From Paenibacillus sp. PL2-23 (lineage in GTDB: Bacteria > Bacillota > Bacilli > Paenibacillales > Paenibacillaceae), in the NCBI RefSeq assembly GCF_040834005.1, contig NZ_CP162129.1:4881001-4945000 (forward strand): a DNA stretch of 64,000 nt, given 5' to 3'. The notes below the pieces were generated by a model. That model saw only the letters and a program-made list of their open reading frames with translations. It did not search any database and had not been told where the DNA came from. Of the stretch, positions 1-64,000 are shown one piece after another. A program made the translations under genes and the position numbers. The first letter of the stretch is position 1. The number at the start of each line of letters is the position of its first letter.

Positions 1-487
1 GGCCGTACGAGTCCGTCAGACCGCGCAGCTCCTCCCAGCTCTCTTCGGTATGTGTGCCCTTGAGAATAAACGGCTCGCACAGCACGAGGCCGGTGCCCGG
101 CAGCACCTCCTTCGTCTCCTCCAGCAGATGGCGGTACGCCCGTTCGAACCGGTTCGTCGCCCCCTGAGGCAGTCTATTCACGATGCGCCAAGCGTCGTTG
201 ACGCCGATCAGGATACTGATCAGATCCGGTTTCAGGCTGAACGCGTCTTCGTTCCACCTCGCGTACAGATCCGAGACGCGGTTGCCGCCGAGTCCGCGGT
301 TTGCGAAACGATGCCCCGATTCGGCCAGCTGGAAGCCAAGGCGGGCCGCAATCAGATTGGCGTAGCCGTGACCTAAGTACGGCGGGAACGGATTCGCAGG
401 GGTCGGGTCATGCTCCGCTTGTCTCGGTCTACCGGCGTCCGTGATGGAATCCCCCTGAAACAAAACGGTTTTCCCTCTTGTGCTCAT
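1..487 (-). CDS. SGNH/GDSL-type esterase, 3' end cut by window edge
   Basis: About 162 N-terminal residues are visible before the left edge. Block I (FQGDSITD) puts the likely nucleophile at Ser14. Block II glycine lies in GLGGNR (about 65-70) and the block III Asn in GVNDAW (about 95-100); the C-terminal Asp/His block is outside the window. Family members are mostly deacetylases or esterases acting on sugars and lipids. The ATG at 487 has a GAGAGGAG ribosome binding site. It lies 17 bp after the GH38 gene and is probably the last visible cistron of the transporter/mannosidase operon, where it may remove acetyl groups from the imported glycan (inference). No signal peptide is seen, so it is probably cytoplasmic. 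Confidence 0.85.
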   Translation of the reverse strand, partial: MSTRGKTVLFQGDSITDAGRPRQAEHDPTPANPFPPYLGHGYANLIAARLGFQLAESGHRFANRGLGGNRVSDLYARWNEDAFSLKPDLISILIGVNDAWRIVNRLPQGATNRFERAYRHLLEETKEVLPGTGLVLCEPFILKGTHTEESWEELRGLTDSYG

Positions 488-504
488 GGTCCTATGCTCC
501 TCTC

Positions 505-3500
505 TTATGCTTGCTGTCCCTCGTGGAATGTAAGGAGAAACGTCTTGATCTCGTATGGCGCAAGCCCGAACGAGAGCGCCTCCCCGGCTGTCGGCTGACC
601 CGCCGGCTTCTCCATGAGATTGCACTCTTGCCAGCTCGCGATTGCGGCGTCGCTGCGAATCTCAACGCGCCCCCGCGCCCCCGCATATTCGTGCAGCCTC
701 AGCACCATCTGCCCGCCGTCCTCCGCTTGCTTGACGGCGTCAATCATCACATGGGCGCCCTGCACATGAAGCAGGGAGAAGCCTCTGCCACCGCCTATGC
801 CATGCGCATAGCGGAGTCTGTTGTTCAGTGCCCAAGCCTCGCGGCAGGTGCCGCCCTCCAGCCAATCCCCCGCATGTGGAAGCAGTGAATAGGTGAATGC
901 ATGCTTACCCTCGTCTGCCCCCGGATCCGGCCAATTCGCCGATTTAATGAGTGACAAACGCATGATATGGCCTTTGATGTCATAGCCGTATTTGCAATCA
1001 TTCAGCAGGCTGACACCATAACCGCGTTCGGACAGATCCGCCCATTGATGGCCGACCGTCTCGAATCTCGCGCTGTCCCAGCTCGTATTCCAGTGGGTCG
1101 GCCGCTTGACGTTGCCGAACTGGATATCGTATGTGGCTTCCGTCGCTCGAATTGCCACTGGAAATGCTGCCTTGAGCAGCTGCTGGCGCTCCCTCCAATC
1201 CGCCTCCGTCACAAAGTCGATACGGCGGCTGTGCGCGTACACAACCATCATCTGGGTAATACGGGAGTCCAGATACGTCCATTCGAACCGGATAGCCGCA
1301 AAGAGCTGCCCAGCCTCCGTCACCTCCACACTGATGAGCTCGTCGATCGTGCGCATCTTCTCCTGGTAATAGATATCGATATCCCAGGCGTCAAAGTTTT
1401 TGGGCTTATCCTCGAACACCTGCAGCACATTGCCGAGCTCGCCCGGCTTCAGCACTTCCCTGCCATTCTCAAGATCGCAAATACGTGTCAGTTGGCCGCT
1501 GCCATTCCACTCCAGCTCGTAATAAGGCGTTAGGACCTTCCCCGGGGCAAAGGTAAACGGAATGGCCGAAGCGTCCGCTTCCGCCTCGCTCCTCCTCCGT
1601 TCATCGCCAATGTAGACTGGCGCATATCCCATCGAAGGGATGTTCTCCGCGTACACATACAGACTGCCGTCCGAAGCTTTCTGCGAGAGCAGCGGTTCTC
1701 CGTTCTCCCCTAGCAACACCCCTCCTCCGGCAGAGAGAGCTGCAGCGGCATCACCCTCGAGACGCACCAGATCAGAGCGTATCCAGGCCGAGCCGTTGAA
1801 TACAGTGAAACCTTCCTCGTCTGTGTTCGCCCCGCCGGCCGCCAGCCCGTTCGCGGATTGCAGCCAGGCCGCCTCTGCCAAGCGCCCTGCATCGGTGTAC
1901 TCCTCCCTGCAATCCTCATACACCTCGGCTATGGAGGAGCCTGGAATAATATCGTGGAACTGGTTGCGCAGCACAATCTTCCATGCCTCGTGCAGCTCGG
2001 CTTGCGGATAGCTCTCCCAGCGCCCTGCCGATACGCTTCGAATGGCCCCAAGCCATTCTGCCTCCCTGCACAGCAGCTCCAGCTTGCGGTTGCTCCGCTT
2101 CACCTCGGCCTGGCTCGTATACGTACCGCGATGATATTCGAGATACAGCTCGCCATCCCACTCATGCACATAGGCGTCAGACTGCGCGACGGTCTGCTGC
2201 AGCCGGTCGAAGTAGGCATCCGCCCGCTCTGGCTCAACATGCGGCATGCCCGGCATCTGTGACAATCTGCGCCGCATCTCCAGCATATCCCGGTTCACGC
2301 CGCCCCCGCCGTCGCCGTAGCCATAAGCAAGCAGCAGCTCCTGGTTCAGCGCCTTGTCCCGGTAAGCATCCCATATCCCCTTCACCGTAAATGCGTTCAT
2401 CTCGCCGTTGTACGTATACCACCACATGTCCGACTTCTCGGGCGTTGTAATAAAATGGGTCAAAATCTCCGTTCCGTCGATCCCTCGCCAGAAAAACGTG
2501 TCGTGAGGCAGACGATTGTATTGATTCCAGCTGATCTTGGTCGTCATAAACGTATCGATACCGGACTTCTTCAAGATCTGCGGCAGTGCCCAGCTGTAGC
2601 CGAACACATCGGGCAGCCATAAGTATCGGCATGTCTCGCCGAACTCCTGCTCCAGGAACCGAGTTCCGAACAGCAGCTGACGGACAAGCGACTCGCCGCT
2701 TGGAATATTGCAGTCTGCCTCCAGCCACATCGCGCCGCCGGCCTCCCACCGTCCCTCCGCGATGCGCTCCTTCATCTGCGCATAGATGTCCGGATAGTCG
2801 CTCTTCATGTAGTCATATAGCTGGGGCTGCGTTTGGAGGAAAAGATACTCCGGATACTGCTCCATCAGCCGAAGCACCGTCGAAAACGAACGAGCCGACT
2901 TCTCCCTCGTATGCTTGAGCCTCCAGAGCCACGCAACGTCGATGTGCGTATGCCCGATTGCGCTAACGCGAACAGCATGCGTCTTGCCTATGCTTTCGAT
3001 ACCGTCCCTCAGCAGACTGCGCGCCTCCCGAACGGATTCATAGAATCCTTCCGAGCCTGGCTTCGACCAGTCGAGCAGCAGGAATGCGCGGTTAAGCGCC
3101 GCAAGCAGTGCGGGCTGAACCGGATCATTCGGCGTCAGCTCCTTCACCGTCGCCAATGCCGCCTGCGCTGTGTAATACAGATCATCCGCCGCTTCCTCCA
3201 GCCAAGCCAGATCAGCGCGGGCAATCCGATGCTCCTGGGATTCCGGCGTTCCCCCGCCCTCAAGCCCCGACCATAGCCGGAAGCACAAGCTCAGGGAACC
3301 GCCTGCCGCTTCCGCAGGGAAGAACACCTCTTGATGATTGCTGTCCACACCTTGATAAGGCTCGCCGCCCACATACAGAAGCGCTTCGAAGCCTCCCGTA
3401 TTGCCCGGACCAGTCTTGCCGAAGTCGAACAAGCCGACAACCTTACTCCCCGTCCACGCCGATGGAATTGCCACGTCCGCCTGCAGCCATAAGTACGCGT

Positions 3501-3684
3501 CTCTGCCGCCCCATCTATCGCCGCGCTTCCATACCTGCTCGAAGCCGCTCGACGGCGGCCTCGCTCCATTCCTTCCTTCGGGGTCCTCACAGCCCCGGAA
3601 TGCCTCAATTGGCATGACTTCCCTGTATCTGTACTTCTCCAGCTCGGCTATACGCGCCTGCAGCTTTTCCTCCGTCCAGAACAT
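505..3684 (-). CDS. GH38 alpha-mannosidase
   Basis: A 1059-residue protein with the layout of bacterial family 38 alpha-mannosidases. An N-terminal beta-rich region is followed by the catalytic alpha/beta barrel. The metal-binding segment GHTHIDVAWLW is near residues 244-254, and WLPDVFGYS near 356-364 carries the likely nucleophile Asp359. A helical three-helix region and C-terminal beta-sandwich domains follow. There is no signal peptide, so it should hydrolyse imported mannosides in the cytoplasm. ATG 3684 follows a GGGAGGATAAGGG site. It sits 43 bp after the deacetylase-fold gene and downstream of a CUT1 transporter, which suggests use of mannose-containing oligosaccharides. The linkage it cleaves cannot be read from sequence. 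Confidence 0.93.
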   Translation of the reverse strand: MFWTEEKLQARIAELEKYRYREVMPIEAFRGCEDPEGRNGARPPSSGFEQVWKRGDRWGGRDAYLWLQADVAIPSAWTGSKVVGLFDFGKTGPGNTGGFEALLYVGGEPYQGVDSNHQEVFFPAEAAGGSLSLCFRLWSGLEGGGTPESQEHRIARADLAWLEEAADDLYYTAQAALATVKELTPNDPVQPALLAALNRAFLLLDWSKPGSEGFYESVREARSLLRDGIESIGKTHAVRVSAIGHTHIDVAWLWRLKHTREKSARSFSTVLRLMEQYPEYLFLQTQPQLYDYMKSDYPDIYAQMKERIAEGRWEAGGAMWLEADCNIPSGESLVRQLLFGTRFLEQEFGETCRYLWLPDVFGYSWALPQILKKSGIDTFMTTKISWNQYNRLPHDTFFWRGIDGTEILTHFITTPEKSDMWWYTYNGEMNAFTVKGIWDAYRDKALNQELLLAYGYGDGGGGVNRDMLEMRRRLSQMPGMPHVEPERADAYFDRLQQTVAQSDAYVHEWDGELYLEYHRGTYTSQAEVKRSNRKLELLCREAEWLGAIRSVSAGRWESYPQAELHEAWKIVLRNQFHDIIPGSSIAEVYEDCREEYTDAGRLAEAAWLQSANGLAAGGANTDEEGFTVFNGSAWIRSDLVRLEGDAAAALSAGGGVLLGENGEPLLSQKASDGSLYVYAENIPSMGYAPVYIGDERRRSEAEADASAIPFTFAPGKVLTPYYELEWNGSGQLTRICDLENGREVLKPGELGNVLQVFEDKPKNFDAWDIDIYYQEKMRTIDELISVEVTEAGQLFAAIRFEWTYLDSRITQMMVVYAHSRRIDFVTEADWRERQQLLKAAFPVAIRATEATYDIQFGNVKRPTHWNTSWDSARFETVGHQWADLSERGYGVSLLNDCKYGYDIKGHIMRLSLIKSANWPDPGADEGKHAFTYSLLPHAGDWLEGGTCREAWALNNRLRYAHGIGGGRGFSLLHVQGAHVMIDAVKQAEDGGQMVLRLHEYAGARGRVEIRSDAAIASWQECNLMEKPAGQPTAGEALSFGLAPYEIKTFLLTFHEGQQA

Positions 3685-3727
3685 CCCTTATCCTCCCATC
3701 GTGGCTTGTTATCCGCCACGTGCTTTA

Positions 3728-5116
3728 TTATGCCGTTCGATTCCCGATCGCCGCCATGTGCTGCGCCTGCTTCTTAACGAGGGAAAGCTCGATCTTCATC
3801 CGTTCACCCGTCAACCGAAAACGCAGGAACGCCAGCTCGTCTCCGATTATCTTCACTTCCACGCCCTCCGAGCAGCCCTCCACCTCGTAGGCCGACAGGT
3901 CATCCCAATAGGTCAAGCCATAGGGCATCGGCTGCCAGTGTCCGATATCGAACGACATGCGGATGCGCTCCTCCGTCTTGTCATAGCCGGAGACGAACAC
4001 CTGCGGCGTTCTCTCGTCGAACTCATCGGCCATGCTGCCCTTGCCGACATAGCTGCGCAGACGGTGCGGTCCGCATTGCCCCTTCACGAACCCCATCTGG
4101 CATTCGTGGTCGTAATAGAGGAACGTCTTCGGCCAAGGCCCCTCTCCCGTGCCCCCCAACGTCACGGTATATTCGTTCGGCTCCGGACGAATGAGCGTAT
4201 CCTCGGTCAGCATGTACACCGGCGGCGTCGCGTCGTTCTCCTCATGGTAGCCCGCGATCGCCTTCGGCAGCGTCGTCAGAGTAATGGGGAATTGCGTAAT
4301 ATGGGCAAAAAATAAATCCAGCATCTCCGCGCATGCCTCGACATGCGACGCCGGGAACACCGCGAACCGATCGGTATACTCCATCTCGTGAGCCTCCTGC
4401 TGCTGCAGGAAATACACGCGCTCATTGTGCGCCGTATTGTTCAGATAGTCGCGGAACAGGTTCTTCCAATAGTCGATGTTGTCGCCCGTGCACAGTCCCG
4501 CGCGCAGCACGTCGTTAGGGTCAGTGGAGTATATTACGGGGCAGCCCGAATGATAGGTCGCGTTCAAATCGCGGGCCGTCCATTCGCAGGCGACAACCTT
4601 GCCCTTGCCGGGATGCGGCACCTTGTACCTGTCGCCGTCGACATACCAAGAGCCCCACGGAATGCCCTTGTGCGTAATGCCATCCCACCATACCTGCTCC
4701 CAGCAATAGCCCCACATGCCCTGGAAGTCCAGCTCTTCGAGCGCCTCGATCAGCTCATTATAGATTTTGCCGCGCGCCGCGATCTTCGTCTTCGCCCACG
4801 GGAACGCCTCTTCAACTAGACGCCAATCCGCCGCGAGCGCCCGCTTGAACGTCTCCTTGGAAGCTCCGGCATCCTCGATAAAAAAAGGACTTTGCAGAAT
4901 GACGTCGTCTCCATATTGCCGATGCCACTCCGTTATGCGCTCCTTCAGCACGGGCACCGATCGGCCGTTGACAATCCATGTTACAGGTATGCCATGCTTA
5001 TGCGCGATCGCTGCCGTGCGATCAATGCCCTCCAGCGCCACCCCCTGTCCCCAGGGGGTATCGTAATGCGAGGCGTAGCTTACAAACGTATAAATCAAAT
5101 GCTCCGGCTTGATCAC
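3728..5116 (-). CDS. Polysaccharide-deacetylase-like barrel protein, function unknown
   Basis: A 462-residue protein starting at GTG 5116 after an AGGAGGAG site. The N-terminal half (about 1-280) reads like a NodB/GH57-type barrel: an early strand-like segment (LIYTFVSYASHYDTPW), HGIPVTWIVNG, and later WEQVWWDG. I cannot identify a canonical NodB His-x3-His metal motif. The C-terminal 150 residues look beta-rich. It has no signal peptide or membrane segment. It lies between the solute-binding protein and the GH38 mannosidase and is probably cotranscribed, so a role in processing the same imported glycan is likely. The reaction is unknown to me; it could be a deacetylase or a glycosidase of a related fold. 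Confidence 0.7.
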   Translation of the reverse strand: MIKPEHLIYTFVSYASHYDTPWGQGVALEGIDRTAAIAHKHGIPVTWIVNGRSVPVLKERITEWHRQYGDDVILQSPFFIEDAGASKETFKRALAADWRLVEEAFPWAKTKIAARGKIYNELIEALEELDFQGMWGYCWEQVWWDGITHKGIPWGSWYVDGDRYKVPHPGKGKVVACEWTARDLNATYHSGCPVIYSTDPNDVLRAGLCTGDNIDYWKNLFRDYLNNTAHNERVYFLQQQEAHEMEYTDRFAVFPASHVEACAEMLDLFFAHITQFPITLTTLPKAIAGYHEENDATPPVYMLTEDTLIRPEPNEYTVTLGGTGEGPWPKTFLYYDHECQMGFVKGQCGPHRLRSYVGKGSMADEFDERTPQVFVSGYDKTEERIRMSFDIGHWQPMPYGLTYWDDLSAYEVEGCSEGVEVKIIGDELAFLRFRLTGERMKIELSLVKKQAQHMAAIGNRTA

Positions 5117-5144
5117 GGCCGTGTCTCCTCCTGTCTATGGCAAA

Positions 5145-5165
5145 GAGTCCCCCGTAAGGGGACTC
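5145..5165 (-). terminator. Intra-operon stem-loop after the solute-binding protein gene
   Basis: A perfect inverted repeat, GAGTCCCC / GGGGACTC with a 5-base loop, lies between the solute-binding protein stop (5188) and the next start (5116). No long U tract follows. A hairpin here typically stabilises or attenuates the transcript so that binding protein is made in excess over downstream enzymes (inference). Confidence 0.6.
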
Positions 5166-5187
5166 GCTGCGCCTTGCGTCTATTCTC

Positions 5188-6789
5188 TTACTTCTTGTTC
5201 GCCGCCCACCAGGCGTCAATCTGCTTCTGCAGCTCAGCTTGCACCTTCTCTATGCCAGCCGCCTTCAGCTTGCCGTTGCGCTCTGCCAGCAGCTTAGCGG
5301 GATCCTTCACGGCGCCTGTGAAGATCGTCTTGTATTCGGTAACGACCGCCGTCATCTGTGTCAGCTCGTTCTTCACGTTCGTATCGTCGAAGGCAAAGCC
5401 CATCAGCGGGAAGCGTTTCGCTTCGTTGTTGAACTTCTCCCAGTTCGTATACAGATCATCAGGCTGGCCAGGCTTCAGGTGGTTCAGCAGCTGATTGCCG
5501 ATGACCCAGAACGTAACGGAGTTGAAGCCGGAATCCGCGATTGGCTCGATACGGTTTTCTGCGACTTTCTTGTAATGCTTGCCCTCAATGCCGTTGACAA
5601 TAAGGTTGATGACGTAAGGATCGGTATGCAGGTAGTTCAGCACCATCATCGCGCGCTCCGGATCCTTGGAGGTTCTCGAGATGGAGAACATGGAGCCCGT
5701 CGCCAGATCCGTTGTTACGATCGGCTCTTCAATGACGTGGGAGACATATTCATATTTGTTATCGGAGCCGATCTTCATCTCGATGTCCGAGCCCGGCTTC
5801 CAAGTGGCGGATTGCACCCAAATCTTGCCTTGCTTCTGCAGATCGCCGATGGTCGTCGTGTTGGTGGCCGCATCGGAATTCACGTAGCCCTTCTCGTAAT
5901 AATTGCGGAACATATTCACTTCCTGCTCATTGATTGCCACGATCTCAGGGTCCAGCACGGACTTCACGGTCATATCCGAGGTGGAGGTGTAATCCAGCAG
6001 GAACATCGGCTGCCTGCCCAGCGTTGGGCCAATCGGACGGTAGTTGCCGCGCGTCTCGTACATCATGAAGCCGCCGCCGAAGTTGCCGGAGCCGCCGCCC
6101 ACGAAGTAAGGGATCATGTCAGGCTCGTTCTTCTTGATCGTGTCGAGCCAAGGCGCCAAATCCTCTACCGAATTGATGGATTCAATGGGAATGTTGTATT
6201 TCTCCACAATGTCCTTGCGGTACGTAAACGCCTTGCCTTGCGTAATTTCCTTGTTGGTTGGCACCGCATACAATTTGCCGTTCATGCGAGGAGCTTCCAG
6301 GTACAGCGGATTGATGCGCTCCTTGATGCCTTGGCCGTGCTTCTCCACCAGGTCATCCAGCTCCAGGAAGGCGCCCTTCGACACATTGCCGAAGAAGTTC
6401 ATCCAAGACGCGGTGAATACGAGGTCCATCTTCTCGCCCGTATTCATCATGAGCTCAGTGCGGTTCTTATAATCGCTGGAAGCGATCGGCTGCAGCTTAA
6501 CGGTGGCGTTGATTTTTTCCTTAAAAAATTCGTTCAGCTTCTCTTCGACAAGCGCGTCATCCTGCTGCGGAGTGCCGAAATAGACGATGGATACCTCATA
6601 CGGCTCCAGCTCCGGCGCCGGCGGCTCCTCCTTGCTCTCGCTGGTAGCCGCGGGGCTTGCGGACGGCTTCGCCGTTGCTTCATTGCTGCCGTTCCCGCCA
6701 TTGCTGGAGCAAGCTTGCAGCATGAGAGCCAGCACCATCATGAGTGCCATCGAAACGATATAGAGCTTCTTCTGTTTCTGTTGCTTCAT
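5188..6789 (-). CDS. CUT1 ABC transporter solute-binding lipoprotein (LplA-like)
   Basis: A 533-residue extracellular sugar-binding lipoprotein. The signal peptide has a basic start (MKQQKQKK), a hydrophobic core and lipobox LQAC with lipidated Cys27, followed by a low-complexity Ser/Asn/Glu/Pro linker of about 40 residues. The length and the YFGTPQQDDALVEEKLNEFF-like start of the mature domain fit the large LplA family that works with LplB/LplC permeases. ATG 6789 has an AGGAGGG site. The two permease genes lie upstream. No ATPase gene is nearby, and such systems usually share a common MsmX-type ATPase. The substrate is probably a complex glycan fragment, given the GH38 gene in the same operon. 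Confidence 0.92.
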   Translation of the reverse strand: MKQQKQKKLYIVSMALMMVLALMLQACSSNGGNGSNEATAKPSASPAATSESKEEPPAPELEPYEVSIVYFGTPQQDDALVEEKLNEFFKEKINATVKLQPIASSDYKNRTELMMNTGEKMDLVFTASWMNFFGNVSKGAFLELDDLVEKHGQGIKERINPLYLEAPRMNGKLYAVPTNKEITQGKAFTYRKDIVEKYNIPIESINSVEDLAPWLDTIKKNEPDMIPYFVGGGSGNFGGGFMMYETRGNYRPIGPTLGRQPMFLLDYTSTSDMTVKSVLDPEIVAINEQEVNMFRNYYEKGYVNSDAATNTTTIGDLQKQGKIWVQSATWKPGSDIEMKIGSDNKYEYVSHVIEEPIVTTDLATGSMFSISRTSKDPERAMMVLNYLHTDPYVINLIVNGIEGKHYKKVAENRIEPIADSGFNSVTFWVIGNQLLNHLKPGQPDDLYTNWEKFNNEAKRFPLMGFAFDDTNVKNELTQMTAVVTEYKTIFTGAVKDPAKLLAERNGKLKAAGIEKVQAELQKQIDAWWAANKK

Positions 6790-6883
6790 CCTCGTATAAC
6801 CCTCCTGTTATGAATTAATATATAGATCAGTCTCCGGCCGGGCGATGCCGACCGTTAACCGGAACTACCACTCTTTGACCGCC

Positions 6884-7813
6884 TTAACCTTTAACGGCGC
6901 CAACTGTTAACCCTTTTACAAAATACTTCTGGAAAAACGGGTATACCAGCAGAATCGGGCCCATCCCCACAACAGCCATCGCCATCTGAAGCGATTCGTT
7001 GGGCAGATTGCGCATGAGCTCCGGGTTTTGCGCGGCTAGCTGCACATTGTCCCTGAGGTACTGGATGTCATTCAGCACGCGAATCATTAGGAATTGGACG
7101 GGATACATCTTCTCCTCCCGAATGAACAGCAGCGCGTTGAACCAGTCGTTCCAATAATGGATCGTGCTGAACAAGCCCATCGTGGCCATGACCGGCAGCG
7201 ACAGCGGCAATACGATCTGAGCGAAAATTCGCAGCTCTCCTGCTCCGTCAATTCGGGCCGATTCCAGCAGAGCCGGATGAATGGTCGTCTGGAAGAAGGT
7301 GCGCATGATGATGACGTTGAACGGAATAATCAGAAGCGGCAATATAAGCGCGAAATACGAATCCAGCAGATGGAAGCCCTGCGTGTAGACGATATATTTA
7401 CTGACGAGTCCTCCGCTGAAGAGCATGGTGAAGAACAGGAAAAACGTAAAGAAATACCGGTAAGGATAGTCCTGTCTGGAGATGGGATACGCGTACAGCG
7501 CCATAAACAACACACTGAGGATCGTACCCGCAATCGTGACGCCGATGCTGACGCTGTAAGCGCGAAGCAGCGTGGCTGAATCCTTCAGCAAGCTTTCATA
7601 AGCAATTAACGACCAGCTCTCGGGGAAGAAGCTGTATCCCCTCTCAATCAGGGAATCGTTATGCGTGAACGACACCAGAATAACCAGCAGAACGGGCATG
7701 ATGCAGATCAGCGACAGCGCAATAAAGCCGCTGTTCAGAATAACGTTGGCTAGAGGAGAGATGCTGTTGTCTCTCCTGCTGCGGGGCTTGCTCTTGTTTA
7801 AGCTCAAACTCAT
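6884..7813 (-). CDS. CUT1 ABC transporter permease (LplC/YtcP-like)
   Basis: A 309-residue inner-membrane permease with about six transmembrane segments. The cytoplasmic EAA-type loop appears as ESARIDGAGELRIFAQIVLP, followed by conserved downstream segments. The C-terminal FFQKYFVKGLTVGAVKG is typical of the LplC/YtcP branch. ATG 7813 is preceded by AAGAGGTGAT. It pairs with the permease at 7867-8853 and the lipoprotein at 5188-6789 to form one importer. The gap to the binding-protein gene is 94 bp. Confidence 0.92.
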   Translation of the reverse strand: MSLSLNKSKPRSRRDNSISPLANVILNSGFIALSLICIMPVLLVILVSFTHNDSLIERGYSFFPESWSLIAYESLLKDSATLLRAYSVSIGVTIAGTILSVLFMALYAYPISRQDYPYRYFFTFFLFFTMLFSGGLVSKYIVYTQGFHLLDSYFALILPLLIIPFNVIIMRTFFQTTIHPALLESARIDGAGELRIFAQIVLPLSLPVMATMGLFSTIHYWNDWFNALLFIREEKMYPVQFLMIRVLNDIQYLRDNVQLAAQNPELMRNLPNESLQMAMAVVGMGPILLVYPFFQKYFVKGLTVGAVKG

Positions 7814-7836
7814 GGGATCACCTCTTTTGGCAAGCT

Positions 7837-7872
7837 TTCTAGAGCGTGTCTGAGATCAGACATGTCCTAGAA
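7837..7872 (-). other. Inverted repeat between the two permease genes
   Basis: TTCTAG pairs with CTAGAA and GTCTGA with TCAGAC, giving an interrupted stem. It spans the end of the first permease gene and the leader of the second, just ahead of the latter's ribosome binding site. It may tune relative expression; there is no U tract. Confidence 0.4.
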
Positions 7873-8853
7873 CAAGGCTTGGTCTTTATCGATTTTGCGA
7901 ACGCCCGCATTCGTGAACAGCACGAGCAGGAAGCCCAGCACGGATTGGACTAGTGCGGCTGCCGACGACATGCCAATGTCGTTCAGCTCCTTCAGCACGC
8001 GGTAGACATACGTGTCGACCGTGTCGGTCACGGGATACAGCGAACCGGAGTTCAGGGGGACTTGATAAAACAATCCGAAGTCGGAATTGAACACATGTCC
8101 CATGTTCAGAATCGTAATGATGATAATAATCGGCCTGATGGTCGGCAGCGTGATGTGGAAGATCTGGCGCCACTTCGACGCCCCGTCGATGACAGCCGCC
8201 TCGTAATATTCCGGGTCGATACCCGCTATCGCCGCGATATAGATGACGGCGCCGATGCCAACACCCTTCCAGGCGTTCACAAAGGTTAGAATGTACGGCC
8301 AATATTCCTTGTCCGAATACCAGAATACCCGCTCCATGCCCAGCCATTCGATGATGGTGTTGTTCATGAAGCCCTTCTCCGGATTCAAGAAAGCGTATAC
8401 GAGATAGCTGACAATAACCATGGAGAGGAAATACGGCATAATGAAGAAGGTCTGATAGCTCTTCGCCAGCCATTTGTTCCGAATCTCTGTAATCGCCACC
8501 GCGATGATGACGGACAGGACGAGATTGATGGCCATAAATCCGAGACTGTAGCCCACTGTGTTCCGGGCGATCCGCCAGAGCGAGCCTGAGGTGAAGAGAA
8601 ACTCGAAGTTTTTGAACCCTACCCAGGGGCTGCCCCAAATCCCGTCAATATAATTAATGTTCTTAAATGCAATGAACACGCCGAACATCGGCAAGTAGTT
8701 GTTCATCAACAGCACAAGGGTCGTTGGCACGAGCATCAGCGTAAGATACCTGTACTTCCACATCGTGCGGAGGAAGCGGTACGCCTTGCCCGGCTTGCTG
8801 CTCATCATCCCCGCCTTCTCCTTCAATGTGACCGTTGTTGTTGGTTGATTCAC
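7867..8853 (-). CDS. CUT1 ABC transporter permease (LplB/YteP-like)
   Basis: A permease of about 328 residues with a cytoplasmic N-terminal tail and six predicted membrane segments. The EAA loop reads EAAVIDGASKWRQIFHITLP, and the C-terminus has the LplB-family pattern (YRVLKELNDIGMSSAAALVQ). Two in-frame GTG codons compete: the one at 8862 overlaps the GAGAGGGGG ribosome binding site, while the one at 8853 is well spaced, so I chose 8853. It is the first gene of the transporter operon. Upstream lies the 11-bp repeat block and the divergent TetR promoter. Confidence 0.9.
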   Translation of the reverse strand: MNQPTTTVTLKEKAGMMSSKPGKAYRFLRTMWKYRYLTLMLVPTTLVLLMNNYLPMFGVFIAFKNINYIDGIWGSPWVGFKNFEFLFTSGSLWRIARNTVGYSLGFMAINLVLSVIIAVAITEIRNKWLAKSYQTFFIMPYFLSMVIVSYLVYAFLNPEKGFMNNTIIEWLGMERVFWYSDKEYWPYILTFVNAWKGVGIGAVIYIAAIAGIDPEYYEAAVIDGASKWRQIFHITLPTIRPIIIIITILNMGHVFNSDFGLFYQVPLNSGSLYPVTDTVDTYVYRVLKELNDIGMSSAAALVQSVLGFLLVLFTNAGVRKIDKDQALF

Positions 8854-8940
8854 GATGTTCACCCCCTCTCATGCATTTAGTATAGAGCCGGGGCGTCTCC
8901 GTTACGATGATCTATTCATACAGGAGTGTGATGTAATCTT

Positions 8941-9028
8941 GGACTATTGATGGAGTGTTGATGGACTATTGATGGAGTGTTGATGGACTATTGATAGACT
9001 ATTGATGGACTATTAATGGACTAATAAA
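8941..9028. repeat. Eight tandem 11-bp repeats in a divergent promoter region
   Basis: Consecutive units at 8941, 8952, 8963, 8974, 8985, 8996, 9007 and 9018 follow GGACTATTGAT or GGAGTGTTGAT. The first four alternate exactly as a 22-bp dimer; the last ones are degenerate. The 11-bp pitch is about one helical turn. The block lies between the transporter operon (minus) and the -35 box of the TetR gene (plus), so it could be a cooperative binding site or a replication-slippage tract. Confidence 0.85.
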
Positions 9029-9033
9029 ATCTA

Positions 9034-9062
9034 TTTACAAACCGTTGGTCGGTTTATATAAT
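9034..9062 (+). promoter_or_regulatory. Sigma-A promoter with TetR-type operator in its spacer
   Basis: TTTACA (9034-9039) and TATAAT (9057-9062) are separated by exactly 17 bp. The spacer carries a perfect inverted repeat, AAACCG / CGGTTT with a 5-bp centre (9039-9055). This is the expected layout for a self-repressed TetR-family gene, and the TetR start follows at 9107. Confidence 0.85.
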
Positions 9063-9106
9063 GGCAATATAGCTGTATGCAACTACCTTCCGCGGAGGAC
9101 ACAAAC

Positions 9107-9700
9107 ATGAGGCAAGAAGAACGCAGAGAACAGACCATTCGCCTTCTGCTGGAGGCAACAGAAGCCTTGGTGCGAGAGAAGGGCTGTCACGCAGTTACGA
9201 TGAAGGACATCATGACGGAATCCGGCATGTCCAAGGGGGCTATTTTCCACTACGTGAAGAGTAAGGATGAGCTGTTCGTCTGGCTGCTGCAGAAGCGGCT
9301 GGATGACACCAATCAACAATTTCAGCTAGAGACAGAGCAGGTTCCGGCCACGTTTGAGGGACCCATGAGCAGGATCGCGGAGAGCATTCAAGCTTTTGGC
9401 CACTCACAAGATGTGACTAATAAGGTGTTCATGTATCTGCTTGGCAAGGAGGAGGATCCCATCGTCGGTGAGGCGTTGCGACAATATGACGAACGTTCGG
9501 TGGCGATGGCTCGTCAATGGATCGAGGTCGGACAGCAGCACGGGGTTATTCCCCAAGCGGTGGATGCCGCTCACACGGCTGAGCTGTTCGTTATGCTGAC
9601 GCTTGGTCTGCGCGTTAGAAGCAGCATGCCACTGAAGACGCCGGCGTTCGGGGCGCGTGACCTTGCGAAACTGATGGCTCGAATGCTGCAAGAGGGCTGA
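9107..9700 (+). CDS. TetR/AcrR-family transcriptional regulator
   Basis: A 197-residue regulator with an N-terminal TetR DNA-binding domain (about 3-60). The HTH reads VTMKDIMTESGMSKGAIFHYVKSKDELF. A helical ligand-binding domain follows, typical in length. The ATG at 9107 has a GGAGG site 8 bp upstream; an earlier in-frame ATG at 9077 lacks one. The operator inside its own promoter implies autorepression. It is followed 39 bp later by a DUF2269 membrane protein gene that it probably controls. The inducer is unknown. Confidence 0.92.
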   Translation: MRQEERREQTIRLLLEATEALVREKGCHAVTMKDIMTESGMSKGAIFHYVKSKDELFVWLLQKRLDDTNQQFQLETEQVPATFEGPMSRIAESIQAFGHSQDVTNKVFMYLLGKEEDPIVGEALRQYDERSVAMARQWIEVGQQHGVIPQAVDAAHTAELFVMLTLGLRVRSSMPLKTPAFGARDLAKLMARMLQEG

Positions 9701-9739
9701 TTGGTGAGTGAGGAAAACTAACTTTGAGGAGAATGAAGC

Positions 9740-10201
9740 ATGAATGGATGGTTATTGATGCATTTGTTGGGCGTTCTGCTTGCGGTAGGCAACATCGTCA
9801 CGGCTGCGTTCTGGAAGGTGCGCTTGGATCAGTCCGGTCACCCCGCTGTCGTTCACGCCGCAGCTCGCAATGTCATGCTGGCCGACTACGTCTTCACAAT
9901 TCCGGGGCTGGTCATGATCGTCGTATCAGGCAGCATCATGGCCGAGCAGGCAGGCATGTCATGGACGGGCTTCAATTGGCTCACCCTGTCACTCGTCTTA
10001 TTCGCGGTCACCGGCATCATCTGGGGCGTACTGCTCATTCCACTACAGCGGCGTATGATCCGGCTTAGCGAAGAAAGTATAGCCGCAGGATCTCTATCTG
10101 CCGCTTATCGAGCCGCATCGCGGTCTTGGATGATCTACGGCACTGTCGCCACACTCCTGCCCATCGCCATCTTGTATCTGATGGTCATGAAGGGCTTCTA
10201 A
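9740..10201 (+). CDS. DUF2269-like integral membrane protein
   Basis: A 153-residue protein with four hydrophobic segments (about 4-22, 48-67, 76-98 and 130-150). Its pattern matches the DUF2269 family: an early HLLGVLLAVGNIVTAAFWK helix, then a cytoplasmic loop rich in Arg. The ATG at 9740 has GAGGAG upstream. It is cotranscribed with the TetR gene. Family function is not established. Its stop codon lies directly against the first palindromic repeat. Confidence 0.8.
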   Translation: MNGWLLMHLLGVLLAVGNIVTAAFWKVRLDQSGHPAVVHAAARNVMLADYVFTIPGLVMIVVSGSIMAEQAGMSWTGFNWLTLSLVLFAVTGIIWGVLLIPLQRRMIRLSEESIAAGSLSAAYRAASRSWMIYGTVATLLPIAILYLMVMKGF

Positions 10202-11028
10202 GCAGCTAGTTTGTTCTACAGCGACACGTGGTGTCGCTGTTGGCGCAGATGCGGCGTCCAGACGCGCGATAGCCACACGTGATGTCGTTATTGCTGCGTT
10301 AGAGCAGCTAGTTTGTGCAACAGCGACACGTCGTGTCGCTGTTGGCGCTGATGCGGCGTCCAGACGCGCAATAGCCACACGTGATGTCGATATTGCTGCG
10401 TTGGAGCAGCTAATTTGTGCAACAGCGACACGTGGTGTCGCTGTTGGCGCAGATGCGACGTCCAGACGCGCAATAGCCACACGGGGTGTCGTTATCGCTG
10501 CGTTGGAGCAGCCAGTTTGTGCAACAACGACACGTGGTGTCGCTGTTGGTGCAGATGCGGCATACAGACGCGCGATAGCCACACGAGGTGGCGTTATCGC
10601 TCCGTTCGAGCGACAAGCTCCCTCTACAGCGACACGACGTGTCGCTGTTGGCGCAGATGCGGCGTCCAGACGCGCAATAGCCACACGTGGTGTCGTTATC
10701 GCTGCGTTAGAGCAGCTAATTTGTGCAACAGCGACACGTGGTGTCGTTGTTGGCGCAGATGCGGCGTCCAGTCGCGCGATAGCCACACGTGGTGTCGTTA
10801 TCGCTGCGTTGGAGCGACACGTGGTGTCGTTATTGCTGCGTTAGAGCAGCTAATTTGTGCAACAACGACACGTGGTGTCGTTGTTGGCGCAGATGCGGCG
10901 TCCAGTCGCGCGATAGCCACACGTGGTGTCGTTATCGCTGCGTTAGAGCAGCTAGTTTGTTCTACAGCGACACGTGGTGTCGCTGTTGGCGCAGATGCGG
11001 CGTCCAGTCGCGCAATAGCCACACGTGG
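10202..11028. repeat. Palindrome array A1, 51-bp pitch (102-bp dimers)
   Basis: Seventeen palindromes, counted at the first base of each core, fall at 10222, 10273, 10324 and so on in steps of 51 bp. Two subtypes alternate, so the exact unit is 102 bp. Subtype 1 has up to 12-bp perfect arms, CAACAGCGACAC / GTGTCGCTGTTG, around a 3-bp loop (GTG, GTC, GAC). Subtype 2 (core CCACACGTG..TGTCG) is imperfect. One step, 10783 to 10815, is 32 bp because a 19-bp spacer segment is missing. Spacers carry a smaller GCGTC-CA-GACGC hairpin. Reading frames are open on both strands because 51 is a multiple of three; I do not think it codes for protein. The last unit is split by the inserted element at 11029. 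Confidence 0.9.
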
Positions 11029-11186
11029 GAGAGTGTCGATTTAATGTGGACATTGAATCTTCTTGCCTCATTTGCGCCCCTCAGATGGATTTTTAATGAC
11101 AGTTGAATCTAATGACTAAAAGAAAATCGATCTGAGGGCAGTTGAGAAACAAGATGAAAAGCTGTCCACAATTAATAGACACTCTC
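11029..11186. mobile_element. 158-bp foldback element (MITE-like) with target duplication
   Basis: The ends are near-perfect inverted repeats starting GAGAGTGTC, each reaching a GTGGACA motif about 24 bp in. Inner arms CCCTCAGAT (11078-11086) and ATCTGAGGG (11130-11138) extend the foldback. CGTGG occurs on both sides (11024-11028 and 11187-11191). Removing the element and one copy restores the expected repeat unit exactly, so this is a real insertion. If the terminal G/C pair is counted in the element, the duplication is 3 bp. There is no coding capacity, so it would need a transposase in trans. Confidence 0.85.
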
Positions 11187-11259
11187 CGTGGTGTCGTTAT
11201 TGCTGCGCTAGAGCAGCTAGTTTGTGCAACAGCGACACGTGGTGTCGCTGTTGGCGTGG
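11187..11259. repeat. End of palindrome array A1 after the insertion
   Basis: The interrupted subtype 2 unit resumes at 11187. One more complete subtype 1 palindrome follows (core at 11233), and the array then stops four bases from the stop codon of the small peptide gene at 11263. Confidence 0.85.
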
Positions 11260-11262
11260 CCA

Positions 11263-11412
11263 TTACAGTCTGCCAGTTCCATCCGGCGGGTCATTCACCC
11301 CACCGTTCGGCCTGGCGGCAGCACTTTCATAACTGGCACTGCTGCTTACGTACAGCGTAGTCCCGCCCACAAACATGACGGCAACCAAAATAGCCGCAAC
11401 AAGCTTTTTCAT
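11263..11412 (-). CDS. 49-residue exported peptide, copy 1
   Basis: The start has two Lys and a hydrophobic stretch (about 4-22), consistent with a signal peptide or single membrane anchor. A Ser/Ala-rich segment follows, then a polar tail RPNGGVNDPPDGTGRL. ATG 11412 has a good GAGGTGAT site with a short spacer. It is 45/49 identical to the gene at 12196-12345; the changes are conservative. It resembles secreted signalling-peptide precursors (Phr-like) in size and layout only, with no Rap-type receptor gene in the window. A palindrome lies directly after its stop codon and may act as its transcript end. Function unknown. Confidence 0.75.
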   Translation of the reverse strand: MKKLVAAILVAVMFVGGTTLYVSSSASYESAAARPNGGVNDPPDGTGRL

Positions 11413-11485
11413 CTCTATCACCTCAGCTTTGCTAGAGCTCCCCTTGGTCCTCATAATATATGAGGGCACAGGAGGAGTCGGCGTT

Positions 11486-12190
11486 ACCTGCTTGTGCAAC
11501 AGCGACACGTCGTGTCGCTGTTGGCGCAGATGCGGCGTCCAGACGCGCGATAGCCACACGTGATGTCGTTATCGCTGCGTTAGAGCAGCTAATTTGTGCA
11601 ACAACGACACGTCGTGTCGTTGTTGGCGATGATGCGGCGTCCAGTCGCGCGATTGCCACACGTGGTGTCGTTATCGCTGCGTTGGAGCAGCTAGTTTGTA
11701 CAACAGCGACACGTGGTGTCGCTGTTGGCGATGATGCGGCGTCCAGACGCGCGATAGCCACACGTGGTGTCGTTATCGCTGCGTTAGAGCAGCTAGTTTG
11801 TGCAACAGCGACACGTGGTGTCGCTGTTGGCGATGATGCGGCGTCCAGACGCGCGATAGCCACACGTGGTGTCGTTATCGCTGCGTTAGAGCAGCTAGTT
11901 TGTGCAACAGCGACACGATGTGTCGTTGTTGGCGCTGATGCGGCGTCCAGACGCGCGATAGCCACACCGGGTGTCGTTATCGCTGCGTTAGAGCAGCTAG
12001 TTTGTGCAACAGCGACACGATGTGTCGTTGTTGGCGCTGATGCGGCGTCCAGACGCGCGATAGCCACACCGGGTGTCGTTATCGCTGCGTTGGAGCAGCT
12101 AGTTTGTGCAACAGCAACACGTGGTGTCGTTATCGCTCCGTTCGAGCGACAAGCTCCCTCCACACCGACACGACGTGTCGCTGTTGGCGC
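11486..12190. repeat. Palindrome array A2, 51-bp pitch
   Basis: Fourteen palindromes of the same family as A1, with cores at 11503, 11554, 11605 and so on to 12166, all 51 bp apart, again alternating subtypes. Near the right end (12115-12190) a hybrid unit skips a half unit and ends with the rarer GCGACAAGCTCCCTC spacer, also found once in A1 (10610). The array lies between the two peptide genes and reads into copy 2's stop codon. Variants with both arm positions changed together (AGC/GCT to AAC/GTT) occur, along with single-sided changes. Confidence 0.9.
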
Positions 12191-12195
12191 GGTCT

Positions 12196-12345
12196 TTACA
12201 GTCTGCCTGTGCCATCCGGCGGATCGTTCATCCCGCCGTTCGGTCTGGCGGCAGCACTTTCATAGCTGACACTGCTGCTTACGTACAGCGTAGTGCCGCC
12301 CACCAAGATGACGGCAACCAGAATAGCCGCAACAAGCTTTTTCAT
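12196..12345 (-). CDS. 49-residue exported peptide, copy 2
   Basis: It has the same layout as the gene at 11263-11412: basic start, hydrophobic segment and polar tail ending RPNGGMNDPPDGTGRL. Four substitutions separate the two (residues 13, 14, 26 and 39). ATG 12345 has the same GAGGTGAT site, and about 20 bp of leader is shared. The duplication covers gene plus downstream array, so copy 2, array A2, copy 1 and array A1 form a repeated module on the minus strand. Maintenance of both reading frames suggests the peptide is used. Function unknown. Confidence 0.75.
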   Translation of the reverse strand: MKKLVAAILVAVILVGGTTLYVSSSVSYESAAARPNGGMNDPPDGTGRL

Positions 12346-12431
12346 CCCTATCACCTCAGCTTTGCGTTACCTTACTTCAACCATTGTAAGATGGCCGCGC
12401 ACATACGATAAGGATGAACTTTTTTCACCCT

Positions 12432-12923
12432 TTAGCCCGCATCCGCATCATTCACCCTCAATGGCTTGCCGGTACCCCTGAGCCTTATGCGGCCGCCTAG
12501 CTTGAACGTCAATATGCCGCCTATGATGATCAGCACGCCGACCGCCTGATTCACCGTGAACGGAACCTTCTCCAGTCCCATCCACCCCTGCGTGTCCCAC
12601 CATAATGCGAAGCCGATCTGCGAGATCAGCGCGATGGAGGTTGCGTACGTAGGTCCCAGTATCCGTGTCCCTTGGGTGATGCAGACTACGACGCCGACGC
12701 CGATTATGCCGCTGAACCAGAACCACAGCTTCATGTTCTGGAGGTTGAACAACCCTACCCCCTCCAGAATCAGGCCCATCAGAAGAGAAGCGGCGAAGCC
12801 CATGCCCAGCACCAGCGTGGTTGTCGTCCAGGAGCCCGCCCTCTCATTCACCCTTTTGTTAAAAACATTCTGCAAGCCCACCAGCGCTCCGCCGAACGCC
12901 GCCAGCAATAATCCTTGCCACAT
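12432..12923 (-). CDS. YdcZ/DUF606-family membrane transporter subunit
   Basis: A 163-residue protein with five hydrophobic segments in the DMT-related YdcZ (DUF606) pattern. It opens GGALVGLQNVFNKRVNERAGSWTTTTLV and later has the GPTYATSIALISQIGFALWWDTQGWMG signature. Such half-size proteins usually work in pairs. A second one is at 13667-14092, and a Crp/Fnr regulator lies between. ATG 12923 has GAGGATGG upstream. The substrate is unknown; drug or small-molecule efflux is typical for the superfamily. Confidence 0.88.
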   Translation of the reverse strand: MWQGLLLAAFGGALVGLQNVFNKRVNERAGSWTTTTLVLGMGFAASLLMGLILEGVGLFNLQNMKLWFWFSGIIGVGVVVCITQGTRILGPTYATSIALISQIGFALWWDTQGWMGLEKVPFTVNQAVGVLIIIGGILTFKLGGRIRLRGTGKPLRVNDADAG

Positions 12924-12925
12924 CG

Positions 12926-13645
12926 TTAATCCATCCTCTCCGGCTTCTGCTCGTAAATATTATGATTCGCCCGCTCCCTCAAGCCATCGCGGTTCAGCAC
13001 AACAATGGCGTCCCTGGACCGCTGAATCAGACCCTCCTCCGCGAACTTGCGCAGTACACGATTCAGATGGCGGTAGCTGGTGCCGATCAGGTTGGCGGCG
13101 TCCGTCAAGCCTTTGGTGCTGAGCTGGCCGTGAAAGCCCCTGTCATTCTCATCGAAGGACACGGACAGCAAGTAGCTGGCCAGCCTCACCTCTACGGGAT
13201 AAATCAGATTGAAGCTCATGAACTGGGATTTCAGACTGAATTTCCTCGTTATAATATCAAGCAGCAATCTAAGCAGAGGCGGATGATCGACTCCATGCTC
13301 CTTCAACGCCCGATAAGGGATACGAATCATAACGACGGGCGATACGGCTTCGACTGTATTAATAATTTCTATATCCTGAAAAAACTCAACATCCCCGATC
13401 AATTCCAGAGGGGTCTTGAAGGATACGACAAGCGTGCGCCCTTCCGCTGAAGTATTGAATATTTTGATCTTCCCTTTGACCAAAATATAGAGGTGGCTGC
13501 CCAGCTCTCCCTGTGCGCATATCGTCGCTCCCTGCTCGAAATCGCATAGGGTTAAATGCGCGTTCAGCGCCGCTGGAAGGATCGCATCGAGCTGATGCTC
13601 CCGCATATAGCAGTGGAGCTGCTCGCTCCGTGATATTGGGTTCAT
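12926..13645 (-). CDS. Crp/Fnr-family transcriptional regulator
   Basis: A 239-residue protein with an N-terminal cyclic-nucleotide-binding-like beta-roll (about 10-125, with GSHLYILVKGKIKIFNTSAEGRTLV) and a C-terminal winged HTH (about 175-225, GLTDAANLIGTSYRHLNRVLRKF). No cysteine cluster for an Fe-S centre is obvious. It resembles the YeiL/YeiL-like branch. It stands between two YdcZ genes with 2-22 bp gaps, so all three are probably one operon with this regulator controlling it. Confidence 0.9.
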   Translation of the reverse strand: MNPISRSEQLHCYMREHQLDAILPAALNAHLTLCDFEQGATICAQGELGSHLYILVKGKIKIFNTSAEGRTLVVSFKTPLELIGDVEFFQDIEIINTVEAVSPVVMIRIPYRALKEHGVDHPPLLRLLLDIITRKFSLKSQFMSFNLIYPVEVRLASYLLSVSFDENDRGFHGQLSTKGLTDAANLIGTSYRHLNRVLRKFAEEGLIQRSRDAIVVLNRDGLRERANHNIYEQKPERMD

Positions 13646-13666
13646 GTCCCGTTTCGCTTCCTTCCT

Positions 13667-14092
13667 TTAAGACTTGAGCACAAGGACGCCGATGATCATC
13701 ATCGCGATTCCCAGAAATTGCGGCAATCCCATGGACTGCTTCGGAATGCCGAACCAGCCTCGGGTCTCGATCAGGAATGACATGGCCAGCTGGGCAATCA
13801 ACACAGCCGCGACGGTCAAGGTCAGTCCTATGCTTTGAATGGCGGTCACATTGCTATAGATAACGGCCGCCGCAAAAGCGCCGCCGAACCAATACAGCGG
13901 CTTGACCCGCTTCAAATCCCGGAAGCTTCCGTCCCTGAGCGCAAGAGCAATCAGCAGCGCTGTCACAAAGCCCGTGAACTGGGTAATCGTTGCCGCCTGC
14001 CACGTTCCGATATCCTCACTGATCCGGGCATTTGCGGCCCCTTGGAGCGCGATGAACCCTCCGCCCAGCACGGCGTATATCCAACCCTTCAT
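13667..14092 (-). CDS. YdcZ/DUF606-family membrane transporter subunit
   Basis: A 141-residue partner of the protein at 12432-12923. It has the same family pattern, starting MKGWIYAVLGGGFIALQGAANARI and carrying SFLIETRGWFG. The ATG at 14092 has a GGAGAG site. The frame stays open about 180 bp further upstream, but that stretch overlaps a degenerate repeat and lacks a convincing start. It is the first gene of the YdcZ/Crp/YdcZ operon. Confidence 0.86.
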   Translation of the reverse strand: MKGWIYAVLGGGFIALQGAANARISEDIGTWQAATITQFTGFVTALLIALALRDGSFRDLKRVKPLYWFGGAFAAAVIYSNVTAIQSIGLTLTVAAVLIAQLAMSFLIETRGWFGIPKQSMGLPQFLGIAMMIIGVLVLKS

Positions 14093-14260
14093 TGGCTGCT
14101 TCTCTCCTTCGTTCGTATGTCTCCTCTCATTTAATGCTATCCTTGCCCAATAGAAAAGGACATATGTCCTGAAACCCAGATTCGCCGCAAAAAAACAAGA
14201 AAGACGCCTGACGGCGTCCTTGATAAAAACTTTCGCCATAGTCATCATCTCGACCGGGCT

Positions 14261-14446
14261 TCTAACGGTCAAAAAAATCCTTTAAACTAATCAAATCGGC
14301 CATCCAAAGTTGTAACGGTCATTTTCGAATGTTAGAACGATAATTGAGGTAAAGTCGGTGCGTTTAGGAGGGCTAAACGTCAAGTTTGCCCGTTACAGGC
14401 TGGAAAGCGCTACATTCGAGCTCTAAGCGCATTTTTTGTCCGTTAG
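14261..14446. repeat. Degenerate palindrome cluster E
   Basis: Four related motifs begin at about 14263, 14313, 14374 and 14424, with steps of 50, 61 and 50 bp. Each starts TAACGGTCA or a close variant (TAAACGTCA, TAAGCGCAT). All but the first run to a mirrored arm near CCGTTA, with a T-rich centre. They fill the 360-bp gap between the kinase stop (14464) and the YdcZ start (14092). The family differs from A-D and looks decayed. Confidence 0.5.
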
Positions 14447-14463
14447 CGTTATCGCCAAATTAA

Positions 14464-16209
14464 CTATTCCCCGCTCCCCAGCGGAATACGAATGGTGGCG
14501 ACGGTGCCGCCGCCTCTGCCTCCGGCGCCCTCGCGCGGCGCATAGCTCAGACCGTACGCTTCGCCGAAGTGCAGCTGAATCCGTTGATGCACATTGCGGA
14601 TGCCATAACCGGCATCCGTAATCTCGCCTTGCACAATGGCGTTCAATCGGTCATAGCTGACCGGCAGGAAGCCATTGTCCAGGACGCTCATCCGGATCTC
14701 GCCGTCCTCCTGGCGCACGCGAACCACGACCTCACCCTCCCCTTCCATCCCGCTGACGGCATGGAAGATCGCGTTCTCGATAAGCGGCTGCAGAATGACC
14801 TTCGGCGTCAGACTGCTCTTCAAGGCTTCGTCTATATCCCAGCTCATCTCGAAGGTGTCCGGGTAACGCTGCATCTGCAGCCGGCCATACGCCTGCGCGT
14901 GCTCCAGCTCCTCCTCGATTGTGATCATCGTGCGGCCTTTGCTGAGCCCTATGCGCAGCAGCTTGGACAGATCCTTCACCATATCCCCAACCCCCGTATT
15001 GCCGCTGTCGAGCGCGTACCAATAGATGGAGTCGAGCGTGTTGTACAGCAGGTGAGGCGTAATCTGCGAATGCAGCGCGGCCAGCTCGTTCTCCTTCTGC
15101 TTCAGCTGCATCACGTAATTTTCCTCCACCGACTGATTCAGCCTGCGTGTCATCTTCAGAATCGCGCCGTGCAGGATGCCCAGCTCATCCGAGCGAAGCG
15201 GCTCCTCCCGCAGCGCGAGAGGCTTGCCAGGCTCATAAACCTTGGTCAGAGCAACCAGCTGCGTCAGCGGCTTCACCAGAATGCGAAGCAAATACAGCAG
15301 AAAGCCCAAGACAAATATGAAATAAGCGATGGACACGATCGTCATCAGCAGCCGGAACGACGTCTGGTTGCCCGTAATGGAGTCCAGCGGGATCTGGTAG
15401 ACGAGGTGCGTATCGAATGCGGATCTCCAGGAATACGCAAACAGCCATTTCTGGCCGTTCTGCTGGGCAAAATAGTAGCCCTCCATTCGCTTCTCGGCCT
15501 GCTGCGGCACCCTGTCCATCGTCAGCTCCGCCGGTCCCGTCTTCATCAACAATTCGTTCAGCTCGTTAAACATGAATAGTCCCGCATTGTCAGGCAGCTG
15601 AACAGAGACCAAATCACGGTTCAGCAGCACCTTCAAGTTCGAGACCACTAGGAAGCCTTTGATCGAATCATATTTCTGAGGGTCCAGAATACTTCGCATA
15701 AACCGGACATCGCTGGTGCCGTCCTCCGACTGGACCAAGCGGAACGTGCCGCCTCCGGCTGCCCTGATCGCGTGCAGCGTCCAGTATGGAAGGCCATACC
15801 CGTCCGAATTCAAATAATTGAAGCCTCTCCGCTTGCCCGACAAATCAATGGGCGGCTGCATCTGCTCTACGTTGAACATATACAGCGAAAATTCCGTGCC
15901 GTCCGACGACCAGCGCTCCAGAATATCATCGGCAGTCTTGATGTCGCCAAGCGTCTCGATCCGCTGCCAGAACACTCCATTGGAATAATCAAAGAAATAA
16001 CTATCCAGAAACGTTGTTGTTCGGTCATTCACCTCTGACATCGTCTTCTCGATCGTCAGATGGTTCTGCTTGACGAGCTGAACCGTCGTACGGCCCAGCT
16101 CATCCATCATAGCGTCGGTCGCCTTGCTCGACGAAATCCAGCCCACGATCAGGAAAGGCGCAATGATTAAGATGGCGAAGGCAGCCGTCACCTTGAATTT
16201 AAGCTTCAC
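14464..16209 (-). CDS. YesM-type sensor histidine kinase
   Basis: A 581-residue membrane kinase. One transmembrane helix lies near 7-27, then an extracytoplasmic sensor region (about 30-280), a second helix (about 285-308), a HAMP-like linker, the His_kinase phosphoacceptor segment with HSQITPHLLYNTLDS, and a C-terminal ATPase domain with VLQPLIENAIFHAV and GYGIRNVHQRIQLHFG. GTG 16209 follows GGGAGGGACGAGA. It is 17 bp after its response regulator gene. Such pairs normally sense extracellular sugars and control nearby CUT1 genes. Either flanking transporter operon could be the target. Confidence 0.93.
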   Translation of the reverse strand: MKLKFKVTAAFAILIIAPFLIVGWISSSKATDAMMDELGRTTVQLVKQNHLTIEKTMSEVNDRTTTFLDSYFFDYSNGVFWQRIETLGDIKTADDILERWSSDGTEFSLYMFNVEQMQPPIDLSGKRRGFNYLNSDGYGLPYWTLHAIRAAGGGTFRLVQSEDGTSDVRFMRSILDPQKYDSIKGFLVVSNLKVLLNRDLVSVQLPDNAGLFMFNELNELLMKTGPAELTMDRVPQQAEKRMEGYYFAQQNGQKWLFAYSWRSAFDTHLVYQIPLDSITGNQTSFRLLMTIVSIAYFIFVLGFLLYLLRILVKPLTQLVALTKVYEPGKPLALREEPLRSDELGILHGAILKMTRRLNQSVEENYVMQLKQKENELAALHSQITPHLLYNTLDSIYWYALDSGNTGVGDMVKDLSKLLRIGLSKGRTMITIEEELEHAQAYGRLQMQRYPDTFEMSWDIDEALKSSLTPKVILQPLIENAIFHAVSGMEGEGEVVVRVRQEDGEIRMSVLDNGFLPVSYDRLNAIVQGEITDAGYGIRNVHQRIQLHFGEAYGLSYAPREGAGGRGGGTVATIRIPLGSGE

Positions 16210-16226
16210 TCTCGTCCCTCCCGCCG

Positions 16227-17855
16227 TCAGCCATCCTTCCGGTATTCCGCCGGGCTGACCCCAACGCTTCGCTTGAACATCCGGCTGAAATGCTCAGGCG
16301 ATTCGTACCCAACCTCATACGCGATTTCGTACCGCTTCTTATCCGTTGTGGCCAGCAGCTGCTTCGCCTCGTCGATACGCAGCTCCGTGACGAAATCCCA
16401 TATATTTTTTTTCATTTCCTTCTTGAACAAGTAACTGGAATAGGCTGTGCTGAAATGCACTTCCTCTGCAATATCCTGAATCTTCAACGCGGGATTGCGG
16501 TAGTTATCGCGAATGTAGGCCGTAATTTTGGAAACGATCGACAAATCCCTTTCTTCGGCGCAGGCCCGCAGCAGCTCAGCTGTTTCCCTCATATACGCGC
16601 TCAGTCCCTTCAACCTTTCAGCCTGTGAACCTCCCCGGAAATAAACGCCGGGATCGAAACGCTGCAGGCTTGCCCCCGCAAGATGGCCGTATTCCAGCAG
16701 CAAGCCATACAATCGGTAGACCAGCATGCCAAAATAACGATGAAACAGCTCCTCCGAATCGCCCAGCTCCTCCAGCGGCTCCGTCATGGATGTCCAATCC
16801 ATGGAAGCAGCCTTGGCCATTTGGCTCTTCAGCTCCTGCACGAACTGGTCGATTCGCGCCGCCCATTCGACGATGCTGAGATTCTCGTGGATGAGCCGAT
16901 CCTCGTAATAGAACACATGGTTGCTGGGATGAATCGTCTTCCATTCCGCCGCCTTGTTCGCCTCATCCATCAGCTTCGGCAGCGAGAAGACGTCCGGATG
17001 CGGCTTGCTAATGCCGATTGTCGCCTCCAGATTCAAGAATTGCTTCAGATTCGTATGCAGCTTCTGGCCGATCAGCTGCAGCTGCGTCTTCAGTCCCATT
17101 GCCGAAGCGCTCGGTACAGACATCTCCGGCTCGTTCAGCTGCAGAATGGCGACCAGCCCGTTGCCGTAGCCGGTCAACACAGTGCCCCTCCACTCGGCCA
17201 AGCTTTCTTCCAGCAGATTCATGGCCGCATATTTCAACAGCTTGCGGTCCTGCAGCGTAATTTCCTTCCGACTGAAGCCGCCCTCCGCCAGATTGAGACG
17301 AACCGACACCACCACGAACACCGGCGCTTCTCCCCGCTCGCCCAGAGAGGCGGTCAGATCCTCCCGGTCCTGCTTCGACAGCGTTCCCTCCGTCACCAGC
17401 TCCAGCAGCAGCTCATGCCGGGTCAGCGACTCCGGCCGGCCCAGATGGCGCTTCGAGAGCTCCAGAGACTGGCGCCCAATCTCTTCCTTCTCGCGAAGCA
17501 CCTTGCCGACCACCTGCAGCAACACTTCGCGCTCCACCGGCTTGACCAGATAATCCCTGGCCCCCAAGCTAAGCGACTTCTTGGCAAAATCGAATTTCTC
17601 ATGTGCAGAGATCACGATAACGGGCAGATGCGGCTGCTCCATATAGATGGTTTCCATAAGCTCAATGCCGGTCATTCGGCTCATCTGAATATCCGTAAGC
17701 ACCAAATCATAGGTGTCCATGCGCAAATAATCGATCGCTTCAAATCCGTTCAATGCGGTCTCAACATGGGATATATGCAGCTCAGAAGCAAGCAGCAGGT
17801 TGCGAATGCCCGCGCTGACCCTCGGCTCATCGTCTACGACCAATATCTTGTTCAT
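16227..17855 (-). CDS. YesN-type response regulator with AraC HTH
   Basis: A 542-residue protein with a receiver domain (1-125, phosphoacceptor Asp55 in LVLTDIQMSR and a conserved Lys in DYLVKPVE). A central region of about 300 residues is typical of this class. Two AraC-type HTH motifs lie at about 440-540 (IQDIAEEVHFSTAYSSYLFKKEM; YEIAYEVGYESPEHFSRMFKR). The ATG at 17855 is spaced correctly from GAGGTGAT; a GTG at 17864 overlaps that site. It is the partner of the kinase just downstream. Confidence 0.94.
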   Translation of the reverse strand: MNKILVVDDEPRVSAGIRNLLLASELHISHVETALNGFEAIDYLRMDTYDLVLTDIQMSRMTGIELMETIYMEQPHLPVIVISAHEKFDFAKKSLSLGARDYLVKPVEREVLLQVVGKVLREKEEIGRQSLELSKRHLGRPESLTRHELLLELVTEGTLSKQDREDLTASLGERGEAPVFVVVSVRLNLAEGGFSRKEITLQDRKLLKYAAMNLLEESLAEWRGTVLTGYGNGLVAILQLNEPEMSVPSASAMGLKTQLQLIGQKLHTNLKQFLNLEATIGISKPHPDVFSLPKLMDEANKAAEWKTIHPSNHVFYYEDRLIHENLSIVEWAARIDQFVQELKSQMAKAASMDWTSMTEPLEELGDSEELFHRYFGMLVYRLYGLLLEYGHLAGASLQRFDPGVYFRGGSQAERLKGLSAYMRETAELLRACAEERDLSIVSKITAYIRDNYRNPALKIQDIAEEVHFSTAYSSYLFKKEMKKNIWDFVTELRIDEAKQLLATTDKKRYEIAYEVGYESPEHFSRMFKRSVGVSPAEYRKDG

Positions 17856-17964
17856 GCGTATCACCTCGAAGGGGTAGATTACCGCTCAGTGTATCCCATG
17901 GCATTGCGCCTGTGAATGATGTATCCCCGCCTTAATGTGATGGATTCTTCTTATATTTGCAGAC

Positions 17965-18008
17965 CAAAAAGCCCCGTCACGTCTCCGATCATGGAGACAT
18001 GACGGAGC
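17965..18008 (-). terminator. Intrinsic terminator after the SGNH esterase gene
   Basis: The stem CCGTCA-GTCTCC / GGAGAC-TGACGG is followed, reading leftwards on the minus strand, by CTTTTTGG. It sits 29 bp after the stop at 18037 and marks the end of the second sugar-transport operon. Confidence 0.75.
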
Positions 18009-18036
18009 TCGGTCCTTCTGTGTCATGGCCTAGTCG

Positions 18037-19074
18037 TTATTTCACAGCATTCAGCATAGCGCTCAGCCTCGGAGCCAGCTTCTCTCCAATCTCGATCATT
18101 CCCTGATCGTCTGGATGCAGCAGGTCTTGGGTCAGGCCGCGCATGTCCGACAGCAGCTCTCTTCCGTCGATATAATGAACATTCGGCAGCACCTTGTCCT
18201 CCGCGATGCCGCGAAGAACCTCGCGATACTCCGCAGCCGTGGACACGGGATGGCGATTGGGCCTGCTGAGGCCGAGATCATGGTACGACGGGAACAAGCT
18301 GATGCAAGCGATCGGCTTGCCCTGATGCGCCTCCGCAATCGTCCGGACGAAGTACCCTGCCTTCTCTTCGAACTCGGCAGCGCTGACGCCTAGACCAAGC
18401 ATATTGACTGACAGACAGAGCGTTAAGATATCCCAATCTGTTCGGTCTGCAATATAGTGAGCAAGCGCCGGCTCGCAGAAGGCGGTGCCTGATGCTCCCA
18501 GATTAATAACGTCCGCCTTCAGCCGCCACGCGGTCTGGCTAACGTATGACAGAGCCGGATGCGTCGCGGAATAGCCTTGGGTAATGGAGGTACCGTAGGC
18601 GAGATAGCGCAGTGACGGCAGCTCTTCGGCGCGCGGCGCGCGAATGCCCTCGCCCTCGACATTCAGCAGCTGTATGCGCCCGCCCTGAAACAGCAAACGC
18701 CATACCTGGGGAGCGAACGCTCCTCTTAGGCGAGGCGAATCGGCGATCGGCGTCGTCAGGAAGCACAGCTCGGGCGGCGCCAGCTCAATGGTTGTCGGCT
18801 CGGTGCCTATTGTGTATGCGCTGACCGCAAAGTCGCCCATATAGAAGTAAGCCTGCGAAGGGGCTTCCTGGCTGACAAGCGTAATCCGGACAGGCGAGGC
18901 GTCCGCCCCAGCAACCAATCGAATCTCACAGCCCGCTGCTGCTTGGTATACCGACTGCGACGCCTCTCTCAGCTCCCTGCGCACCGCCTCCGGCACGCGC
19001 TGGAACAGCGCGCCCTCGCCCTCCGTTTTCACTGTCTCCGCCACATTATGAAGCTCGTATCTAGCCATCATCAT
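18037..19074 (-). CDS. SGNH hydrolase with N-terminal beta domain
   Basis: A 345-residue protein. An N-terminal jelly-roll-like region (about 1-150) precedes the catalytic SGNH domain. Block I is YLAYGTSITQGYSA, with the Ser nucleophile in the GTSIT motif. A Gly block (INLGASGTAFCEP), an Asn-type block (LCLSVNMLG) and a C-terminal DLLHPDDQGM Asp/His pair complete the set. ATG 19074 has a GGAGTG site; longer starts lack one. There is no signal peptide. It is the last gene of the 18037-25041 operon and probably an acyl esterase for the imported sugar. Confidence 0.85.
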   Translation of the reverse strand: MMMARYELHNVAETVKTEGEGALFQRVPEAVRRELREASQSVYQAAAGCEIRLVAGADASPVRITLVSQEAPSQAYFYMGDFAVSAYTIGTEPTTIELAPPELCFLTTPIADSPRLRGAFAPQVWRLLFQGGRIQLLNVEGEGIRAPRAEELPSLRYLAYGTSITQGYSATHPALSYVSQTAWRLKADVINLGASGTAFCEPALAHYIADRTDWDILTLCLSVNMLGLGVSAAEFEEKAGYFVRTIAEAHQGKPIACISLFPSYHDLGLSRPNRHPVSTAAEYREVLRGIAEDKVLPNVHYIDGRELLSDMRGLTQDLLHPDDQGMIEIGEKLAPRLSAMLNAVK

Positions 19075-19209
19075 CCTGTCACTCCTTCGATTTTGTGCGG
19101 AAGCTGGCCCGTCTCTGCGACAGGCCGGTCCGCTTCCCATAACCTTTATTGTAGACTTAATCGGCTTCAGGGTCGATGATCAATAACGTGACGCGATACA
19201 ATGGGATCC

Positions 19210-20067
19210 TTATTTCATGCCCGACATCGCAATGCCCTCGATAAATTTCTTCTGGGCGAAGAAGAACACGACCAGCAGAGGCAGCGTCGCAATAACGGAG
19301 GCCGCCATCAGCAGATGCCACTCCGTGCCGCTCTGGTCTGTGAACAGGGACAGCGCCAGGGGCAGCGTATACAGCTCGCTGGAGTTCAAGTAGATCAGCG
19401 GCTCAAAAAACTCGTTCCAGCTATGCAGAAATACGAAGATGCAGAGCGTCGCCAGCGCCGGCACGCAGAGCGGCAGCATGATGCGAATGAACGTCGTCCA
19501 CGGTGTGCAGCCGTCAATCTTCGCGGCTTCATCCAGATCGGACGGCACCGTGATGAAGAACTGGCGGAGCAGGAACACGCCGAACATGCCGTACGCGCCC
19601 AGCATGGGAGGCACGATAAGCGGGAAGTGCGTGTTCACGAGCTGAAGCGCCGTCATCCACTCGAACAGCGGAATAGCCGTTACCTCGGTCGGAATCATCA
19701 TACTGCTGAGCAGCACGAGGAAGATGGTGTTCTTGAACGGGAACTGCAGCTTTGCAAACGCATAGCCGGCTAGCGCGGCGAACAGGCAGGTGCCGACCGT
19801 GACCAGCACCGCGATATAGGTACTGTTGAAGAAATACAGATGGAACGGCTGACGCGTAAATACCTCTACGTAGTTCTCCCATACGAACGGACGGGGAATC
19901 CATTGCGGAGGGAACAGAAATATTTTGGACTGATGCTTGAGCGACGTCGTCACCATCCAGAAGAATGGCACCAGAACAATCGCAGTAACGATGCTGAGCA
20001 GCACATAGGTTGTCGTGTTGGCGGCCAGGCTGCCCGCTCTTCGACGAGAGAAGCTCTTATTGCTCAT
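19210..20067 (-). CDS. CUT1 ABC transporter permease (MalG-like)
   Basis: A 285-residue inner-membrane permease with six hydrophobic segments. The EAA loop is DEAAKIDGCTPWTTFIRIMLPLCVP, and the C-terminus (FFAQKKFIEGIAMSGMK) is the MalG/UgpE-type ending. ATG 20067 has AGAGGTGGG upstream. It overlaps the partner permease gene by 11 bp, a sign of translational coupling. Confidence 0.93.
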   Translation of the reverse strand: MSNKSFSRRRAGSLAANTTTYVLLSIVTAIVLVPFFWMVTTSLKHQSKIFLFPPQWIPRPFVWENYVEVFTRQPFHLYFFNSTYIAVLVTVGTCLFAALAGYAFAKLQFPFKNTIFLVLLSSMMIPTEVTAIPLFEWMTALQLVNTHFPLIVPPMLGAYGMFGVFLLRQFFITVPSDLDEAAKIDGCTPWTTFIRIMLPLCVPALATLCIFVFLHSWNEFFEPLIYLNSSELYTLPLALSLFTDQSGTEWHLLMAASVIATLPLLVVFFFAQKKFIEGIAMSGMK

Positions 20068-20932
20068 GATGGACCCACCTCTTTCTTACGCTCCACTGCA
20101 CCAGCGTCAGCGCAAGCACAATGAAGAACAGAATGAATGCGATCGCCGACGCGTAGCCGAATTCATACAGCTTGAACGCCTGCTGATAGATGTAGTAGAC
20201 CAGCACGTAGGTGCTTGTGCCCGGACCTCCGCCCGTCATAACGTAGATTTGGCCGAACACCTTGAGCGAGCCAATCAGCGTCAGCATCAAGGCCAGGAAC
20301 ACCGATGGTGAAATAAGCGGAAGTGTAACCTTCGTCAGCACATTCCAGCGCGTCGCGCCGTCAAGCTCGGCCGCCTCGTAATACATCTTCGGCACATCAT
20401 GCAGCGCCGCAAGGAAGATGACCATATTAAGCCCCACGTTCTTCAGCACGCTCACGACGATAACGACAGGCATCGCCAAATCCATGTTGTACAGCCATGC
20501 CGGACCTTGAACGCCAATCATCTCCAGCAGCTGGTTCACCATACCCGCGTCTGTCGCAAAAATATATTTGAACACGATCGCCCAGACGACCAGCGATGTC
20601 ACGACCGGCGTGAAGATCGCGGTCCGGAAGAAGCCGATGCCCGGCAGCTTGTTCTTGAGCAGCAGGGCCAGCCCCAGCGCCAGCAGCAGATTCAGCGGCA
20701 CGAGCCCCGCCGAGAAATACAGCGTATTGCCGACGGTTTCCCAGAAGACGGGATCATTCGTGAAGGCGGTCTTGTAGTTGTCAAAGCCGATGTAAGACGT
20801 TTCCTTGAACAGTGACCAATTCGTGAAGCTCATAAAAAACGCCGTCAGGATCGGGCCAAGCAGGAATGCCGCAAAGCCGAGGACCATCGGGCTGATGAAT
20901 AGATAGCCGTACCACTTTTCACTTCTCAGCAT
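20057..20932 (-). CDS. CUT1 ABC transporter permease (MalF-like)
   Basis: A 291-residue permease with six membrane segments and the EAA loop YYEAAELDGATRWNVLTKVTLPLISP. ATG 20932 follows GGAGAGAAG. It pairs with the overlapping MalG-type gene and the lipoprotein at 21013-22359. No ATPase gene is present, so a shared MsmX-like ATPase is likely. Confidence 0.93.
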   Translation of the reverse strand: MLRSEKWYGYLFISPMVLGFAAFLLGPILTAFFMSFTNWSLFKETSYIGFDNYKTAFTNDPVFWETVGNTLYFSAGLVPLNLLLALGLALLLKNKLPGIGFFRTAIFTPVVTSLVVWAIVFKYIFATDAGMVNQLLEMIGVQGPAWLYNMDLAMPVVIVVSVLKNVGLNMVIFLAALHDVPKMYYEAAELDGATRWNVLTKVTLPLISPSVFLALMLTLIGSLKVFGQIYVMTGGGPGTSTYVLVYYIYQQAFKLYEFGYASAIAFILFFIVLALTLVQWSVRKRWVHHEQ

Positions 20933-20957
20933 GATTGCTTCTCTCCTTTTGCGCGGA

Positions 20958-20988
20958 CGGCCAGGCGTCTTCATGAGGCGCCTGGCCG
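20958..20988 (-). terminator. Intra-operon stem-loop after the binding-protein gene
   Basis: A perfect 10-bp stem, CGGCCAGGCG / CGCCTGGCCG with an 11-base loop, lies between the solute-binding protein stop and the permease start. No U tract is present. It is in the same position as the hairpin at 5145, and likely raises binding-protein output relative to the permeases. Confidence 0.65.
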
Positions 20989-21012
20989 CTCGTGCAGGGC
21001 TATTCTGGTTGA

Positions 21013-22359
21013 TTATTTGTTAAGCAGAGGATTAACCTCGGCTTCCATACGCTTCAGCACTTCCTCCACCGATTCGCTCTGCGTGTAGAGGTAATCCAGC
21101 AGCGTCTGCACCTTCACGTCGATCTGCTGCCAGTTGGGATGTCCCGGCGCGATTTTGGCGTCGCTCATCTGATCCAGCACCGCCACTTGAATGCTCTCCG
21201 GCGACGGCTGCGGAGCCGCCTTCATGAAGACATCCGATTCCAGCACGGATTTGCGGGACGGCACGAAGAACGCCGAAGTCTTGCCCATAGAGGTTTCGTT
21301 CGAAATAAATTTCAGGAAAGCCATCGCCTCTTCCGGATGCTCCGTGTCGAATACGGAGTAGCCCGCGTAGCCCAGCGTTGTGCCGCGGCCATTCATTCCT
21401 TCCGGCATCGGCGCGATATCCCACTCAAAATCCTTGATTTCTCTCGTCTTCGACACATAGCTGTAACGATCCGTGTACATGCCGAGCTTGCCAGTGTCGA
21501 ACGTAATCTCGTCGCCAGGCTTCGGATGAGCTCCGTCCTTGAAGATGAGATCGTTATAGATTTGCAGCGCTGCCTGTCCCTCTGCGGTGTTCAGCGTGAA
21601 GGATTTGCCGTCAGCGGAGAACAGCTCCGCGCCATGGGACCAAATAATAGGCAGAAGCGCGTCGGACCAGTTCTTCCAGTCGCGGATGAGACGAACGCCA
21701 TAGATGCCCTTGGAGTGATCGGTAATCGCCTTCGCCGCCTGCAGATATTGCTCATAGTTCCAGTTGCCCTCGGCATATAGCTCGGAAGGCGTCTTCAAGC
21801 CTTTCTCCTGGAACAGCGTCTTGTTGTAATAGACAAGCATCGGAGGCGTCGAGAACGGAATACCGTACACCTTCTCGCCGCTCGTGAACAGCTCCAGCGT
21901 CGACGGGAACACATCGTCGAACTTGTAGTCCGCATCGCCCTGGACGGAGGAAGCGATATCGACCAATTGTCCGGAATCCATAAACTGCGGAATCATCCGT
22001 TCAGCGAGCCAGCCGACATCCGGTCCCGTCTTCGACGCCAGCATGATGCTCAGCTTCTGCTGATAGTCCGCGAACGGAATGTTGATGATTTCTACGTCAA
22101 TATGCGGATACTCCGTCTTGAACTCCGCGATCAGCCCGTCGTACATCGCTTTATGCGCGTCGTTGCCCCACATGCTGAATTTCAGCTTGACCGGCTTCTG
22201 AGCTTCGCTGTCCTTGCCTGGATTCTCCGTCGCCGTACCGGCGCCGTTATTCCCTCCGTTGTTCCCGGCTCCGCCGTTCGAGCCCGCGTTCGACGCGCAG
22301 CCCGCCAGCATGCTTACGATGAGCAGGACTGCCGTTAGCAGCATTGATGCTTTCTTCAT
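21013..22359 (-). CDS. CUT1 ABC transporter solute-binding lipoprotein
   Basis: A 448-residue family 1 extracellular solute-binding protein. The signal peptide MKKASMLLTAVLLIVSMLAG is followed by lipobox Cys21, then a Gly/Asn-rich linker of about 35 residues. The mature domain opens KLKFSMWGNDAHKAMYDGLI, typical of MalE/UgpB-like proteins. ATG 22359 has GGAAGGGG upstream; in-frame ATGs further out add a non-signal-like tail. A near-cre site lies 36-50 bp upstream. The kinase and regulator genes just upstream probably control it. The substrate is unknown. Confidence 0.93.
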   Translation of the reverse strand: MKKASMLLTAVLLIVSMLAGCASNAGSNGGAGNNGGNNGAGTATENPGKDSEAQKPVKLKFSMWGNDAHKAMYDGLIAEFKTEYPHIDVEIINIPFADYQQKLSIMLASKTGPDVGWLAERMIPQFMDSGQLVDIASSVQGDADYKFDDVFPSTLELFTSGEKVYGIPFSTPPMLVYYNKTLFQEKGLKTPSELYAEGNWNYEQYLQAAKAITDHSKGIYGVRLIRDWKNWSDALLPIIWSHGAELFSADGKSFTLNTAEGQAALQIYNDLIFKDGAHPKPGDEITFDTGKLGMYTDRYSYVSKTREIKDFEWDIAPMPEGMNGRGTTLGYAGYSVFDTEHPEEAMAFLKFISNETSMGKTSAFFVPSRKSVLESDVFMKAAPQPSPESIQVAVLDQMSDAKIAPGHPNWQQIDVKVQTLLDYLYTQSESVEEVLKRMEAEVNPLLNK

Positions 22360-22394
22360 GTTTGTTTCCCCTTCCGTATCTCTTAGGTTTATAG

Positions 22395-22409
22395 TGTGAA
22401 GCGCTTTCA
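22395..22409. promoter_or_regulatory. Possible CcpA (cre-like) site
   Basis: TGTGAAGCGCTTTCA contains the palindromic core AAGCGCTT of catabolite-repression elements but has one base offset from the 14-bp consensus. Its position just upstream of a sugar-transporter gene supports it. Confidence 0.45.
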
Positions 22410-22508
22410 TGTGTTAAGTATAAAAAAATACCTCTCCCGAAAAAATCATCTGAAATCGAGAAAAGGTATGAGAAATCGAGACGTTGAACCCAGGGGCCTA
22501 GGGAGCCG

Positions 22509-23264
22509 TCATGGCGCTCCCGTCTGGTCCCGGTATTGCGAAGGGGTAACCCCGACGCTGTCCTTGAACACCGCCATAAAATGCTTCGAGCTGGCGTACC
22601 CCGACAGCTGGGCGACCTCGTATATTTTCAAATTCGTCTCCTTAAGCAGCTGCTTCGCCTTGTTCATCCTGCACTGCGTGACATAGTCCGAGAAGTTCTG
22701 GCCGGTCTCGTTCTTGAACAGCACGGACAGGTATTGATGGTTCAGATGCACCTGCTCCGCCATATATTGCAGCGAAATTTCCTGATCGAGGCGCGCCGCC
22801 ACCAACTCCTTCACCCTGCGGATCAGCTGTCGGCCCTGCGTGGCCTCCTCATCCTCTCGGGTCTGCTCCACTCCCGGCTCCAGCTGCCGCCGCTTGCGCT
22901 TGAACTGCTCCAGCGCCTGAGTCAGCTCCACCCTGTCCACCGGCTTCAGCAGATAGTCGCTAATGCCGTAGCGGATCGCCTGCTTGGCATATTCGAAGTC
23001 CGCATACCCGCTTAGAATGAGAATATCGAGCTCCGGGCAGCGCTCGCGCAATCTTCTGATCATCTCCAGGCCATTCATCTCATTCATGCGAATATCTGTA
23101 ATAAGAATGTCCGGCTTCCGGCTCTCCAGCGCTTCGAGCGCCTCTCTTCCATTAGCAGCCTCGCCAATGACCTGAAAGCCGCCGATGACCTCCTCTATCA
23201 GCTGCTTGAGACCGCTCCGTATAATAGCCTCGTCCTCGACAAGAAATAATTTGTATACGTTCAT
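22509..23264 (-). CDS. YesN-type response regulator, short form
   Basis: A 251-residue protein. The receiver domain (1-120) has phosphoacceptor Asp57 in DILITDIRM and Lys in DYLLKPVD. It is joined almost directly to an AraC HTH pair (about 150-250; LQYMAEQVHLNHQYLSVLFKNET, YEVAQLSGYASSKHFMAVFKD). The large middle domain found in the 16227 regulator is absent. ATG 23264 follows GGAGGGAG. It starts 1 bp after the kinase gene and is 149 bp upstream of the binding-protein gene, its likely target. Confidence 0.93.
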   Translation of the reverse strand: MNVYKLFLVEDEAIIRSGLKQLIEEVIGGFQVIGEAANGREALEALESRKPDILITDIRMNEMNGLEMIRRLRERCPELDILILSGYADFEYAKQAIRYGISDYLLKPVDRVELTQALEQFKRKRRQLEPGVEQTREDEEATQGRQLIRRVKELVAARLDQEISLQYMAEQVHLNHQYLSVLFKNETGQNFSDYVTQCRMNKAKQLLKETNLKIYEVAQLSGYASSKHFMAVFKDSVGVTPSQYRDQTGAP

Positions 23265-23265
23265 G

Positions 23266-25041
23266 TTACTCCCTCCATTGAATCGGCAGCCGGATGGAAA
23301 AGCGCATGCCAACAGTAACCGTGTGGTCGATATACAGTCCATAAGGCTCGCCATACAGCAGACGCACTCGCTGATGCACGTTGCGGAGCGCGAAGCCCTT
23401 CTTCACCTTGCCGAAGCCAACGCCTTGGCTATTCTCATCCTGCTCCTTCGGCGAGTGCTGACGGTGGCATTCCGCCTCCAGCCGCTTCATTCGCTCGGGA
23501 GACATCCCCCGCCCGTTATCCTCTATAATCAGAATCAGGTCATCGTCCTCGACGCGGGCCATGAGGCTCATGCGCACTGGAGCGGCGCCCATGGCGTGCT
23601 CGATAATATTTTCGACAATGGGCTGCAACAGCAGCTTCGGAACCATGCAGTAGTCATAGGAGGAGTCGATGTAAATATCCGACTGCAGCTGGTCGCCGAG
23701 ACGCATCGCCTGGATCTGCAGGTACGATTCCACGAATCGAAGCTCGTCCTGCAGGCGAACCTGCTGCTCCTGCTTGTCCACCGTATAACGCAGCAGCTTG
23801 CCCAGGCTCGTCGTAATGGTGGAGAGCTGCTGGCCATTCCCCTGGAGCGCCAGCATGTTCATCATTTCAAGCGTGTTGTACAGGAAATGGGGATGAATCT
23901 GGCTCTGCAGCGCAGACAGCTCCGCCTCACGCTCCCGCAGCCGAGTCTCGTAGACCTCCTTCACAAGCCGATCGATCTCCCCGATCATCGTATTGAAGCC
24001 CTCGGTCAGCTGCCCGATCTCATCATTCGTCGTAACGACGGCCCGCTCCTGGAATAAGCCTCGCTGCACCTGCCTCATCTTCGAGAGAAGATGCGCAATG
24101 GGATTAACGAGACGCTTCGAGGAGATGACGGCCGCCGCATAAGCGGCGAACAGCGCGATAAGAGATACAATCAACGTGAACTGGATGAGCTCCCTCGCAT
24201 CCTTGCGCAGATCGTCGCGCGGAATAACGGCCGTTACCTTCAAGCCCGAATAAGCGGACTCTGTCGACGCCACCATCATGGTATCATCCGGCGGCGAAAC
24301 GCCGGCATCTGACGAATAGATGGCATTGGTTCCATCGGAGATATAGAGCACGCTGCCGTCGCTGATGCGGACTGACGACAGCATCGACTCGAAGCTGCGC
24401 GGCGTCAGATCAACCTTGACAATGCCCAGCGTCTCGTTTGTATAAGGCTCTCGAATGACACGCGATATGGAGACGACCTCCTTCGGCGTGACATAATAGC
24501 TGGCCTTATGGGGCGGAATAATCGTCAGTCCGCCGTCCTCCTGCTTCACCCGCTCCATCCAGTCGGAGGTGGCGGGATTCCATATTTTGCGCGCGCTGAG
24601 ATCCAGACTGCTGAAGATACTGCCGTCATTGGCGAAGATCAAGAGGCTCTCAATCTCGGAACGATCGAACGACAGCGAGGAGATAAACAAGGTCATCTTG
24701 GACGACTCGTCGACCGTCTGGTAATTCGACTCCTGATAAGGCCCGCGGTGCGCGTTCAGAATCTGCATGACGTCCTCGTTGTAGTGAGGCATTAAGGTGA
24801 GTCGCTCCATCTCCCTGATATAGCGATCCAGATTGAGAATAATCTGGTCAACAAGCTGAGAGGTCAGCTCCGTCGTGTTCCGTTCCACGTCGTCTGAATA
24901 TTTGCGGTAGGTGATGGTGCCGATAATGAGGAAAGGGATTGTGATCAGCAAGCAGAACAGGATGACGAACTTCATTCGCAGCGGAAAATATATGGAGCTT
25001 GAGCCTAGCCAGGAGCCCCATCTTCCCTTCGCCGTTTGCAC
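23266..25041 (-). CDS. YesM-type sensor histidine kinase
   Basis: A membrane kinase of about 591 residues: helix near 22-42, Cache-like extracytoplasmic domain to about 290, second helix, HAMP (KRLVNPIAHLLSKMRQV), His phosphoacceptor region HPHFLYNTLEMMNML, and ATPase domain with VENIIEHAM and FALRNVHQRVRLLYG. The frame remains open far upstream across the divergent gene, but the only start with a ribosome binding site is GTG 25041 (GAGGGGG, 8 bp spacing). It is cotranscribed with the response regulator. Confidence 0.9.
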   Translation of the reverse strand: MQTAKGRWGSWLGSSSIYFPLRMKFVILFCLLITIPFLIIGTITYRKYSDDVERNTTELTSQLVDQIILNLDRYIREMERLTLMPHYNEDVMQILNAHRGPYQESNYQTVDESSKMTLFISSLSFDRSEIESLLIFANDGSIFSSLDLSARKIWNPATSDWMERVKQEDGGLTIIPPHKASYYVTPKEVVSISRVIREPYTNETLGIVKVDLTPRSFESMLSSVRISDGSVLYISDGTNAIYSSDAGVSPPDDTMMVASTESAYSGLKVTAVIPRDDLRKDARELIQFTLIVSLIALFAAYAAAVISSKRLVNPIAHLLSKMRQVQRGLFQERAVVTTNDEIGQLTEGFNTMIGEIDRLVKEVYETRLREREAELSALQSQIHPHFLYNTLEMMNMLALQGNGQQLSTITTSLGKLLRYTVDKQEQQVRLQDELRFVESYLQIQAMRLGDQLQSDIYIDSSYDYCMVPKLLLQPIVENIIEHAMGAAPVRMSLMARVEDDDLILIIEDNGRGMSPERMKRLEAECHRQHSPKEQDENSQGVGFGKVKKGFALRNVHQRVRLLYGEPYGLYIDHTVTVGMRFSIRLPIQWRE

Positions 25042-25083
25042 GTGCCGCGCCCCCTCGCATTTGTTAATCGAGTAAATAATTAA

Positions 25084-25099
25084 TCCGATTATAATCGGA
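25084..25099. promoter_or_regulatory. 16-bp perfect palindrome in a divergent promoter region
   Basis: TCCGATTATAATCGGA lies between the kinase gene (minus, start 25041) and the RibA-like gene (plus, start 25213). Its centre contains TATAAT/ATTATA, so it could be an operator overlapping a -10 box for either gene. Confidence 0.5.
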
Positions 25100-25212
25100 A
25101 ACGGCGTATCAGCATACCCCCTGCCATCATTTACATGAAACCCGCAACTTGGTGTAAAATATGTAATGTACAGCCGCACGACATTTTCTATACATACAAA
25201 GGAGATTCCGCC

Positions 25213-25977
25213 ATGTCTGTTGTTCAACATTTCGATCCCAAGGTCATCTCGCTGCTGCATGACAAAATAAAGCTGATCCATTCCGACAATGGAGCGATCT
25301 ATCTGGTTGGCCCCATCAGCCTGCCGGTCAATCTGCATGGGGAAACCGTGACGTTCCAGTGGTACTGCTGGCTGAACTGCAAGGAAGTGACGGAGGACTA
25401 CGAGCGGATTATTGCCAAGCTGTCCGCCTCCAACCTGGCGGAGCTCCAGCAATCCAGCGTGCTGGTCTACGGGGATTTTGCCGAGGCTGATCAAGCGCTG
25501 ATCCGCTTCCACTCCATCTGTCATACAGGCGACATCTTCGGCAGCAAGAGATGCGATTGCGGCTACCAGCTGAAGGAGTCCTTGCGGCAAATTAAGGAGT
25601 ATGGCCACGGGGCGCTGTTCTATCTGGCGAATCACGAAGGAAGAGGCATTGGGCTGTTCAGCAAGGCGATGGCCTATATTCTGCAAGAGAACGGCTACGA
25701 TACGGTCGACGCCAATCTTCAGCTGGGGTTCGTGGACGACTCCCGCGACTACAGCGACGCGATCAAGGTGCTGACAGCGCTGCGCGAGAAGCCCGTCATG
25801 CTCATGACCAACAACCCCAAGAAGCTTGACGCGCTTCAGAAGGCCGGGCTGATGCTGGATGACCGCGTCGCCATCTGGGGAGATGTGTCGGAATACAACC
25901 AGAAGTATTTGCAGACCAAGATTGCGCGCTCGGGACACTTGGACGACAGCAGCGAGGGCTGCTGCAACAACGACTAG
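25213..25977 (+). CDS. GTP cyclohydrolase II family protein (RibA-like)
   Basis: A 254-residue protein. The zinc site has the family spacing: Cys103, Cys114 and Cys116 in CHTGDIFGSKRCDCG. The catalytic loop HEGRGIGL and the later MTNNPKKLDAL segment match GTP cyclohydrolase II, the first enzyme of riboflavin synthesis. The protein is about 50 residues longer at the N-terminus than a lone RibA domain and has a Cys-containing C-terminal tail. ATG 25213 has AAGGAG. No other riboflavin gene or FMN riboswitch is near, so it may be a paralogue with another purine-derived product. Confidence 0.88.
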   Translation: MSVVQHFDPKVISLLHDKIKLIHSDNGAIYLVGPISLPVNLHGETVTFQWYCWLNCKEVTEDYERIIAKLSASNLAELQQSSVLVYGDFAEADQALIRFHSICHTGDIFGSKRCDCGYQLKESLRQIKEYGHGALFYLANHEGRGIGLFSKAMAYILQENGYDTVDANLQLGFVDDSRDYSDAIKVLTALREKPVMLMTNNPKKLDALQKAGLMLDDRVAIWGDVSEYNQKYLQTKIARSGHLDDSSEGCCNND

Positions 25978-26009
25978 GGCGTGTTTGGTCGGAGCAATTA
26001 ACACCATTT

Positions 26010-26184
26010 TAGACGATATTTCGTTCAAAGCGCCTCACTCCGAGTTACGGATTGGCTATTTGAACGATATTTCGTTCAAAAACACACACATCTAGTTACT
26101 TGAACTGCCTTTTGAACGATATTTCGTTCAATCTGCCCCGATCTAGGTCCGGCGCCACTTATTTGAACGATTTATCGTTCAAAT
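26010..26184. repeat. Palindrome array C, 51-bp pitch
   Basis: Four copies of a palindrome built on TTGAACGA / TCGTTCAA with a 4-bp AT centre. Cores begin at 26014, 26065, 26117 and 26168 (steps 51, 52, 51). The last copy has 10-bp perfect arms (ATTTGAACGA / TCGTTCAAAT); the first has a damaged left arm. Spacers are not alike, so only the palindrome and the pitch are conserved. The array fills the start of the convergent gap after the RibA-like gene. Confidence 0.85.
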
Positions 26185-26217
26185 CCCCTTCATATCGAGT
26201 GCATCCGCACCAGGGAC

Positions 26218-26412
26218 AGGTGGTTTGAAGCAAATAGACGTGCCACAAACGTCTAAATGTGCTGAGATGGCCGGTTTGCAGCATATAGACGTGCCAGGAA
26301 CGTCTATATGAGCGGGAGAGGGCGGTTTGGAGTAAATAGACGTGCTACAAACGTCTATTTGTACGGAGACCAACGGTTTGTACCAAATAGACGTGCCAGA
26401 CACGTCTAGCCA
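26218..26412. repeat. Palindrome array D1, 51-bp pitch
   Basis: Four copies of TAGACGT / ACGTCTA around a 7-bp loop (GCCACAA, GCCAGGA, GCTACAA, GCCAGAC) start at 26235, 26286, 26337 and 26388, each exactly 51 bp apart. Flanks share a GGTTTG-AAAT lead-in. The family is unrelated in sequence to array C just before it and reappears at 41412-41600. Confidence 0.88.
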
Positions 26413-26423
26413 TGCCTGGACGA

Positions 26424-26456
26424 GGGGCCGATCCTGATTAGGATCGGCCCCTTCTT
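26424..26456 (-). terminator. Strong terminator in the convergent region
   Basis: A perfect 12-bp stem, GGGGCCGATCCT / AGGATCGGCCCC with loop GATT, is flanked by CTTCTTC on the plus side. It directly abuts the stop of the YvyF-like gene (26456) and can also stop rightward transcription coming out of the arrays. Confidence 0.7.
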
Positions 26457-26686
26457 CATTGCTCTCTCTCAATAATTCCTGCTCTGATTAACTGCTGGAT
26501 GGTGCGGATCGGAATGCCGGTCATCTCATGCACGTCAAGGATATTCGGGCGGTGATGGGTACGTAAATAATGTCTGACGCGCTGAATGTCCTCCTTCATC
26601 TCTTCCATGCAGGCCGGGCAGAAATACGACCGCCTCTTCACAATCATTCCGCCGCACTTCGCGCAATTGGAAATATCCACATTCAT
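26456..26686 (-). CDS. YvyF-like flagellar-operon protein (TIGR03826 type), riboswitch-controlled
   Basis: A 76-residue protein with an N-terminal zinc ribbon (CAKCGG ... CPAC, about 7-27) and a C-terminal HTH-like part (ILDVHEMTGIPIRTIQQLIRAGII). This layout matches the short protein encoded near flgM in Bacillales flagellar operons. Here it stands alone, away from flagellar genes. ATG 26686 follows GGGGAGG closely; a TTG 24 bp upstream lacks a site. A c-di-GMP riboswitch and terminator precede it, so expression should follow the motile/sessile signal. Confidence 0.72.
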   Translation of the reverse strand: MNVDISNCAKCGGMIVKRRSYFCPACMEEMKEDIQRVRHYLRTHHRPNILDVHEMTGIPIRTIQQLIRAGIIEREQ

Positions 26687-26718
26687 GTTCCTCCCCAGGC
26701 TCGGCCCCAAGGAAACGC

Positions 26719-26754
26719 AAAAAAGAGCTTGTCGTCACACCGACTGACAAGCTC
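26719..26754 (-). terminator. Riboswitch expression-platform terminator
   Basis: A 9-bp perfect stem, GAGCTTGTC / GACAAGCTC, is followed on the minus strand by six U. It lies between the c-di-GMP aptamer and the YvyF-like start codon and is the likely on/off element. Confidence 0.85.
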
Positions 26755-26764
26755 CAGCTATAGC

Positions 26765-26848
26765 TAGCTTCTATCGGCAACTGGCTGGCATAGTCATACA
26801 CTTTAGCCCCTATAGCTTTGCGTCATTACCTTTCGGTAACTTTGCCTT
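26765..26848 (-). ncRNA. Cyclic di-GMP-I (GEMM) riboswitch aptamer
   Basis: On the minus strand the segment holds the GEMM-I hallmarks in order: GGCAAAG, a GAAA tetraloop capping the TTACC/GGTAA stem, GACGCAAAGC, a variable arm, then GCCAGCCAGTTGCCGA as the tetraloop-receptor arm. The intrinsic terminator follows within about 15 bp. Known members bind c-di-GMP and often control motility or matrix genes. A possible -10 box (TATAAT) lies at 26888-26893. A GGDEF cyclase is encoded 4 kb away at 30885. Confidence 0.88.
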
Positions 26849-26936
26849 TTCTATTATTTGATACTAACGAACTAGTAGTTAATTCACATTATACATCATT
26901 CCGCGCCGGGATACAGTGTTATTTTGAGCAAAGGTG

Positions 26937-27815
26937 CTATCTTTCGTAGGTCTTTCTGACCATTCCTCTGTAGGTTTGCGGTGTCACGCCTTTATGCTTC
27001 TTGAATAGCTGGCAAAAATAAGGCGTGCCCAGCTGGCCGACCTCCCGCGCAATATCCCCCACCAGCTTGTCCGTGCCGGCCAGCAGAGCGCAGGCTTCAC
27101 GAATGCGCAGCAGCGTCAAATATTCGGTAATCGTCGTGCCAGCGACCCGCTTGAACAAGTGTGAGACGTGATAAGGAGACAAGTGGCAAGCCTCCGCCAT
27201 CCGGTTCAGGGAAAACGGTTCTTTGAAGTGGCTCTCGACCCAGTCCACCATCTGAACGGCATGTCCCGACGTCTTCTCCGTTACACCCGGCTCCGAGTCC
27301 TCCTCCTGAAGCACATGCTTCTGCAGGTAATGCAGAATTGCAATAAGGAACAATGCCCGCTCCTCGCTCTTCGAAGGCATGTCCCACTGGCTGCGGGTAG
27401 ACTCCATCTCCAGGAACAGCTCCGGCAGCCGCTTGTCCGTCGACAGATCGAATACCTGACGGGTCAGGAAGCCCTTCCACAGCTTGCGCAGGAATGCCTG
27501 AAGCTTCGGGAACGGCTCCAGAAAGCCCTCTACCTGAAGAGGATCGAAGGTTACGTTGGAGCGAATGTAGGTCCCATCGATTCGCGCCGGAACCTCCACC
27601 TGATGCAGCTGATAGGGCTGGAACAGAAACAGCATCCCCGGCTTCAGAGGGTAGGTGTGGCTCTCCACGGTAACCGTGCCCGCCCCCTCGTATACATAGA
27701 GCAGCTCACAGCCCTGATGGGCGTGGTACATACGCCAGTCTTCGTCTCTGTTCTCGGCGCGGTATGAGAAGAAAAGCAGTTGTCCCCCCATAAACATCGG
27801 CTCGATTCGATTCAT
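26937..27815 (-). CDS. AraC-family regulator with cupin sensor domain
   Basis: A 292-residue protein. The N-terminal cupin-like domain (about 10-90; HAHQGCELLYVYEGAGTVTVE) is followed by a linker and a C-terminal AraC HTH pair (about 190-290; LNRMAEACHLSPYHVSHLFKRVAG and GDIAREVGQLGTPYFCQLFKKHKG). ATG 27815 has GGGAGGG with 5-bp spacing. It is divergent from the GH88 gene and probably activates it in response to a sugar. Confidence 0.92.
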   Translation of the reverse strand: MNRIEPMFMGGQLLFFSYRAENRDEDWRMYHAHQGCELLYVYEGAGTVTVESHTYPLKPGMLFLFQPYQLHQVEVPARIDGTYIRSNVTFDPLQVEGFLEPFPKLQAFLRKLWKGFLTRQVFDLSTDKRLPELFLEMESTRSQWDMPSKSEERALFLIAILHYLQKHVLQEEDSEPGVTEKTSGHAVQMVDWVESHFKEPFSLNRMAEACHLSPYHVSHLFKRVAGTTITEYLTLLRIREACALLAGTDKLVGDIAREVGQLGTPYFCQLFKKHKGVTPQTYRGMVRKTYER

Positions 27816-27942
27816 GAACACCCTCCCTGCTTCCGGCTACAATCGCAATATAACTACATAATATCACAATAAAACGGAATACCGTCACCGTTATAATGTA
27901 CCTAAGCAAACAAAACGCCGATAAGGCAAGGAGGCAAACACA

Positions 27943-29079
27943 ATGACGATATGGAAGCAGGCAATTGAAGACGCTCTTCGTGTGGTGAAGGCGGATATAG
28001 CAAGATTCGGGGACGCATTCCCCCACGTCAGCAACGGCGACGGTGTATATCAATTGAACAACAACACCGACTGGACAGAAGGGTTCTGGTCCGGAATGCT
28101 CTGGCTCGGGTATGAATATTCGGGAGATAACTCGTTCCGCGAAGCCGCCGTCAGGACGGTGGACAGCTTCCGCCGCAGACTGCAGAATCGGGTGAATCTC
28201 GACCACCACGATATCGGCTTCCTCTACTCCCTGTCGAGCAAAGCGCAATGGATCATTGAAGGCGATGAGGAGGCGAAGAAGCTGACGCTGGAAGCGGCTG
28301 ACATTCTGCTGGAGAGATGGCGGGAGCGCACGCAAATTCTTCAGGCATGGGGGCCGAAGGACGACCCGGACAATGGTGGACGCATCATTATCGACTGCAT
28401 GATGAATCTGCCGCTGCTTCACTGGGCTTACAAGCATACAGGCGAGGAGAAATACCGCACCATCGCAGCCATTCATACGGAGCAAAGCCGACGCTTCCTT
28501 GTGCGCGGCGACGATTCCTCCTATCATACATTCTACTTCGATCAGGAAACAGGCGATTCGCTTCGCGGCGGCACAGCGCAGGGCTACCGGGACGGCTCGA
28601 CCTGGACGCGGGGCCAAGCGTGGGGCATCTACGGCTTTGCGCTGGCTTACCGCTTCCTCGGCCAGCCGGAGCTGCTCGAAACCGCCAAGCGGCTGGCCCG
28701 CTACTTCATCGACCGGTTCCCTGAGGATGATGTGGTCTATTGGGACTTCGACGCTCCTGTCACGCCGGAGACGAAACGGGACAGCTCGGCATCCGCTATT
28801 GCTGCAGCAGGCATGCTGGAAATACTGGGCTTCTTAAGCGATGAGGACCCGGAACGCAGTCTGCTGGAGGATGCTCTCCAGCGCTCCATGACCTCTCTCA
28901 TCCGAAATTATTCCACGATGGGCGAAGAGGATGCGCAAGGCTTGCTGAAGCGCGGCTCCTATTCCGTAAGAGGCGGTGCAGCACCGGACGATTTTGTTAT
29001 ATGGGGCGACTATTTCTATCTGGAAGCGCTGCTCCGTCTGGAGAAGGGGCTGACAGGGTACTGGTACGAGAGGGAATAA
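27943..29079 (+). CDS. GH88 unsaturated glucuronyl hydrolase
   Basis: A 378-residue alpha6/alpha6-barrel hydrolase without signal peptide. Two Asp residues equivalent to the catalytic pair of family 88 are visible: Asp90 in NLDHHDIGFLYS and Asp151 in RIIIDCMMNLPLL. The barrel motifs DWTEGFWSGMLWLGYE and DGSTWTRGQAWGIYGFA also fit. The family removes 4,5-unsaturated uronic acids from oligosaccharides made by polysaccharide lyases, in the cytoplasm. The gene has an AAGGAGG site. The divergent AraC gene is its likely regulator. No lyase or dedicated transporter is adjacent. Confidence 0.93.
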   Translation: MTIWKQAIEDALRVVKADIARFGDAFPHVSNGDGVYQLNNNTDWTEGFWSGMLWLGYEYSGDNSFREAAVRTVDSFRRRLQNRVNLDHHDIGFLYSLSSKAQWIIEGDEEAKKLTLEAADILLERWRERTQILQAWGPKDDPDNGGRIIIDCMMNLPLLHWAYKHTGEEKYRTIAAIHTEQSRRFLVRGDDSSYHTFYFDQETGDSLRGGTAQGYRDGSTWTRGQAWGIYGFALAYRFLGQPELLETAKRLARYFIDRFPEDDVVYWDFDAPVTPETKRDSSASAIAAAGMLEILGFLSDEDPERSLLEDALQRSMTSLIRNYSTMGEEDAQGLLKRGSYSVRGGAAPDDFVIWGDYFYLEALLRLEKGLTGYWYERE

Positions 29080-29118
29080 CAGAGCGCACCGCACTTCAGG
29101 TGGGCGCACAACAAGAAG

Positions 29119-29167
29119 CCGGACTGCCTTCAGCAATATTGCTGAATGGCCAGTCCGGCTTTTTTTT
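29119..29167. terminator. Terminator after the GH88 gene
   Basis: AAGCCGGACTG pairs with CAGTCCGGCTT, with an inner stem CAGCAATATTGCTG, followed on the plus strand by eight T. It separates the GH88 gene from the convergent chitinase gene and may serve both. Confidence 0.88.
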
Positions 29168-29170
29168 CAA

Positions 29171-30652
29171 TTAAGGCTGGAGTCCCTTATAAAGCGCCTT
29201 CAACAGCGCTCCATCGTCCGAATCATGTGTAAGCGACCAAATCATCGCCCCGGCTAAACCGTTCGCCTTGATATAGGCCGCCTTATATCCGATCGACTCC
29301 GGATCGTCATAGCTGATGAAGCTGGTGCCGTTGAACAGGTAGGGTACCTTGGAGACGGGATGGAGGTAGCGCGTATAGCCCTTGCCCAGATAGCTGCTCA
29401 TAATTTGACCGTAGGTGACAGACTTGCCGCCCTTGAAGCTCTGATACAGTCCCTTGTTAGTATGAGTCACAGCATCGTATTTATACCCATAGAATGGCAC
29501 GCCCATGACTAGCTTGGAGGGAGGAACGCCCGCTTTCATGTAGCCCTGCATGGCATCCTCTACACTTGATTCATGAGCGAATACGCTTCCGGGATCTCGG
29601 TGCAGCGGCGCGTTAAGCCCCGTCTTGCTGTCCCATATACCATGGAAATCGTAGCTCATCACCTGAACAAAGTCGACGTATTGTTGGAGCTTGGACAGCT
29701 CCACGTTGCTGCGGTAGAAGCTCCCGCTTGCCCCGGCGATGCTAAGCAGATAGCTCTTGCCATCCTTCTTCCCCTGTGCATCCAGCTTCTCGCGGAGCTT
29801 CTTCAGCAGCAGGGTGAAGTTTTGTTTGTCCTCCGCTCGTTTCGCGTTGGAAGCCTCTCCCCCTGCAACGGGGTATTCCCAGTCTATATCAACACCGTCA
29901 AAGCCATAGCGGGTAATGAAGGCCACGGCGCTCTCGGCAAAAGCCGTTCTGGACGCGTCCGATAACGCCGCATCAGAAAATTTGCCCGACCAGGACCAGC
30001 CGCCAACGGAAATAAACGTTTTCAGATGCGGGTAGCGCTGCTTCAGCTTCCGCAGCTGATTGAAGTTGCCATAATAAGGCTCCTGGGCCGTATCGCCGGC
30101 GAATCGCTTCTCCACATCCGCGTGCTTGTCGCCAAGCTCAATCTGGAGATTCTGCCCGATATTGGCGAACGCATAATTAATATGCGTCAATCTGGAGCCG
30201 TCTATGTCCGCGATCTGATGTCCGCTGTACGTCGACCACCCCGTATAGTAGCCAATGACCGCTTTGTCCGCTGTTTTCTTCAAAGTGGTCACTGTCACGG
30301 AAGCTCCGAACGGCGAGACGTTGCCCCCATGATCGACGGCTCTCACCTGGAAGCTGTATGCGGTTTGCGGCTGCAAGCCCGTTACGAGATAGGCGGGCTC
30401 AGGGGACATCCCCACTCGCGTTGAGCCATTATAAATTTCGTAGTATTCCACCCCTCGGTCATCCTTGGATGCCTTCCAGGCCAAGGTGACGGACGTATCC
30501 GTCTTGCCAGCAACAACCGTCTTGGCAGGCGCAATCGGCGCTCTCCAGTCCCGCGGCGCCGCATAAGCCGTGGCTCCGACAGAGGCCCAGACGACCGTCC
30601 ATACGAACAACAAACAGACTGCATAAAGCGATAGCTTTCCAGTGAGTGGCAT
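29171..30652 (-). CDS. Secreted GH18 chitinase with fibronectin type III domain
   Basis: A 493-residue enzyme. Signal peptide (about 1-31, ending ATAYAA), one FnIII domain (about 40-125), and a GH18 barrel from about 130 to the end. The catalytic motif FDGVDIDWEY is at 251-260 with Glu259 as proton donor, and SVGGWSWSG is also present. The layout resembles chitinase A1/D-type enzymes without a separate chitin-binding domain. ATG 30652 has GGGGGATC upstream. It acts outside the cell on chitin. It is monocistronic between two terminator-like stems. Confidence 0.94.
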   Translation of the reverse strand: MPLTGKLSLYAVCLLFVWTVVWASVGATAYAAPRDWRAPIAPAKTVVAGKTDTSVTLAWKASKDDRGVEYYEIYNGSTRVGMSPEPAYLVTGLQPQTAYSFQVRAVDHGGNVSPFGASVTVTTLKKTADKAVIGYYTGWSTYSGHQIADIDGSRLTHINYAFANIGQNLQIELGDKHADVEKRFAGDTAQEPYYGNFNQLRKLKQRYPHLKTFISVGGWSWSGKFSDAALSDASRTAFAESAVAFITRYGFDGVDIDWEYPVAGGEASNAKRAEDKQNFTLLLKKLREKLDAQGKKDGKSYLLSIAGASGSFYRSNVELSKLQQYVDFVQVMSYDFHGIWDSKTGLNAPLHRDPGSVFAHESSVEDAMQGYMKAGVPPSKLVMGVPFYGYKYDAVTHTNKGLYQSFKGGKSVTYGQIMSSYLGKGYTRYLHPVSKVPYLFNGTSFISYDDPESIGYKAAYIKANGLAGAMIWSLTHDSDDGALLKALYKGLQP

Positions 30653-30884
30653 GTCTGATCCCCCGATAAGTTGATAGCATCCCTATGATTCTACCGACTA
30701 TCAAGCGTTGTTGTCTATGAATCTATCAGCAAAGATAATGGGATAGATGTAAAAAAAATCCATGAAAAGGAGCCGCTTGCCGCAGCAAGCAGCTGGTGGA
30801 ATTATTCATTTCTTACAGCAGGCAATCATGGTACAATGGACCCATCTACTTAGACGTAATACCTAATACAAGGATGTGTCGCGC

Positions 30885-31529
30885 ATGAAATACAGGGGTC
30901 GGCTTATCGCCATGAGCATCACGCTATTTGTGCATACCGCATACATCATTATTTATTATTTTCGCGTTGGTCGGGTCGACATCATGGATCTGCTGGTTTA
31001 CCCCTTATTTGCTGCCGTCGCTTACTGGGCCGGATATCAATATGACAAGGCCGTCTATTATTCCGAGAAGGACGCTCTCACCAATCTATATAATCGCCGA
31101 TTTGTATTGGCCTCCTTTGACAGGATTGGTGCGGTCGCAAGCCGGACAAACAGTCAATTGTTCATTCTGCTCATGGATTGCGACAACTTCAAAGATATTA
31201 ACGACGCATACAATCATCAGACGGGTGACCGCGTGCTGCAACGTATCAGCCATATTCTTCAGCTCAGCACACGTAAGGTCGACATCGTCTCCCGGTGGGG
31301 CGGCGACGAATTTCTGATCCTTGGCCAATATAAGGACGCTTCGGGCGTGGAGGTTCTCGTGAACCGGATACAGAAGGAAATTCGCGCCCTCTCCGACGAG
31401 CTGGGCTTCCGCGTCTCCCTCTCCATCGGCTGCGCTGTCTATAATGAGCGGGAGCACAAGGACTTGTCCAGCCTGATCAAGGCAGCCGATGAGCATATGT
31501 ACAGCTCCAAGCTCAGCAAGAAGAATTGA
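30885..31529 (+). CDS. Membrane-anchored diguanylate cyclase (GGDEF)
   Basis: A 214-residue protein with two N-terminal membrane helices (about 6-26 and 34-52) and a GGDEF domain to the end. The active-site motif WGGDEFLIL is intact at about 138-146. I see no RxxD-type inhibitory site in the expected position. It makes c-di-GMP at the inner membrane. The ATG at 30885 fits the AAGGAT site better than the GTG at 30876. The c-di-GMP riboswitch at 26765-26848 is a possible local responder. Confidence 0.9.
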   Translation: MKYRGRLIAMSITLFVHTAYIIIYYFRVGRVDIMDLLVYPLFAAVAYWAGYQYDKAVYYSEKDALTNLYNRRFVLASFDRIGAVASRTNSQLFILLMDCDNFKDINDAYNHQTGDRVLQRISHILQLSTRKVDIVSRWGGDEFLILGQYKDASGVEVLVNRIQKEIRALSDELGFRVSLSIGCAVYNEREHKDLSSLIKAADEHMYSSKLSKKN

Positions 31530-31550
31530 TCAACAGCATGAACACAAGAA

Positions 31551-31588
31551 CCCCCCGTTGCTCTTCTTAGAGGACACGGGGGGCTTAA
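31551..31588. terminator. GC-rich stem-loop between GGDEF and ABM genes
   Basis: CCCCCCGT pairs with ACGGGGGG across a loop of about 17 bases. No clear U tract follows. It probably ends the GGDEF transcript or insulates the next gene. Confidence 0.45.
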
Positions 31589-31616
31589 ACCTAAAGAAGC
31601 AAAGGAGTTGATTGCG

Positions 31617-31949
31617 GTGGAGTCCGGCAGACATGAGCGCATAGCTCCCTATTATGCTGTTATTTTTACAAGCAAGCGAACGGATGGAGATAACGGATAT
31701 GGCAGCATGGCGGACAGAATGGAGAAGCTGGCTAGAGAGCAGCCTGGCTTCCTCGGCGTCGAAAGCGTAAGAGACGCATACGGAGAAGGCATTACCATAT
31801 CGTATTGGGAGAGCTTGGAGGCCATCAGCGCCTGGAAGCGCAACGAAGCCCATCAGGCCGCGCAGTACAAAGGCAGGCAAGAGTGGTACCAGCAGTACAA
31901 GGTTCGCATCTGCCGAGTAGAGCGCGAATATGGCTTCGACAGCATGTAA
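31617..31949 (+). CDS. Antibiotic-biosynthesis-monooxygenase (ABM)-like protein
   Basis: A 110-residue single ferredoxin-like domain: YYAVIFTSKR, REQPGFLGVESVRDAYGEGITISYWESLEAISAWK and the C-terminal YKVRICRVEREY fit the ABM superfamily. Homologues are often annotated as monooxygenases or heme-degrading proteins, but the activity of this one is unproven. The start is GTG 31617, 9 bp after AGGAG; an in-frame TTG at 31608 touches the site. Confidence 0.8.
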   Translation: MESGRHERIAPYYAVIFTSKRTDGDNGYGSMADRMEKLAREQPGFLGVESVRDAYGEGITISYWESLEAISAWKRNEAHQAAQYKGRQEWYQQYKVRICRVEREYGFDSM

Positions 31950-32028
31950 ACTCACAAACAGCAACAAGCGCCTTGCGAGCCGGAATCAAATCCGTGCTTC
32001 ACAAGACGCTTGTATGGTGGTGCCTTAC

Positions 32029-32832
32029 CTAACGAATGACAAAGAAATAAAAGACGGCCGCCAGCGCAAACCGATAATAAGCGAACCATTCCAGCTTCAG
32101 GCGCTTAATCAAATTCAAGAACGTCACAACGGCGATCATCGCCACGATAAACGCGGTCACGAAGCCGATTAGGAACAGCAGCAGGTTATCCGCGGTTAAC
32201 AGCTCGCGGCTGTCGTACATGTCGAGGACCGTTGCTCCCAGCATCACAGGCACGGATATAATAAACGTAAAGTCCGCCGCCGCCTTCTGGCTCGTGCCTA
32301 GCAGCATGCCGCCGGAAATCGTTGCGCCCGAGCGGGAGAAGCCCGGCCACAGCGCCAAGCATTGGAACAAGCCAATGCCGAGCGCCTGCTTGTAGGAAAT
32401 ATTGTCGGTCTCCTCCGCCGTCACGCTCCGCTTCACCCTGGACGCTACGATCATCAGAATACCGCCAAGAATTAAGCTGATCAGCACGGGCGCCGAGCCG
32501 AACAGGACGCTCTTGATAAAATCGTTGAAGAGCAAATACACGACGAGCGCCGGAATCATGGCCAGCACCATATGAATGGCGTTCAGCTTGTTCGGGAGCT
32601 TAAAGTTTAAGGTCGCTAAGTTTTTCAGAATGTCCATGTACCGGTTCCAGTACAGAATCAGCACGGCCATAACGGCTCCCAGCTGTATGACGATCTTGAA
32701 GGTCGTAGCGGCATCGCCCTCGAAATTCAGCAGATCCCCAGCCAGAATCAAGTGACCCGTCGACGACACGGGGAGAAACTCCGTCAAGCCTTCCAGAATG
32801 CCTAATATAATAGCGCTGATAAAATCTTGCAT
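32029..32832 (-). CDS. uppP: Undecaprenyl-diphosphatase (UppP/BacA)
   Basis: A 267-residue, multi-helix membrane phosphatase. The catalytic Glu pair is in LEGLTEFLPVSSTGHL (Glu14, Glu18), and the second motif LWPGFSRSGATISGG is present. It recycles the cell-wall lipid carrier by removing a phosphate from undecaprenyl diphosphate and confers bacitracin tolerance. ATG 32832 gives the family N-terminus; the frame is open upstream but lacks a site. A MerR gene lies 126 bp upstream in the same direction and might control it. Confidence 0.96.
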   Translation of the reverse strand: MQDFISAIILGILEGLTEFLPVSSTGHLILAGDLLNFEGDAATTFKIVIQLGAVMAVLILYWNRYMDILKNLATLNFKLPNKLNAIHMVLAMIPALVVYLLFNDFIKSVLFGSAPVLISLILGGILMIVASRVKRSVTAEETDNISYKQALGIGLFQCLALWPGFSRSGATISGGMLLGTSQKAAADFTFIISVPVMLGATVLDMYDSRELLTADNLLLFLIGFVTAFIVAMIAVVTFLNLIKRLKLEWFAYYRFALAAVFYFFVIR

Positions 32833-32957
32833 GCTTTCTGATCCGCCTTTCTGCAGCCGCGTTAACGGCCTACTCGGGAAAACTTTCCCTCTGCTAGTGT
32901 AGTACAAGTATGCGGATCGAAGCAATCGCGAAGAATGTCATCAGCGCTGCTTGGAGG

Positions 32958-33728
32958 CTATTCTTCCCCCTGCACTCCCGTATAGATCACAATAGCGTCT
33001 CTCAGAAACTCTGCCGTTCCGGGTTGGTTCACGTCATAATACGCCTTAAATCGCTCATCCTCGACGTACATTTGGGCAAGGCCCGCATGCGCTTCCTTGT
33101 TATAATCATTCCAATAGTACATCAGCCACTGACGATGGAGCTCGGCCGCTTGCTGTCCCAGCTCGGAGGCGGGATCGCCGCCCTTCATTGCTTCCGCCAG
33201 CGTTGCAGTCAGCTCCTCGCTCAGCTTCGTTACGGCTTCATACTGCTCCTTCGTCATGCCCTGCAGCTTGGCGTTGGACTGATTAACGGCGTCGTCGCCG
33301 TATTTCTCCCGAATTTCATTCCCGTATTTCTGTTCGTTATCCTGAATCAGCTGCGTCTTGAACCCTTCGAACTTCTGCTCATCCGACATGGCGATTCTCC
33401 CTTCGTGTAAAGCGATCGTATTCTCCACATTGTGTATGAGGAGCTCGAGCTGCTTTTTTCTGTCGAGGAGCTGCTCGCGATGAGTACGCAGTGCCAGCAA
33501 GCCATCGAACGCGGGATTGTCAAGTATCGCTTTGATCTGCTCCAGCCCAACACCAAGCTCCCGGTAAAAAAGAATGTGCTGCAGCTTGTCGACCTCCGCC
33601 TGACCATAAATGCGATACCCCGACGAGTTGATTCTAGCCGGCTTCAGAATCCCGATCTCATCGTAATAACGCAGCGTCCTTGTACTGATTCCCGCAATCC
33701 TGCCCAGCTTCTGCACTGTGTATTCCAT
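32958..33728 (-). CDS. MerR-family regulator with TipAS domain
   Basis: A 256-residue protein. The N-terminal MerR winged HTH (YTVQKLGRIAGISTRTLRYYDEIGIL, 1-70) is followed by a coiled-coil helix (about 80-115) and a TipAS ligand domain (about 120-256). Homologues such as Mta and TipAL bind drugs and activate efflux or stress genes. ATG 33728 has AGGAGGG. Next gene in the same direction is uppP. Confidence 0.9.
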   Translation of the reverse strand: MEYTVQKLGRIAGISTRTLRYYDEIGILKPARINSSGYRIYGQAEVDKLQHILFYRELGVGLEQIKAILDNPAFDGLLALRTHREQLLDRKKQLELLIHNVENTIALHEGRIAMSDEQKFEGFKTQLIQDNEQKYGNEIREKYGDDAVNQSNAKLQGMTKEQYEAVTKLSEELTATLAEAMKGGDPASELGQQAAELHRQWLMYYWNDYNKEAHAGLAQMYVEDERFKAYYDVNQPGTAEFLRDAIVIYTGVQGEE

Positions 33729-33808
33729 ATGCGTCCCTCCTGACAAATCAAAGGTACACCTTGCCGTAGCGTGAAGGTCAAGCGTTTTTTTCTCCGCTCA
33801 TGCGCCCC

Positions 33809-35464
33809 TTACTCATAGGTGGGATACACGATGCCTATATCCCGCGCTTCCACAAGCCTTCCGTAATCATAGTCCAGCTGCTGATTCCCCTTCACTGCCA
33901 CAGGAATAGCCTTCCCTTCCACTGTCAGCTCCCCGCTCACAGGCGCGACGCTCATACCAACGATGCCAAGCAGCTTGCCGGACCGATCAAGCCGGACCCG
34001 AATGCCTCCCGGGAAGCGCATATGCTCCTTCCCGTCCCGGTATATAGCGGAGCCGGCTCTGCTATTCACAAGCTCGTAGCGAACGCCGTCCACACTCCGG
34101 CCGTATGCCGTCTCGTCCGCCACCTCAGACCCATGATCAAGCGGATAAGGCCGCACCGCCGTGAACCACAGCTCGCCCTCCGGAGTGGGCAGGATGCCGC
34201 ATAGCCGCTCGACATAGTCCAGCACACACAGAATGGCCGGCGAATACGATTCCGTAAAGCCCTCCTGGCCGTTCCATGGACTGAGCGTCTGGCCGAAGCG
34301 CCTCATATGGGACGCCGCTGACAGAATGGGCTGCATGACCCAGGTCAGCTCCACATGTCTGCCATGCTTCTCGAAGGCGTGCGGCGTGCGGATCAGGCTC
34401 AGGAAGTTAGTAGTTCCTCCCCAGCTGTTATAGCTGGAGGAGGGATCGAATCTTGGATCGTCCATTGCGATAGACGTGAAGGGGTATCGGGCAAAAAATT
34501 TCCTTGTATTCAGCAAATACCGCCGCAGCATCTCGTCGAAAAACGCCTGGTCGCCAACCTCGCAGGCAAGCACCCGCAGCAGCACATCGGACTGGATGCG
34601 CACAAACCGATCATGCTTGTCGCGGTCATAGAAGAACTGATCTCCTTCGTCGAAGCAATGCTCGAACAGGCTGCCAAGCGTCTGCTCCGCTTTGTCCAGC
34701 CAGACCGAAGCCTCCAAGCCAAGCTCCTCCGCAATGGCCGCCAGATACATCCGCTGGCAATACACGTTGGCCGTCAGATCCGGCGCAAGAAACGGAAGGA
34801 TCGGCGAGTTGGGGTCACACTGAGCGGCGTCGCCATCATGAGGCGCATCCGGCGCATGCCAGAACCTCGGGGAAAGATCATGACCGGTATCGAACGTGCT
34901 GAACGCCTCTACACAGCCTGTCGAGCGCGTATTGCGATGCTTCGCCAGCCACTCGTCATATCGGACCATCGCCTCGTACATCGAGCTCAGGAAGGCCCGG
35001 TCTCTGCCATTCAGCCGGTAATGATTCCACACGGACCGCGCCAGCGGCGTCACAAGCTGAATCTGCCTGTACGCCGGTCCCTGATCAGTGATCTTGTACG
35101 GCAGCAGCCCGTCCTCCCTCTGATGAACTGCAAAGGAGAGGAACGTCGACTCCGCCACGGACGGAGCAAAGCGCGCAAGCAGCTCGGCATTGATCGTACC
35201 CGTGCTCTCCAGCCAGCACCCGCGGTAGATCCCTCCCTCGTGAAGGATTGGCGCTGGTTCGGCGCCTGTAGGAACAATACAGTCCAGCAGCTTGCGCATA
35301 GCGCTGCCATATACCTCCTCAAGCGGTCCGCCAGACGCCGCAAACGCGACGTCCGAGCGCTCCCACTCCGCCATAACCTGCCGATCGGATGGCTTCGAGC
35401 CTTCTCCGAAGGGGCTGGCGCCTGACTTCCCTCTCAAGCGGTCCAGCAACATCATTTCATCCAT
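33809..35464 (-). CDS. Alpha/alpha-barrel glycoside hydrolase-like protein (GH63/MGH1-like)
   Basis: A 551-residue protein without signal peptide. Its motifs resemble the (alpha/alpha)6 barrel of GH63/MGH1-like glucosidases: GGIYRGCWLESTGTINAELL, YDEWLAKHRNT, and FDPSSSYNSWGGTTNFLSL near 370. Catalytic residues cannot be assigned safely by eye. A C-terminal beta-rich part begins near 450. The ATG at 35464 follows AGGTGAT. It lies 18 bp after the chimeric gene, whose solute-binding half suggests that a sugar-transport locus once stood here. It probably acts on an imported oligosaccharide. Confidence 0.68.
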   Translation of the reverse strand: MDEMMLLDRLRGKSGASPFGEGSKPSDRQVMAEWERSDVAFAASGGPLEEVYGSAMRKLLDCIVPTGAEPAPILHEGGIYRGCWLESTGTINAELLARFAPSVAESTFLSFAVHQREDGLLPYKITDQGPAYRQIQLVTPLARSVWNHYRLNGRDRAFLSSMYEAMVRYDEWLAKHRNTRSTGCVEAFSTFDTGHDLSPRFWHAPDAPHDGDAAQCDPNSPILPFLAPDLTANVYCQRMYLAAIAEELGLEASVWLDKAEQTLGSLFEHCFDEGDQFFYDRDKHDRFVRIQSDVLLRVLACEVGDQAFFDEMLRRYLLNTRKFFARYPFTSIAMDDPRFDPSSSYNSWGGTTNFLSLIRTPHAFEKHGRHVELTWVMQPILSAASHMRRFGQTLSPWNGQEGFTESYSPAILCVLDYVERLCGILPTPEGELWFTAVRPYPLDHGSEVADETAYGRSVDGVRYELVNSRAGSAIYRDGKEHMRFPGGIRVRLDRSGKLLGIVGMSVAPVSGELTVEGKAIPVAVKGNQQLDYDYGRLVEARDIGIVYPTYE

Positions 35465-35482
35465 ACTGCCTATCACCTGCCG

Positions 35483-36982
35483 TTACTGGTTACTATTGAA
35501 TATGCTCACAGCGCCCTTATAGAAATCTTGCACCGCTTCTTCTACATTCTTGCGGCCGAACCCAATTTCCTGCACCGTCGTCTTGCCCAGCTTCTCAAAT
35601 TCTGCGAAGCCAGGAGGATTGTAGCTTACCGCGAATGGCTCGGTCTCGGCCGCTTCGGACACGCGGCTAGTATAATCGTAGACAATCTTGTCGACATCGT
35701 TGGCCTCAGCTTCCAGCACGCTGCGGTTCTTCGATGTGACAGGCACGCCGCGATTGTTGCCCAGAATCAAGGCGGCTTCAGGGTCGTTAATGAAGAAGCT
35801 CATCAGCATGGCCACTTCCTTCGGATGCTCCGTCTTGGCGTAGCCGGACAGCCCTTGGCTGGACTCGAACACGACCCCCGTACCCTTCGGTCCTCTCGGC
35901 AGCTGCACCATCGTCAGCGGGTCCTCCGTCAAGCTCTGATAAGCGCCGAGCTGATTGGATGGAATCAGATTCATCGCGGCCTTGCCGGATGTAATCAACG
36001 ATTTGCTGGGATCGTCGATAGGATGAGAGACGGCCAGCTCAGGCGTTACGACGCCTCCGTCAGCTGCAGCCTTAGCCCAGTAATTAAACCAAGCCCGTGC
36101 ATTTTCCTCCGCATATAAGTCGCTTTCCGGCACGATGCCAACCAGCATCCAGTTCGTACGCTTCAGCTTTTTGAACACTACGATTTCCTTATCCCCGCTC
36201 GCGTCGTTCGTATAGATGACACCCTGCTTGCGCTTGTCCTTCTTAATATCCTGAATAAGGAGCTCACGGCTATCCCCGTCCGATGCGGCAAATCCATGCT
36301 GAGCAAGCAGCGGCGCCCCCTCCTGGTCAAGCAGATAGATGGAGCCCGTCTGCCCCAGATGAATCCGGTCCAGCGGCTGCAGGAAGTAGTCGGTGCTTAC
36401 GTTGATCTTCATGAAGGAGACAGCATGTGTCGGCTCGAACGTGCCGATCGGCATAACCATGCTGACCACCGGGTTGGTGCTGTTGAATCGGGCTTCAACG
36501 GGATCGGCATGGCCGGACACCCAGCGGTGGCCCTCCTGAACGAAGGCCTTGTACCACTCCTCCGCCAGGAAGTCGATGTCCTGCTCCACCTGGTTGTCCG
36601 CACTGATCCACATGCCGCTCTCTCGATACACGGTCACACGCTGCACGCTTGAGTAGCTGTTCGTCGCTTGGGTCAGGAAGGCGCTCATCGCCAGATTCGC
36701 CAGCATCTTCTCTCCGGCAGGCAAGCCCTCATCGCTCATCGCCGCGTCCCACTCCCTGGTCGTCTTGTTATTGAACACAAGCGAGGCCACATCGTAGATT
36801 TGCATCTGCACCATGTCTACGTATGAGCCGTATTCCTCCATCTTCTCCAAGGCCGAGGATTCTATGTAGGACAAGATGATGGCTCTGGAAGCATTGAACA
36901 AGACAGCCGACAGCGCGCCGAAGGACAGCACAAACAATATGATAAAGATTGCAATCAGCCTGCTTTTGAGCGAATAAAACAT
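35483..36982 (-). CDS. Chimera: kinase sensor domain fused to half a solute-binding protein
   Basis: A 499-residue single frame. Residues 1-290 are the N-terminal half of a YesM-type kinase: helix at 9-30, then a Cache domain ending FKKLKRTNWMLVGIVPESDLYAE. After about residue 292 the sequence becomes the C-terminal part of a family 1 sugar-binding protein (ARAWFNYWAKAAADGG; LTSGKAAMNLIPSNQL-like; EHPKEVAMLMSFFINDPEAA). No HAMP, phosphoacceptor or ATPase domain remains and no lipobox precedes the second half. An in-frame deletion joining two neighbouring genes explains it. The product would be membrane-anchored with both parts outside. It may be a remnant. Confidence 0.85.
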   Translation of the reverse strand: MFYSLKSRLIAIFIILFVLSFGALSAVLFNASRAIILSYIESSALEKMEEYGSYVDMVQMQIYDVASLVFNNKTTREWDAAMSDEGLPAGEKMLANLAMSAFLTQATNSYSSVQRVTVYRESGMWISADNQVEQDIDFLAEEWYKAFVQEGHRWVSGHADPVEARFNSTNPVVSMVMPIGTFEPTHAVSFMKINVSTDYFLQPLDRIHLGQTGSIYLLDQEGAPLLAQHGFAASDGDSRELLIQDIKKDKRKQGVIYTNDASGDKEIVVFKKLKRTNWMLVGIVPESDLYAEENARAWFNYWAKAAADGGVVTPELAVSHPIDDPSKSLITSGKAAMNLIPSNQLGAYQSLTEDPLTMVQLPRGPKGTGVVFESSQGLSGYAKTEHPKEVAMLMSFFINDPEAALILGNNRGVPVTSKNRSVLEAEANDVDKIVYDYTSRVSEAAETEPFAVSYNPPGFAEFEKLGKTTVQEIGFGRKNVEEAVQDFYKGAVSIFNSNQ

Positions 36983-37071
36983 CCTTCTTCCCCCTTGAGC
37001 CCCGCTCCGTCGAATAAGTTAGCTATTATCTTATCACATTAATTCTATAAGAGAGGAGGTGGCCGTCCATC

Positions 37072-37179
37072 ATGAGCACAAAAGTGAGACCCGACAAGAA
37101 CAACCCGAAGCATTCCACAACACGATCCAATAACCCGAGCGATCAGGGTAAAGGCAATTTGCAAAAAAACATGAAATAA
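37072..37179 (+). CDS. 35-residue basic hydrophilic protein
   Basis: The ORF (MSTKVRPDKNNPKHSTTR...) has a very strong GAGAGGAGGTGG ribosome binding site and no hydrophobic stretch. The composition (Lys, Asn, Ser, Gln, no Cys or aromatic residues) is like that of minor small acid-soluble spore proteins, but I see no specific family match. A stem-loop follows 20 bp after the stop. It is divergent from the chimeric gene. Function unknown. Confidence 0.65.
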   Translation: MSTKVRPDKNNPKHSTTRSNNPSDQGKGNLQKNMK

Positions 37180-37198
37180 CCGCTGCTCCCATAAGGAA

Positions 37199-37233
37199 AA
37201 CAAGCCCGATCCTGCTAGAGGATTCGGGCTTGT
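37199..37233 (+). terminator. Stem-loop after the 35-residue protein gene
   Basis: ACAAGCCCGA and TCGGGCTTGT form a 10-bp arm pair, with CCT/AGG inside. No T run follows, so termination strength is uncertain. Confidence 0.55.
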
Positions 37234-37426
37234 GGTCGTTGCGGCTATACCACCCACTAATTTAACTTTTTAACACTACTCTACATGCAGAAAGTACAGT
37301 TATTTTCTCGAAAAGCCCCTCAAGACGGCAGCTAACTGTAGAAGGTTTTACATGTCATCCTCGTTCGCCACTAGACTTTGACACCTCAAACCTCATCGTT
37401 TCGCGCTAATTGGGCATACTACTCCC

Positions 37427-37540
37427 CTTGACACCTGGCTCAAGCAGGCCTTCGGGCTGGACAAGATGGCCGCCCAATACATTGGCATGCAAGGGGACAT
37501 TTTCGACGCTCACAAGGATATGTCCATGGCTTACTGCATC
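37427..37540 (+). pseudogene. Fragment of a DUF2238-type membrane protein
   Basis: One frame reads LDTWLKQAFGLDKMAAQYIG followed by MQGDIFDAHKDMSMA, which matches the conserved C-terminal segment of DUF2238/YjdF-like membrane proteins (the GTQGDxWDAQxDM motif). There is no start, no membrane helices upstream, and the frame breaks at about 37540. It is a remnant. Confidence 0.6.
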
Positions 37541-37758
37541 ATCAGTTTTTCAATTTGTAGCTTGTGATGAGCATCATGATGGACAAATATATTCATGTAT
37601 CGTTCCACTGTGTACTCTCGTTTATCATCGCCGATCCGAAATCTCGCTGCTGGATTACCTATATTTCGAAATTGATTGACCAAATGTGTACGCGTTTCTG
37701 TAAATGTTTGAATCATTGATTGCCGAGAAAAGGTTGTTGCCTTCTCCAGTCTATACTT
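37531..37758 (-). pseudogene. Truncated DinB-like protein (C-terminal part)
   Basis: The frame ends at TAA 37531 and opens after a stop at 37759. The C-terminal VERYMNIFVHHDAHHKLQIEKL resembles the last helix of DinB/YfiT-like four-helix proteins with its HxxHH metal ligands. A full DinB would be about 150-170 residues; at most 75 remain. Its 3' end overlaps the DUF2238 fragment, so two broken genes meet here. Confidence 0.55.
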
Positions 37759-37836
37759 CTACATTTTACCACAACAACCACAAAAAACAGCCGATCCATG
37801 AGACCGACTGTCAGGCTTAATTCCTATGAGCTAATT

Positions 37837-38325
37837 TCATTTCAGAAACTCGTCAACTTGCGCTTTCATTGACAGGATCGTCGTTTTTTTGTAGTTGAGC
37901 CCCATCCGAAGCACCTTCATTTGCTGGGAACGGGATAAGGATTTAAAGCGCGGATCTTGCCTCAGATAACGGGTGATAATGGCTCCGCTGCTGCCAATTA
38001 GCCGCTCTGGCTTGATAGACGGAACATACTTAGGTAGCCGGGGCTTGCGAAAATGATAAACAAACGAGGATAGCTTAGCGGAAAGCTTGCTTTCATCCAC
38101 GAGACAAGCTACAGCGCTTTTTTTGGTGTGCTTCTTCAGATAGTCCAAGTGACTATGACCGCTTACCACAACATAGCCGCCTTCCCTGCGGCTTTTGCGA
38201 ACGATGAGCATGTGCATGCAGTCCTGGGCTGTTCGGCGAAGCTCCTTCATCCGTTGAGTCAGCTTATTGGTTATGCTGCCGGGTTTGATTCTGCTCAGAG
38301 GTATATACCTTATTGTGTATCTCAT
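37837..38325 (-). CDS. Conserved hypothetical protein, ParB-like N-terminus
   Basis: A 162-residue basic protein. The N-terminus (IRYIPLSRIKPG ... MHMLIVRKSRREGGYVVVSGHSHLDYLKKHTK) has the feel of a ParB/sulfiredoxin-like fold: an IPLSxIKPG opening, then a VVSGHxxLxxL segment where ParB has its GERRxRA loop. The C-terminal 70 residues are helical and Lys/Arg-rich. ATG 38325 is 12 bp from GGAGGG; an earlier ATG lies inside that region without its own site. It may bind DNA. No partner ParA gene is nearby. Confidence 0.55.
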   Translation of the reverse strand: MRYTIRYIPLSRIKPGSITNKLTQRMKELRRTAQDCMHMLIVRKSRREGGYVVVSGHSHLDYLKKHTKKSAVACLVDESKLSAKLSSFVYHFRKPRLPKYVPSIKPERLIGSSGAIITRYLRQDPRFKSLSRSQQMKVLRMGLNYKKTTILSMKAQVDEFLK

Positions 38326-38406
38326 AGGGTAATTCGCCCTCCTTTGTGCCATTTCTGTAGTCTATGCCGGACCTAGGCTCGCGAACACACCCCCTGCAGC
38401 CTGCAC

Positions 38407-38622
38407 TTAAGCCTCCTCCTCCATACGGTATTCCAAAATATCTCCAGGCTGACAATCCAGCGCCTTGCAGATGGCCTCCAGCGTGGTAATTCGGATCGCT
38501 TTGGCCTTCCCGTTCTTCAGAATCGAGAGGTTGGCCATCGTAATGCCTACTCTCTCCGACAGCTCCGTTACGCTCATCTTCCGCTTTGCCAGCATTACGT
38601 CTATGTTAATTATGATCGCCAT
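38407..38622 (-). CDS. XRE/Cro-type regulator (YozG-like)
   Basis: A 71-residue protein that is almost wholly one HTH domain: DVMLAKRKMSVTELSERVGITMANLSILKNGKAKAIRITTLEAICKALDCQPGDIL. It matches the short YozG-type Cro/CI regulators usually encoded next to a DUF2975 membrane protein, as here (10-bp gap). ATG 38622 follows GAGGTGA. Confidence 0.9.
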   Translation of the reverse strand: MAIIINIDVMLAKRKMSVTELSERVGITMANLSILKNGKAKAIRITTLEAICKALDCQPGDILEYRMEEEA

Positions 38623-38632
38623 GATATTCACC

Positions 38633-39106
38633 TCAAACCGTCAAATCATTTTCCGATTTAATCGCAATCGCATTGTTCAACAGCTTCTGGAGGACTGCCG
38701 CAAAGACGGCAATGACAAAGGATGCGAATATCACCACCATGCCCATAACGATAAGACCGGGAGCATCGTCCTTCTCCGCCACCAGATACAGGAAGGGCAT
38801 GCTTGCCGTAATCACGATGCTGATAGCCACGCCGCAGCTTTTTATCTTTTTCAAAGCGGTGACGGAGCGTTCGGAGAACGCCTTGTTCCTGTCCATGTAG
38901 GTCAGAAGTCGATAAGCCTGTAACAATGCGTAGAAATACGGGACCACAGAGACATAAATCGCGATGACAATAGGGTAAAACAAAGCCGGCGTGAACGTGT
39001 CCGCGCCCTCTCTCGCCATAACGGGCAGGCCCCATACGCATAGAGCGGCAACCGGGAGGGCGATCAGGACAAGCACAAGCTTCAAAATGAATGTTTCTCT
39101 CTTCAC
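38633..39106 (-). CDS. DUF2975 membrane protein (YoaS-like)
   Basis: A protein of about 157 residues with four hydrophobic segments (about 8-28, 40-60, 95-115 and 120-142) and the ERSVTALKKIKSCGVAIS loop of DUF2975. The likely start is GTG 39106 after GAGGTG; upstream ATGs lack a site. It forms a two-gene unit with the XRE regulator. Function not established; such pairs resemble small membrane-protein/regulator modules. Confidence 0.82.
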   Translation of the reverse strand: MKRETFILKLVLVLIALPVAALCVWGLPVMAREGADTFTPALFYPIVIAIYVSVVPYFYALLQAYRLLTYMDRNKAFSERSVTALKKIKSCGVAISIVITASMPFLYLVAEKDDAPGLIVMGMVVIFASFVIAVFAAVLQKLLNNAIAIKSENDLTV

Positions 39107-39184
39107 ATCGAGCACCTCACTTACATTTCGATGCATTGAATCTAACATAATATTTATCGTTTTGCAATAAATTTTAATCGAATA

Positions 39185-39961
39185 TCACTTATTGATTGGT
39201 TTTTCGGCAATTACTCGCAAGCGCCTGTAGTCGGCATACACCTCGTCGCCCTTGCTTAAGGTCTCCATCGCTTTGTCGCTGATCCTGCTGCAAGCAGCAT
39301 GAATCTCATCCTGGCTTAAGCCCTGGAAGAAATCGTCTCCAAACTGGGCTAGCCAGCCTAACATGCCTGCGCGTCCTTCCGGCAGCCGAGTCGGCCGTTC
39401 AAAGTAGTGGGCAGCGCGAACCGTGAAGCCTTGGCTCTCCAGCAGCTGGCAGTATTGAGCTAATGAGGGGAAAAACCAGGGATTACGAGAAGCAGCGTCG
39501 ATCCCATATTGTGCTGTCAAAACATCCGTCATCGCGTTCACGATGGCCTTCACGTTGTCTTTTCCCCCAAATTCCGCAACCAGTCGACCACCAGGCTTCA
39601 GCGCCTGCCACACACTATGCAGCACACCCTCGGCATCCTTCATCCAATGAAATGCGGCGTTGGAGAAAACGGCGTCCATTGGGATATCGACATTAAATTG
39701 CTGCCCGTCGCCAACATGGAATAGGATATCCGGAATCTTCTCCTTGGCGCGTCTGATCATATCTACGGAAGCGTCCATGCCCATGACCGATGCACCCGAC
39801 TGCGCAATTTCAAACGTCAAATCTCCGGTTCCGCAGCCCAAATCCAGAATGGATTCGCCGCGTTTTGGCTGCAACCAATCCAGCAGCTCCATGCCGTATT
39901 CGGAAATAAAGCCAAGCTGGTGATCGTATTCGTCAGGTTGCCATTGATTCATTGAATTCAT
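39185..39961 (-). CDS. Class I SAM-dependent methyltransferase
   Basis: A 258-residue protein with a Rossmann-type methyltransferase fold. Motif I is ILDLGCGTGDLTFEIAQSGA, then GMDASVDMIRRAKEK (acidic ribose-binding loop), FSNAAFHWMKD and LKPGGRLVAEFGGKDN. The overall pattern is like trans-aconitate or arsenite-type methyltransferases, but the substrate cannot be told. ATG 39961 follows GGAGGTG. It is monocistronic, with an AT-rich promoter region next to palindrome array B. Confidence 0.9.
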   Translation of the reverse strand: MNSMNQWQPDEYDHQLGFISEYGMELLDWLQPKRGESILDLGCGTGDLTFEIAQSGASVMGMDASVDMIRRAKEKIPDILFHVGDGQQFNVDIPMDAVFSNAAFHWMKDAEGVLHSVWQALKPGGRLVAEFGGKDNVKAIVNAMTDVLTAQYGIDAASRNPWFFPSLAQYCQLLESQGFTVRAAHYFERPTRLPEGRAGMLGWLAQFGDDFFQGLSQDEIHAACSRISDKAMETLSKGDEVYADYRRLRVIAEKPINK

Positions 39962-40097
39962 GTGGAGCACCTCCATAAGTGGGTATGGAGGTATTATTTC
40001 ACAATTCCATTTATAACTTAAATATATAGAATTAATATATATTATAGTTTTAACCTATATAGTGGCTGTGATTAGGTCGTTTCGCAGTTGTCCCGAG

Positions 40098-40530
40098 CGT
40101 TGGAGCGACACGTGGTGTCGTTGTTGCTGGCTTTGCGGCTGTTCCGTGCGCTGTAACGACACGTGGTGTCGTTGTTGCTCCATCTGCGACGGTCCGCAGC
40201 CCTATAACGACACGTGGTGTCGTTGTTGCTCCATCTGCGGCGGATCGGAGCGCTATAACGACACGTGGGGTCGTTGTTGCTCAATTTGCGGCGGTCCGCA
40301 GCCCTATAACGACACGTGGTGCCGTTGTTGCTGGCTTTGCGGCGGTCCGCAGCCCTATAACGACACGTGGGGTCGTTGTTGCTCCATCTGCGGCGGTCCG
40401 CAGCCCTATAACGACACGTGGTGTCGTTGTTGCTCACTCTGCGACGGTCCGCAGCGCTATAACGACACGTGGTGTCGTTGTTGCTCACTTTGCGGCGGTC
40501 CGCAGCCCTATAACGACACGTGGGGTCGCA
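40098..40530. repeat. Palindrome array B, 51-bp pitch
   Basis: Nine palindromes of the array A family (core CGACACGTGGTGTCG) start at 40106, 40157, 40208, 40259, 40310, 40361, 40412, 40463 and 40514, each exactly 51 bp apart. Here the outer arms are TAACGACAC-type and the spacer holds a second hairpin, CTGCGG-CGGT-CCGCAG, about halfway. So one inverted repeat falls every 25-26 bp. Several copies have GTGGGG or GTGCCG on the right arm. Both strands are open over 17-codon periods; I treat this as non-coding. The last copy ends about 10 bp before a promoter. Confidence 0.9.
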
Positions 40531-40534
40531 GCCA

Positions 40535-40562
40535 TTTGCATCCCAGCGAAAAATGGTAAAAT
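40535..40562 (+). promoter_or_regulatory. Probable promoter after array B
   Basis: TTTGCA (40535-40540) and TAAAAT (40557-40562) are 16 bp apart, and the ATG of the next gene is 40 bp downstream. The -35 box lies just after the last palindrome of array B. Confidence 0.5.
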
Positions 40563-40601
40563 AACCTTATCACGATTTGATTGACGAAAGGCGGACAAGC
40601 T

Positions 40602-41375
40602 ATGGAACCTACGTTTACTATTCAGCCCCAAGAGTATACCGCATTCGAAACCGAAAGCCAGCAGCTGGACAAATACAAGGAATGGGGATTCGTCAGCGAG
40701 AAGGCAGTCAAGACGAAAACTCTGCTCTACAAAAAAGATGGAAAGAGCCACGCCTGCGACATCGTTGGTTTCGTCGACAAAGCGACTGCTGTCATCCGCT
40801 TCGAGGATGGACGTCAGCATTGTATCCATCCCTCCTATCTGAAGGAGATGCAGGCATCCAGCTTCGGCGCAAGAGCAAGCGTCACTAGTACAGTAAATGA
40901 GCCAGCGGAGATCGACCAGTCGGCAGACGAACCAGCCCCAGAGGAAATTTCTACGTCAGCACCAGATGAGCCGATCGAGACCGCTGCTCCGTCACAAGCT
41001 GAAAAAGCTCCTGCCGATGCTGAACCCTCTACTCCGGCAGCCGAGGAAGCGCCGAAGAAAACAAAGGGCAAAAAAGAAAAGCTGGAGCTCCCGGAGGGCA
41101 AGGTGAGCATGACGGCAACGGTTCAGGAATTCACAACCGTGCCCAACAACTTCTCCGACAACGACGATGAAGTCGTCATCTACGAGGGAGTATCCATCGC
41201 AGATCCGGCGCTAGAGCTTGGCGCGGCCTGGTCCAGCCACAGCGCAACACTCAAAAAGCTGGAGCTAGCCATCGGTGACACGATTACATTCGAAGCCAAA
41301 GTCATTGCCAAAAAGCTAACCAAGCATCCCGTTCCATACAAAATTAATAACCCCTCGAAAATACAAAAAACCTGA
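40602..41375 (+). CDS. Hypothetical two-domain acidic-linker protein
   Basis: A 257-residue protein I cannot assign. An N-terminal domain (about 1-90: FTIQPQEYTAFETESQQLDKY ... HACDIVGFVDKATAVIRFEDGRQHCIHPSYLKEMQ) is followed by a low-complexity Pro/Ala/Glu/Ser linker (about 95-155), a short basic stretch (KKTKGKKEK), and a C-terminal beta-rich domain (about 165-257) that could be an OB-like fold. No signal peptide, Cys pairs or catalytic motif stands out. ATG 40602 follows AAAGGCGG. It is bracketed by array B upstream and array D2 downstream, so it is a natural candidate for a factor tied to these repeats; that link is speculation. Confidence 0.75.
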   Translation: MEPTFTIQPQEYTAFETESQQLDKYKEWGFVSEKAVKTKTLLYKKDGKSHACDIVGFVDKATAVIRFEDGRQHCIHPSYLKEMQASSFGARASVTSTVNEPAEIDQSADEPAPEEISTSAPDEPIETAAPSQAEKAPADAEPSTPAAEEAPKKTKGKKEKLELPEGKVSMTATVQEFTTVPNNFSDNDDEVVIYEGVSIADPALELGAAWSSHSATLKKLELAIGDTITFEAKVIAKKLTKHPVPYKINNPSKIQKT

Positions 41376-41407
41376 TTGGTTGGAGAAGCGTTTATCGTGC
41401 AGGGACG

Positions 41408-41600
41408 AACCATTTGAAGCAAATAGACGTGCCACAAACGTCTAATTGTGCGTAGATCGGCGGTTTGAGCAAATAGACGTACCAGGAACGTCTAAATGTG
41501 TGGAGACCGGCGGTTTGGAGCAAATAGATGTACCAGAAACGTCTAATTGTGCGGAGACCGGCAGGTTCGAGTAAATAGACGTGCCACAAACGTCTAATTG
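41408..41600. repeat. Palindrome array D2, 51-bp pitch
   Basis: Four copies of the D family, TAGACGT / ACGTCTA with 7-bp loops, start at 41424, 41474, 41525 and 41576 (steps 50, 51, 51). The third has TAGATGT in the left arm. Spacers share GTGCGGAGACCGGCGGTTTG-like sequence. It is the same family as array D1, 15 kb away, but the spacers there differ more. It follows the hypothetical gene and runs into a terminator. Confidence 0.88.
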
Positions 41601-41601
41601 T

Positions 41602-41630
41602 GCGGAGCCTACAGGCTCCGCCTTTTTTTT
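41602..41630 (+). terminator. Terminator closing array D2
   Basis: GCGGAGCCT / AGGCTCCGC with a 2-base loop is followed by C and eight T. It probably ends the transcript of the 40602 gene after reading through the array, so the D2 palindromes would be part of its 3' untranslated RNA. Confidence 0.85.
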
Positions 41631-41783
41631 GTTGTGCAGCTTTGTTCACAGTTCGTTCATATCGCTGCTCATTGCGCATTGTTTCCCATTGAGCAATATT
41701 GCACATTGGGCAAATGGCGTGATAAAGTAGGTGGTGATTACAATAAGAAGGTGTACCGGGGAATCGGAGGTGATCCTATAGCC

Positions 41784-42407
41784 ATGATGAACAAGCCCAA
41801 CCTTCGCGAGCTAAAAAAAGAAGCCACCGCCCACGCATTGGCCGAAGCTGCCTTCCAGCTGACGTTGGAACGCGGTCTAGACGGCTTCGTCGTCGAGGAT
41901 GTTGTGCAGCGAGCGGGGTATTCCCGCCGGACGTTCGCCAATTATTTTTCCTGCAAGGAAGCGGCAGTCGCAATGGCGGCTCATCCGTATCAAGGCGTTG
42001 AAGAGGTTTTTGATCTGATTCACCAGATGCCCGACTCTACTCCCCCCATCGAGGCTCTGTATCAATTCGTGAAGATGCAGCTCGCGACCCAATCGCTGCG
42101 AAGAATGAGACAGCTGTTCGAGCTGTGCAAGAAGCATCCTACGCTGGAGCCTTATACGCTGAGCGTCATACACAGTCTGCAGAAGGAAACGCAGAAGCTG
42201 CTGACGAGCATGTATCAGAATACGTATTCGACACAATATACGTATTTGTTGGCGGGCACTATTTTTGCCACCATCATACCTATGCTGGACGGCACGCTCC
42301 GCGTGCTGCTTCCCGGCGATTCCGCAGGGGATGATCCTGAAGCCGCTCCTCTCGAGCATTTCCTGGAAACGACGTTCCAATACCTGCGGCAAGGCTTTCA
42401 GCATTAG
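41784..42407 (+). CDS. TetR-family regulator of the MMPL gene
   Basis: A 207-residue protein. The N-terminal TetR domain (about 10-65) carries FVVEDVVQRAGYSRRTFANYFSCKEAAVAM. A helical ligand domain follows. The start is ATG 41784 after GGAGGTGAT. It sits 44 bp upstream of the MMPL transporter gene and probably represses this two-gene operon. The ligand is unknown. Confidence 0.9.
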   Translation: MMNKPNLRELKKEATAHALAEAAFQLTLERGLDGFVVEDVVQRAGYSRRTFANYFSCKEAAVAMAAHPYQGVEEVFDLIHQMPDSTPPIEALYQFVKMQLATQSLRRMRQLFELCKKHPTLEPYTLSVIHSLQKETQKLLTSMYQNTYSTQYTYLLAGTIFATIIPMLDGTLRVLLPGDSAGDDPEAAPLEHFLETTFQYLRQGFQH

Positions 42408-42451
42408 TATTTGTAATTATATAGATATATAAAGGGAGAGGGATCATCTTT

Positions 42452-44851
42452 ATGTCCAAATTATTGTACAGATTAGGCAAGTCCGCCTACAACAGGCCGT
42501 GGGCGTTTATCGTGAGCTGGCTGCTGGTAATCGGCGTGGTTGTCGCGATGCTCGGCGTTAACGGCATGAACGTCAGCTCCGAGATGAAGATTGACGGCAC
42601 AGAGTCTCAGAAGGTGCTGGATATGCTGGAGCAGGAGCTGCCGGAAGCGTCCGGGGGGCAGGCCAGCGTCCTGTTCACCGCGCCTGAAGGCGAGCGGCTG
42701 GATTCTCCTGAACGGATCTCCGCCATTACCGAAGCGGTGAACAAGGTATACGAGCTGGAATATATCATTAACCCAGCGGAATTGGCTGCGGCCGCCGGAG
42801 TTTCCTTGTCCGGGGACGCTGCCCAAGGGGCAGGCGCTGCGGGCGGCGCCGCTCAAGCGGGCCAAGGCGCGGATGCTGCAGCTGCGGCCGGCGCGCAAGG
42901 CGCAGACGGGACGGCTGGCACTCCGATGGAGCTGCCGCCATACATGCCTCTGATGGTGGACGGCATGCCGGTGCCAGGCGTCCTTATCGCCACAGACGGC
43001 AGCATCGCGTTGTTCCAATTCCAGTTCACGGTGCAGCAGAACTCGCTCCCGGCGGGCGTCACAGACTCCGTTGTGGAAGCTGTTACGGAATCCATGGAAG
43101 GCTCCGGCGTCACACCGCTGCCAAGCGACTCGCTCAAAGCGGTAGAGGTGCCTATCGGCATTAATGAAGTGTTCGGCCTCATTCTTGCAGCCATTGTATT
43201 GGTCATGACGCTGGGCTCTCTGGTGGCGGCAGGCTTGCCGATCATCACTGCCCTGTTCGGAGTCGGAATTGGCGTTGGCGGCGCGTTCGCCTTCTCCAGC
43301 TTCGTTACGATGACCTCCTTTACACCTGTGCTTGCTCTGATGATCGGCCTTGCGGTCGGCATCGACTACGCCCTATTTATCGTGAATCGCCAGCGCCGCC
43401 TCATCTTCGATCAAGGCCTGACGGCGCGTGAAGCAGCCGCTCGCGCGGTTGGGACGGCAGGCAGCGCAGTATTCTTCGCAGGCTTGACGGTTATTATTGC
43501 TCTGTGCGGCTTGCTTGTCATCGGCATTTCCTTCTTAAGCATGATGGCAATTGTGGCTTCGGTCACCGTATTCCTCAGCGTGCTTATCGCACTGACGCTG
43601 CTTCCGGCGCTGCTCGGCCTTGTGGGCGAACGTATCTGCTCGAAGAAGGCGCGCGAGAAGAACAGCTCCAGCAACCATTCGCACAAGGTTTCGAACGGCT
43701 GGGTGAAGGGCGTCGTCAAGTTCCGCTGGCTGGTCATTGTCGCGGTCATTGTCATTCTGGGCGCTGCGGCGATTCCCGCCGCCAAGATGGAGCTCGGCAT
43801 CCCTTCCGGCGCAAGCGCCAATCTAGATACGCCCGCTCGCCAGAGCTACGACGCCATCTCCGCCGGATTCGGCGAAGGCTTCAACGGACCGCTGCTCATT
43901 GTGGCGGAGGCGAAGTCCGGCACCATTGCGCCGGAAGCGCTGGGCGGCATCGCACAGGAAATAGGCCAATACGACAACGTATCCGTCGTAACGCCGGTTG
44001 GCATGAACAAGGACGGCAGCATCGCCATTCTGAGCCTTATTCCGCATACAGGTCCCACAGATTCTGAGACGAAGGACCTTGTGCAGGAGCTTAGAGCCTC
44101 CGATTCGCCAATCGCGGAGACATACAACGTAGAGCTCGGGGTGACGGGCTTCACCGCCATCAACATCGACATGTCCTCGCGACTGGCTGAAGTATTCCCG
44201 ACGTATATCGGAGTCATCGTCGTGCTGTCGCTGATTATTCTGCTGCTGGTATTCCGCTCCATTCTCGTGCCGATCAAGGCTACCGCAGGCTTCCTGCTCA
44301 GCATATTGGCCACCTTCGGCATTACGACCGCCATCTTCCAATGGGGCTGGTCCAGCGAGCTGTTTGGCGTGGATACAGGCGGTCCGCTGATGAGCTTTAT
44401 CCCTATTCTGGTGACGGGCATTCTGTATGGACTTGCCATGGATTATCAGGTGTTCCTCGTCTCCTCCATGCGCGAATCCTATGTGCACGGACAGCGAGGA
44501 CGGGACAGCGTCATTCAGGGCTACAACCACGCCAGCCGCGTCGTTGTCGCGGCTGCCGTCATCATGGTTGCCGTATTCGCCGGCTTCGTGCTTACGCATG
44601 ACATCATGATCAAACAAATCGGCTTCGCCCTTGCGATCGGCATTCTGATTGACGCCTTCTTCGTCCGCATGGCGCTTGTGCCGGCGATCATGGCCCTGTT
44701 CGGCGACAAAGCCTGGTGGCTGCCGAAGTGGCTTGACCGCATGCTGCCGAATCTCGACGTCGAAGGCGACAAGCTGATTGCCGAGCTTCACGCTGCAGAA
44801 GGCAAGGATACCGGAAAAGTCGTGAAGGTAGCCGCCAAGACAAAAGCCTAA
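42452..44851 (+). CDS. MMPL-family RND-type membrane transporter
   Basis: A 799-residue membrane protein with the duplicated RND/MMPL layout: one helix (about 15-35), an extracellular domain rich in Gly/Ala (about 36-235, with a low-complexity AQGAGAAGGAAQAGQG stretch), five helices (about 235-390) with GLAVGIDYALFIVNR, helix 7 (about 425-445), a second extracellular domain, and five more helices with GLAMDYQVFLVSSMRE. The GxxxD(Y) motifs in both halves are the proton-relay signature. It likely exports lipids or drugs under TetR control. Confidence 0.93.
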   Translation: MSKLLYRLGKSAYNRPWAFIVSWLLVIGVVVAMLGVNGMNVSSEMKIDGTESQKVLDMLEQELPEASGGQASVLFTAPEGERLDSPERISAITEAVNKVYELEYIINPAELAAAAGVSLSGDAAQGAGAAGGAAQAGQGADAAAAAGAQGADGTAGTPMELPPYMPLMVDGMPVPGVLIATDGSIALFQFQFTVQQNSLPAGVTDSVVEAVTESMEGSGVTPLPSDSLKAVEVPIGINEVFGLILAAIVLVMTLGSLVAAGLPIITALFGVGIGVGGAFAFSSFVTMTSFTPVLALMIGLAVGIDYALFIVNRQRRLIFDQGLTAREAAARAVGTAGSAVFFAGLTVIIALCGLLVIGISFLSMMAIVASVTVFLSVLIALTLLPALLGLVGERICSKKAREKNSSSNHSHKVSNGWVKGVVKFRWLVIVAVIVILGAAAIPAAKMELGIPSGASANLDTPARQSYDAISAGFGEGFNGPLLIVAEAKSGTIAPEALGGIAQEIGQYDNVSVVTPVGMNKDGSIAILSLIPHTGPTDSETKDLVQELRASDSPIAETYNVELGVTGFTAINIDMSSRLAEVFPTYIGVIVVLSLIILLLVFRSILVPIKATAGFLLSILATFGITTAIFQWGWSSELFGVDTGGPLMSFIPILVTGILYGLAMDYQVFLVSSMRESYVHGQRGRDSVIQGYNHASRVVVAAAVIMVAVFAGFVLTHDIMIKQIGFALAIGILIDAFFVRMALVPAIMALFGDKAWWLPKWLDRMLPNLDVEGDKLIAELHAAEGKDTGKVVKVAAKTKA

Positions 44852-44952
44852 AGCCTTTAGCATTCCCGCATTTGCCTATTTACCTATTTACCCAATGACC
44901 CATGTAGTCATGGCACAGCCGTTCTGGCAAGCGCACCATACGCAGATAACTA

Positions 44953-44980
44953 CGCCCCCCTTCACTGCCGAAGGGGGGCG
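44953..44980. terminator. Terminator after the MMPL gene
   Basis: A perfect 11-bp stem, CGCCCCCCTTC / GAAGGGGGGCG with loop ACTGCC, is followed by TTT on the plus strand. Confidence 0.75.
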
Positions 44981-45108
44981 TTTGAGCGTTATTGGGCGCG
45001 CGGCGTACTCTCATTTCTTATTCGCAGGCCTGCTACGATTCACTCTTGTTCAACGTGACAAGTTTCGTTATATTGGATGCAATACCCGTCTAATGGGAGA
45101 GGATCATA

Positions 45109-45987
45109 TTGTCAGCTATCGTAAGCACGAATCTGAATGATGGCTCCTTATATTTCGTATACCGGCGCGTCAGCATGGACAACCGTCACAAGGAGACCTT
45201 TCACTCCCATCGCGGGCTGGAAATCCTGTTCATTCACCAGGGCCGGGGCACGATGATCGTCAACAATGTCAGCTATGCTATACGCCCGGGTATGCTGTGC
45301 GTCTTCCAGCCCTTCCAGCTCCATCACCTTCAGCTGGAATACACGGAGGGCCAGACGTTTGAACGCTCCCTCGTCATTTTTGAGCCGTCGCGTTATGCGT
45401 CTTATATGGCCAATTGGCCTTCGCTTCACGCCTTCTTCAACCGGCTGTGGTCCAGCGTGCTTCCCGCTCCCTGCATCTACGGCATAGACGAGCAGAGCGA
45501 GGTTGTTGCCGCGTACCGAAGCATGCAGCTTAGCTTGCCAACTCTGTCAGAGGCGGATCAGCATGAAGAAGCTTCATTATTCCTCATTCAGCTGATTCGC
45601 AGCCTCAAGCCCTTATGGCTGGAGCAGCAGGACAAGCAGCCAGCCTCCGCCTTGCGCATGCGCAGAAATCATCAGGCTGAGCTCATGCTGGAATGGCTGG
45701 AGGGCCACTATGCGCTGCCCTTCCATCTGGAGGATATGGCGAAGGAGCTGCACCTCTCCACCTATCATCTGTCCCATTCTTTCAAGGAGGCTGTCGGCGT
45801 CAGCATGACAGAATATATCGCCGCGCGCAGAATGCACCAGGCCGTTATCCTGCTTACGACGACGGATAAGCCCATTACGCTGATTGCCGAAGAAATCGGC
45901 ATTACGAACAGCTCTTATTTCTGCAAGTTTTTCAAATCCCGAATGGGCACAACGCCGCATCAGTACCGCAAGCGCTCAGGGGGCTGA
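45109..45987 (+). CDS. AraC-family regulator with cupin sensor domain
   Basis: A 292-residue protein. The cupin part includes HSHRGLEILFIHQGRGTMIVNN and the C-terminal AraC HTH pair includes LEDMAKELHLSTYHLSHSFKEAVG and LIAEEIGITNSSYFCKFFKSRMG. It is similar in plan to the regulator at 26937-27815. The best start is TTG 45109, which follows GGGAGAGG; no ATG fits the full cupin domain. The target is not clear: neighbours are the MMPL gene and a convergent DUF4166 gene. Confidence 0.9.
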   Translation: MSAIVSTNLNDGSLYFVYRRVSMDNRHKETFHSHRGLEILFIHQGRGTMIVNNVSYAIRPGMLCVFQPFQLHHLQLEYTEGQTFERSLVIFEPSRYASYMANWPSLHAFFNRLWSSVLPAPCIYGIDEQSEVVAAYRSMQLSLPTLSEADQHEEASLFLIQLIRSLKPLWLEQQDKQPASALRMRRNHQAELMLEWLEGHYALPFHLEDMAKELHLSTYHLSHSFKEAVGVSMTEYIAARRMHQAVILLTTTDKPITLIAEEIGITNSSYFCKFFKSRMGTTPHQYRKRSGG

Positions 45988-46019
45988 ATGGTGCTGGCTC
46001 CGGCTCTGCTCCGGACGCG

Positions 46020-46700
46020 TCACTCCCGCTTCTCCTCGCGGAGCGGCTTCACGTCGAGCGGAATATGCTCAGGGGACGTGTCGACCAGGCGAGCCTGGAA
46101 GGAGCCCTCGTATTGGAACACGGTGCCCAGCAGCGGATTGTTCACCTCCACGGAGATGCGATACCGCTCCGCCCGGTCGTCATACCATTCGCATACATCG
46201 GCAACGCCGGTCAACCCTGCAGGGAACCGAAACTGCAGCAGCCCCTCATAGAATCTCTGCTCGCCCGAGCGGATCCGGATGCCGCCGTTAGGAGCGGCGC
46301 TGATCTGCAGGTCGACGGCCAGATGCTGCTTGTTGCCCAAGTAATCGACGATCCGCTCCCGCTCGCCGCTGTAGATCATGGTTGCGTCGAAGCGGCGAAT
46401 GGCCTGGGGGAACTTGAACTTGCGAATCCACGTTACCGTCTCTCTTCCGAATTGATCAAGGTAAGCGAAGTTCTCAATCGTAAACGGAACGCCCTTCCCC
46501 CCTTGAGGAAACATAATATGGCGCTTCGTGCCCCAATAAAGCGGCAGCGCTGCCACCTTGGCATACCAGATGCGCTCCATCACCCCTGTCCCGATAGAAG
46601 CGACGCGGTCTGCGCTGCTGAAGCCGAAGCGCTCCTGGATGCGGGGATGCAGCCTGCGGAACTCATCGCCCAGCACCAGCTCATAGATCGATGGCATCAT
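46020..46700 (-). CDS. DUF4166-domain protein
   Basis: A 226-residue protein starting MMPSIYELVLGDEFRRLHPRIQERFGF, the typical DUF4166 opening. It carries GTKRHIMFPQGGKGVPFTIENFAYLDQFGRETVTWIRKF and a C-terminal beta-rich part. No membrane helix is seen. ATG 46700 follows GGGAGGCGGG. It overlaps the SRPBCC-DoxX gene by 20 bp, so the two are translated together. DUF4166 is often found beside SRPBCC, DoxX or saccharopine-dehydrogenase-like genes; its function is unknown. Confidence 0.85.
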   Translation of the reverse strand: MMPSIYELVLGDEFRRLHPRIQERFGFSSADRVASIGTGVMERIWYAKVAALPLYWGTKRHIMFPQGGKGVPFTIENFAYLDQFGRETVTWIRKFKFPQAIRRFDATMIYSGERERIVDYLGNKQHLAVDLQISAAPNGGIRIRSGEQRFYEGLLQFRFPAGLTGVADVCEWYDDRAERYRISVEVNNPLLGTVFQYEGSFQARLVDTSPEHIPLDVKPLREEKRE

Positions 46701-47631
46701 GCCCGCCTCCCCTCTGTCCACTCTCTTCCCGTAATCGGCGCCGGCATCTTCGCGCGCTCGGAACACCATCAGCCGTCATTGCCGCAATCAGGCACAGCAC
46801 GGCCATGGGCATGCTTGTCGTCAAAGGATTAAACGGCGAAGCCAGAAGCTCCGGCGCCCCTATACATGCCGCTGCTCCAAGCAGGATCAGCAACCCCAAT
46901 GACACCGCGTATACAATTAGCTTCCTGTGCCAGATCAGCACTGCCGCTCCTGCCGCCAGCTCCGTAATCCCCAGCGCGGGCAGGAGTATCTCCTCTGCCC
47001 CCGGGAATAGTCCCGTCGCGGAATAGATGGCCAGCTCGCCGCCCTCCGGATACAGCAGCTTGGGCACAAGTCCCTCGAACAGCCATAACATCGTGATCGC
47101 AGCAACACTCATATAGTGGACAGCGGCCAGCTTGAGGCTGACAGCCGGCGTAAGCCCGCGCTCCAGCCACAGCCGCAGCCGGTCGAAGCTCCAAGCCGTG
47201 GCATAACCGAAGAAGGGACGGAATAGCAGCCCGTCCAGCAGTCTGCCAAGCTTGCCGAAGCGCGTCTCATAATGGAAGCTGGTGCTGAACGTAACACCAG
47301 CGCCGTTCGGCTTGTAGCGCCAGTAGCCGCCGCCTTGGCTTATGAGCGATATCGGCTGTGCGGAGCCGAATACGAGTGTAGACATCCGCTGCCCTGACGT
47401 TGACCAGGGGGGTGTGCGAGCTTCACCGGTCCCTTGTATATGGAGCCCGAAGCCGATTCGGGTCCGGTACAGAAAGCGCTGCGGCTGGCCCTCCGCCTCC
47501 TTGGGGAGGTAGTTGATCTCCGTAAAGCGCAAATCCCACTGCTGATGCAGCGCCGGCTCCTGCGTATGACGCCATAAGCTCTCCATGTCTGCTGCGATAT
47601 CCAGCTCCACATATATCGGGTTCCCTTTCAT
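46681..47631 (-). CDS. SRPBCC domain fused to DoxX-like membrane domain
   Basis: A 316-residue protein. Residues 1-150 form an SRPBCC (START-like) domain: MKGNPIYVELDIAADMESLWRHTQEPALHQQWD and FSTSFHYETRFGKLGRLLDGLLFRP. Residues about 175-300 hold four membrane helices of the DoxX-like type (VHYMSVAAITMLWLFEGLVPKLL; GITELAAGAAVLIWHR). The fusion ties a lipid/ligand-binding cup to a membrane anchor. ATG 47631 has GGAGG 8 bp upstream. It overlaps and precedes the DUF4166 gene in an operon. Confidence 0.85.
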   Translation of the reverse strand: MKGNPIYVELDIAADMESLWRHTQEPALHQQWDLRFTEINYLPKEAEGQPQRFLYRTRIGFGLHIQGTGEARTPPWSTSGQRMSTLVFGSAQPISLISQGGGYWRYKPNGAGVTFSTSFHYETRFGKLGRLLDGLLFRPFFGYATAWSFDRLRLWLERGLTPAVSLKLAAVHYMSVAAITMLWLFEGLVPKLLYPEGGELAIYSATGLFPGAEEILLPALGITELAAGAAVLIWHRKLIVYAVSLGLLILLGAAACIGAPELLASPFNPLTTSMPMAVLCLIAAMTADGVPSARRCRRRLREESGQRGGGHDAIDL

Positions 47632-47748
47632 TGGCCCTGCCTCCATCCTCCGCCGACAATTCACACGACTTAGATGCCGGCTTGTTACACCGATTGTAGC
47701 CCACTTCCCGCTGCTTGCGGCAGTTCTCTCTTCTGTAGGCCCCATGCC

Positions 47749-47781
47749 AGAAGGGGTACTACGTCGCGTAGTACCCCTTCT
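47749..47781. terminator. 15-bp perfect stem between two minus-strand operons
   Basis: AGAAGGGGTACTACG / CGTAGTACCCCTTCT with loop TCG. It lies between the two-component operon (ending 47908) and the SRPBCC gene (starting 47631) and probably terminates the former. No clean U run follows on either strand. Confidence 0.6.
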
Positions 47782-47813
47782 CCCGGCTATTGCCCTTATT
47801 TCTTAATCCGCTA

Positions 47814-47905
47814 TCGCCCTTGTCACTTCTTGCCTATTACTTATCGCTTCCCAGCTGTCGCCCTTGTCACTTCTCGCCTATTGCTTATCGCTTCCCCGCT
47901 GTCGT
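47814..47905. repeat. 44-bp tandem repeat, about two copies
   Basis: TCGCCCTTGTCACTTCT-type units begin at 47814 and 47858, and a third partial copy at 47902, each 44 bp apart. They sit directly after the response-regulator stop codon. They are unlike the 51-bp palindrome arrays and carry no inverted repeat. Confidence 0.7.
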
Positions 47906-47907
47906 CC

Positions 47908-48552
47908 TTATCGCCCATCCCGCTTGCGGAACAGGCCCTTCCGGCGCACCAGCTCCACCGCTTCCTTGCTGCTCCTCACGCCAAGCTTCTTCAGCATCTT
48001 GTTCACCTGATTCTTCAGCGTGCTCTCCGCCTTGTACAGCTTCCTCTCGATCTCGGGCCCCGTATACCCCTTCTCGATCAGCTCGAACACCTCGCGCTCC
48101 GCGGGCGTCAGCCTCTGAAGCTGCTCCTCGCGCTTCAGCCTTGCAAATTCCTTCAGCAGCGCGTCCATGGCAGCAGGCTGTCGATAGGCGCCGCGAATCG
48201 CGGAGGGCAGCTCCTGATAGCGCGTTTTCTCCACATAGTTGACTGCCCCGGCGGTGAACGCTTGCGTCATGACCTCTTCATCGGTCACCGATGTGAGCAT
48301 AATGATTTTGGCCGGACGTATATCATGAATTTCCATCGCGGTGTAGATGCCTTCGAAGCCGCCCTTGGTCAGCTGAATGTCCATAAGCACCACATCGAAC
48401 GATAATGCCTCTGCCAGCCGCAGCGCCTCCTCGGACGTAACGGCAGCTCCTACTACCAGCATATCCGGCTCCCTGTTCAGGTACGACGTCATCGCCTTAA
48501 TCCAGTCTGGATCATCCTCTACAATGAGCACCTTAATGGGTTCCGCCGTCAT
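47908..48552 (-). CDS. NarL/LuxR-family response regulator
   Basis: A 214-residue protein. Receiver domain (about 5-125) with Asp58 in FDVVLMDIQ and Lys in NYVEKTRYQ. C-terminal LuxR-type HTH (about 145-205; LTPAEREVFELIEKGYTGPEIERKLYKAESTLKNQVNKMLKKLGV). ATG 48552 has AAGGAGGAG and overlaps the kinase gene by 20 bp. It is the partner of the kinase at 48533-49897. Targets are unknown. Confidence 0.93.
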   Translation of the reverse strand: MTAEPIKVLIVEDDPDWIKAMTSYLNREPDMLVVGAAVTSEEALRLAEALSFDVVLMDIQLTKGGFEGIYTAMEIHDIRPAKIIMLTSVTDEEVMTQAFTAGAVNYVEKTRYQELPSAIRGAYRQPAAMDALLKEFARLKREEQLQRLTPAEREVFELIEKGYTGPEIERKLYKAESTLKNQVNKMLKKLGVRSSKEAVELVRRKGLFRKRDGR

Positions 48553-49897
48553 CGTTCTCCTCCTTCATGTCCACCCGCATGACCTTCCTCCGGGGAAAAA
48601 CAAGCGAAGCCGTTGTCCCGCCGCCTTCCCGATTCACCATTGCAACCGTCCCGCCGCACTCCCGCATCACTTGATAGACATAGGATAGTCCCAGTCCAAA
48701 ATGCTCGGAGCCGTTCTTCGTGCTGTAGAACGGCTCGAACAGCCGGTCCGCCTGCGCGTGCGGAATGCCCGGACCGTTGTCGTCGACCGACAGCCGCACG
48801 CTTCGCTTGACCGTATCCACCCGCACCACGATATGCCCGCTGCCAGGAGGCACCGCCTCTATCGCATTGGACAGCAAATTGCCGAACGCCTCGCGGATAT
48901 GGACGGGATCGCAGATCACCGTAGGCTGGCAGCGGAGCTGGATTTCCATTGCAACACCGTCGCTTGGCAGACGCTCCTGATGCTCCCGCATGACCATAGC
49001 GGCCAGCTCGTCCAGTCGAACCGGCCGCTCCTGCAGGACAATGTCCTTGGTCTGGCTGTGAATGCGGCCCACCATGGCCAGCATATGGCCGGAGGCGCGG
49101 TCAATCATGCCAAGGTGCGCGCTCGCCTCCTCGCGAACGCCCTCCGGCAGCGTATGGCGGAGGTTATCCGCGCTGATCGCGATTTTGCCAATTTCATTTT
49201 TGATCGTGTGATTCAATAGCTGGGTGCCCGAGCTGGCCGCCTTCATCGCGCTTTCCAGCGGATCGCGCTCCATTCGCAGCTTCACTCCAAGCACACCATA
49301 TACAAAAGCGAGCAGCACCCCAGCCGCCAGCGAATAAGCAATAAAAAAGGATATGTAGTCGAAAAAAGCAAAGGCCGGCGAGACCACTCTAGCCACATAG
49401 ATGAAGCCCAGCACCGCAAGAAGCGTCGGAACAATCAGAACGGTAGCGATCAGACGGGCTCGCCTTCTGCGCTCATCCCGCTCTCGCCATAGGGACCGCA
49501 GCAGCAAATAGCAGGCGAGCAAATAATAAGGTCCGCTCCACAGCAGAAGCAGCAGGTTATGGATACGAAATTCCGCTTGCCCAAAGCCCGCCGCCAGCAT
49601 GATCGGAACCGGCAGGAATAACAGCCACTGCGGCAAGCGCGGCCGCTGCTGGCCGCGCTTGCCGACATCCGCATAGGAGATGGCGAACGCCAGCACGCCG
49701 CATGGCGTTACTGTCAAATTCAGAAACTCGATGGCGCGCGCCGCACCCTCCAGCCCCGCTTCCCTGGCTGCCCCAGACAAGCCGCCGATGGCCGCGAACA
49801 GCAGAAAAAACGCGCCCCAGCGGTTCGTGCTGCTCCGAATATCGCTCGCCAGCAGCACAGCCGCGGTTGCCAGCAAGGCCAAAAAATAATAAATCAT
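48533..49897 (-). CDS. Sensor histidine kinase with multi-helix membrane domain
   Basis: A 454-residue kinase. Six to seven hydrophobic helices fill residues 1-210 (7TM-like sensor, little extracytoplasmic mass). The phosphoacceptor His is in LLNHTIKNEIGKIAISADNL. The ATPase domain has the N box FGNLLSNAIEAVP, DDNGPGIP and GLGLSYVYQVM. It would sense a membrane or intramembrane signal. It is the first gene of the operon with the LuxR-type regulator. Confidence 0.92.
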   Translation of the reverse strand: MIYYFLALLATAAVLLASDIRSSTNRWGAFFLLFAAIGGLSGAAREAGLEGAARAIEFLNLTVTPCGVLAFAISYADVGKRGQQRPRLPQWLLFLPVPIMLAAGFGQAEFRIHNLLLLLWSGPYYLLACYLLLRSLWRERDERRRRARLIATVLIVPTLLAVLGFIYVARVVSPAFAFFDYISFFIAYSLAAGVLLAFVYGVLGVKLRMERDPLESAMKAASSGTQLLNHTIKNEIGKIAISADNLRHTLPEGVREEASAHLGMIDRASGHMLAMVGRIHSQTKDIVLQERPVRLDELAAMVMREHQERLPSDGVAMEIQLRCQPTVICDPVHIREAFGNLLSNAIEAVPPGSGHIVVRVDTVKRSVRLSVDDNGPGIPHAQADRLFEPFYSTKNGSEHFGLGLSYVYQVMRECGGTVAMVNREGGGTTASLVFPRRKVMRVDMKEENDDGGTH

Positions 49898-50018
49898 CCT
49901 AATCGACTCCGATATCGAAATGAGACGTCTCCCTAGATACAGCTATACTCATTCTATACCAGGCTGGAACAGTATGCCATTCCATGGGATGTCTTCATTT
50001 CTCAGGAATCAATTCCCG

Positions 50019-51095
50019 CTATTCCACCTTCACCGCGTCCCGCTGGGCGATCAGGCATAACTCAGCCGCCTTGAAGGCGTGCTCCTGCGTCATCGCGTTT
50101 TCGGTACGGTGGAAGCAGTCGAGAATGAGCTGGCCGAAATACGGATGGCCTACCTGACCCGACACATTCCAATAATATTCGCCTTCTCCATTCACCAGAT
50201 AGACGTTGCCGCCTCTCTTCTCCCTGCCGATGTCCACATATTTGCGCAGCTCTATATAGCCTTCCGTCCCCAGAATGACAGTACGGCCATCCCCCCATGT
50301 GCTCAGTCCGTTAGGGGTGAACCAGTCTACCCGCACATACCCCGTTGCTCCATTGTCTGCGATCAAGGAGGCGTCGCCGTAATCCTCGAACGCGGGGTGC
50401 CCCTTGTGATGGTAGTTCGCTGTTTTGCTGTGCACAACCTCGGCATTCCGGGCCCCGGTATAATAGAGGAACTGCTCGATCTGATGGCTGCCAATATCGC
50501 ATAGAATGCCTCCGAACCGTTCCTTGTCGAAGAACCATTCCGGACGGCTGCCGGCGTTCACACGATGGGGTCCCAGTCCCAACACCTGCACGACACGCCC
50601 GATTGCGTCCCGCTCGATAAGCACCCCAGCGTATACAGCGCTCTCCACATGGAGCCGCTCGCTGTAGTAGACCGCGTATTTGCGCTTCGTCTCGGCCACC
50701 GCCCGCTTCGCCTGCTCCAGCTGTTCAAGCGTCGTAAGAGGTGCCTTATCTGTAAAATAGTCCTTCCCATGCGCCATGACCCTCAGCCCCAGCGCACAAC
50801 GCTCGGAAGGAATGGCAGCCCCCGCAACAAGCTGAAGGTTGGAATCCTGCAAAATTTCCCCCTCCGAGCGGGCGACCTTAACGCCCGGGAACTGTCTCTG
50901 GAAGGCCTGCACCTTCTGCGGATCGGGATCATACACCCAGCTAAGCTGGCCGCCAGCCTCAATAAGCCCTTGGCTCATCCCATAAATATGACCGTGATCC
51001 AGCCCAATAGCCGCAAATTGGAATTCGCCAGGCGAGCATACCGGCTCCGGCTTGCCCTCCGGTACATAAAACATTCCGCTTTTGTTGTTGTCCAT
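50019..51095 (-). CDS. Gfo/Idh/MocA-family oxidoreductase
   Basis: A 358-residue protein with an N-terminal NAD(P)-binding fold (FAAIGLDHGHIYGMSQGLIEAGGQLSWVYD) and a C-terminal alpha/beta substrate domain. The glycine motif is atypical (AIGLDHGHI), and where most members have EKP this one has DKA (YFTDKAPLTT), so activity may differ. ATG 51095 follows GAGGAAGG. It starts 1 bp after the twin gene at 51097-52260 and is cotranscribed with it. It probably oxidises or epimerises a sugar or inositol derivative. Confidence 0.88.
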   Translation of the reverse strand: MDNNKSGMFYVPEGKPEPVCSPGEFQFAAIGLDHGHIYGMSQGLIEAGGQLSWVYDPDPQKVQAFQRQFPGVKVARSEGEILQDSNLQLVAGAAIPSERCALGLRVMAHGKDYFTDKAPLTTLEQLEQAKRAVAETKRKYAVYYSERLHVESAVYAGVLIERDAIGRVVQVLGLGPHRVNAGSRPEWFFDKERFGGILCDIGSHQIEQFLYYTGARNAEVVHSKTANYHHKGHPAFEDYGDASLIADNGATGYVRVDWFTPNGLSTWGDGRTVILGTEGYIELRKYVDIGREKRGGNVYLVNGEGEYYWNVSGQVGHPYFGQLILDCFHRTENAMTQEHAFKAAELCLIAQRDAVKVE

Positions 51096-51096
51096 G

Positions 51097-52260
51097 CTAA
51101 GCCTTCCTCTCCTCAAGACTGCTTCCCATCGTTATGGTGGAATCTGCAAAATTCTCGATATGTCCCTTCTTCTCGTAGAAGTAGACCGCATTCCGCAGCA
51201 CGCCCTCCCGCGTATAGAAAGGATCGTCCGGCTGCAAAGGCAGGCTGACGGTCTCCCCTGTGCTGGCAGACTTGTAAATAGCCATAATCAGCTCCAGCGT
51301 ATCGCGTCCGCTGTCGCCGTCGATGAGCACCGACGCCCCCGTCTCCATTGCCGTCAGCACATCGTCAATCTGCGCCGTATGACCCTCATGCGCAAGCTCA
51401 GGCAAGCTGGCGTACAGGCTTTGGATTTGGTCTTCCAGCTCCCCATCCTTCTCGGGAAAGCCGTTCGGTCGTGAGACTGAGGCTGTCAGCTTCCACGGCG
51501 CGGAGATCCGAGCGTTCAGCCCCTGGAACACCAGCTGCTGCTCCTCGCCATGGTGGACAACCGAGCTTGTCACTTGCCCAAGCGAACCGTCCGGATACCG
51601 CAGCATGGCCAGAGACAAATCCTCGATTTCCGCATTATCATGCGCGACATTGCTCATGAAGGCCTGCACCTGGCTTGGCCGTCCCCGCATCCACAGCAGG
51701 GCGTCGATATGGTGTACGGCATGATTCAGAGTCGGTCCCCCGCCCTCCTTCTCCCATGTGCCGCGCCACCACAAGTCATAATAGCAGTGTCCGCGCCACC
51801 AGTGGGAATCCACCTGCGCGTGCACAATCCGGCCCGCGAGTCCGCTGTCCAGCACCGCCTTGAGCTTCATCATAGGGTTGCGGAACCGGTTCTGCGCAAT
51901 AACGGATACGATTCTCCCGCTTTGGCGGGCGGCAGCGTTGATTCGATCACATTCCTCAAGCGAAGCGGCCATCGGCTTCTCGATCAGCACATGGCTGCCC
52001 GCGCACAAGAAATCAACGGCAATATCCGCATGCGTATACGGCGGTGTGCAGATGGAGACCAGGTCAATGTCCTCGCTCAACAGCTCCCTGTAATCCGCAA
52101 CCACCTTGGCATGCAGGCCGAACTGCTCCGCTCTTGACCTTGCTTTATCGGGATAAACATCGCTAATCGCAACAATCTCGCAGCGCTCTCTGAATGTCAG
52201 ATACCCCTCTATATGAGCCGTCGATATAGCTCCTGCGCCGATTATAGCCACCTTCAACAT
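51097..52260 (-). CDS. Gfo/Idh/MocA-family oxidoreductase
   Basis: A 387-residue dehydrogenase. NAD(P) motif VAIIGAGAISTAHIEGYL, the conserved EKPMAASLEE segment with catalytic-region Lys, and a C-terminal domain with GPTLNHAVHHIDALLWMRG. ATG 52260 has GGAGGG 6 bp upstream. It is the first gene of a two-gene operon with the related protein just downstream; paired members often act in sequence on one sugar. It is divergent from the UbiD gene. Confidence 0.93.
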   Translation of the reverse strand: MLKVAIIGAGAISTAHIEGYLTFRERCEIVAISDVYPDKARSRAEQFGLHAKVVADYRELLSEDIDLVSICTPPYTHADIAVDFLCAGSHVLIEKPMAASLEECDRINAAARQSGRIVSVIAQNRFRNPMMKLKAVLDSGLAGRIVHAQVDSHWWRGHCYYDLWWRGTWEKEGGGPTLNHAVHHIDALLWMRGRPSQVQAFMSNVAHDNAEIEDLSLAMLRYPDGSLGQVTSSVVHHGEEQQLVFQGLNARISAPWKLTASVSRPNGFPEKDGELEDQIQSLYASLPELAHEGHTAQIDDVLTAMETGASVLIDGDSGRDTLELIMAIYKSASTGETVSLPLQPDDPFYTREGVLRNAVYFYEKKGHIENFADSTITMGSSLEERKA

Positions 52261-52410
52261 GGGCAACCCTCCGTGAATTCGTTTTCAACGTAAGAATACT
52301 GCATTCGCGAATAGAATTGTCCTGCTGTAATGCGGGAAAAATGACGCTCCGTTGCGGTTCTGCTAAAATAAAGACAAACGATGTTAATCACGAATAGGAG
52401 CGGCAAAGCT

Positions 52411-54237
52411 ATGTACCCAACATTGGAAGCATGCGTCAATGATCTGGAACGAAATGGACATCTCGTGCGGATTCGGGAGGAGGTCGATCCTGACCTGGAG
52501 ATGGCCGCCATTCATCTAAGGGTGTTCGAGGCGGGAGGACCGGCTCTCTTGTTTGAGAATGTGAAAGGCACACGCTACCGGGCAGTCTCCAATCTGTTCG
52601 GGACGTTGGAGCGAAGCAAGTTTATTTTCCGGCAGACATGGGAATCGACGCAGAACGTCATTGCGCTGCGCAACGATCCCATCAAGGCGCTGAAGCAGCC
52701 GCTTCGTCATGCCCGGGCCGCAACGGCGGCAACGAAGGCACTGCCCATGCGGCAAGGCGGCGGCGCTGCCGGCTTCGAGGAAATCGCGGTCAGCGAGCTG
52801 CCGCTGATCAAGCATTGGCCTATGGATGGAGGAGCCTTCGTCACGCTGCCGCAGGTATATACCGAAGACCCGGACAAGCCCGGCATCATGAATGCGAACC
52901 TGGGCATGTATCGGGTGCAGCTAACAGGTAATGACTACATCACGGACACGGAGATTGGCCTGCATTATCAGATTCATAGGGGCATCGGCATTCACCAGCA
53001 CAAAGCGGACCGCAAGGGCGAGCCGCTCAAGGTAAGCATCTTCGTCGGCGGACCTCCCTCGCATACGCTGTCGGCCGTTATGCCTCTGCCGGAGGGCCTC
53101 AGCGAGCTAACCTTCGCCGGCTTATTGGCGGGACGCCGCTTCCGGTATGGCTATGAGGACGGCTACTGTATTAGCCGCGAAGCGGATTTTGTCATAACCG
53201 GGGAGATTCATTCCGGCGAGACGAAGCCCGAAGGACCATTCGGCGACCATCTGGGCTATTACAGCCTCGTGCACCCCTTCCCTATGATGCGCGTTCACAA
53301 GGTCTATGCGAGGCCTGGCGCCATCTGGCCGTTCACCGTCGTCGGCCGGCCGCCGCAGGAGGATACCGCGTTCGGAGCGCTTATTCATGAGCTGACCGGA
53401 GACGCGGTCAAGCAGGAAATTCCCGGCGTGAAGGAGGTGCATGCCGTGGATGCGGCAGGCGTCCACCCGCTCCTGTTCGCGATCGGCAGCGAGCGGTATA
53501 CGCCATATGCGCCTGCCAAGCAGCCGGCTGAGCTGCTGACAATCGCGAATCGTATTCTCGGCACGGGCCAGCTGAGCCTTGCCAAATATTTGTTTATTGC
53601 CGCCGAGGAGCAGGAGCCGATCAGCACGCATGACGAAGCGGCGTTTCTCTCGTATATACTGGAGCGAATCGATCTGCAGCGGGATATTCATTTCCAGACG
53701 AATACAACCATTGATACGCTGGACTATTCCGGCACGGGCCTGAACCAGGGCAGCAAGGTGATTCTGGCCGCCTGCGGGGACAAGAAGCGCGAGCTGGGCG
53801 CCAGTGTGCCGGCGCAGCTGCAAGGGCTGCGGGACTTCGTTCATCCGCGGCTCGTTCAGCCCGGCATCGTGGCGCTGGAAGGCCCGGCGTTTGCAAGCTA
53901 TGCCGAGGCGGAGCGCCAGCTGCAGGAGCTGTCCGAGGCGATCGCTGAGCGCGGCGCTATGCCGGAATGCCCGCTGATCGTGCTCTGCGACGACAGCGCG
54001 TTCCTCTCGGCGTCGCTGTCCAACTTCCTGTGGGCGACCTTCACCCGCAGCAATCCGTCCCATGACATGTACGGGGTGAACAGCGGCTATTCCTTCAAGC
54101 ATTGGGGCTGCGACAACCTCATCATCGACGCTCGAACCAAGCCTCACCATGCTCCGCCGCTCATCCCCGATCCCGCTGTTCAGAAGCGGATCGACCGCCT
54201 ATTCGCCTCCGGCGGCAGCTTGAGCGGCGTGCGATAG
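52411..54237 (+). CDS. UbiD-family prenylated-FMN-dependent decarboxylase
   Basis: A 608-residue protein with UbiD features: MYPTLEACVNDLERNGHLVRIREEVDPDLEMAAIHLRVFEAGGPALLFENVKG at the start in register with UbiD, PGIMNANLGMYRVQ, GGPPSHTLSAVMPLPEG and the signature EGPFGDHLGYYS. The family reversibly decarboxylates aromatic or alpha,beta-unsaturated acids using prenyl-FMN. No ubiX-type flavin prenyltransferase gene is in the window. ATG 52411 follows AGGAG. It is longer than E. coli UbiD (497), with a C-terminal extension. Substrate unknown. Confidence 0.92.
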   Translation: MYPTLEACVNDLERNGHLVRIREEVDPDLEMAAIHLRVFEAGGPALLFENVKGTRYRAVSNLFGTLERSKFIFRQTWESTQNVIALRNDPIKALKQPLRHARAATAATKALPMRQGGGAAGFEEIAVSELPLIKHWPMDGGAFVTLPQVYTEDPDKPGIMNANLGMYRVQLTGNDYITDTEIGLHYQIHRGIGIHQHKADRKGEPLKVSIFVGGPPSHTLSAVMPLPEGLSELTFAGLLAGRRFRYGYEDGYCISREADFVITGEIHSGETKPEGPFGDHLGYYSLVHPFPMMRVHKVYARPGAIWPFTVVGRPPQEDTAFGALIHELTGDAVKQEIPGVKEVHAVDAAGVHPLLFAIGSERYTPYAPAKQPAELLTIANRILGTGQLSLAKYLFIAAEEQEPISTHDEAAFLSYILERIDLQRDIHFQTNTTIDTLDYSGTGLNQGSKVILAACGDKKRELGASVPAQLQGLRDFVHPRLVQPGIVALEGPAFASYAEAERQLQELSEAIAERGAMPECPLIVLCDDSAFLSASLSNFLWATFTRSNPSHDMYGVNSGYSFKHWGCDNLIIDARTKPHHAPPLIPDPAVQKRIDRLFASGGSLSGVR

Positions 54238-54273
54238 GCCATTGATCGCGAGCGCTCAGCGCTCATAATGGTA

Positions 54274-54308
54274 ACCGCCCCTCCGAAACACGCAAACGGA
54301 GGGGCGGT
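54274..54308 (+). terminator. Terminator after the UbiD gene
   Basis: A perfect 12-bp stem, ACCGCCCCTCCG / CGGAGGGGCGGT, with an 11-base loop and ATTTGT following. The remaining stretch to 54618 holds no gene I can support; it is AT-richer, with a few scattered GCAGGAT motifs. Confidence 0.8.
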
Positions 54309-54618
54309 ATTTGTATCAGGAGTAAATCCTGCGAAATCTGCAGTAATTTAGGCTCTGAAGGTAGGTTAGAGATTAACTTGTTGCAAATGTGCAGGATATC
54401 ATCTCATACTGATCGCAAATGGGCCGCTCTCGCGTAATTTCATGTATAATCGCAGCAATTCCCTTCGTTTGAGCCGAAAGATTGGTGAAATATTGTAATT
54501 TTGCAGGATTCCTAGCCGATACCCCGAACGGTAGTAAAATAGCGGACAGACGTAGATCAACAGTGAGAAATCTTCTATCGCTGCCCTTAAATCACTTCCC
54601 CTTAAATCGCTACACTTA

Positions 54619-54656
54619 AATATTCCTTGACAGGAATATTCCCAATGAGGTATATT
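54619..54656 (+). promoter_or_regulatory. ArsR-type operator over a sigma-A promoter
   Basis: The -35 box TTGACA (54627-54632) is exactly the centre of a perfect 8-bp inverted repeat, AATATTCC / GGAATATT (54619-54640). A -10 box TATATT follows at 54651-54656 (18-bp spacing). The ArsR gene starts 48 bp downstream, so autorepression is very likely. Confidence 0.82.
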
Positions 54657-54703
54657 CAATGTGCAAGCAAGAGGCACCGCTAAGACGAGGTGAAGGTCAC
54701 CCT

Positions 54704-55030
54704 ATGATGGACAGCACAACGTTTAGCGCTCTGGCAGAACCACACCGATTACGCATCGTAGATTTGCTGGCTGGCGGACCGCTCTCCGTTGGGGAGATCG
54801 CGGAGCGCCTTCAGCTGAGGCAGCCGCAGGCGTCAAAGCATCTGAAGGTTTTGTTGGAGGCCGGTCTGGTTGAGGTCGAAGCCGAAGCGAATCGGCGGAA
54901 CTACAAGCTCCGCATTCAGCCTCTGCAGCAGATGGATGAATGGCTGGAGCGATACCGGCGGATCTGGAATGAGCGTTACGACAACTTGGAGCGTTATTTG
55001 CAGAAGATGCAAGAAAAGCCTAAATCGTAA
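54704..55030 (+). CDS. ArsR-family transcriptional repressor
   Basis: A 108-residue winged-HTH protein: FSALAEPHRLRIVDLLAGGPLSVGEIAERLQLRQPQASKHLKVLLEAGLVEVEAEANRRNYKLR. It has no Cys, so it is not a metal-thiol sensor of the ArsR/SmtB kind; it fits the YdhC/SdpR-like group often linked to SRPBCC proteins. ATG 54704 follows GAGGTGAAGG. It is 22 bp upstream of the SRPBCC gene. Confidence 0.92.
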   Translation: MMDSTTFSALAEPHRLRIVDLLAGGPLSVGEIAERLQLRQPQASKHLKVLLEAGLVEVEAEANRRNYKLRIQPLQQMDEWLERYRRIWNERYDNLERYLQKMQEKPKS

Positions 55031-55052
55031 ACCCAAAATTCGAGGAGGAACT

Positions 55053-55562
55053 ATGATGACAAACCAAATGCTAAGCAAGGTAGAAGGCAACGTATTGATC
55101 CTGGAGCGCGTATTCAATGCCCCCCGCGAGCTGGTATTCCAAGCATTCTCCGAAGCTGAGCACCTGAAGCAATGGTGGGGACCTCGCGGATGGACAGTCC
55201 CGGTATGCCATGTGGACTTCCGCCCGGGCGGCGTATGGCACTACTGCATGAAATGCGAGGATAAGAACCAAGGCGACTTCTACGGCATGGAATCCTGGGG
55301 CAAGGGGATCTACAAGAACATCGTCACAGGAGAGCTTATCGAATACACGGACTACTTCTCCGATGCTGAAGGCAATTTAAACGCAGACATGCCGAGCACA
55401 GAAATTGTCCTCGAGTTTATAGAAGTGGATGGCGGAACCAAGTTGCTCAACAAGGCGACGTATGCTTCGGCGGAATCGCTCCAGCAAGTGCTGGATATGG
55501 GCATGGAGCAGGGCATCACAGAAACCTGGGATCGCCTCGAAGAGCACCTGCAGAACGTCTAA
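55053..55562 (+). CDS. SRPBCC (AHSA1-type) protein
   Basis: A 169-residue single START-like domain: LERVFNAPRELVFQAFSEAEHLKQWWGPRGWTVP, FRPGGVWHYCMK and the C-terminal amphipathic helix MGMEQGITETWDRLEEHL. This AHSA1/CalC-type family binds hydrophobic ligands in a cavity; ArsR-SRPBCC pairs are common in Firmicutes. ATG 55053 has GAGGAGG. Cotranscribed with the ArsR gene and followed by a terminator. Confidence 0.92.
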   Translation: MMTNQMLSKVEGNVLILERVFNAPRELVFQAFSEAEHLKQWWGPRGWTVPVCHVDFRPGGVWHYCMKCEDKNQGDFYGMESWGKGIYKNIVTGELIEYTDYFSDAEGNLNADMPSTEIVLEFIEVDGGTKLLNKATYASAESLQQVLDMGMEQGITETWDRLEEHLQNV

Positions 55563-55574
55563 TAAGCTACAAGC

Positions 55575-55603
55575 AAGGAAGCCGCCGCAATGGCGGCTTC
55601 CTT
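55575..55603 (+). terminator. Terminator after the SRPBCC gene
   Basis: AAGGAAGCCGCC / GGCGGCTTCCTT with loop GCAAT and a trailing T. Confidence 0.85.
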
Positions 55604-55692
55604 TCGTTGTTCAGAACGTTCACTTTGGAGCACGAAGCCTATGAAGACGCACTCGACTTCGATGACCTATATGGCTTCAGCCCTTTCTGCTC

Positions 55693-57321
55693 CTACTGGA
55701 CAAAATGAGACATAACAAACACCGCAGGCGAATTCCAGTAGATGGTCACTTCATTCGTGGAATAGCTCTCCATCACGTCGGCGAACGAGGCAGCCGGCGC
55801 CCTGCCCGCCAAATGCTGCTTCGCGTAGTCGTCATGCAGACCCGCATTGGGGCCGCCGGAGACAAGCCCGGGAACCGGCTCATCTACACCGTCTCCCTCT
55901 GATGGGCGATGATGCGGATAGCGGATAGCGTTGTTCCCAAAGCCCGTGACATAGCTCATGCCGACAACATTCATCCCGAACAAATAATGAACATGCGCAA
56001 GAGCATGGCGCTCATACAGGGCGGAGCCTGACAGCCGATCTGCCAGCAGCAGCAGCATCGCATTGTTCAGCACCAGCATATTGCTGCCCCAAATATAATG
56101 CTTCGGCAGGAGCGATATGCCGTAGCCGTCCTTCTCCGATACAGCCGCCAGCTCTTCAGCGCGGCCAAGCCAGCCCTCCCGCAGACGGGACGCCAGCTCC
56201 GGGGACTTCTCCCGCTCCGTACGTATATACGCAAGCGAGCCGTAGCCGCTCATATTCGACCAGCCCAGCTCGAACAAGCCTTGCGCTTCCACCTGATCCA
56301 CCAGCGCCTGGAAGGCCTGGTGATACGCAGCCTCTCCCGTGGTCCGGTACAGCTCCGCCGCCGCCCAATACCGTTCGTCGGCGTCAATAGGGTCCCCATA
56401 TTCTCCCGTCGCGATCTCAGGCGGATTGCGGAAGCCCGGTGCGTCCGGGTTCCCTTCAAGCCAGGACCATGCGCGCTTGGAGGCAGACAGACACGTCTCC
56501 GCAAAATGACCATCATAGGCGATATAACGTCTTGCGGCCATCGCCATGACAGCAGCGAAGCAGCCTGTCGCCGTCGCCGATATGGGCGAGACATACAACT
56601 CCGCCGTATCCTCCTCCGGCATCGTATCCCCTGGAGGGAACACAAGCGTAGTCAGCTTGTGATAGACGCCGCCCGTCTCCCCATCCTGCATCCGCAGCAT
56701 CCATTCCAGCTCATACCGGCATTCGTGCAGCACGTCCGGCATGTCGCCATCCGTCTCGGGTATAAGCAGCGGTCTTGCGAACGCCTCCGGGTAAAGCTCC
56801 TCCGCCAGCAGCAGATCCGCCACGGCCTTGGCGCCTGGACCCACATATTTGCCATAATCGCCGGCATCATGCCAGCCCCCGTACGCATCTACCCGCTTCT
56901 CTTCATCCCCGTAGACAATGGCAGGGGAGGAATGACAGGCGCCATGCTTCCACGGGCCAGCATACCTCTCCTCCAGTTCCATCCCGCAGCGGAAGAAGTA
57001 GAACGCTTTCAATAATGCGGCGTGCGCGTCTACATACACCTCATCGCTAATCACGAATGGGCAGGACACGCTCCCGTCCCCGCTCTCGATCCGGTAAACC
57101 CCGGGCTGCTGCCAAGCGGAGAAGTCCGCGCGGCTGACCGTCTCCCCGCTTGCCGCGTCCCGCTCGGCGACGCCAGTCTCCCCTTGCCATACCGTGCCGC
57201 CGCTGGCCATATCCACGAGTCGGAAGCTACCGCTTCCGCCTCTCATTACAGCGAGCTTCAAATCCTGGCTTCTATAGCCGAGCTGATTAACCGCGATGTC
57301 AATCGTATGGCTTGCTCCCAT
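55693..57321 (-). CDS. GH9 family glycosidase, cytoplasmic type
   Basis: A 542-residue protein. An Ig-like N-terminal domain (about 5-95; VNQLGYRSQDLKLAV, typical of CelD-type GH9) precedes the alpha6/alpha6 barrel. The catalytic base pair is in YGGWHDAGDYGKY (Asp152 and Asp155), the conserved His region is at HHRPSEGDG, and the acid Glu524 is in YSTNEVTIYWNS. There is no signal peptide, carbohydrate-binding module or dockerin, unlike secreted cellulases. It therefore probably trims imported oligosaccharides (cello- or gluco-type, or glucosamine-containing). ATG 57321 follows AGGAGA. Confidence 0.93.
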   Translation of the reverse strand: MGASHTIDIAVNQLGYRSQDLKLAVMRGGSGSFRLVDMASGGTVWQGETGVAERDAASGETVSRADFSAWQQPGVYRIESGDGSVSCPFVISDEVYVDAHAALLKAFYFFRCGMELEERYAGPWKHGACHSSPAIVYGDEEKRVDAYGGWHDAGDYGKYVGPGAKAVADLLLAEELYPEAFARPLLIPETDGDMPDVLHECRYELEWMLRMQDGETGGVYHKLTTLVFPPGDTMPEEDTAELYVSPISATATGCFAAVMAMAARRYIAYDGHFAETCLSASKRAWSWLEGNPDAPGFRNPPEIATGEYGDPIDADERYWAAAELYRTTGEAAYHQAFQALVDQVEAQGLFELGWSNMSGYGSLAYIRTEREKSPELASRLREGWLGRAEELAAVSEKDGYGISLLPKHYIWGSNMLVLNNAMLLLLADRLSGSALYERHALAHVHYLFGMNVVGMSYVTGFGNNAIRYPHHRPSEGDGVDEPVPGLVSGGPNAGLHDDYAKQHLAGRAPAASFADVMESYSTNEVTIYWNSPAVFVMSHFVQ

Positions 57322-57554
57322 GTGCGCACGTCTCTCCTTTGGCTGATGGAACGAGCGAAGCCCGTCCTATCAACGACCCATTAAGATGAATAATGCCAGC
57401 TTTATTTTATCACAGAATTTTTTGTACCAACGCCAACAACGCCAACAAACCCGGCTTTCTCTCCACTTCAAGCAATTAGAGATTCAAACCGGGCTGATGG
57501 AGGTATAATGAAGTACACCGTTTGACCATCCTAATGCCAAGGAGGTGAGTATCC

Positions 57555-57710
57555 ATGGCCAAAGATGTTCTGTGCGAAGTGAACTCCTGCAAGCATTGGG
57601 CTGCAGGCAACCAATGTAATGCTTCTTCGATTTACGTGGTCAGCCACCGCGGCAAACAAGCCAACAACTCGGAAGAAACAGATTGCAAAACGTTTGAACC
57701 AAAAGTGTAA
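57555..57710 (+). CDS. DUF1540 Cys-rich small protein
   Basis: A 51-residue protein with four Cys (7, 12, 21 and 44) in the DUF1540 pattern VLCEVNSCKHWAAGNQCNASSI. Family members are small, probably metal-binding proteins common in spore formers; some are sporulation-linked. A strong CCAAGGAGGTGA site precedes ATG 57555. A terminator follows 14 bp after the stop. Confidence 0.9.
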   Translation: MAKDVLCEVNSCKHWAAGNQCNASSIYVVSHRGKQANNSEETDCKTFEPKV

Positions 57711-57723
57711 CGCTAGCTCCACG

Positions 57724-57751
57724 AGGACAGCCGTGCCATCGGCTGTCCTTT
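57724..57751 (+). terminator. Terminator after the DUF1540 gene
   Basis: AGGACAGCC / GGCTGTCCT with an 8-base loop, followed by TT. Confidence 0.8.
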
Positions 57752-57775
57752 CTGCCGCTTGCCATTATTTTAACC

Positions 57776-57794
57776 AATAATGATAATTATTATC
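57776..57794. promoter_or_regulatory. Fur-box-like sequence in a convergent 3' region
   Basis: The 19-bp segment AATAATGATAATTATTATC differs from the classical Fur consensus (GATAATGATAATCATTATC) at two positions. It overlaps the stop codon of the isomerase gene and lies after the DUF1540 terminator. No gene starts next to it on either strand, which is an odd place for a Fur site. Confidence 0.65.
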
Positions 57795-58698
57795 AGGGTT
57801 TGTGGAAATTTTGCTGAAGCTCCGTCCATATTCCCCTAGCCATTCTCATGAAGAACAACGACTGCTCCCACCGATCGCTGATCTCATGCTTGCGGCCGCC
57901 GCATTCGTCCGTCGTGATCGCATAAGGCGGGGGGCCCAGCTCCACGACAAACGGCAAAACGTCCCCTTGACCGGCAGAGTCCAGCCAATAGGCCATCCCG
58001 CTGCGCCACCATCGCTCGAAATGCCGCAGCATGGCATGCTCGCCATTCCCAACGTCCACCTGCACCTGCTCGCCGTTCGATACTCTGGCATGAATAGCCC
58101 CTGTGCGCGTCAGCAGCTTTCCAAGCAGTGCCTCCGCCTCGGCGCTTATGGTATGCATCTCCCCCGCCACTACATAATGAGACAGATCGATCGTCAGGCG
58201 AAGATCATCCAGAGCTTCGATATAAGAGCATGTACGCAGCAAATCCTGTGTAATCGTGCCCCGATGAGTCTCGATATAGACCGGAATGCCAGCCTCGCGA
58301 GACAACCGATTCAGGTCTCCAAGCAGCTCTACAGCTCTGCCCTCCACCACGAAGGGCGTCATCACCTGCACGTTAATATGCTGGATGCCCCCAAATTCCA
58401 CAGCCCTCTCCAGGAACCGGCTCATATCCTCCGGTGCGGAAGGGTACGCATTCACGCTCAGGGTCAAGCCATAATAGGCCAACAGCCGCTTCCACTGTTC
58501 CTCCTCCTCTGGAGAAGGGATGAAGCCGTTAATGCCGTCAAAGCCCGCTTGCGCAATCGATGCAATTTTTTGCTCTAGGGTATATTCCCTTCCGCCCTGC
58601 TCCAGTCCAGTCATTCCCCACCAGGACATATGAACCTCCAGCTTGGGTGCACCAAGCTCTGGAAGGCTCAAGCGAGAGCGATCCGATAACATGGTCAT
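57793..58698 (-). CDS. Sugar phosphate isomerase/epimerase-like TIM-barrel protein
   Basis: A 301-residue AP-endonuclease-2/xylose-isomerase-like TIM barrel: KIASIAQAGFDGINGFIP, the strand GIPVYIETHRGTITQD with metal-ligand Glu, and the DLSHYVVAGEM motif with Asp/His ligands. The final strand ELGPPPYAI supplies another Glu. ATG 58698 follows GGAGTG. The reaction is unknown; relatives isomerise or epimerise sugars and inosose. The gene stands alone, separated from the siderophore operon by a terminator at 58832. Confidence 0.85.
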   Translation of the reverse strand: MTMLSDRSRLSLPELGAPKLEVHMSWWGMTGLEQGGREYTLEQKIASIAQAGFDGINGFIPSPEEEEQWKRLLAYYGLTLSVNAYPSAPEDMSRFLERAVEFGGIQHINVQVMTPFVVEGRAVELLGDLNRLSREAGIPVYIETHRGTITQDLLRTCSYIEALDDLRLTIDLSHYVVAGEMHTISAEAEALLGKLLTRTGAIHARVSNGEQVQVDVGNGEHAMLRHFERWWRSGMAYWLDSAGQGDVLPFVVELGPPPYAITTDECGGRKHEISDRWEQSLFFMRMARGIWTELQQNFHKP

Positions 58699-58831
58699 AG
58701 CCGTCACTCCCTCCAATAAGGCTATACCCAGTGTAGGACAGCCGGCATAGCAAGGGGGAGTAGCAATACTGCTGTTGGCTCACACAATCCTGCAATCTGC
58801 CGAGATTTCCGCTGCAGCAGCTGAACGTTAT

Positions 58832-58859
58832 AAAGCCGCCGATAGGCTTCGGCGGCTTG
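58832..58859 (-). terminator. Terminator of the siderophore transport operon
   Basis: AAGCCGCCGA / TCGGCGGCTT with a short loop and a following TATA on the minus strand, 23 bp after the ATPase stop codon. Confidence 0.75.
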
Positions 58860-58881
58860 TCGAACACGAACGAGCTATTGT

Positions 58882-59685
58882 CTAAGCATGTACATGATGA
58901 CGCCCAATAGGTACGATCAGAGGCGATCCGGAGACGGGATCGCTGATGACCGTGCAATCCATGCCGAACACATCCTTAATCAGGTCGCTCGTAATGACCT
59001 TGGACGGCTCGCCCTCTGCGATCAGCTTCCCTTCGCGGAGCGCGAAGATATAATCCGCATAACGGGCGGATAAGTTAATGTCGTGAAGCACCATCACTAT
59101 CGTTGTGCCATGCTTCCGGTTCAAATCGGTGAGCAGATCCAGGATTTCAACCTGATAGGTAATATCCAGGAAGGTCGTCGGCTCATCCAGGAACAAGATA
59201 TCGGTCTGCTGTGCCAAAGCCATCGCAATCCAGACGCGCTGGCGTTGACCGCCGGACAGCTCGTCGATGTTCAGATTAGCCAGCTCCGTAATCTTCATAA
59301 TATCCATAGCCTCCGCCACGGCCTCGTAATCCTTCTTGGACCAACCGCCCAGCCAGGTCTGATGCGGGAACCGTCCTCGACCGATCAGATCCGAGACTGT
59401 GATGCCTTCCGGCACGATAGGCGATTGCGGGAGCAGTCCGACGATTTTGGCTAGCTGCTTGGGCGGGTATTGATCGATCGACTTGCCGTCGAGCGTCACT
59501 CGACCGCCTTCCGGCTTGATCAGTCTGGCCATCGTCTTGAGCAGCGTCGACTTCCCGCAGGCGTTGGCGCCGATTATGACGCTGATCTGATTGCTGGGAA
59601 TAGAGAGGCTTACGCCATGGACAACCCTTCTGTTCTCGTAGCCCGAGACGGTATCCTCCGCTTGGAACTGATGCAACGGCTTCAT
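58882..59685 (-). CDS. Iron-siderophore ABC transporter ATP-binding protein (FecE-like)
   Basis: A 267-residue ATPase. Walker A is GANACGKSTL (usually GPNGCGKST), the Q loop LLPQSP, signature LSGGQRQR, Walker B DILFLDEPTTFLD and switch His in VLHDINLSARYAD. It energises the two membrane subunits encoded just upstream. ATG 59685 starts 2 bp after the permease gene. The frame is open further upstream but that part overlaps the permease. Last gene of the Fur-controlled operon. Confidence 0.93.
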   Translation of the reverse strand: MKPLHQFQAEDTVSGYENRRVVHGVSLSIPSNQISVIIGANACGKSTLLKTMARLIKPEGGRVTLDGKSIDQYPPKQLAKIVGLLPQSPIVPEGITVSDLIGRGRFPHQTWLGGWSKKDYEAVAEAMDIMKITELANLNIDELSGGQRQRVWIAMALAQQTDILFLDEPTTFLDITYQVEILDLLTDLNRKHGTTIVMVLHDINLSARYADYIFALREGKLIAEGEPSKVITSDLIKDVFGMDCTVISDPVSGSPLIVPIGRHHVHA

Positions 59686-59687
59686 GT

Positions 59688-60725
59688 TTAGAAATCTCCC
59701 TTTCGATTCATTCGGATAAGCAGATAGATCAGATAAGGCGCTCCCAGAATACCGGTAATAACGCCGACGGGGAATCTGGTCTGAAACGCAAATTGTCCGA
59801 TTAAATCCGATGCCAGCACCAGGATGACGCCGACAAGACCTGCTGGAATGACCGTAGAATAGCCTGCTCCGACTAACCGCCTTGCAATCGGTCCAGCCAG
59901 GAACGCCACGAAGGCAATCGGACCCGTTGTAGCGGTAGCAACGGAGATCATGCACACTGTGGCCAGAATGAGCATGATTCGTGTTTTGTCGGTATGGATG
60001 CCAAGCGATGTCGCCGCCTGCTCACCCAGCTCCAGCAGACTAAGCCTCTTCCCTAGCAGAATGACAATAGGCGTACATACCAGCACCGTAATGATAAGCG
60101 TAGGCAGCTCCTCCATCTGGGAGCCGTTAAGACTACCGCTTAACCAACGGTACGCTGTAGCGACGTCATGCTCAGAGCTGATGCGCAGCAAATAAGCGAT
60201 AAGCGCCCCAAGCATGGCGTCCAAGCCGATGCCAATGAGAATCAGCCGCCCTAACGCGAATGTCCCTCTAATGGATAGCAGATAAAGCACCAATACCGTA
60301 AGAAGGCCGGCAACAACGGAAGCGATGAACAGCACAGCTTCGCTTGTATGGAGAATAATAATGCAGAATACAGCCGCAACGCTGGAGCCGGCCGTTATCC
60401 CCAGGACATTGGGATTCGCAAGCGGGTTGCGAAGCATCGTCTGGAACACGCTTCCCGCTAAGCCGAAAGCGAAGCCGGCGAACAGACCGGCGAGCATTCT
60501 AGGGAGCCGTATCGTCTCAATCGCAAACGAAGCACCCTTGATTGGCTCCCCCATCAACACCCGCGCGATGACATCCACGGAATACAGGGTGTTGCCCAGG
60601 TACAGCATCAAGCCGCAAAGGGCCACAGAAATGATTGCAAGTATAGAAGTAATCAGCACATAACGACGCCTTCTCTGGCGTCTGCCCGACATGATCAACT
60701 GAATGGTGTTTGTAGGATTCATCAT
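59688..60725 (-). CDS. Siderophore ABC transporter permease (FecCD family)
   Basis: A 345-residue permease with about nine to ten hydrophobic helices and family motifs: GLFAGFAFGLAGSVFQTMLRNPLANPNVLGITAGSSVAA, then SLGIHTDKTR, and GPIAFVAFLAGPIARRLVGAGY. The start ATG 60725 overlaps the previous stop (ATGA), so translation is coupled. It forms the membrane heterodimer with the protein at 60722-61762. Confidence 0.94.
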   Translation of the reverse strand: MMNPTNTIQLIMSGRRQRRRRYVLITSILAIISVALCGLMLYLGNTLYSVDVIARVLMGEPIKGASFAIETIRLPRMLAGLFAGFAFGLAGSVFQTMLRNPLANPNVLGITAGSSVAAVFCIIILHTSEAVLFIASVVAGLLTVLVLYLLSIRGTFALGRLILIGIGLDAMLGALIAYLLRISSEHDVATAYRWLSGSLNGSQMEELPTLIITVLVCTPIVILLGKRLSLLELGEQAATSLGIHTDKTRIMLILATVCMISVATATTGPIAFVAFLAGPIARRLVGAGYSTVIPAGLVGVILVLASDLIGQFAFQTRFPVGVITGILGAPYLIYLLIRMNRKGDF

Positions 60726-61762
60726 AAGGCACGCACTTTCGCTCTCATCGCTAATAGAATCAGAATGGGAGCGCCGACGAAGGCAGTCACGATGGCCACC
60801 TCAAGCTCGCCTGGTCTGCCTAGAATCCTGCCTATCACGTCGGACCCCGTTAATACAATCGCTCCAGCCAGCGCCGACATCGGAATGAGGAAGCGCTGAT
60901 CTGGGCCAATCATCAATCGAATCAGGTGGGTTGCCAGCAGCCCGACAAAGCCGATAGGCCCTGCCAGCGCGGTTACGGTTCCGCACAGGACAACAGCCGC
61001 CAGCGACGAGACTACACGCAGAACACCTGTGCGAACGCCCAGCCCCGTAGCCGTCTCGTCACCCAGCGCCAACGCGTTCAGCGCGGGAGCTGTGAATAGG
61101 ACGATCAGAATGCCGACAATCAGAAAGGGCGAGAAGGTTGCGATATCGCTCCAGGTAGTCCCGCCTACGCTTCCCACCTGCCATCGCCGGACTTGATCCA
61201 GGACATTCGTTCGGGGAATCATAATGGCGCTTATAAGCGAAGTAAGCGCAGCGCTGGTAGCCGCCCCCGCTAATACCAGCTTAACGGGCGTAGGTCCGCC
61301 ATGTCCCATCGAGCCGATGCCCAGCACAAATAATGCGGTAATGGCTGCACCGAGGCAAGCCATCAATATATACTCATTCGCCGATCCAATGTTCAGGAAG
61401 GCAATGCCGGCCACAACAAACAAGGACGCTCCTGTATTCACGCCCAGAATGCTGGGGTCGGCAATGGGGTTGCGAGTGACTGCCTGCATCAAGGCGCCGG
61501 AGATGCCAAGCGCACCGCCGCATAAGAGGCTGAATACCGTACGGGTCATTCTCTGCTTGATGACATCGGTGTTATACGAATCAATGGACGGGTTGAATAA
61601 CCCGTCCATTAACTCCTTAAATCCCATGACTCGCGAGCCGAAAGCCAACGATGCCAGAACACATAGACCGAGAACAAGCAGGCAAAGCACGAGCACCATC
61701 GTAAAGTGCTTCGGTGTGAGCGGCTTATGCAGCTTGTCGGCAAGAGGCGCTGAATTATTCAT
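60722..61762 (-). CDS. Siderophore ABC transporter permease (FecCD family)
   Basis: A 346-residue membrane subunit with GALGISGALMQAVTRNPIADPSILGVNTGAS, TGLGVRTGVLR and GPIGFVGLLATHLIRLMIGPDQR, the conserved FecCD set. ATG 61762 overlaps the binding-protein stop by 8 bp. It partners the downstream permease. Confidence 0.94.
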   Translation of the reverse strand: MNNSAPLADKLHKPLTPKHFTMVLVLCLLVLGLCVLASLAFGSRVMGFKELMDGLFNPSIDSYNTDVIKQRMTRTVFSLLCGGALGISGALMQAVTRNPIADPSILGVNTGASLFVVAGIAFLNIGSANEYILMACLGAAITALFVLGIGSMGHGGPTPVKLVLAGAATSAALTSLISAIMIPRTNVLDQVRRWQVGSVGGTTWSDIATFSPFLIVGILIVLFTAPALNALALGDETATGLGVRTGVLRVVSSLAAVVLCGTVTALAGPIGFVGLLATHLIRLMIGPDQRFLIPMSALAGAIVLTGSDVIGRILGRPGELEVAIVTAFVGAPILILLAMRAKVRAL

Positions 61763-62843
61763 TGATCTTCTTGGCTGCTTCTCCGATCAATCCTACATAT
61801 TCATCGATTGTGTACGCAACCGACAACGGATTCGGGTTGCCCGCAGCCGCAAGCGGCGAATTGTCTTCCACGACTACGACGGAGCCTCTGGCGATGGCCG
61901 GAACCTTGCCCAGCAGCGGATCGGCTTGCAGAGCGGCAAGCAGCTCGGCATTGCCATAGGTCACGATAATGTCCGTGTCATTCAGCGCATCGGCATTCTC
62001 AGCACTCAGCTGCAGGTAGAAGCTGTCGGTAACCAGACTTGCCAGTGCGTCAGGGAACGGCATGCCCAGCTCGCCCAGGAAGTCGCCGCGCGGGTCTCCA
62101 GGGGCATAGATCGAAAGCGTCGACAGGTCAGCAGGGTTAATAAAGGCAAAGGCAGCTGTCTTGCCTTGAAGCTCTGGATGAGCGGCTGCCGTGTCCTGGA
62201 TCAGCTTCTCTGTATCCTTAATCAGCTGCTCGCCCTCCGCTTGCATGCCCATACCCATGGCGTTGAACATCACTTGATCGCGCCAGCTTGCCACCCAAGG
62301 AGCCGACTGGTACGCGACGACCGGGGCTATTTTGGACAATGTATCATATTCCTCTTGCGTAATGCCGGAGTAAGCGGCCAGAATAACGTCTGGGCTCGCG
62401 TCCGAGATGGCTTCAAAGTCAAGGCCGTCTGTATCCTGGAACAGGTTCGGCTCGGTAACGCCAAGCTCCTCCAGCTTCTTCTTCGTCCAAGGCAGCAGTC
62501 TGGAGCCATCCTGTACGCCGTAGTTCGCTTCGGAGAAGCCTACAGGCACAACGCCCAGGGCAAGCGCAACGTCATGGTTCGCCCACGAGATCGTTACGAC
62601 GCGCTCCGGCTTGGCTTCAATAACAGACTCGCCAAACGCGTGTTTAATGGTAATAGGATATTGAGCCGCCGCTTCCGATGCAGAAGCATCGCTTGCTTCA
62701 GGGCTCGCGCTTGGAGCAGCGGTTGGCGCTGCGCCGGCATTGCTATTGGCATTGCCGTTGTTCCCGCCGCAGCCGGCAAGCAACACAACAAGTGCTAGTG
62801 AGGATAGAAGCATGGACATCGATCGTTTGTTACGTGCTTTCAT
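61755..62843 (-). CDS. Siderophore-binding lipoprotein (FecB/FhuD-like)
   Basis: A 362-residue lipoprotein. Signal peptide with lipobox LLAGC (Cys25 from ATG 62843), then an Asn/Ala/Ser/Pro linker, then a class III binding fold (ITIKHAFGESVIEAKPERVVTISWANHDVALALGVVPVG). It captures ferric siderophore outside the membrane. An ATG 12 bp upstream (62855) is an alternative. It is the first gene of the operon, under a Fur-box promoter. Confidence 0.93.
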   Translation of the reverse strand: MKARNKRSMSMLLSSLALVVLLAGCGGNNGNANSNAGAAPTAAPSASPEASDASASEAAAQYPITIKHAFGESVIEAKPERVVTISWANHDVALALGVVPVGFSEANYGVQDGSRLLPWTKKKLEELGVTEPNLFQDTDGLDFEAISDASPDVILAAYSGITQEEYDTLSKIAPVVAYQSAPWVASWRDQVMFNAMGMGMQAEGEQLIKDTEKLIQDTAAAHPELQGKTAAFAFINPADLSTLSIYAPGDPRGDFLGELGMPFPDALASLVTDSFYLQLSAENADALNDTDIIVTYGNAELLAALQADPLLGKVPAIARGSVVVVEDNSPLAAAGNPNPLSVAYTIDEYVGLIGEAAKKINE

Positions 62844-62876
62844 GTGTAGACCCATCCTTATTCATTGGAGTTAATT

Positions 62877-62930
62877 GATAATGATAATCAATTTCCTCTA
62901 AATTATATGACCAGGCTATTTCATTGTCAA
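62877..62930 (-). promoter_or_regulatory. Fur-regulated promoter of the siderophore operon
   Basis: On the minus strand TTGACA (62925-62930) and TATAAT (62902-62907) are 17 bp apart. A Fur-box-like palindrome TTGATAATGATAATCAA (about 62875-62891) covers the expected transcription start and matches the first 14 positions of the 19-bp consensus. Iron-replete Fur should block initiation. Confidence 0.88.
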
Positions 62931-62944
62931 TGTTAAAACATGTA

Positions 62945-63113
62945 AGTCAATGACCCCCACTTAACTAACGTTTGAAGTGGGAGCTTGTAACGACCCGATC
63001 GTACGAACGTCTTGCGACTCCGATCTTTTGGCGTTCCGAAGAACGTGGTGTTACATCCTCGAGTAAGTCTTCGCCTACCAATGGGCAGATTGACAGCTGC
63101 CCTGCAAGCCTAG
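62945..63113 (-). mobile_element. Right end of an IS200/IS605-type element with likely omega RNA
   Basis: Reading on the minus strand after the TnpB stop, about 130 bp of structured sequence leads to a foldback CCCACTT / AAGTGGG with a 12-base loop (62956-62981) and then GGGTCATTGAC. Such a hairpin near the end is typical of IS605-family right ends. In known elements the same stretch is transcribed as the omega (re)RNA that guides TnpB, with the guide copied from DNA just past the end, here near 62925-62945. The exact boundary is inferred. Confidence 0.6.
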
Positions 63114-64000
63114 TCATGCTAAGCCTGCACCTTCAAGAAGGTACTCTCTTCCCTTCAGACAGAGATTCATGGCGCCGATCCGGTCATCATTGCTTGCATA
63201 TCCGCATGCCTGGCAACGAAAGCGATGCCTGCGTTTATCCCGGTTTTCTTTGTCCGTGTGGCGGCATAGGGGACACGCTTGCGAAGTGTGCTTCGGATCC
63301 ACGGCTATCACCATCGATCCTGCAAGCTTCGCCTTATACGTCACCATCTGACGCAGCTGATAGAACGCCCACGATACCGTCACATACCGATACTTCAGCT
63401 TTGACTTTTCCGCCCTGCGGCGGATCCCTGTCAGATCCTCCAGCACAAACAGCGTATTCGCCCCATATCGGGTAACGAGTGCCTTACTTACCTGATGGTT
63501 CACATCGGTCATCCAGCGGTTTTCTCGTTCTCCGATTTGCTTCAGCCTGCGGCGGGACGAAGCCGTTTGTTTGCGTTGCAGCTCGGAACGCAATCGTTGG
63601 TAGTTTGCTCGTTTGTGTTTGAGCTCCCTTCCTCGAAAAAACAGCGTTCTCCCCTCGGTGTCATACACCGTAGCTACAAAGTTGATGCCCAGATCAATCC
63701 CTGCAACGTGTTCAATCTCCTTAAGCTCAGGAGAGGCCATTTCCTTAGACACTGGAATATGCAAAAACCACTTCTGCTTTTTGCATACCAGCTTGGCTGT
63801 ACCGAATGTCCATGTGCCGTCGAAATAGGTCTCCATTCCTTTGGCTTCGAAGGGGATCTTAATGCGGCCTTGCAGCGTATTGACGGAGAATAGCTTTGCG
63901 CTTAGCGAGTAATCCCGTCTCCAGACGAGATCGTATTCCGGCTTCTTAAATTGTACGAGAGTCCAAGCATGCCCACTGCTCAAGATGGTCTTGTATTTAG
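63114..64000 (-). CDS. tnpB: TnpB RNA-guided nuclease (IS200/IS605 OrfB), 5' end outside window
   Basis: About 295 C-terminal residues are visible; the frame is open to the right edge, and full-length TnpB is usually 370-420 residues. RuvC-like active-site residues are all present: Asp in VAGIDLGINFVATV, Glu in LFVLEDLTG and Asp in YASNDDRIGAMNL. A zinc finger CPLCRH ... CQACGYA lies between the last two. So the nuclease looks intact rather than a dead TldR-type regulator. No tnpA is seen. It inserted just upstream of the siderophore operon promoter. Confidence 0.92.
   Translation of the reverse strand, partial: KYKTILSSGHAWTLVQFKKPEYDLVWRRDYSLSAKLFSVNTLQGRIKIPFEAKGMETYFDGTWTFGTAKLVCKKQKWFLHIPVSKEMASPELKEIEHVAGIDLGINFVATVYDTEGRTLFFRGRELKHKRANYQRLRSELQRKQTASSRRRLKQIGERENRWMTDVNHQVSKALVTRYGANTLFVLEDLTGIRRRAEKSKLKYRYVTVSWAFYQLRQMVTYKAKLAGSMVIAVDPKHTSQACPLCRHTDKENRDKRRHRFRCQACGYASNDDRIGAMNLCLKGREYLLEGAGLA

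Follow-up and report, generated by a model that had tools for sequence, protein, structure and literature searches.

Related systems and the cluster in other genomes

The yesM-yesN-yesOPQ genes of Bacillus subtilis encode a two-component system and an importer, the latter (yesOPQ) having been linked to the use of polygalacturonan and rhamnogalacturonan (PMC5730181). A system of the same kind is encoded by an intact, collinear six-gene cluster detected in 18 genomes of the same genus as the window (the whole 64,000-nucleotide stretch of DNA analysed here) and in two genomes from other genera of the order. The kinase gene comes first, followed by those for the response regulator, permease 1, permease 2, the binding protein and the MGH1-like glycosidase, after which there is often a GH43 gene. 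The intact kinase contains HAMP, His_kinase and HATPase_c domains, the regulator Response_reg and AraC-type HTH domains, and the binding protein an SBP_bac_1 domain; the closest solved structures to the intact binding protein are 4r6k (a solute-binding protein) and B. subtilis YesO (5z6b, E 1.9e-49). At locus L031 the first four genes of the cluster are seen before the contig ends. The relatives named here are Paenibacillus species.

The locus studied here differs from the B. subtilis arrangement in that the downstream gene encodes an MGH1-like glycosidase and in that the regulator and permease genes are missing. It contains a chimeric open reading frame of 499 aa (36982..35483, minus strand) that joins the N-terminus of a kinase to the C-terminus of a binding protein and is very probably the product of a single in-frame deletion of ∼5.2-5.4 kb in a collinear operon, one that probably left a non-working hybrid. 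Both halves and the glycosidase that follows them keep the order and orientation seen in relatives, orthologues of all three lying in the same order and on the same strand in the intact clusters of Paenibacillus sp. HB172176 (L025), L070 and P. alkaliterrae (L071). In these clusters ∼5.2-5.4 kb separates kinase codon 292 from binding-protein codon ∼236 (5235 bp in L070 and 5410 bp in L025 at the homologous breakpoint positions), and this interval is missing from the window. The parents are thus found in order in relatives and the intervening DNA is absent at one breakpoint, as expected of a deletion-derived chimera.

The chimeric gene and its two halves

The chimeric gene begins with ATG, which is preceded by the ribosome-binding-like sequence GGGGGAAGAAGG, and has no internal stop codon. 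A first-pass annotation, which did not give the strand, had described an open frame of 499 codons in which a YesM-type Cache sensor with its first helix (residues 1-290) gives way at about residue 292 to the C-terminal half of a sugar-binding protein, and the comparison with relatives agrees with this description. Residues 1-292 (36107..36982, minus strand) correspond to the N-terminus of a YesM-type histidine kinase, comprising one TM helix and a dCache domain. In a tblastn search, residues 2-291 of the L025 kinase matched window positions 36982-36107 at 70% identity (E = 2.6e-131), and identity to the intact kinases of L025, L070 and L031 is 70-72%. Residues 293-499 (35486..36106, minus strand) correspond to the C-terminal part of a YesO-like family-1 solute-binding protein; residues 236-445 of the L025 binding protein matched positions 36115-35486 at 83% identity (E = 3.3e-114), and identity to intact binding proteins is 83-88%. 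For both halves the match to these putative parents, which in L025 are 598 aa (kinase) and 445 aa (binding protein) long, is far beyond chance.

Pfam analysis of the chimera detected only Cache-type domains, with dCache_1 (PF02743) at residues 36-282. HAMP, His_kinase (PF06580) and HATPase_c, all three of which are present in the intact orthologue, were not detected, nor was there an above-threshold match to SBP_bac_1, which the intact orthologue also has. The chimera therefore retains the TM helix and extracytoplasmic dCache domain of a YesM-type kinase (PF02743, and a long N-terminal helix in the structure model), and has lost the second TM helix, HAMP, His_kinase and HATPase_c. Of the binding protein it keeps the C-terminal ∼206 residues, starting near residue 236 of the parental protein, without the lipobox-bearing signal peptide and without the N-terminal half, so that the two lobes of a family-1 binding protein are not both present. 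The absence of the kinase core, regulator, binding-protein N-terminus and lipobox had been recognized from the sequence at the outset; the losses extend further, to the two permease genes, and no orthologous permeases that could partner a binding protein were found at the locus or elsewhere in the genome.

In the AlphaFold model of the chimera, pLDDT is about 80-94 across most of residues 41-290 and mostly below 50 over residues 293-499, where the alignment held only three rows and is thus biased against that half. The intact binding protein, with an alignment of 14 sequences, models well over residues 50-449. Judged against this intact model, the chimera lacks most of the strands of both lobes, only those at 285-291, 306-309 and 323-331 being retained.

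The MGH1-like glycoside hydrolase gene (33809..35476, minus strand; Pfam PF22422, E 9e-28), which the first-pass annotation did not list, begins 6 bases past the chimera stop codon and its product is 73% identical to that of the gene following the L025 binding protein gene. Elsewhere in the window, two arrays of 51-base tandem repeats (40106-40528, 8.3 copies, 88% match; 41413-41607, 3.8 copies, 86% match) flank an ORF at 40581-41375, and the ORFs within the first array look like repeat artefacts.

Substitution patterns and the age of the fusion

Substitutions unique to the window genome at otherwise invariant sites number 1 in 109 for the kinase part, 3 in 116 for the binding-protein part and 10 in 263 for the glycosidase, and overall are no commoner than in intact relatives. 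When residues unique to the window or to L070 were counted with L071 as outgroup, the values were 13 versus 29 for the kinase part, 8 versus 6 for the binding-protein part and 40 versus 55 for the glycosidase. Relaxed constraint was detected in neither half of the chimera, which would make the deletion young if the gene is neutral. In the kinase part even the closest relative sampled lies at a silent distance above 1, so that nearly all substitutions would predate a recent deletion. On the assumption that the ORF has evolved neutrally ever since it was formed, its freedom from stop codons caps the age of the deletion at ∼0.06 substitutions per site (5% level); a deletion as young as this is possible. 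Relaxed selection was rejected as a clock, as it bounds the age only, and does so only under neutrality. Joint protein alignments A1 and A5, in which the second half of the Cache domain was misplaced, were left out.

These data fit a recent scar and a kept gene alike. It is conceivable, though improbable, that the chimera has a new function maintained by selection, as a Cache sensor or decoy that is tethered to the membrane and bears a portion of a sugar-binding protein; that it is expressed and maintained as a tethered Cache protein rather than decaying, acting as a ligand sink or as a competitor for the dimers of another kinase, is very improbable. The frame open over 499 codons, the GGGGGAAGAAGG sequence ahead of the ATG, the confidently modelled dCache domain and conserved-site substitutions no commoner than in intact relatives would all suit a functional protein. 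An output domain is absent, however, the binding-protein part lacks a lipobox and most lobe strands and models poorly, and the fusion occurs in no other genome of the genus sample or, among the matches listed, of the order sample. A recent deletion accounts equally well for the absence of decay.

The breakpoint and the fate of the missing genes

The junction had been placed near 36100, which proved correct to within a few bases. By blastn and codon comparison it lies at GAG/GAA (36104..36109, minus strand), between codons 292 and 293, and by sequence just before the second TM helix of the intact kinase. Similarity to the kinase DNA of five loci (L025, L031, L034, L040 and L041) ends at 36107. 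The codons TAT GCG GAG / GAA AAT GCA CGG encode Y290 A291 E292 / E293 N294 A295 R296; kinase relatives have GCG GAG CTG at this position and binding-protein relatives GAG GAG AAA AAC GCG (L070) or GAG GAG GAT GCT (L025). Since GAG is compatible with both parents, a microhomology of ∼3 nt is possible. Near the breakpoints in relatives no exact word of more than 9 bases is shared, and a repeat-mediated deletion was rejected because there is no direct repeat above this length and only the ∼3-nt compatible overlap. Joining in frame is a one-in-three outcome.

The kinase core, regulator, permeases, binding-protein N-terminus and GH43 were combined into one concatenated query and compared with the entire 5.48-Mb single-contig genome. 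None of the lost genes had an orthologue elsewhere in it, the best permease match being 39% identical compared with 70-89% among orthologous permeases of relatives, and translocation of the lost genes was rejected on this basis. Another cluster in the window (14671-24249) encodes a YesM-type kinase, a YesN-type regulator and two permeases, which are paralogous to the deleted genes at 25-44% identity.

The junction could instead be an assembly error, the cell itself carrying an intact cluster, but this is very unlikely: the genome was assembled as one 5.48-Mb contig, the lost genes are absent from all of it, and a collapse of repeats would have had no substrate, as exact words common to the two breakpoint regions in relatives are at most 9 bases long.

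Distribution of the fusion

A 200-residue query across the junction gave a junction-spanning match only in the window's own genome among 51 genomes of the genus. This genome was again the only one with a spanning match among the matches listed for 395 genomes of the order, where a full fusion would not be a weak match. Seventeen of the 51 genus genomes had no match to the query at all, and matches in other genomes (the 50 others of the genus and, among the matches listed, the order) place the two halves in separate genes. Likewise, no full-length fusion was present among 20 loci from contigs. Recurrence of the same fusion in many species, which the first-pass annotation had named as evidence against a local deletion, was thus looked for and not found in the genus or order sample, and a recurrent architecture was rejected within these samples and the 20 contig loci. 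That the fusion is an established family architecture is hardly credible when the listed matches in the 50 other genus genomes and the order sample fall in two separate genes.

In genome G036 (L032:4716-5066) the same kinase is reduced to a remnant of 116 codons in which its first ∼98 residues are preserved; a polar amino-acid-type ABC transporter follows, and nothing else of the cluster is present. As in the window the kinase gene is shortened, but it is not fused to a binding protein, and the remnant is an independent erosion of the locus. It indicates that the cluster is lost piecemeal in other genomes too. Nothing specific on comparable bacterial fusion scars was found in the literature.

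Origin of the hybrid gene and its meaning

The first-pass annotation had left a choice between a deletion scar and a new membrane-tethered sensor, and had proposed comparison with relatives carrying the genes separately. Kinase, regulator and binding protein are indeed separate and collinear in 20 genomes, and this, the uniqueness of the fusion and the absence of the lost genes favour the scar; the want of an output domain, an intact binding lobe or any recurrence tells against the sensor. The deletion would have placed codon ∼236 of the binding-protein gene in frame behind kinase codon 292, perhaps through microhomology, with the loss of the kinase core, the response regulator, both permeases and the N-terminus of the lipoprotein. 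The intact kinase would have a TM helix on either side of the dCache domain; as the junction precedes the second of these, a single N-terminal anchor is left in the chimera and all the rest would lie outside, and the protein would probably consist of the first-TM anchor, an intact external dCache domain and a misfolded tail.

Neither a signalling output nor a transport role would be expected of such a protein, and since the kinase core, the regulator, the permeases and a complete binding fold are all lacking, sensing and uptake by the system are not expected either; both functions have most likely been lost. The downstream glycosidase may continue to be produced, with only the promoter of the former kinase gene to drive it; a promoter scan gave results at about chance level and no more.

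The chimera is a real and well-resolved in-frame deletion scar, probably a recent one, and the event behind it is an ordinary one that opens no new biology by itself. It provides a base-resolved case in which one in-frame deletion within an operon has produced an intact-looking hybrid gene. Annotation would name such a hybrid a 'cache domain-containing protein', and the case warns against taking an ORF of this kind for a new architecture.
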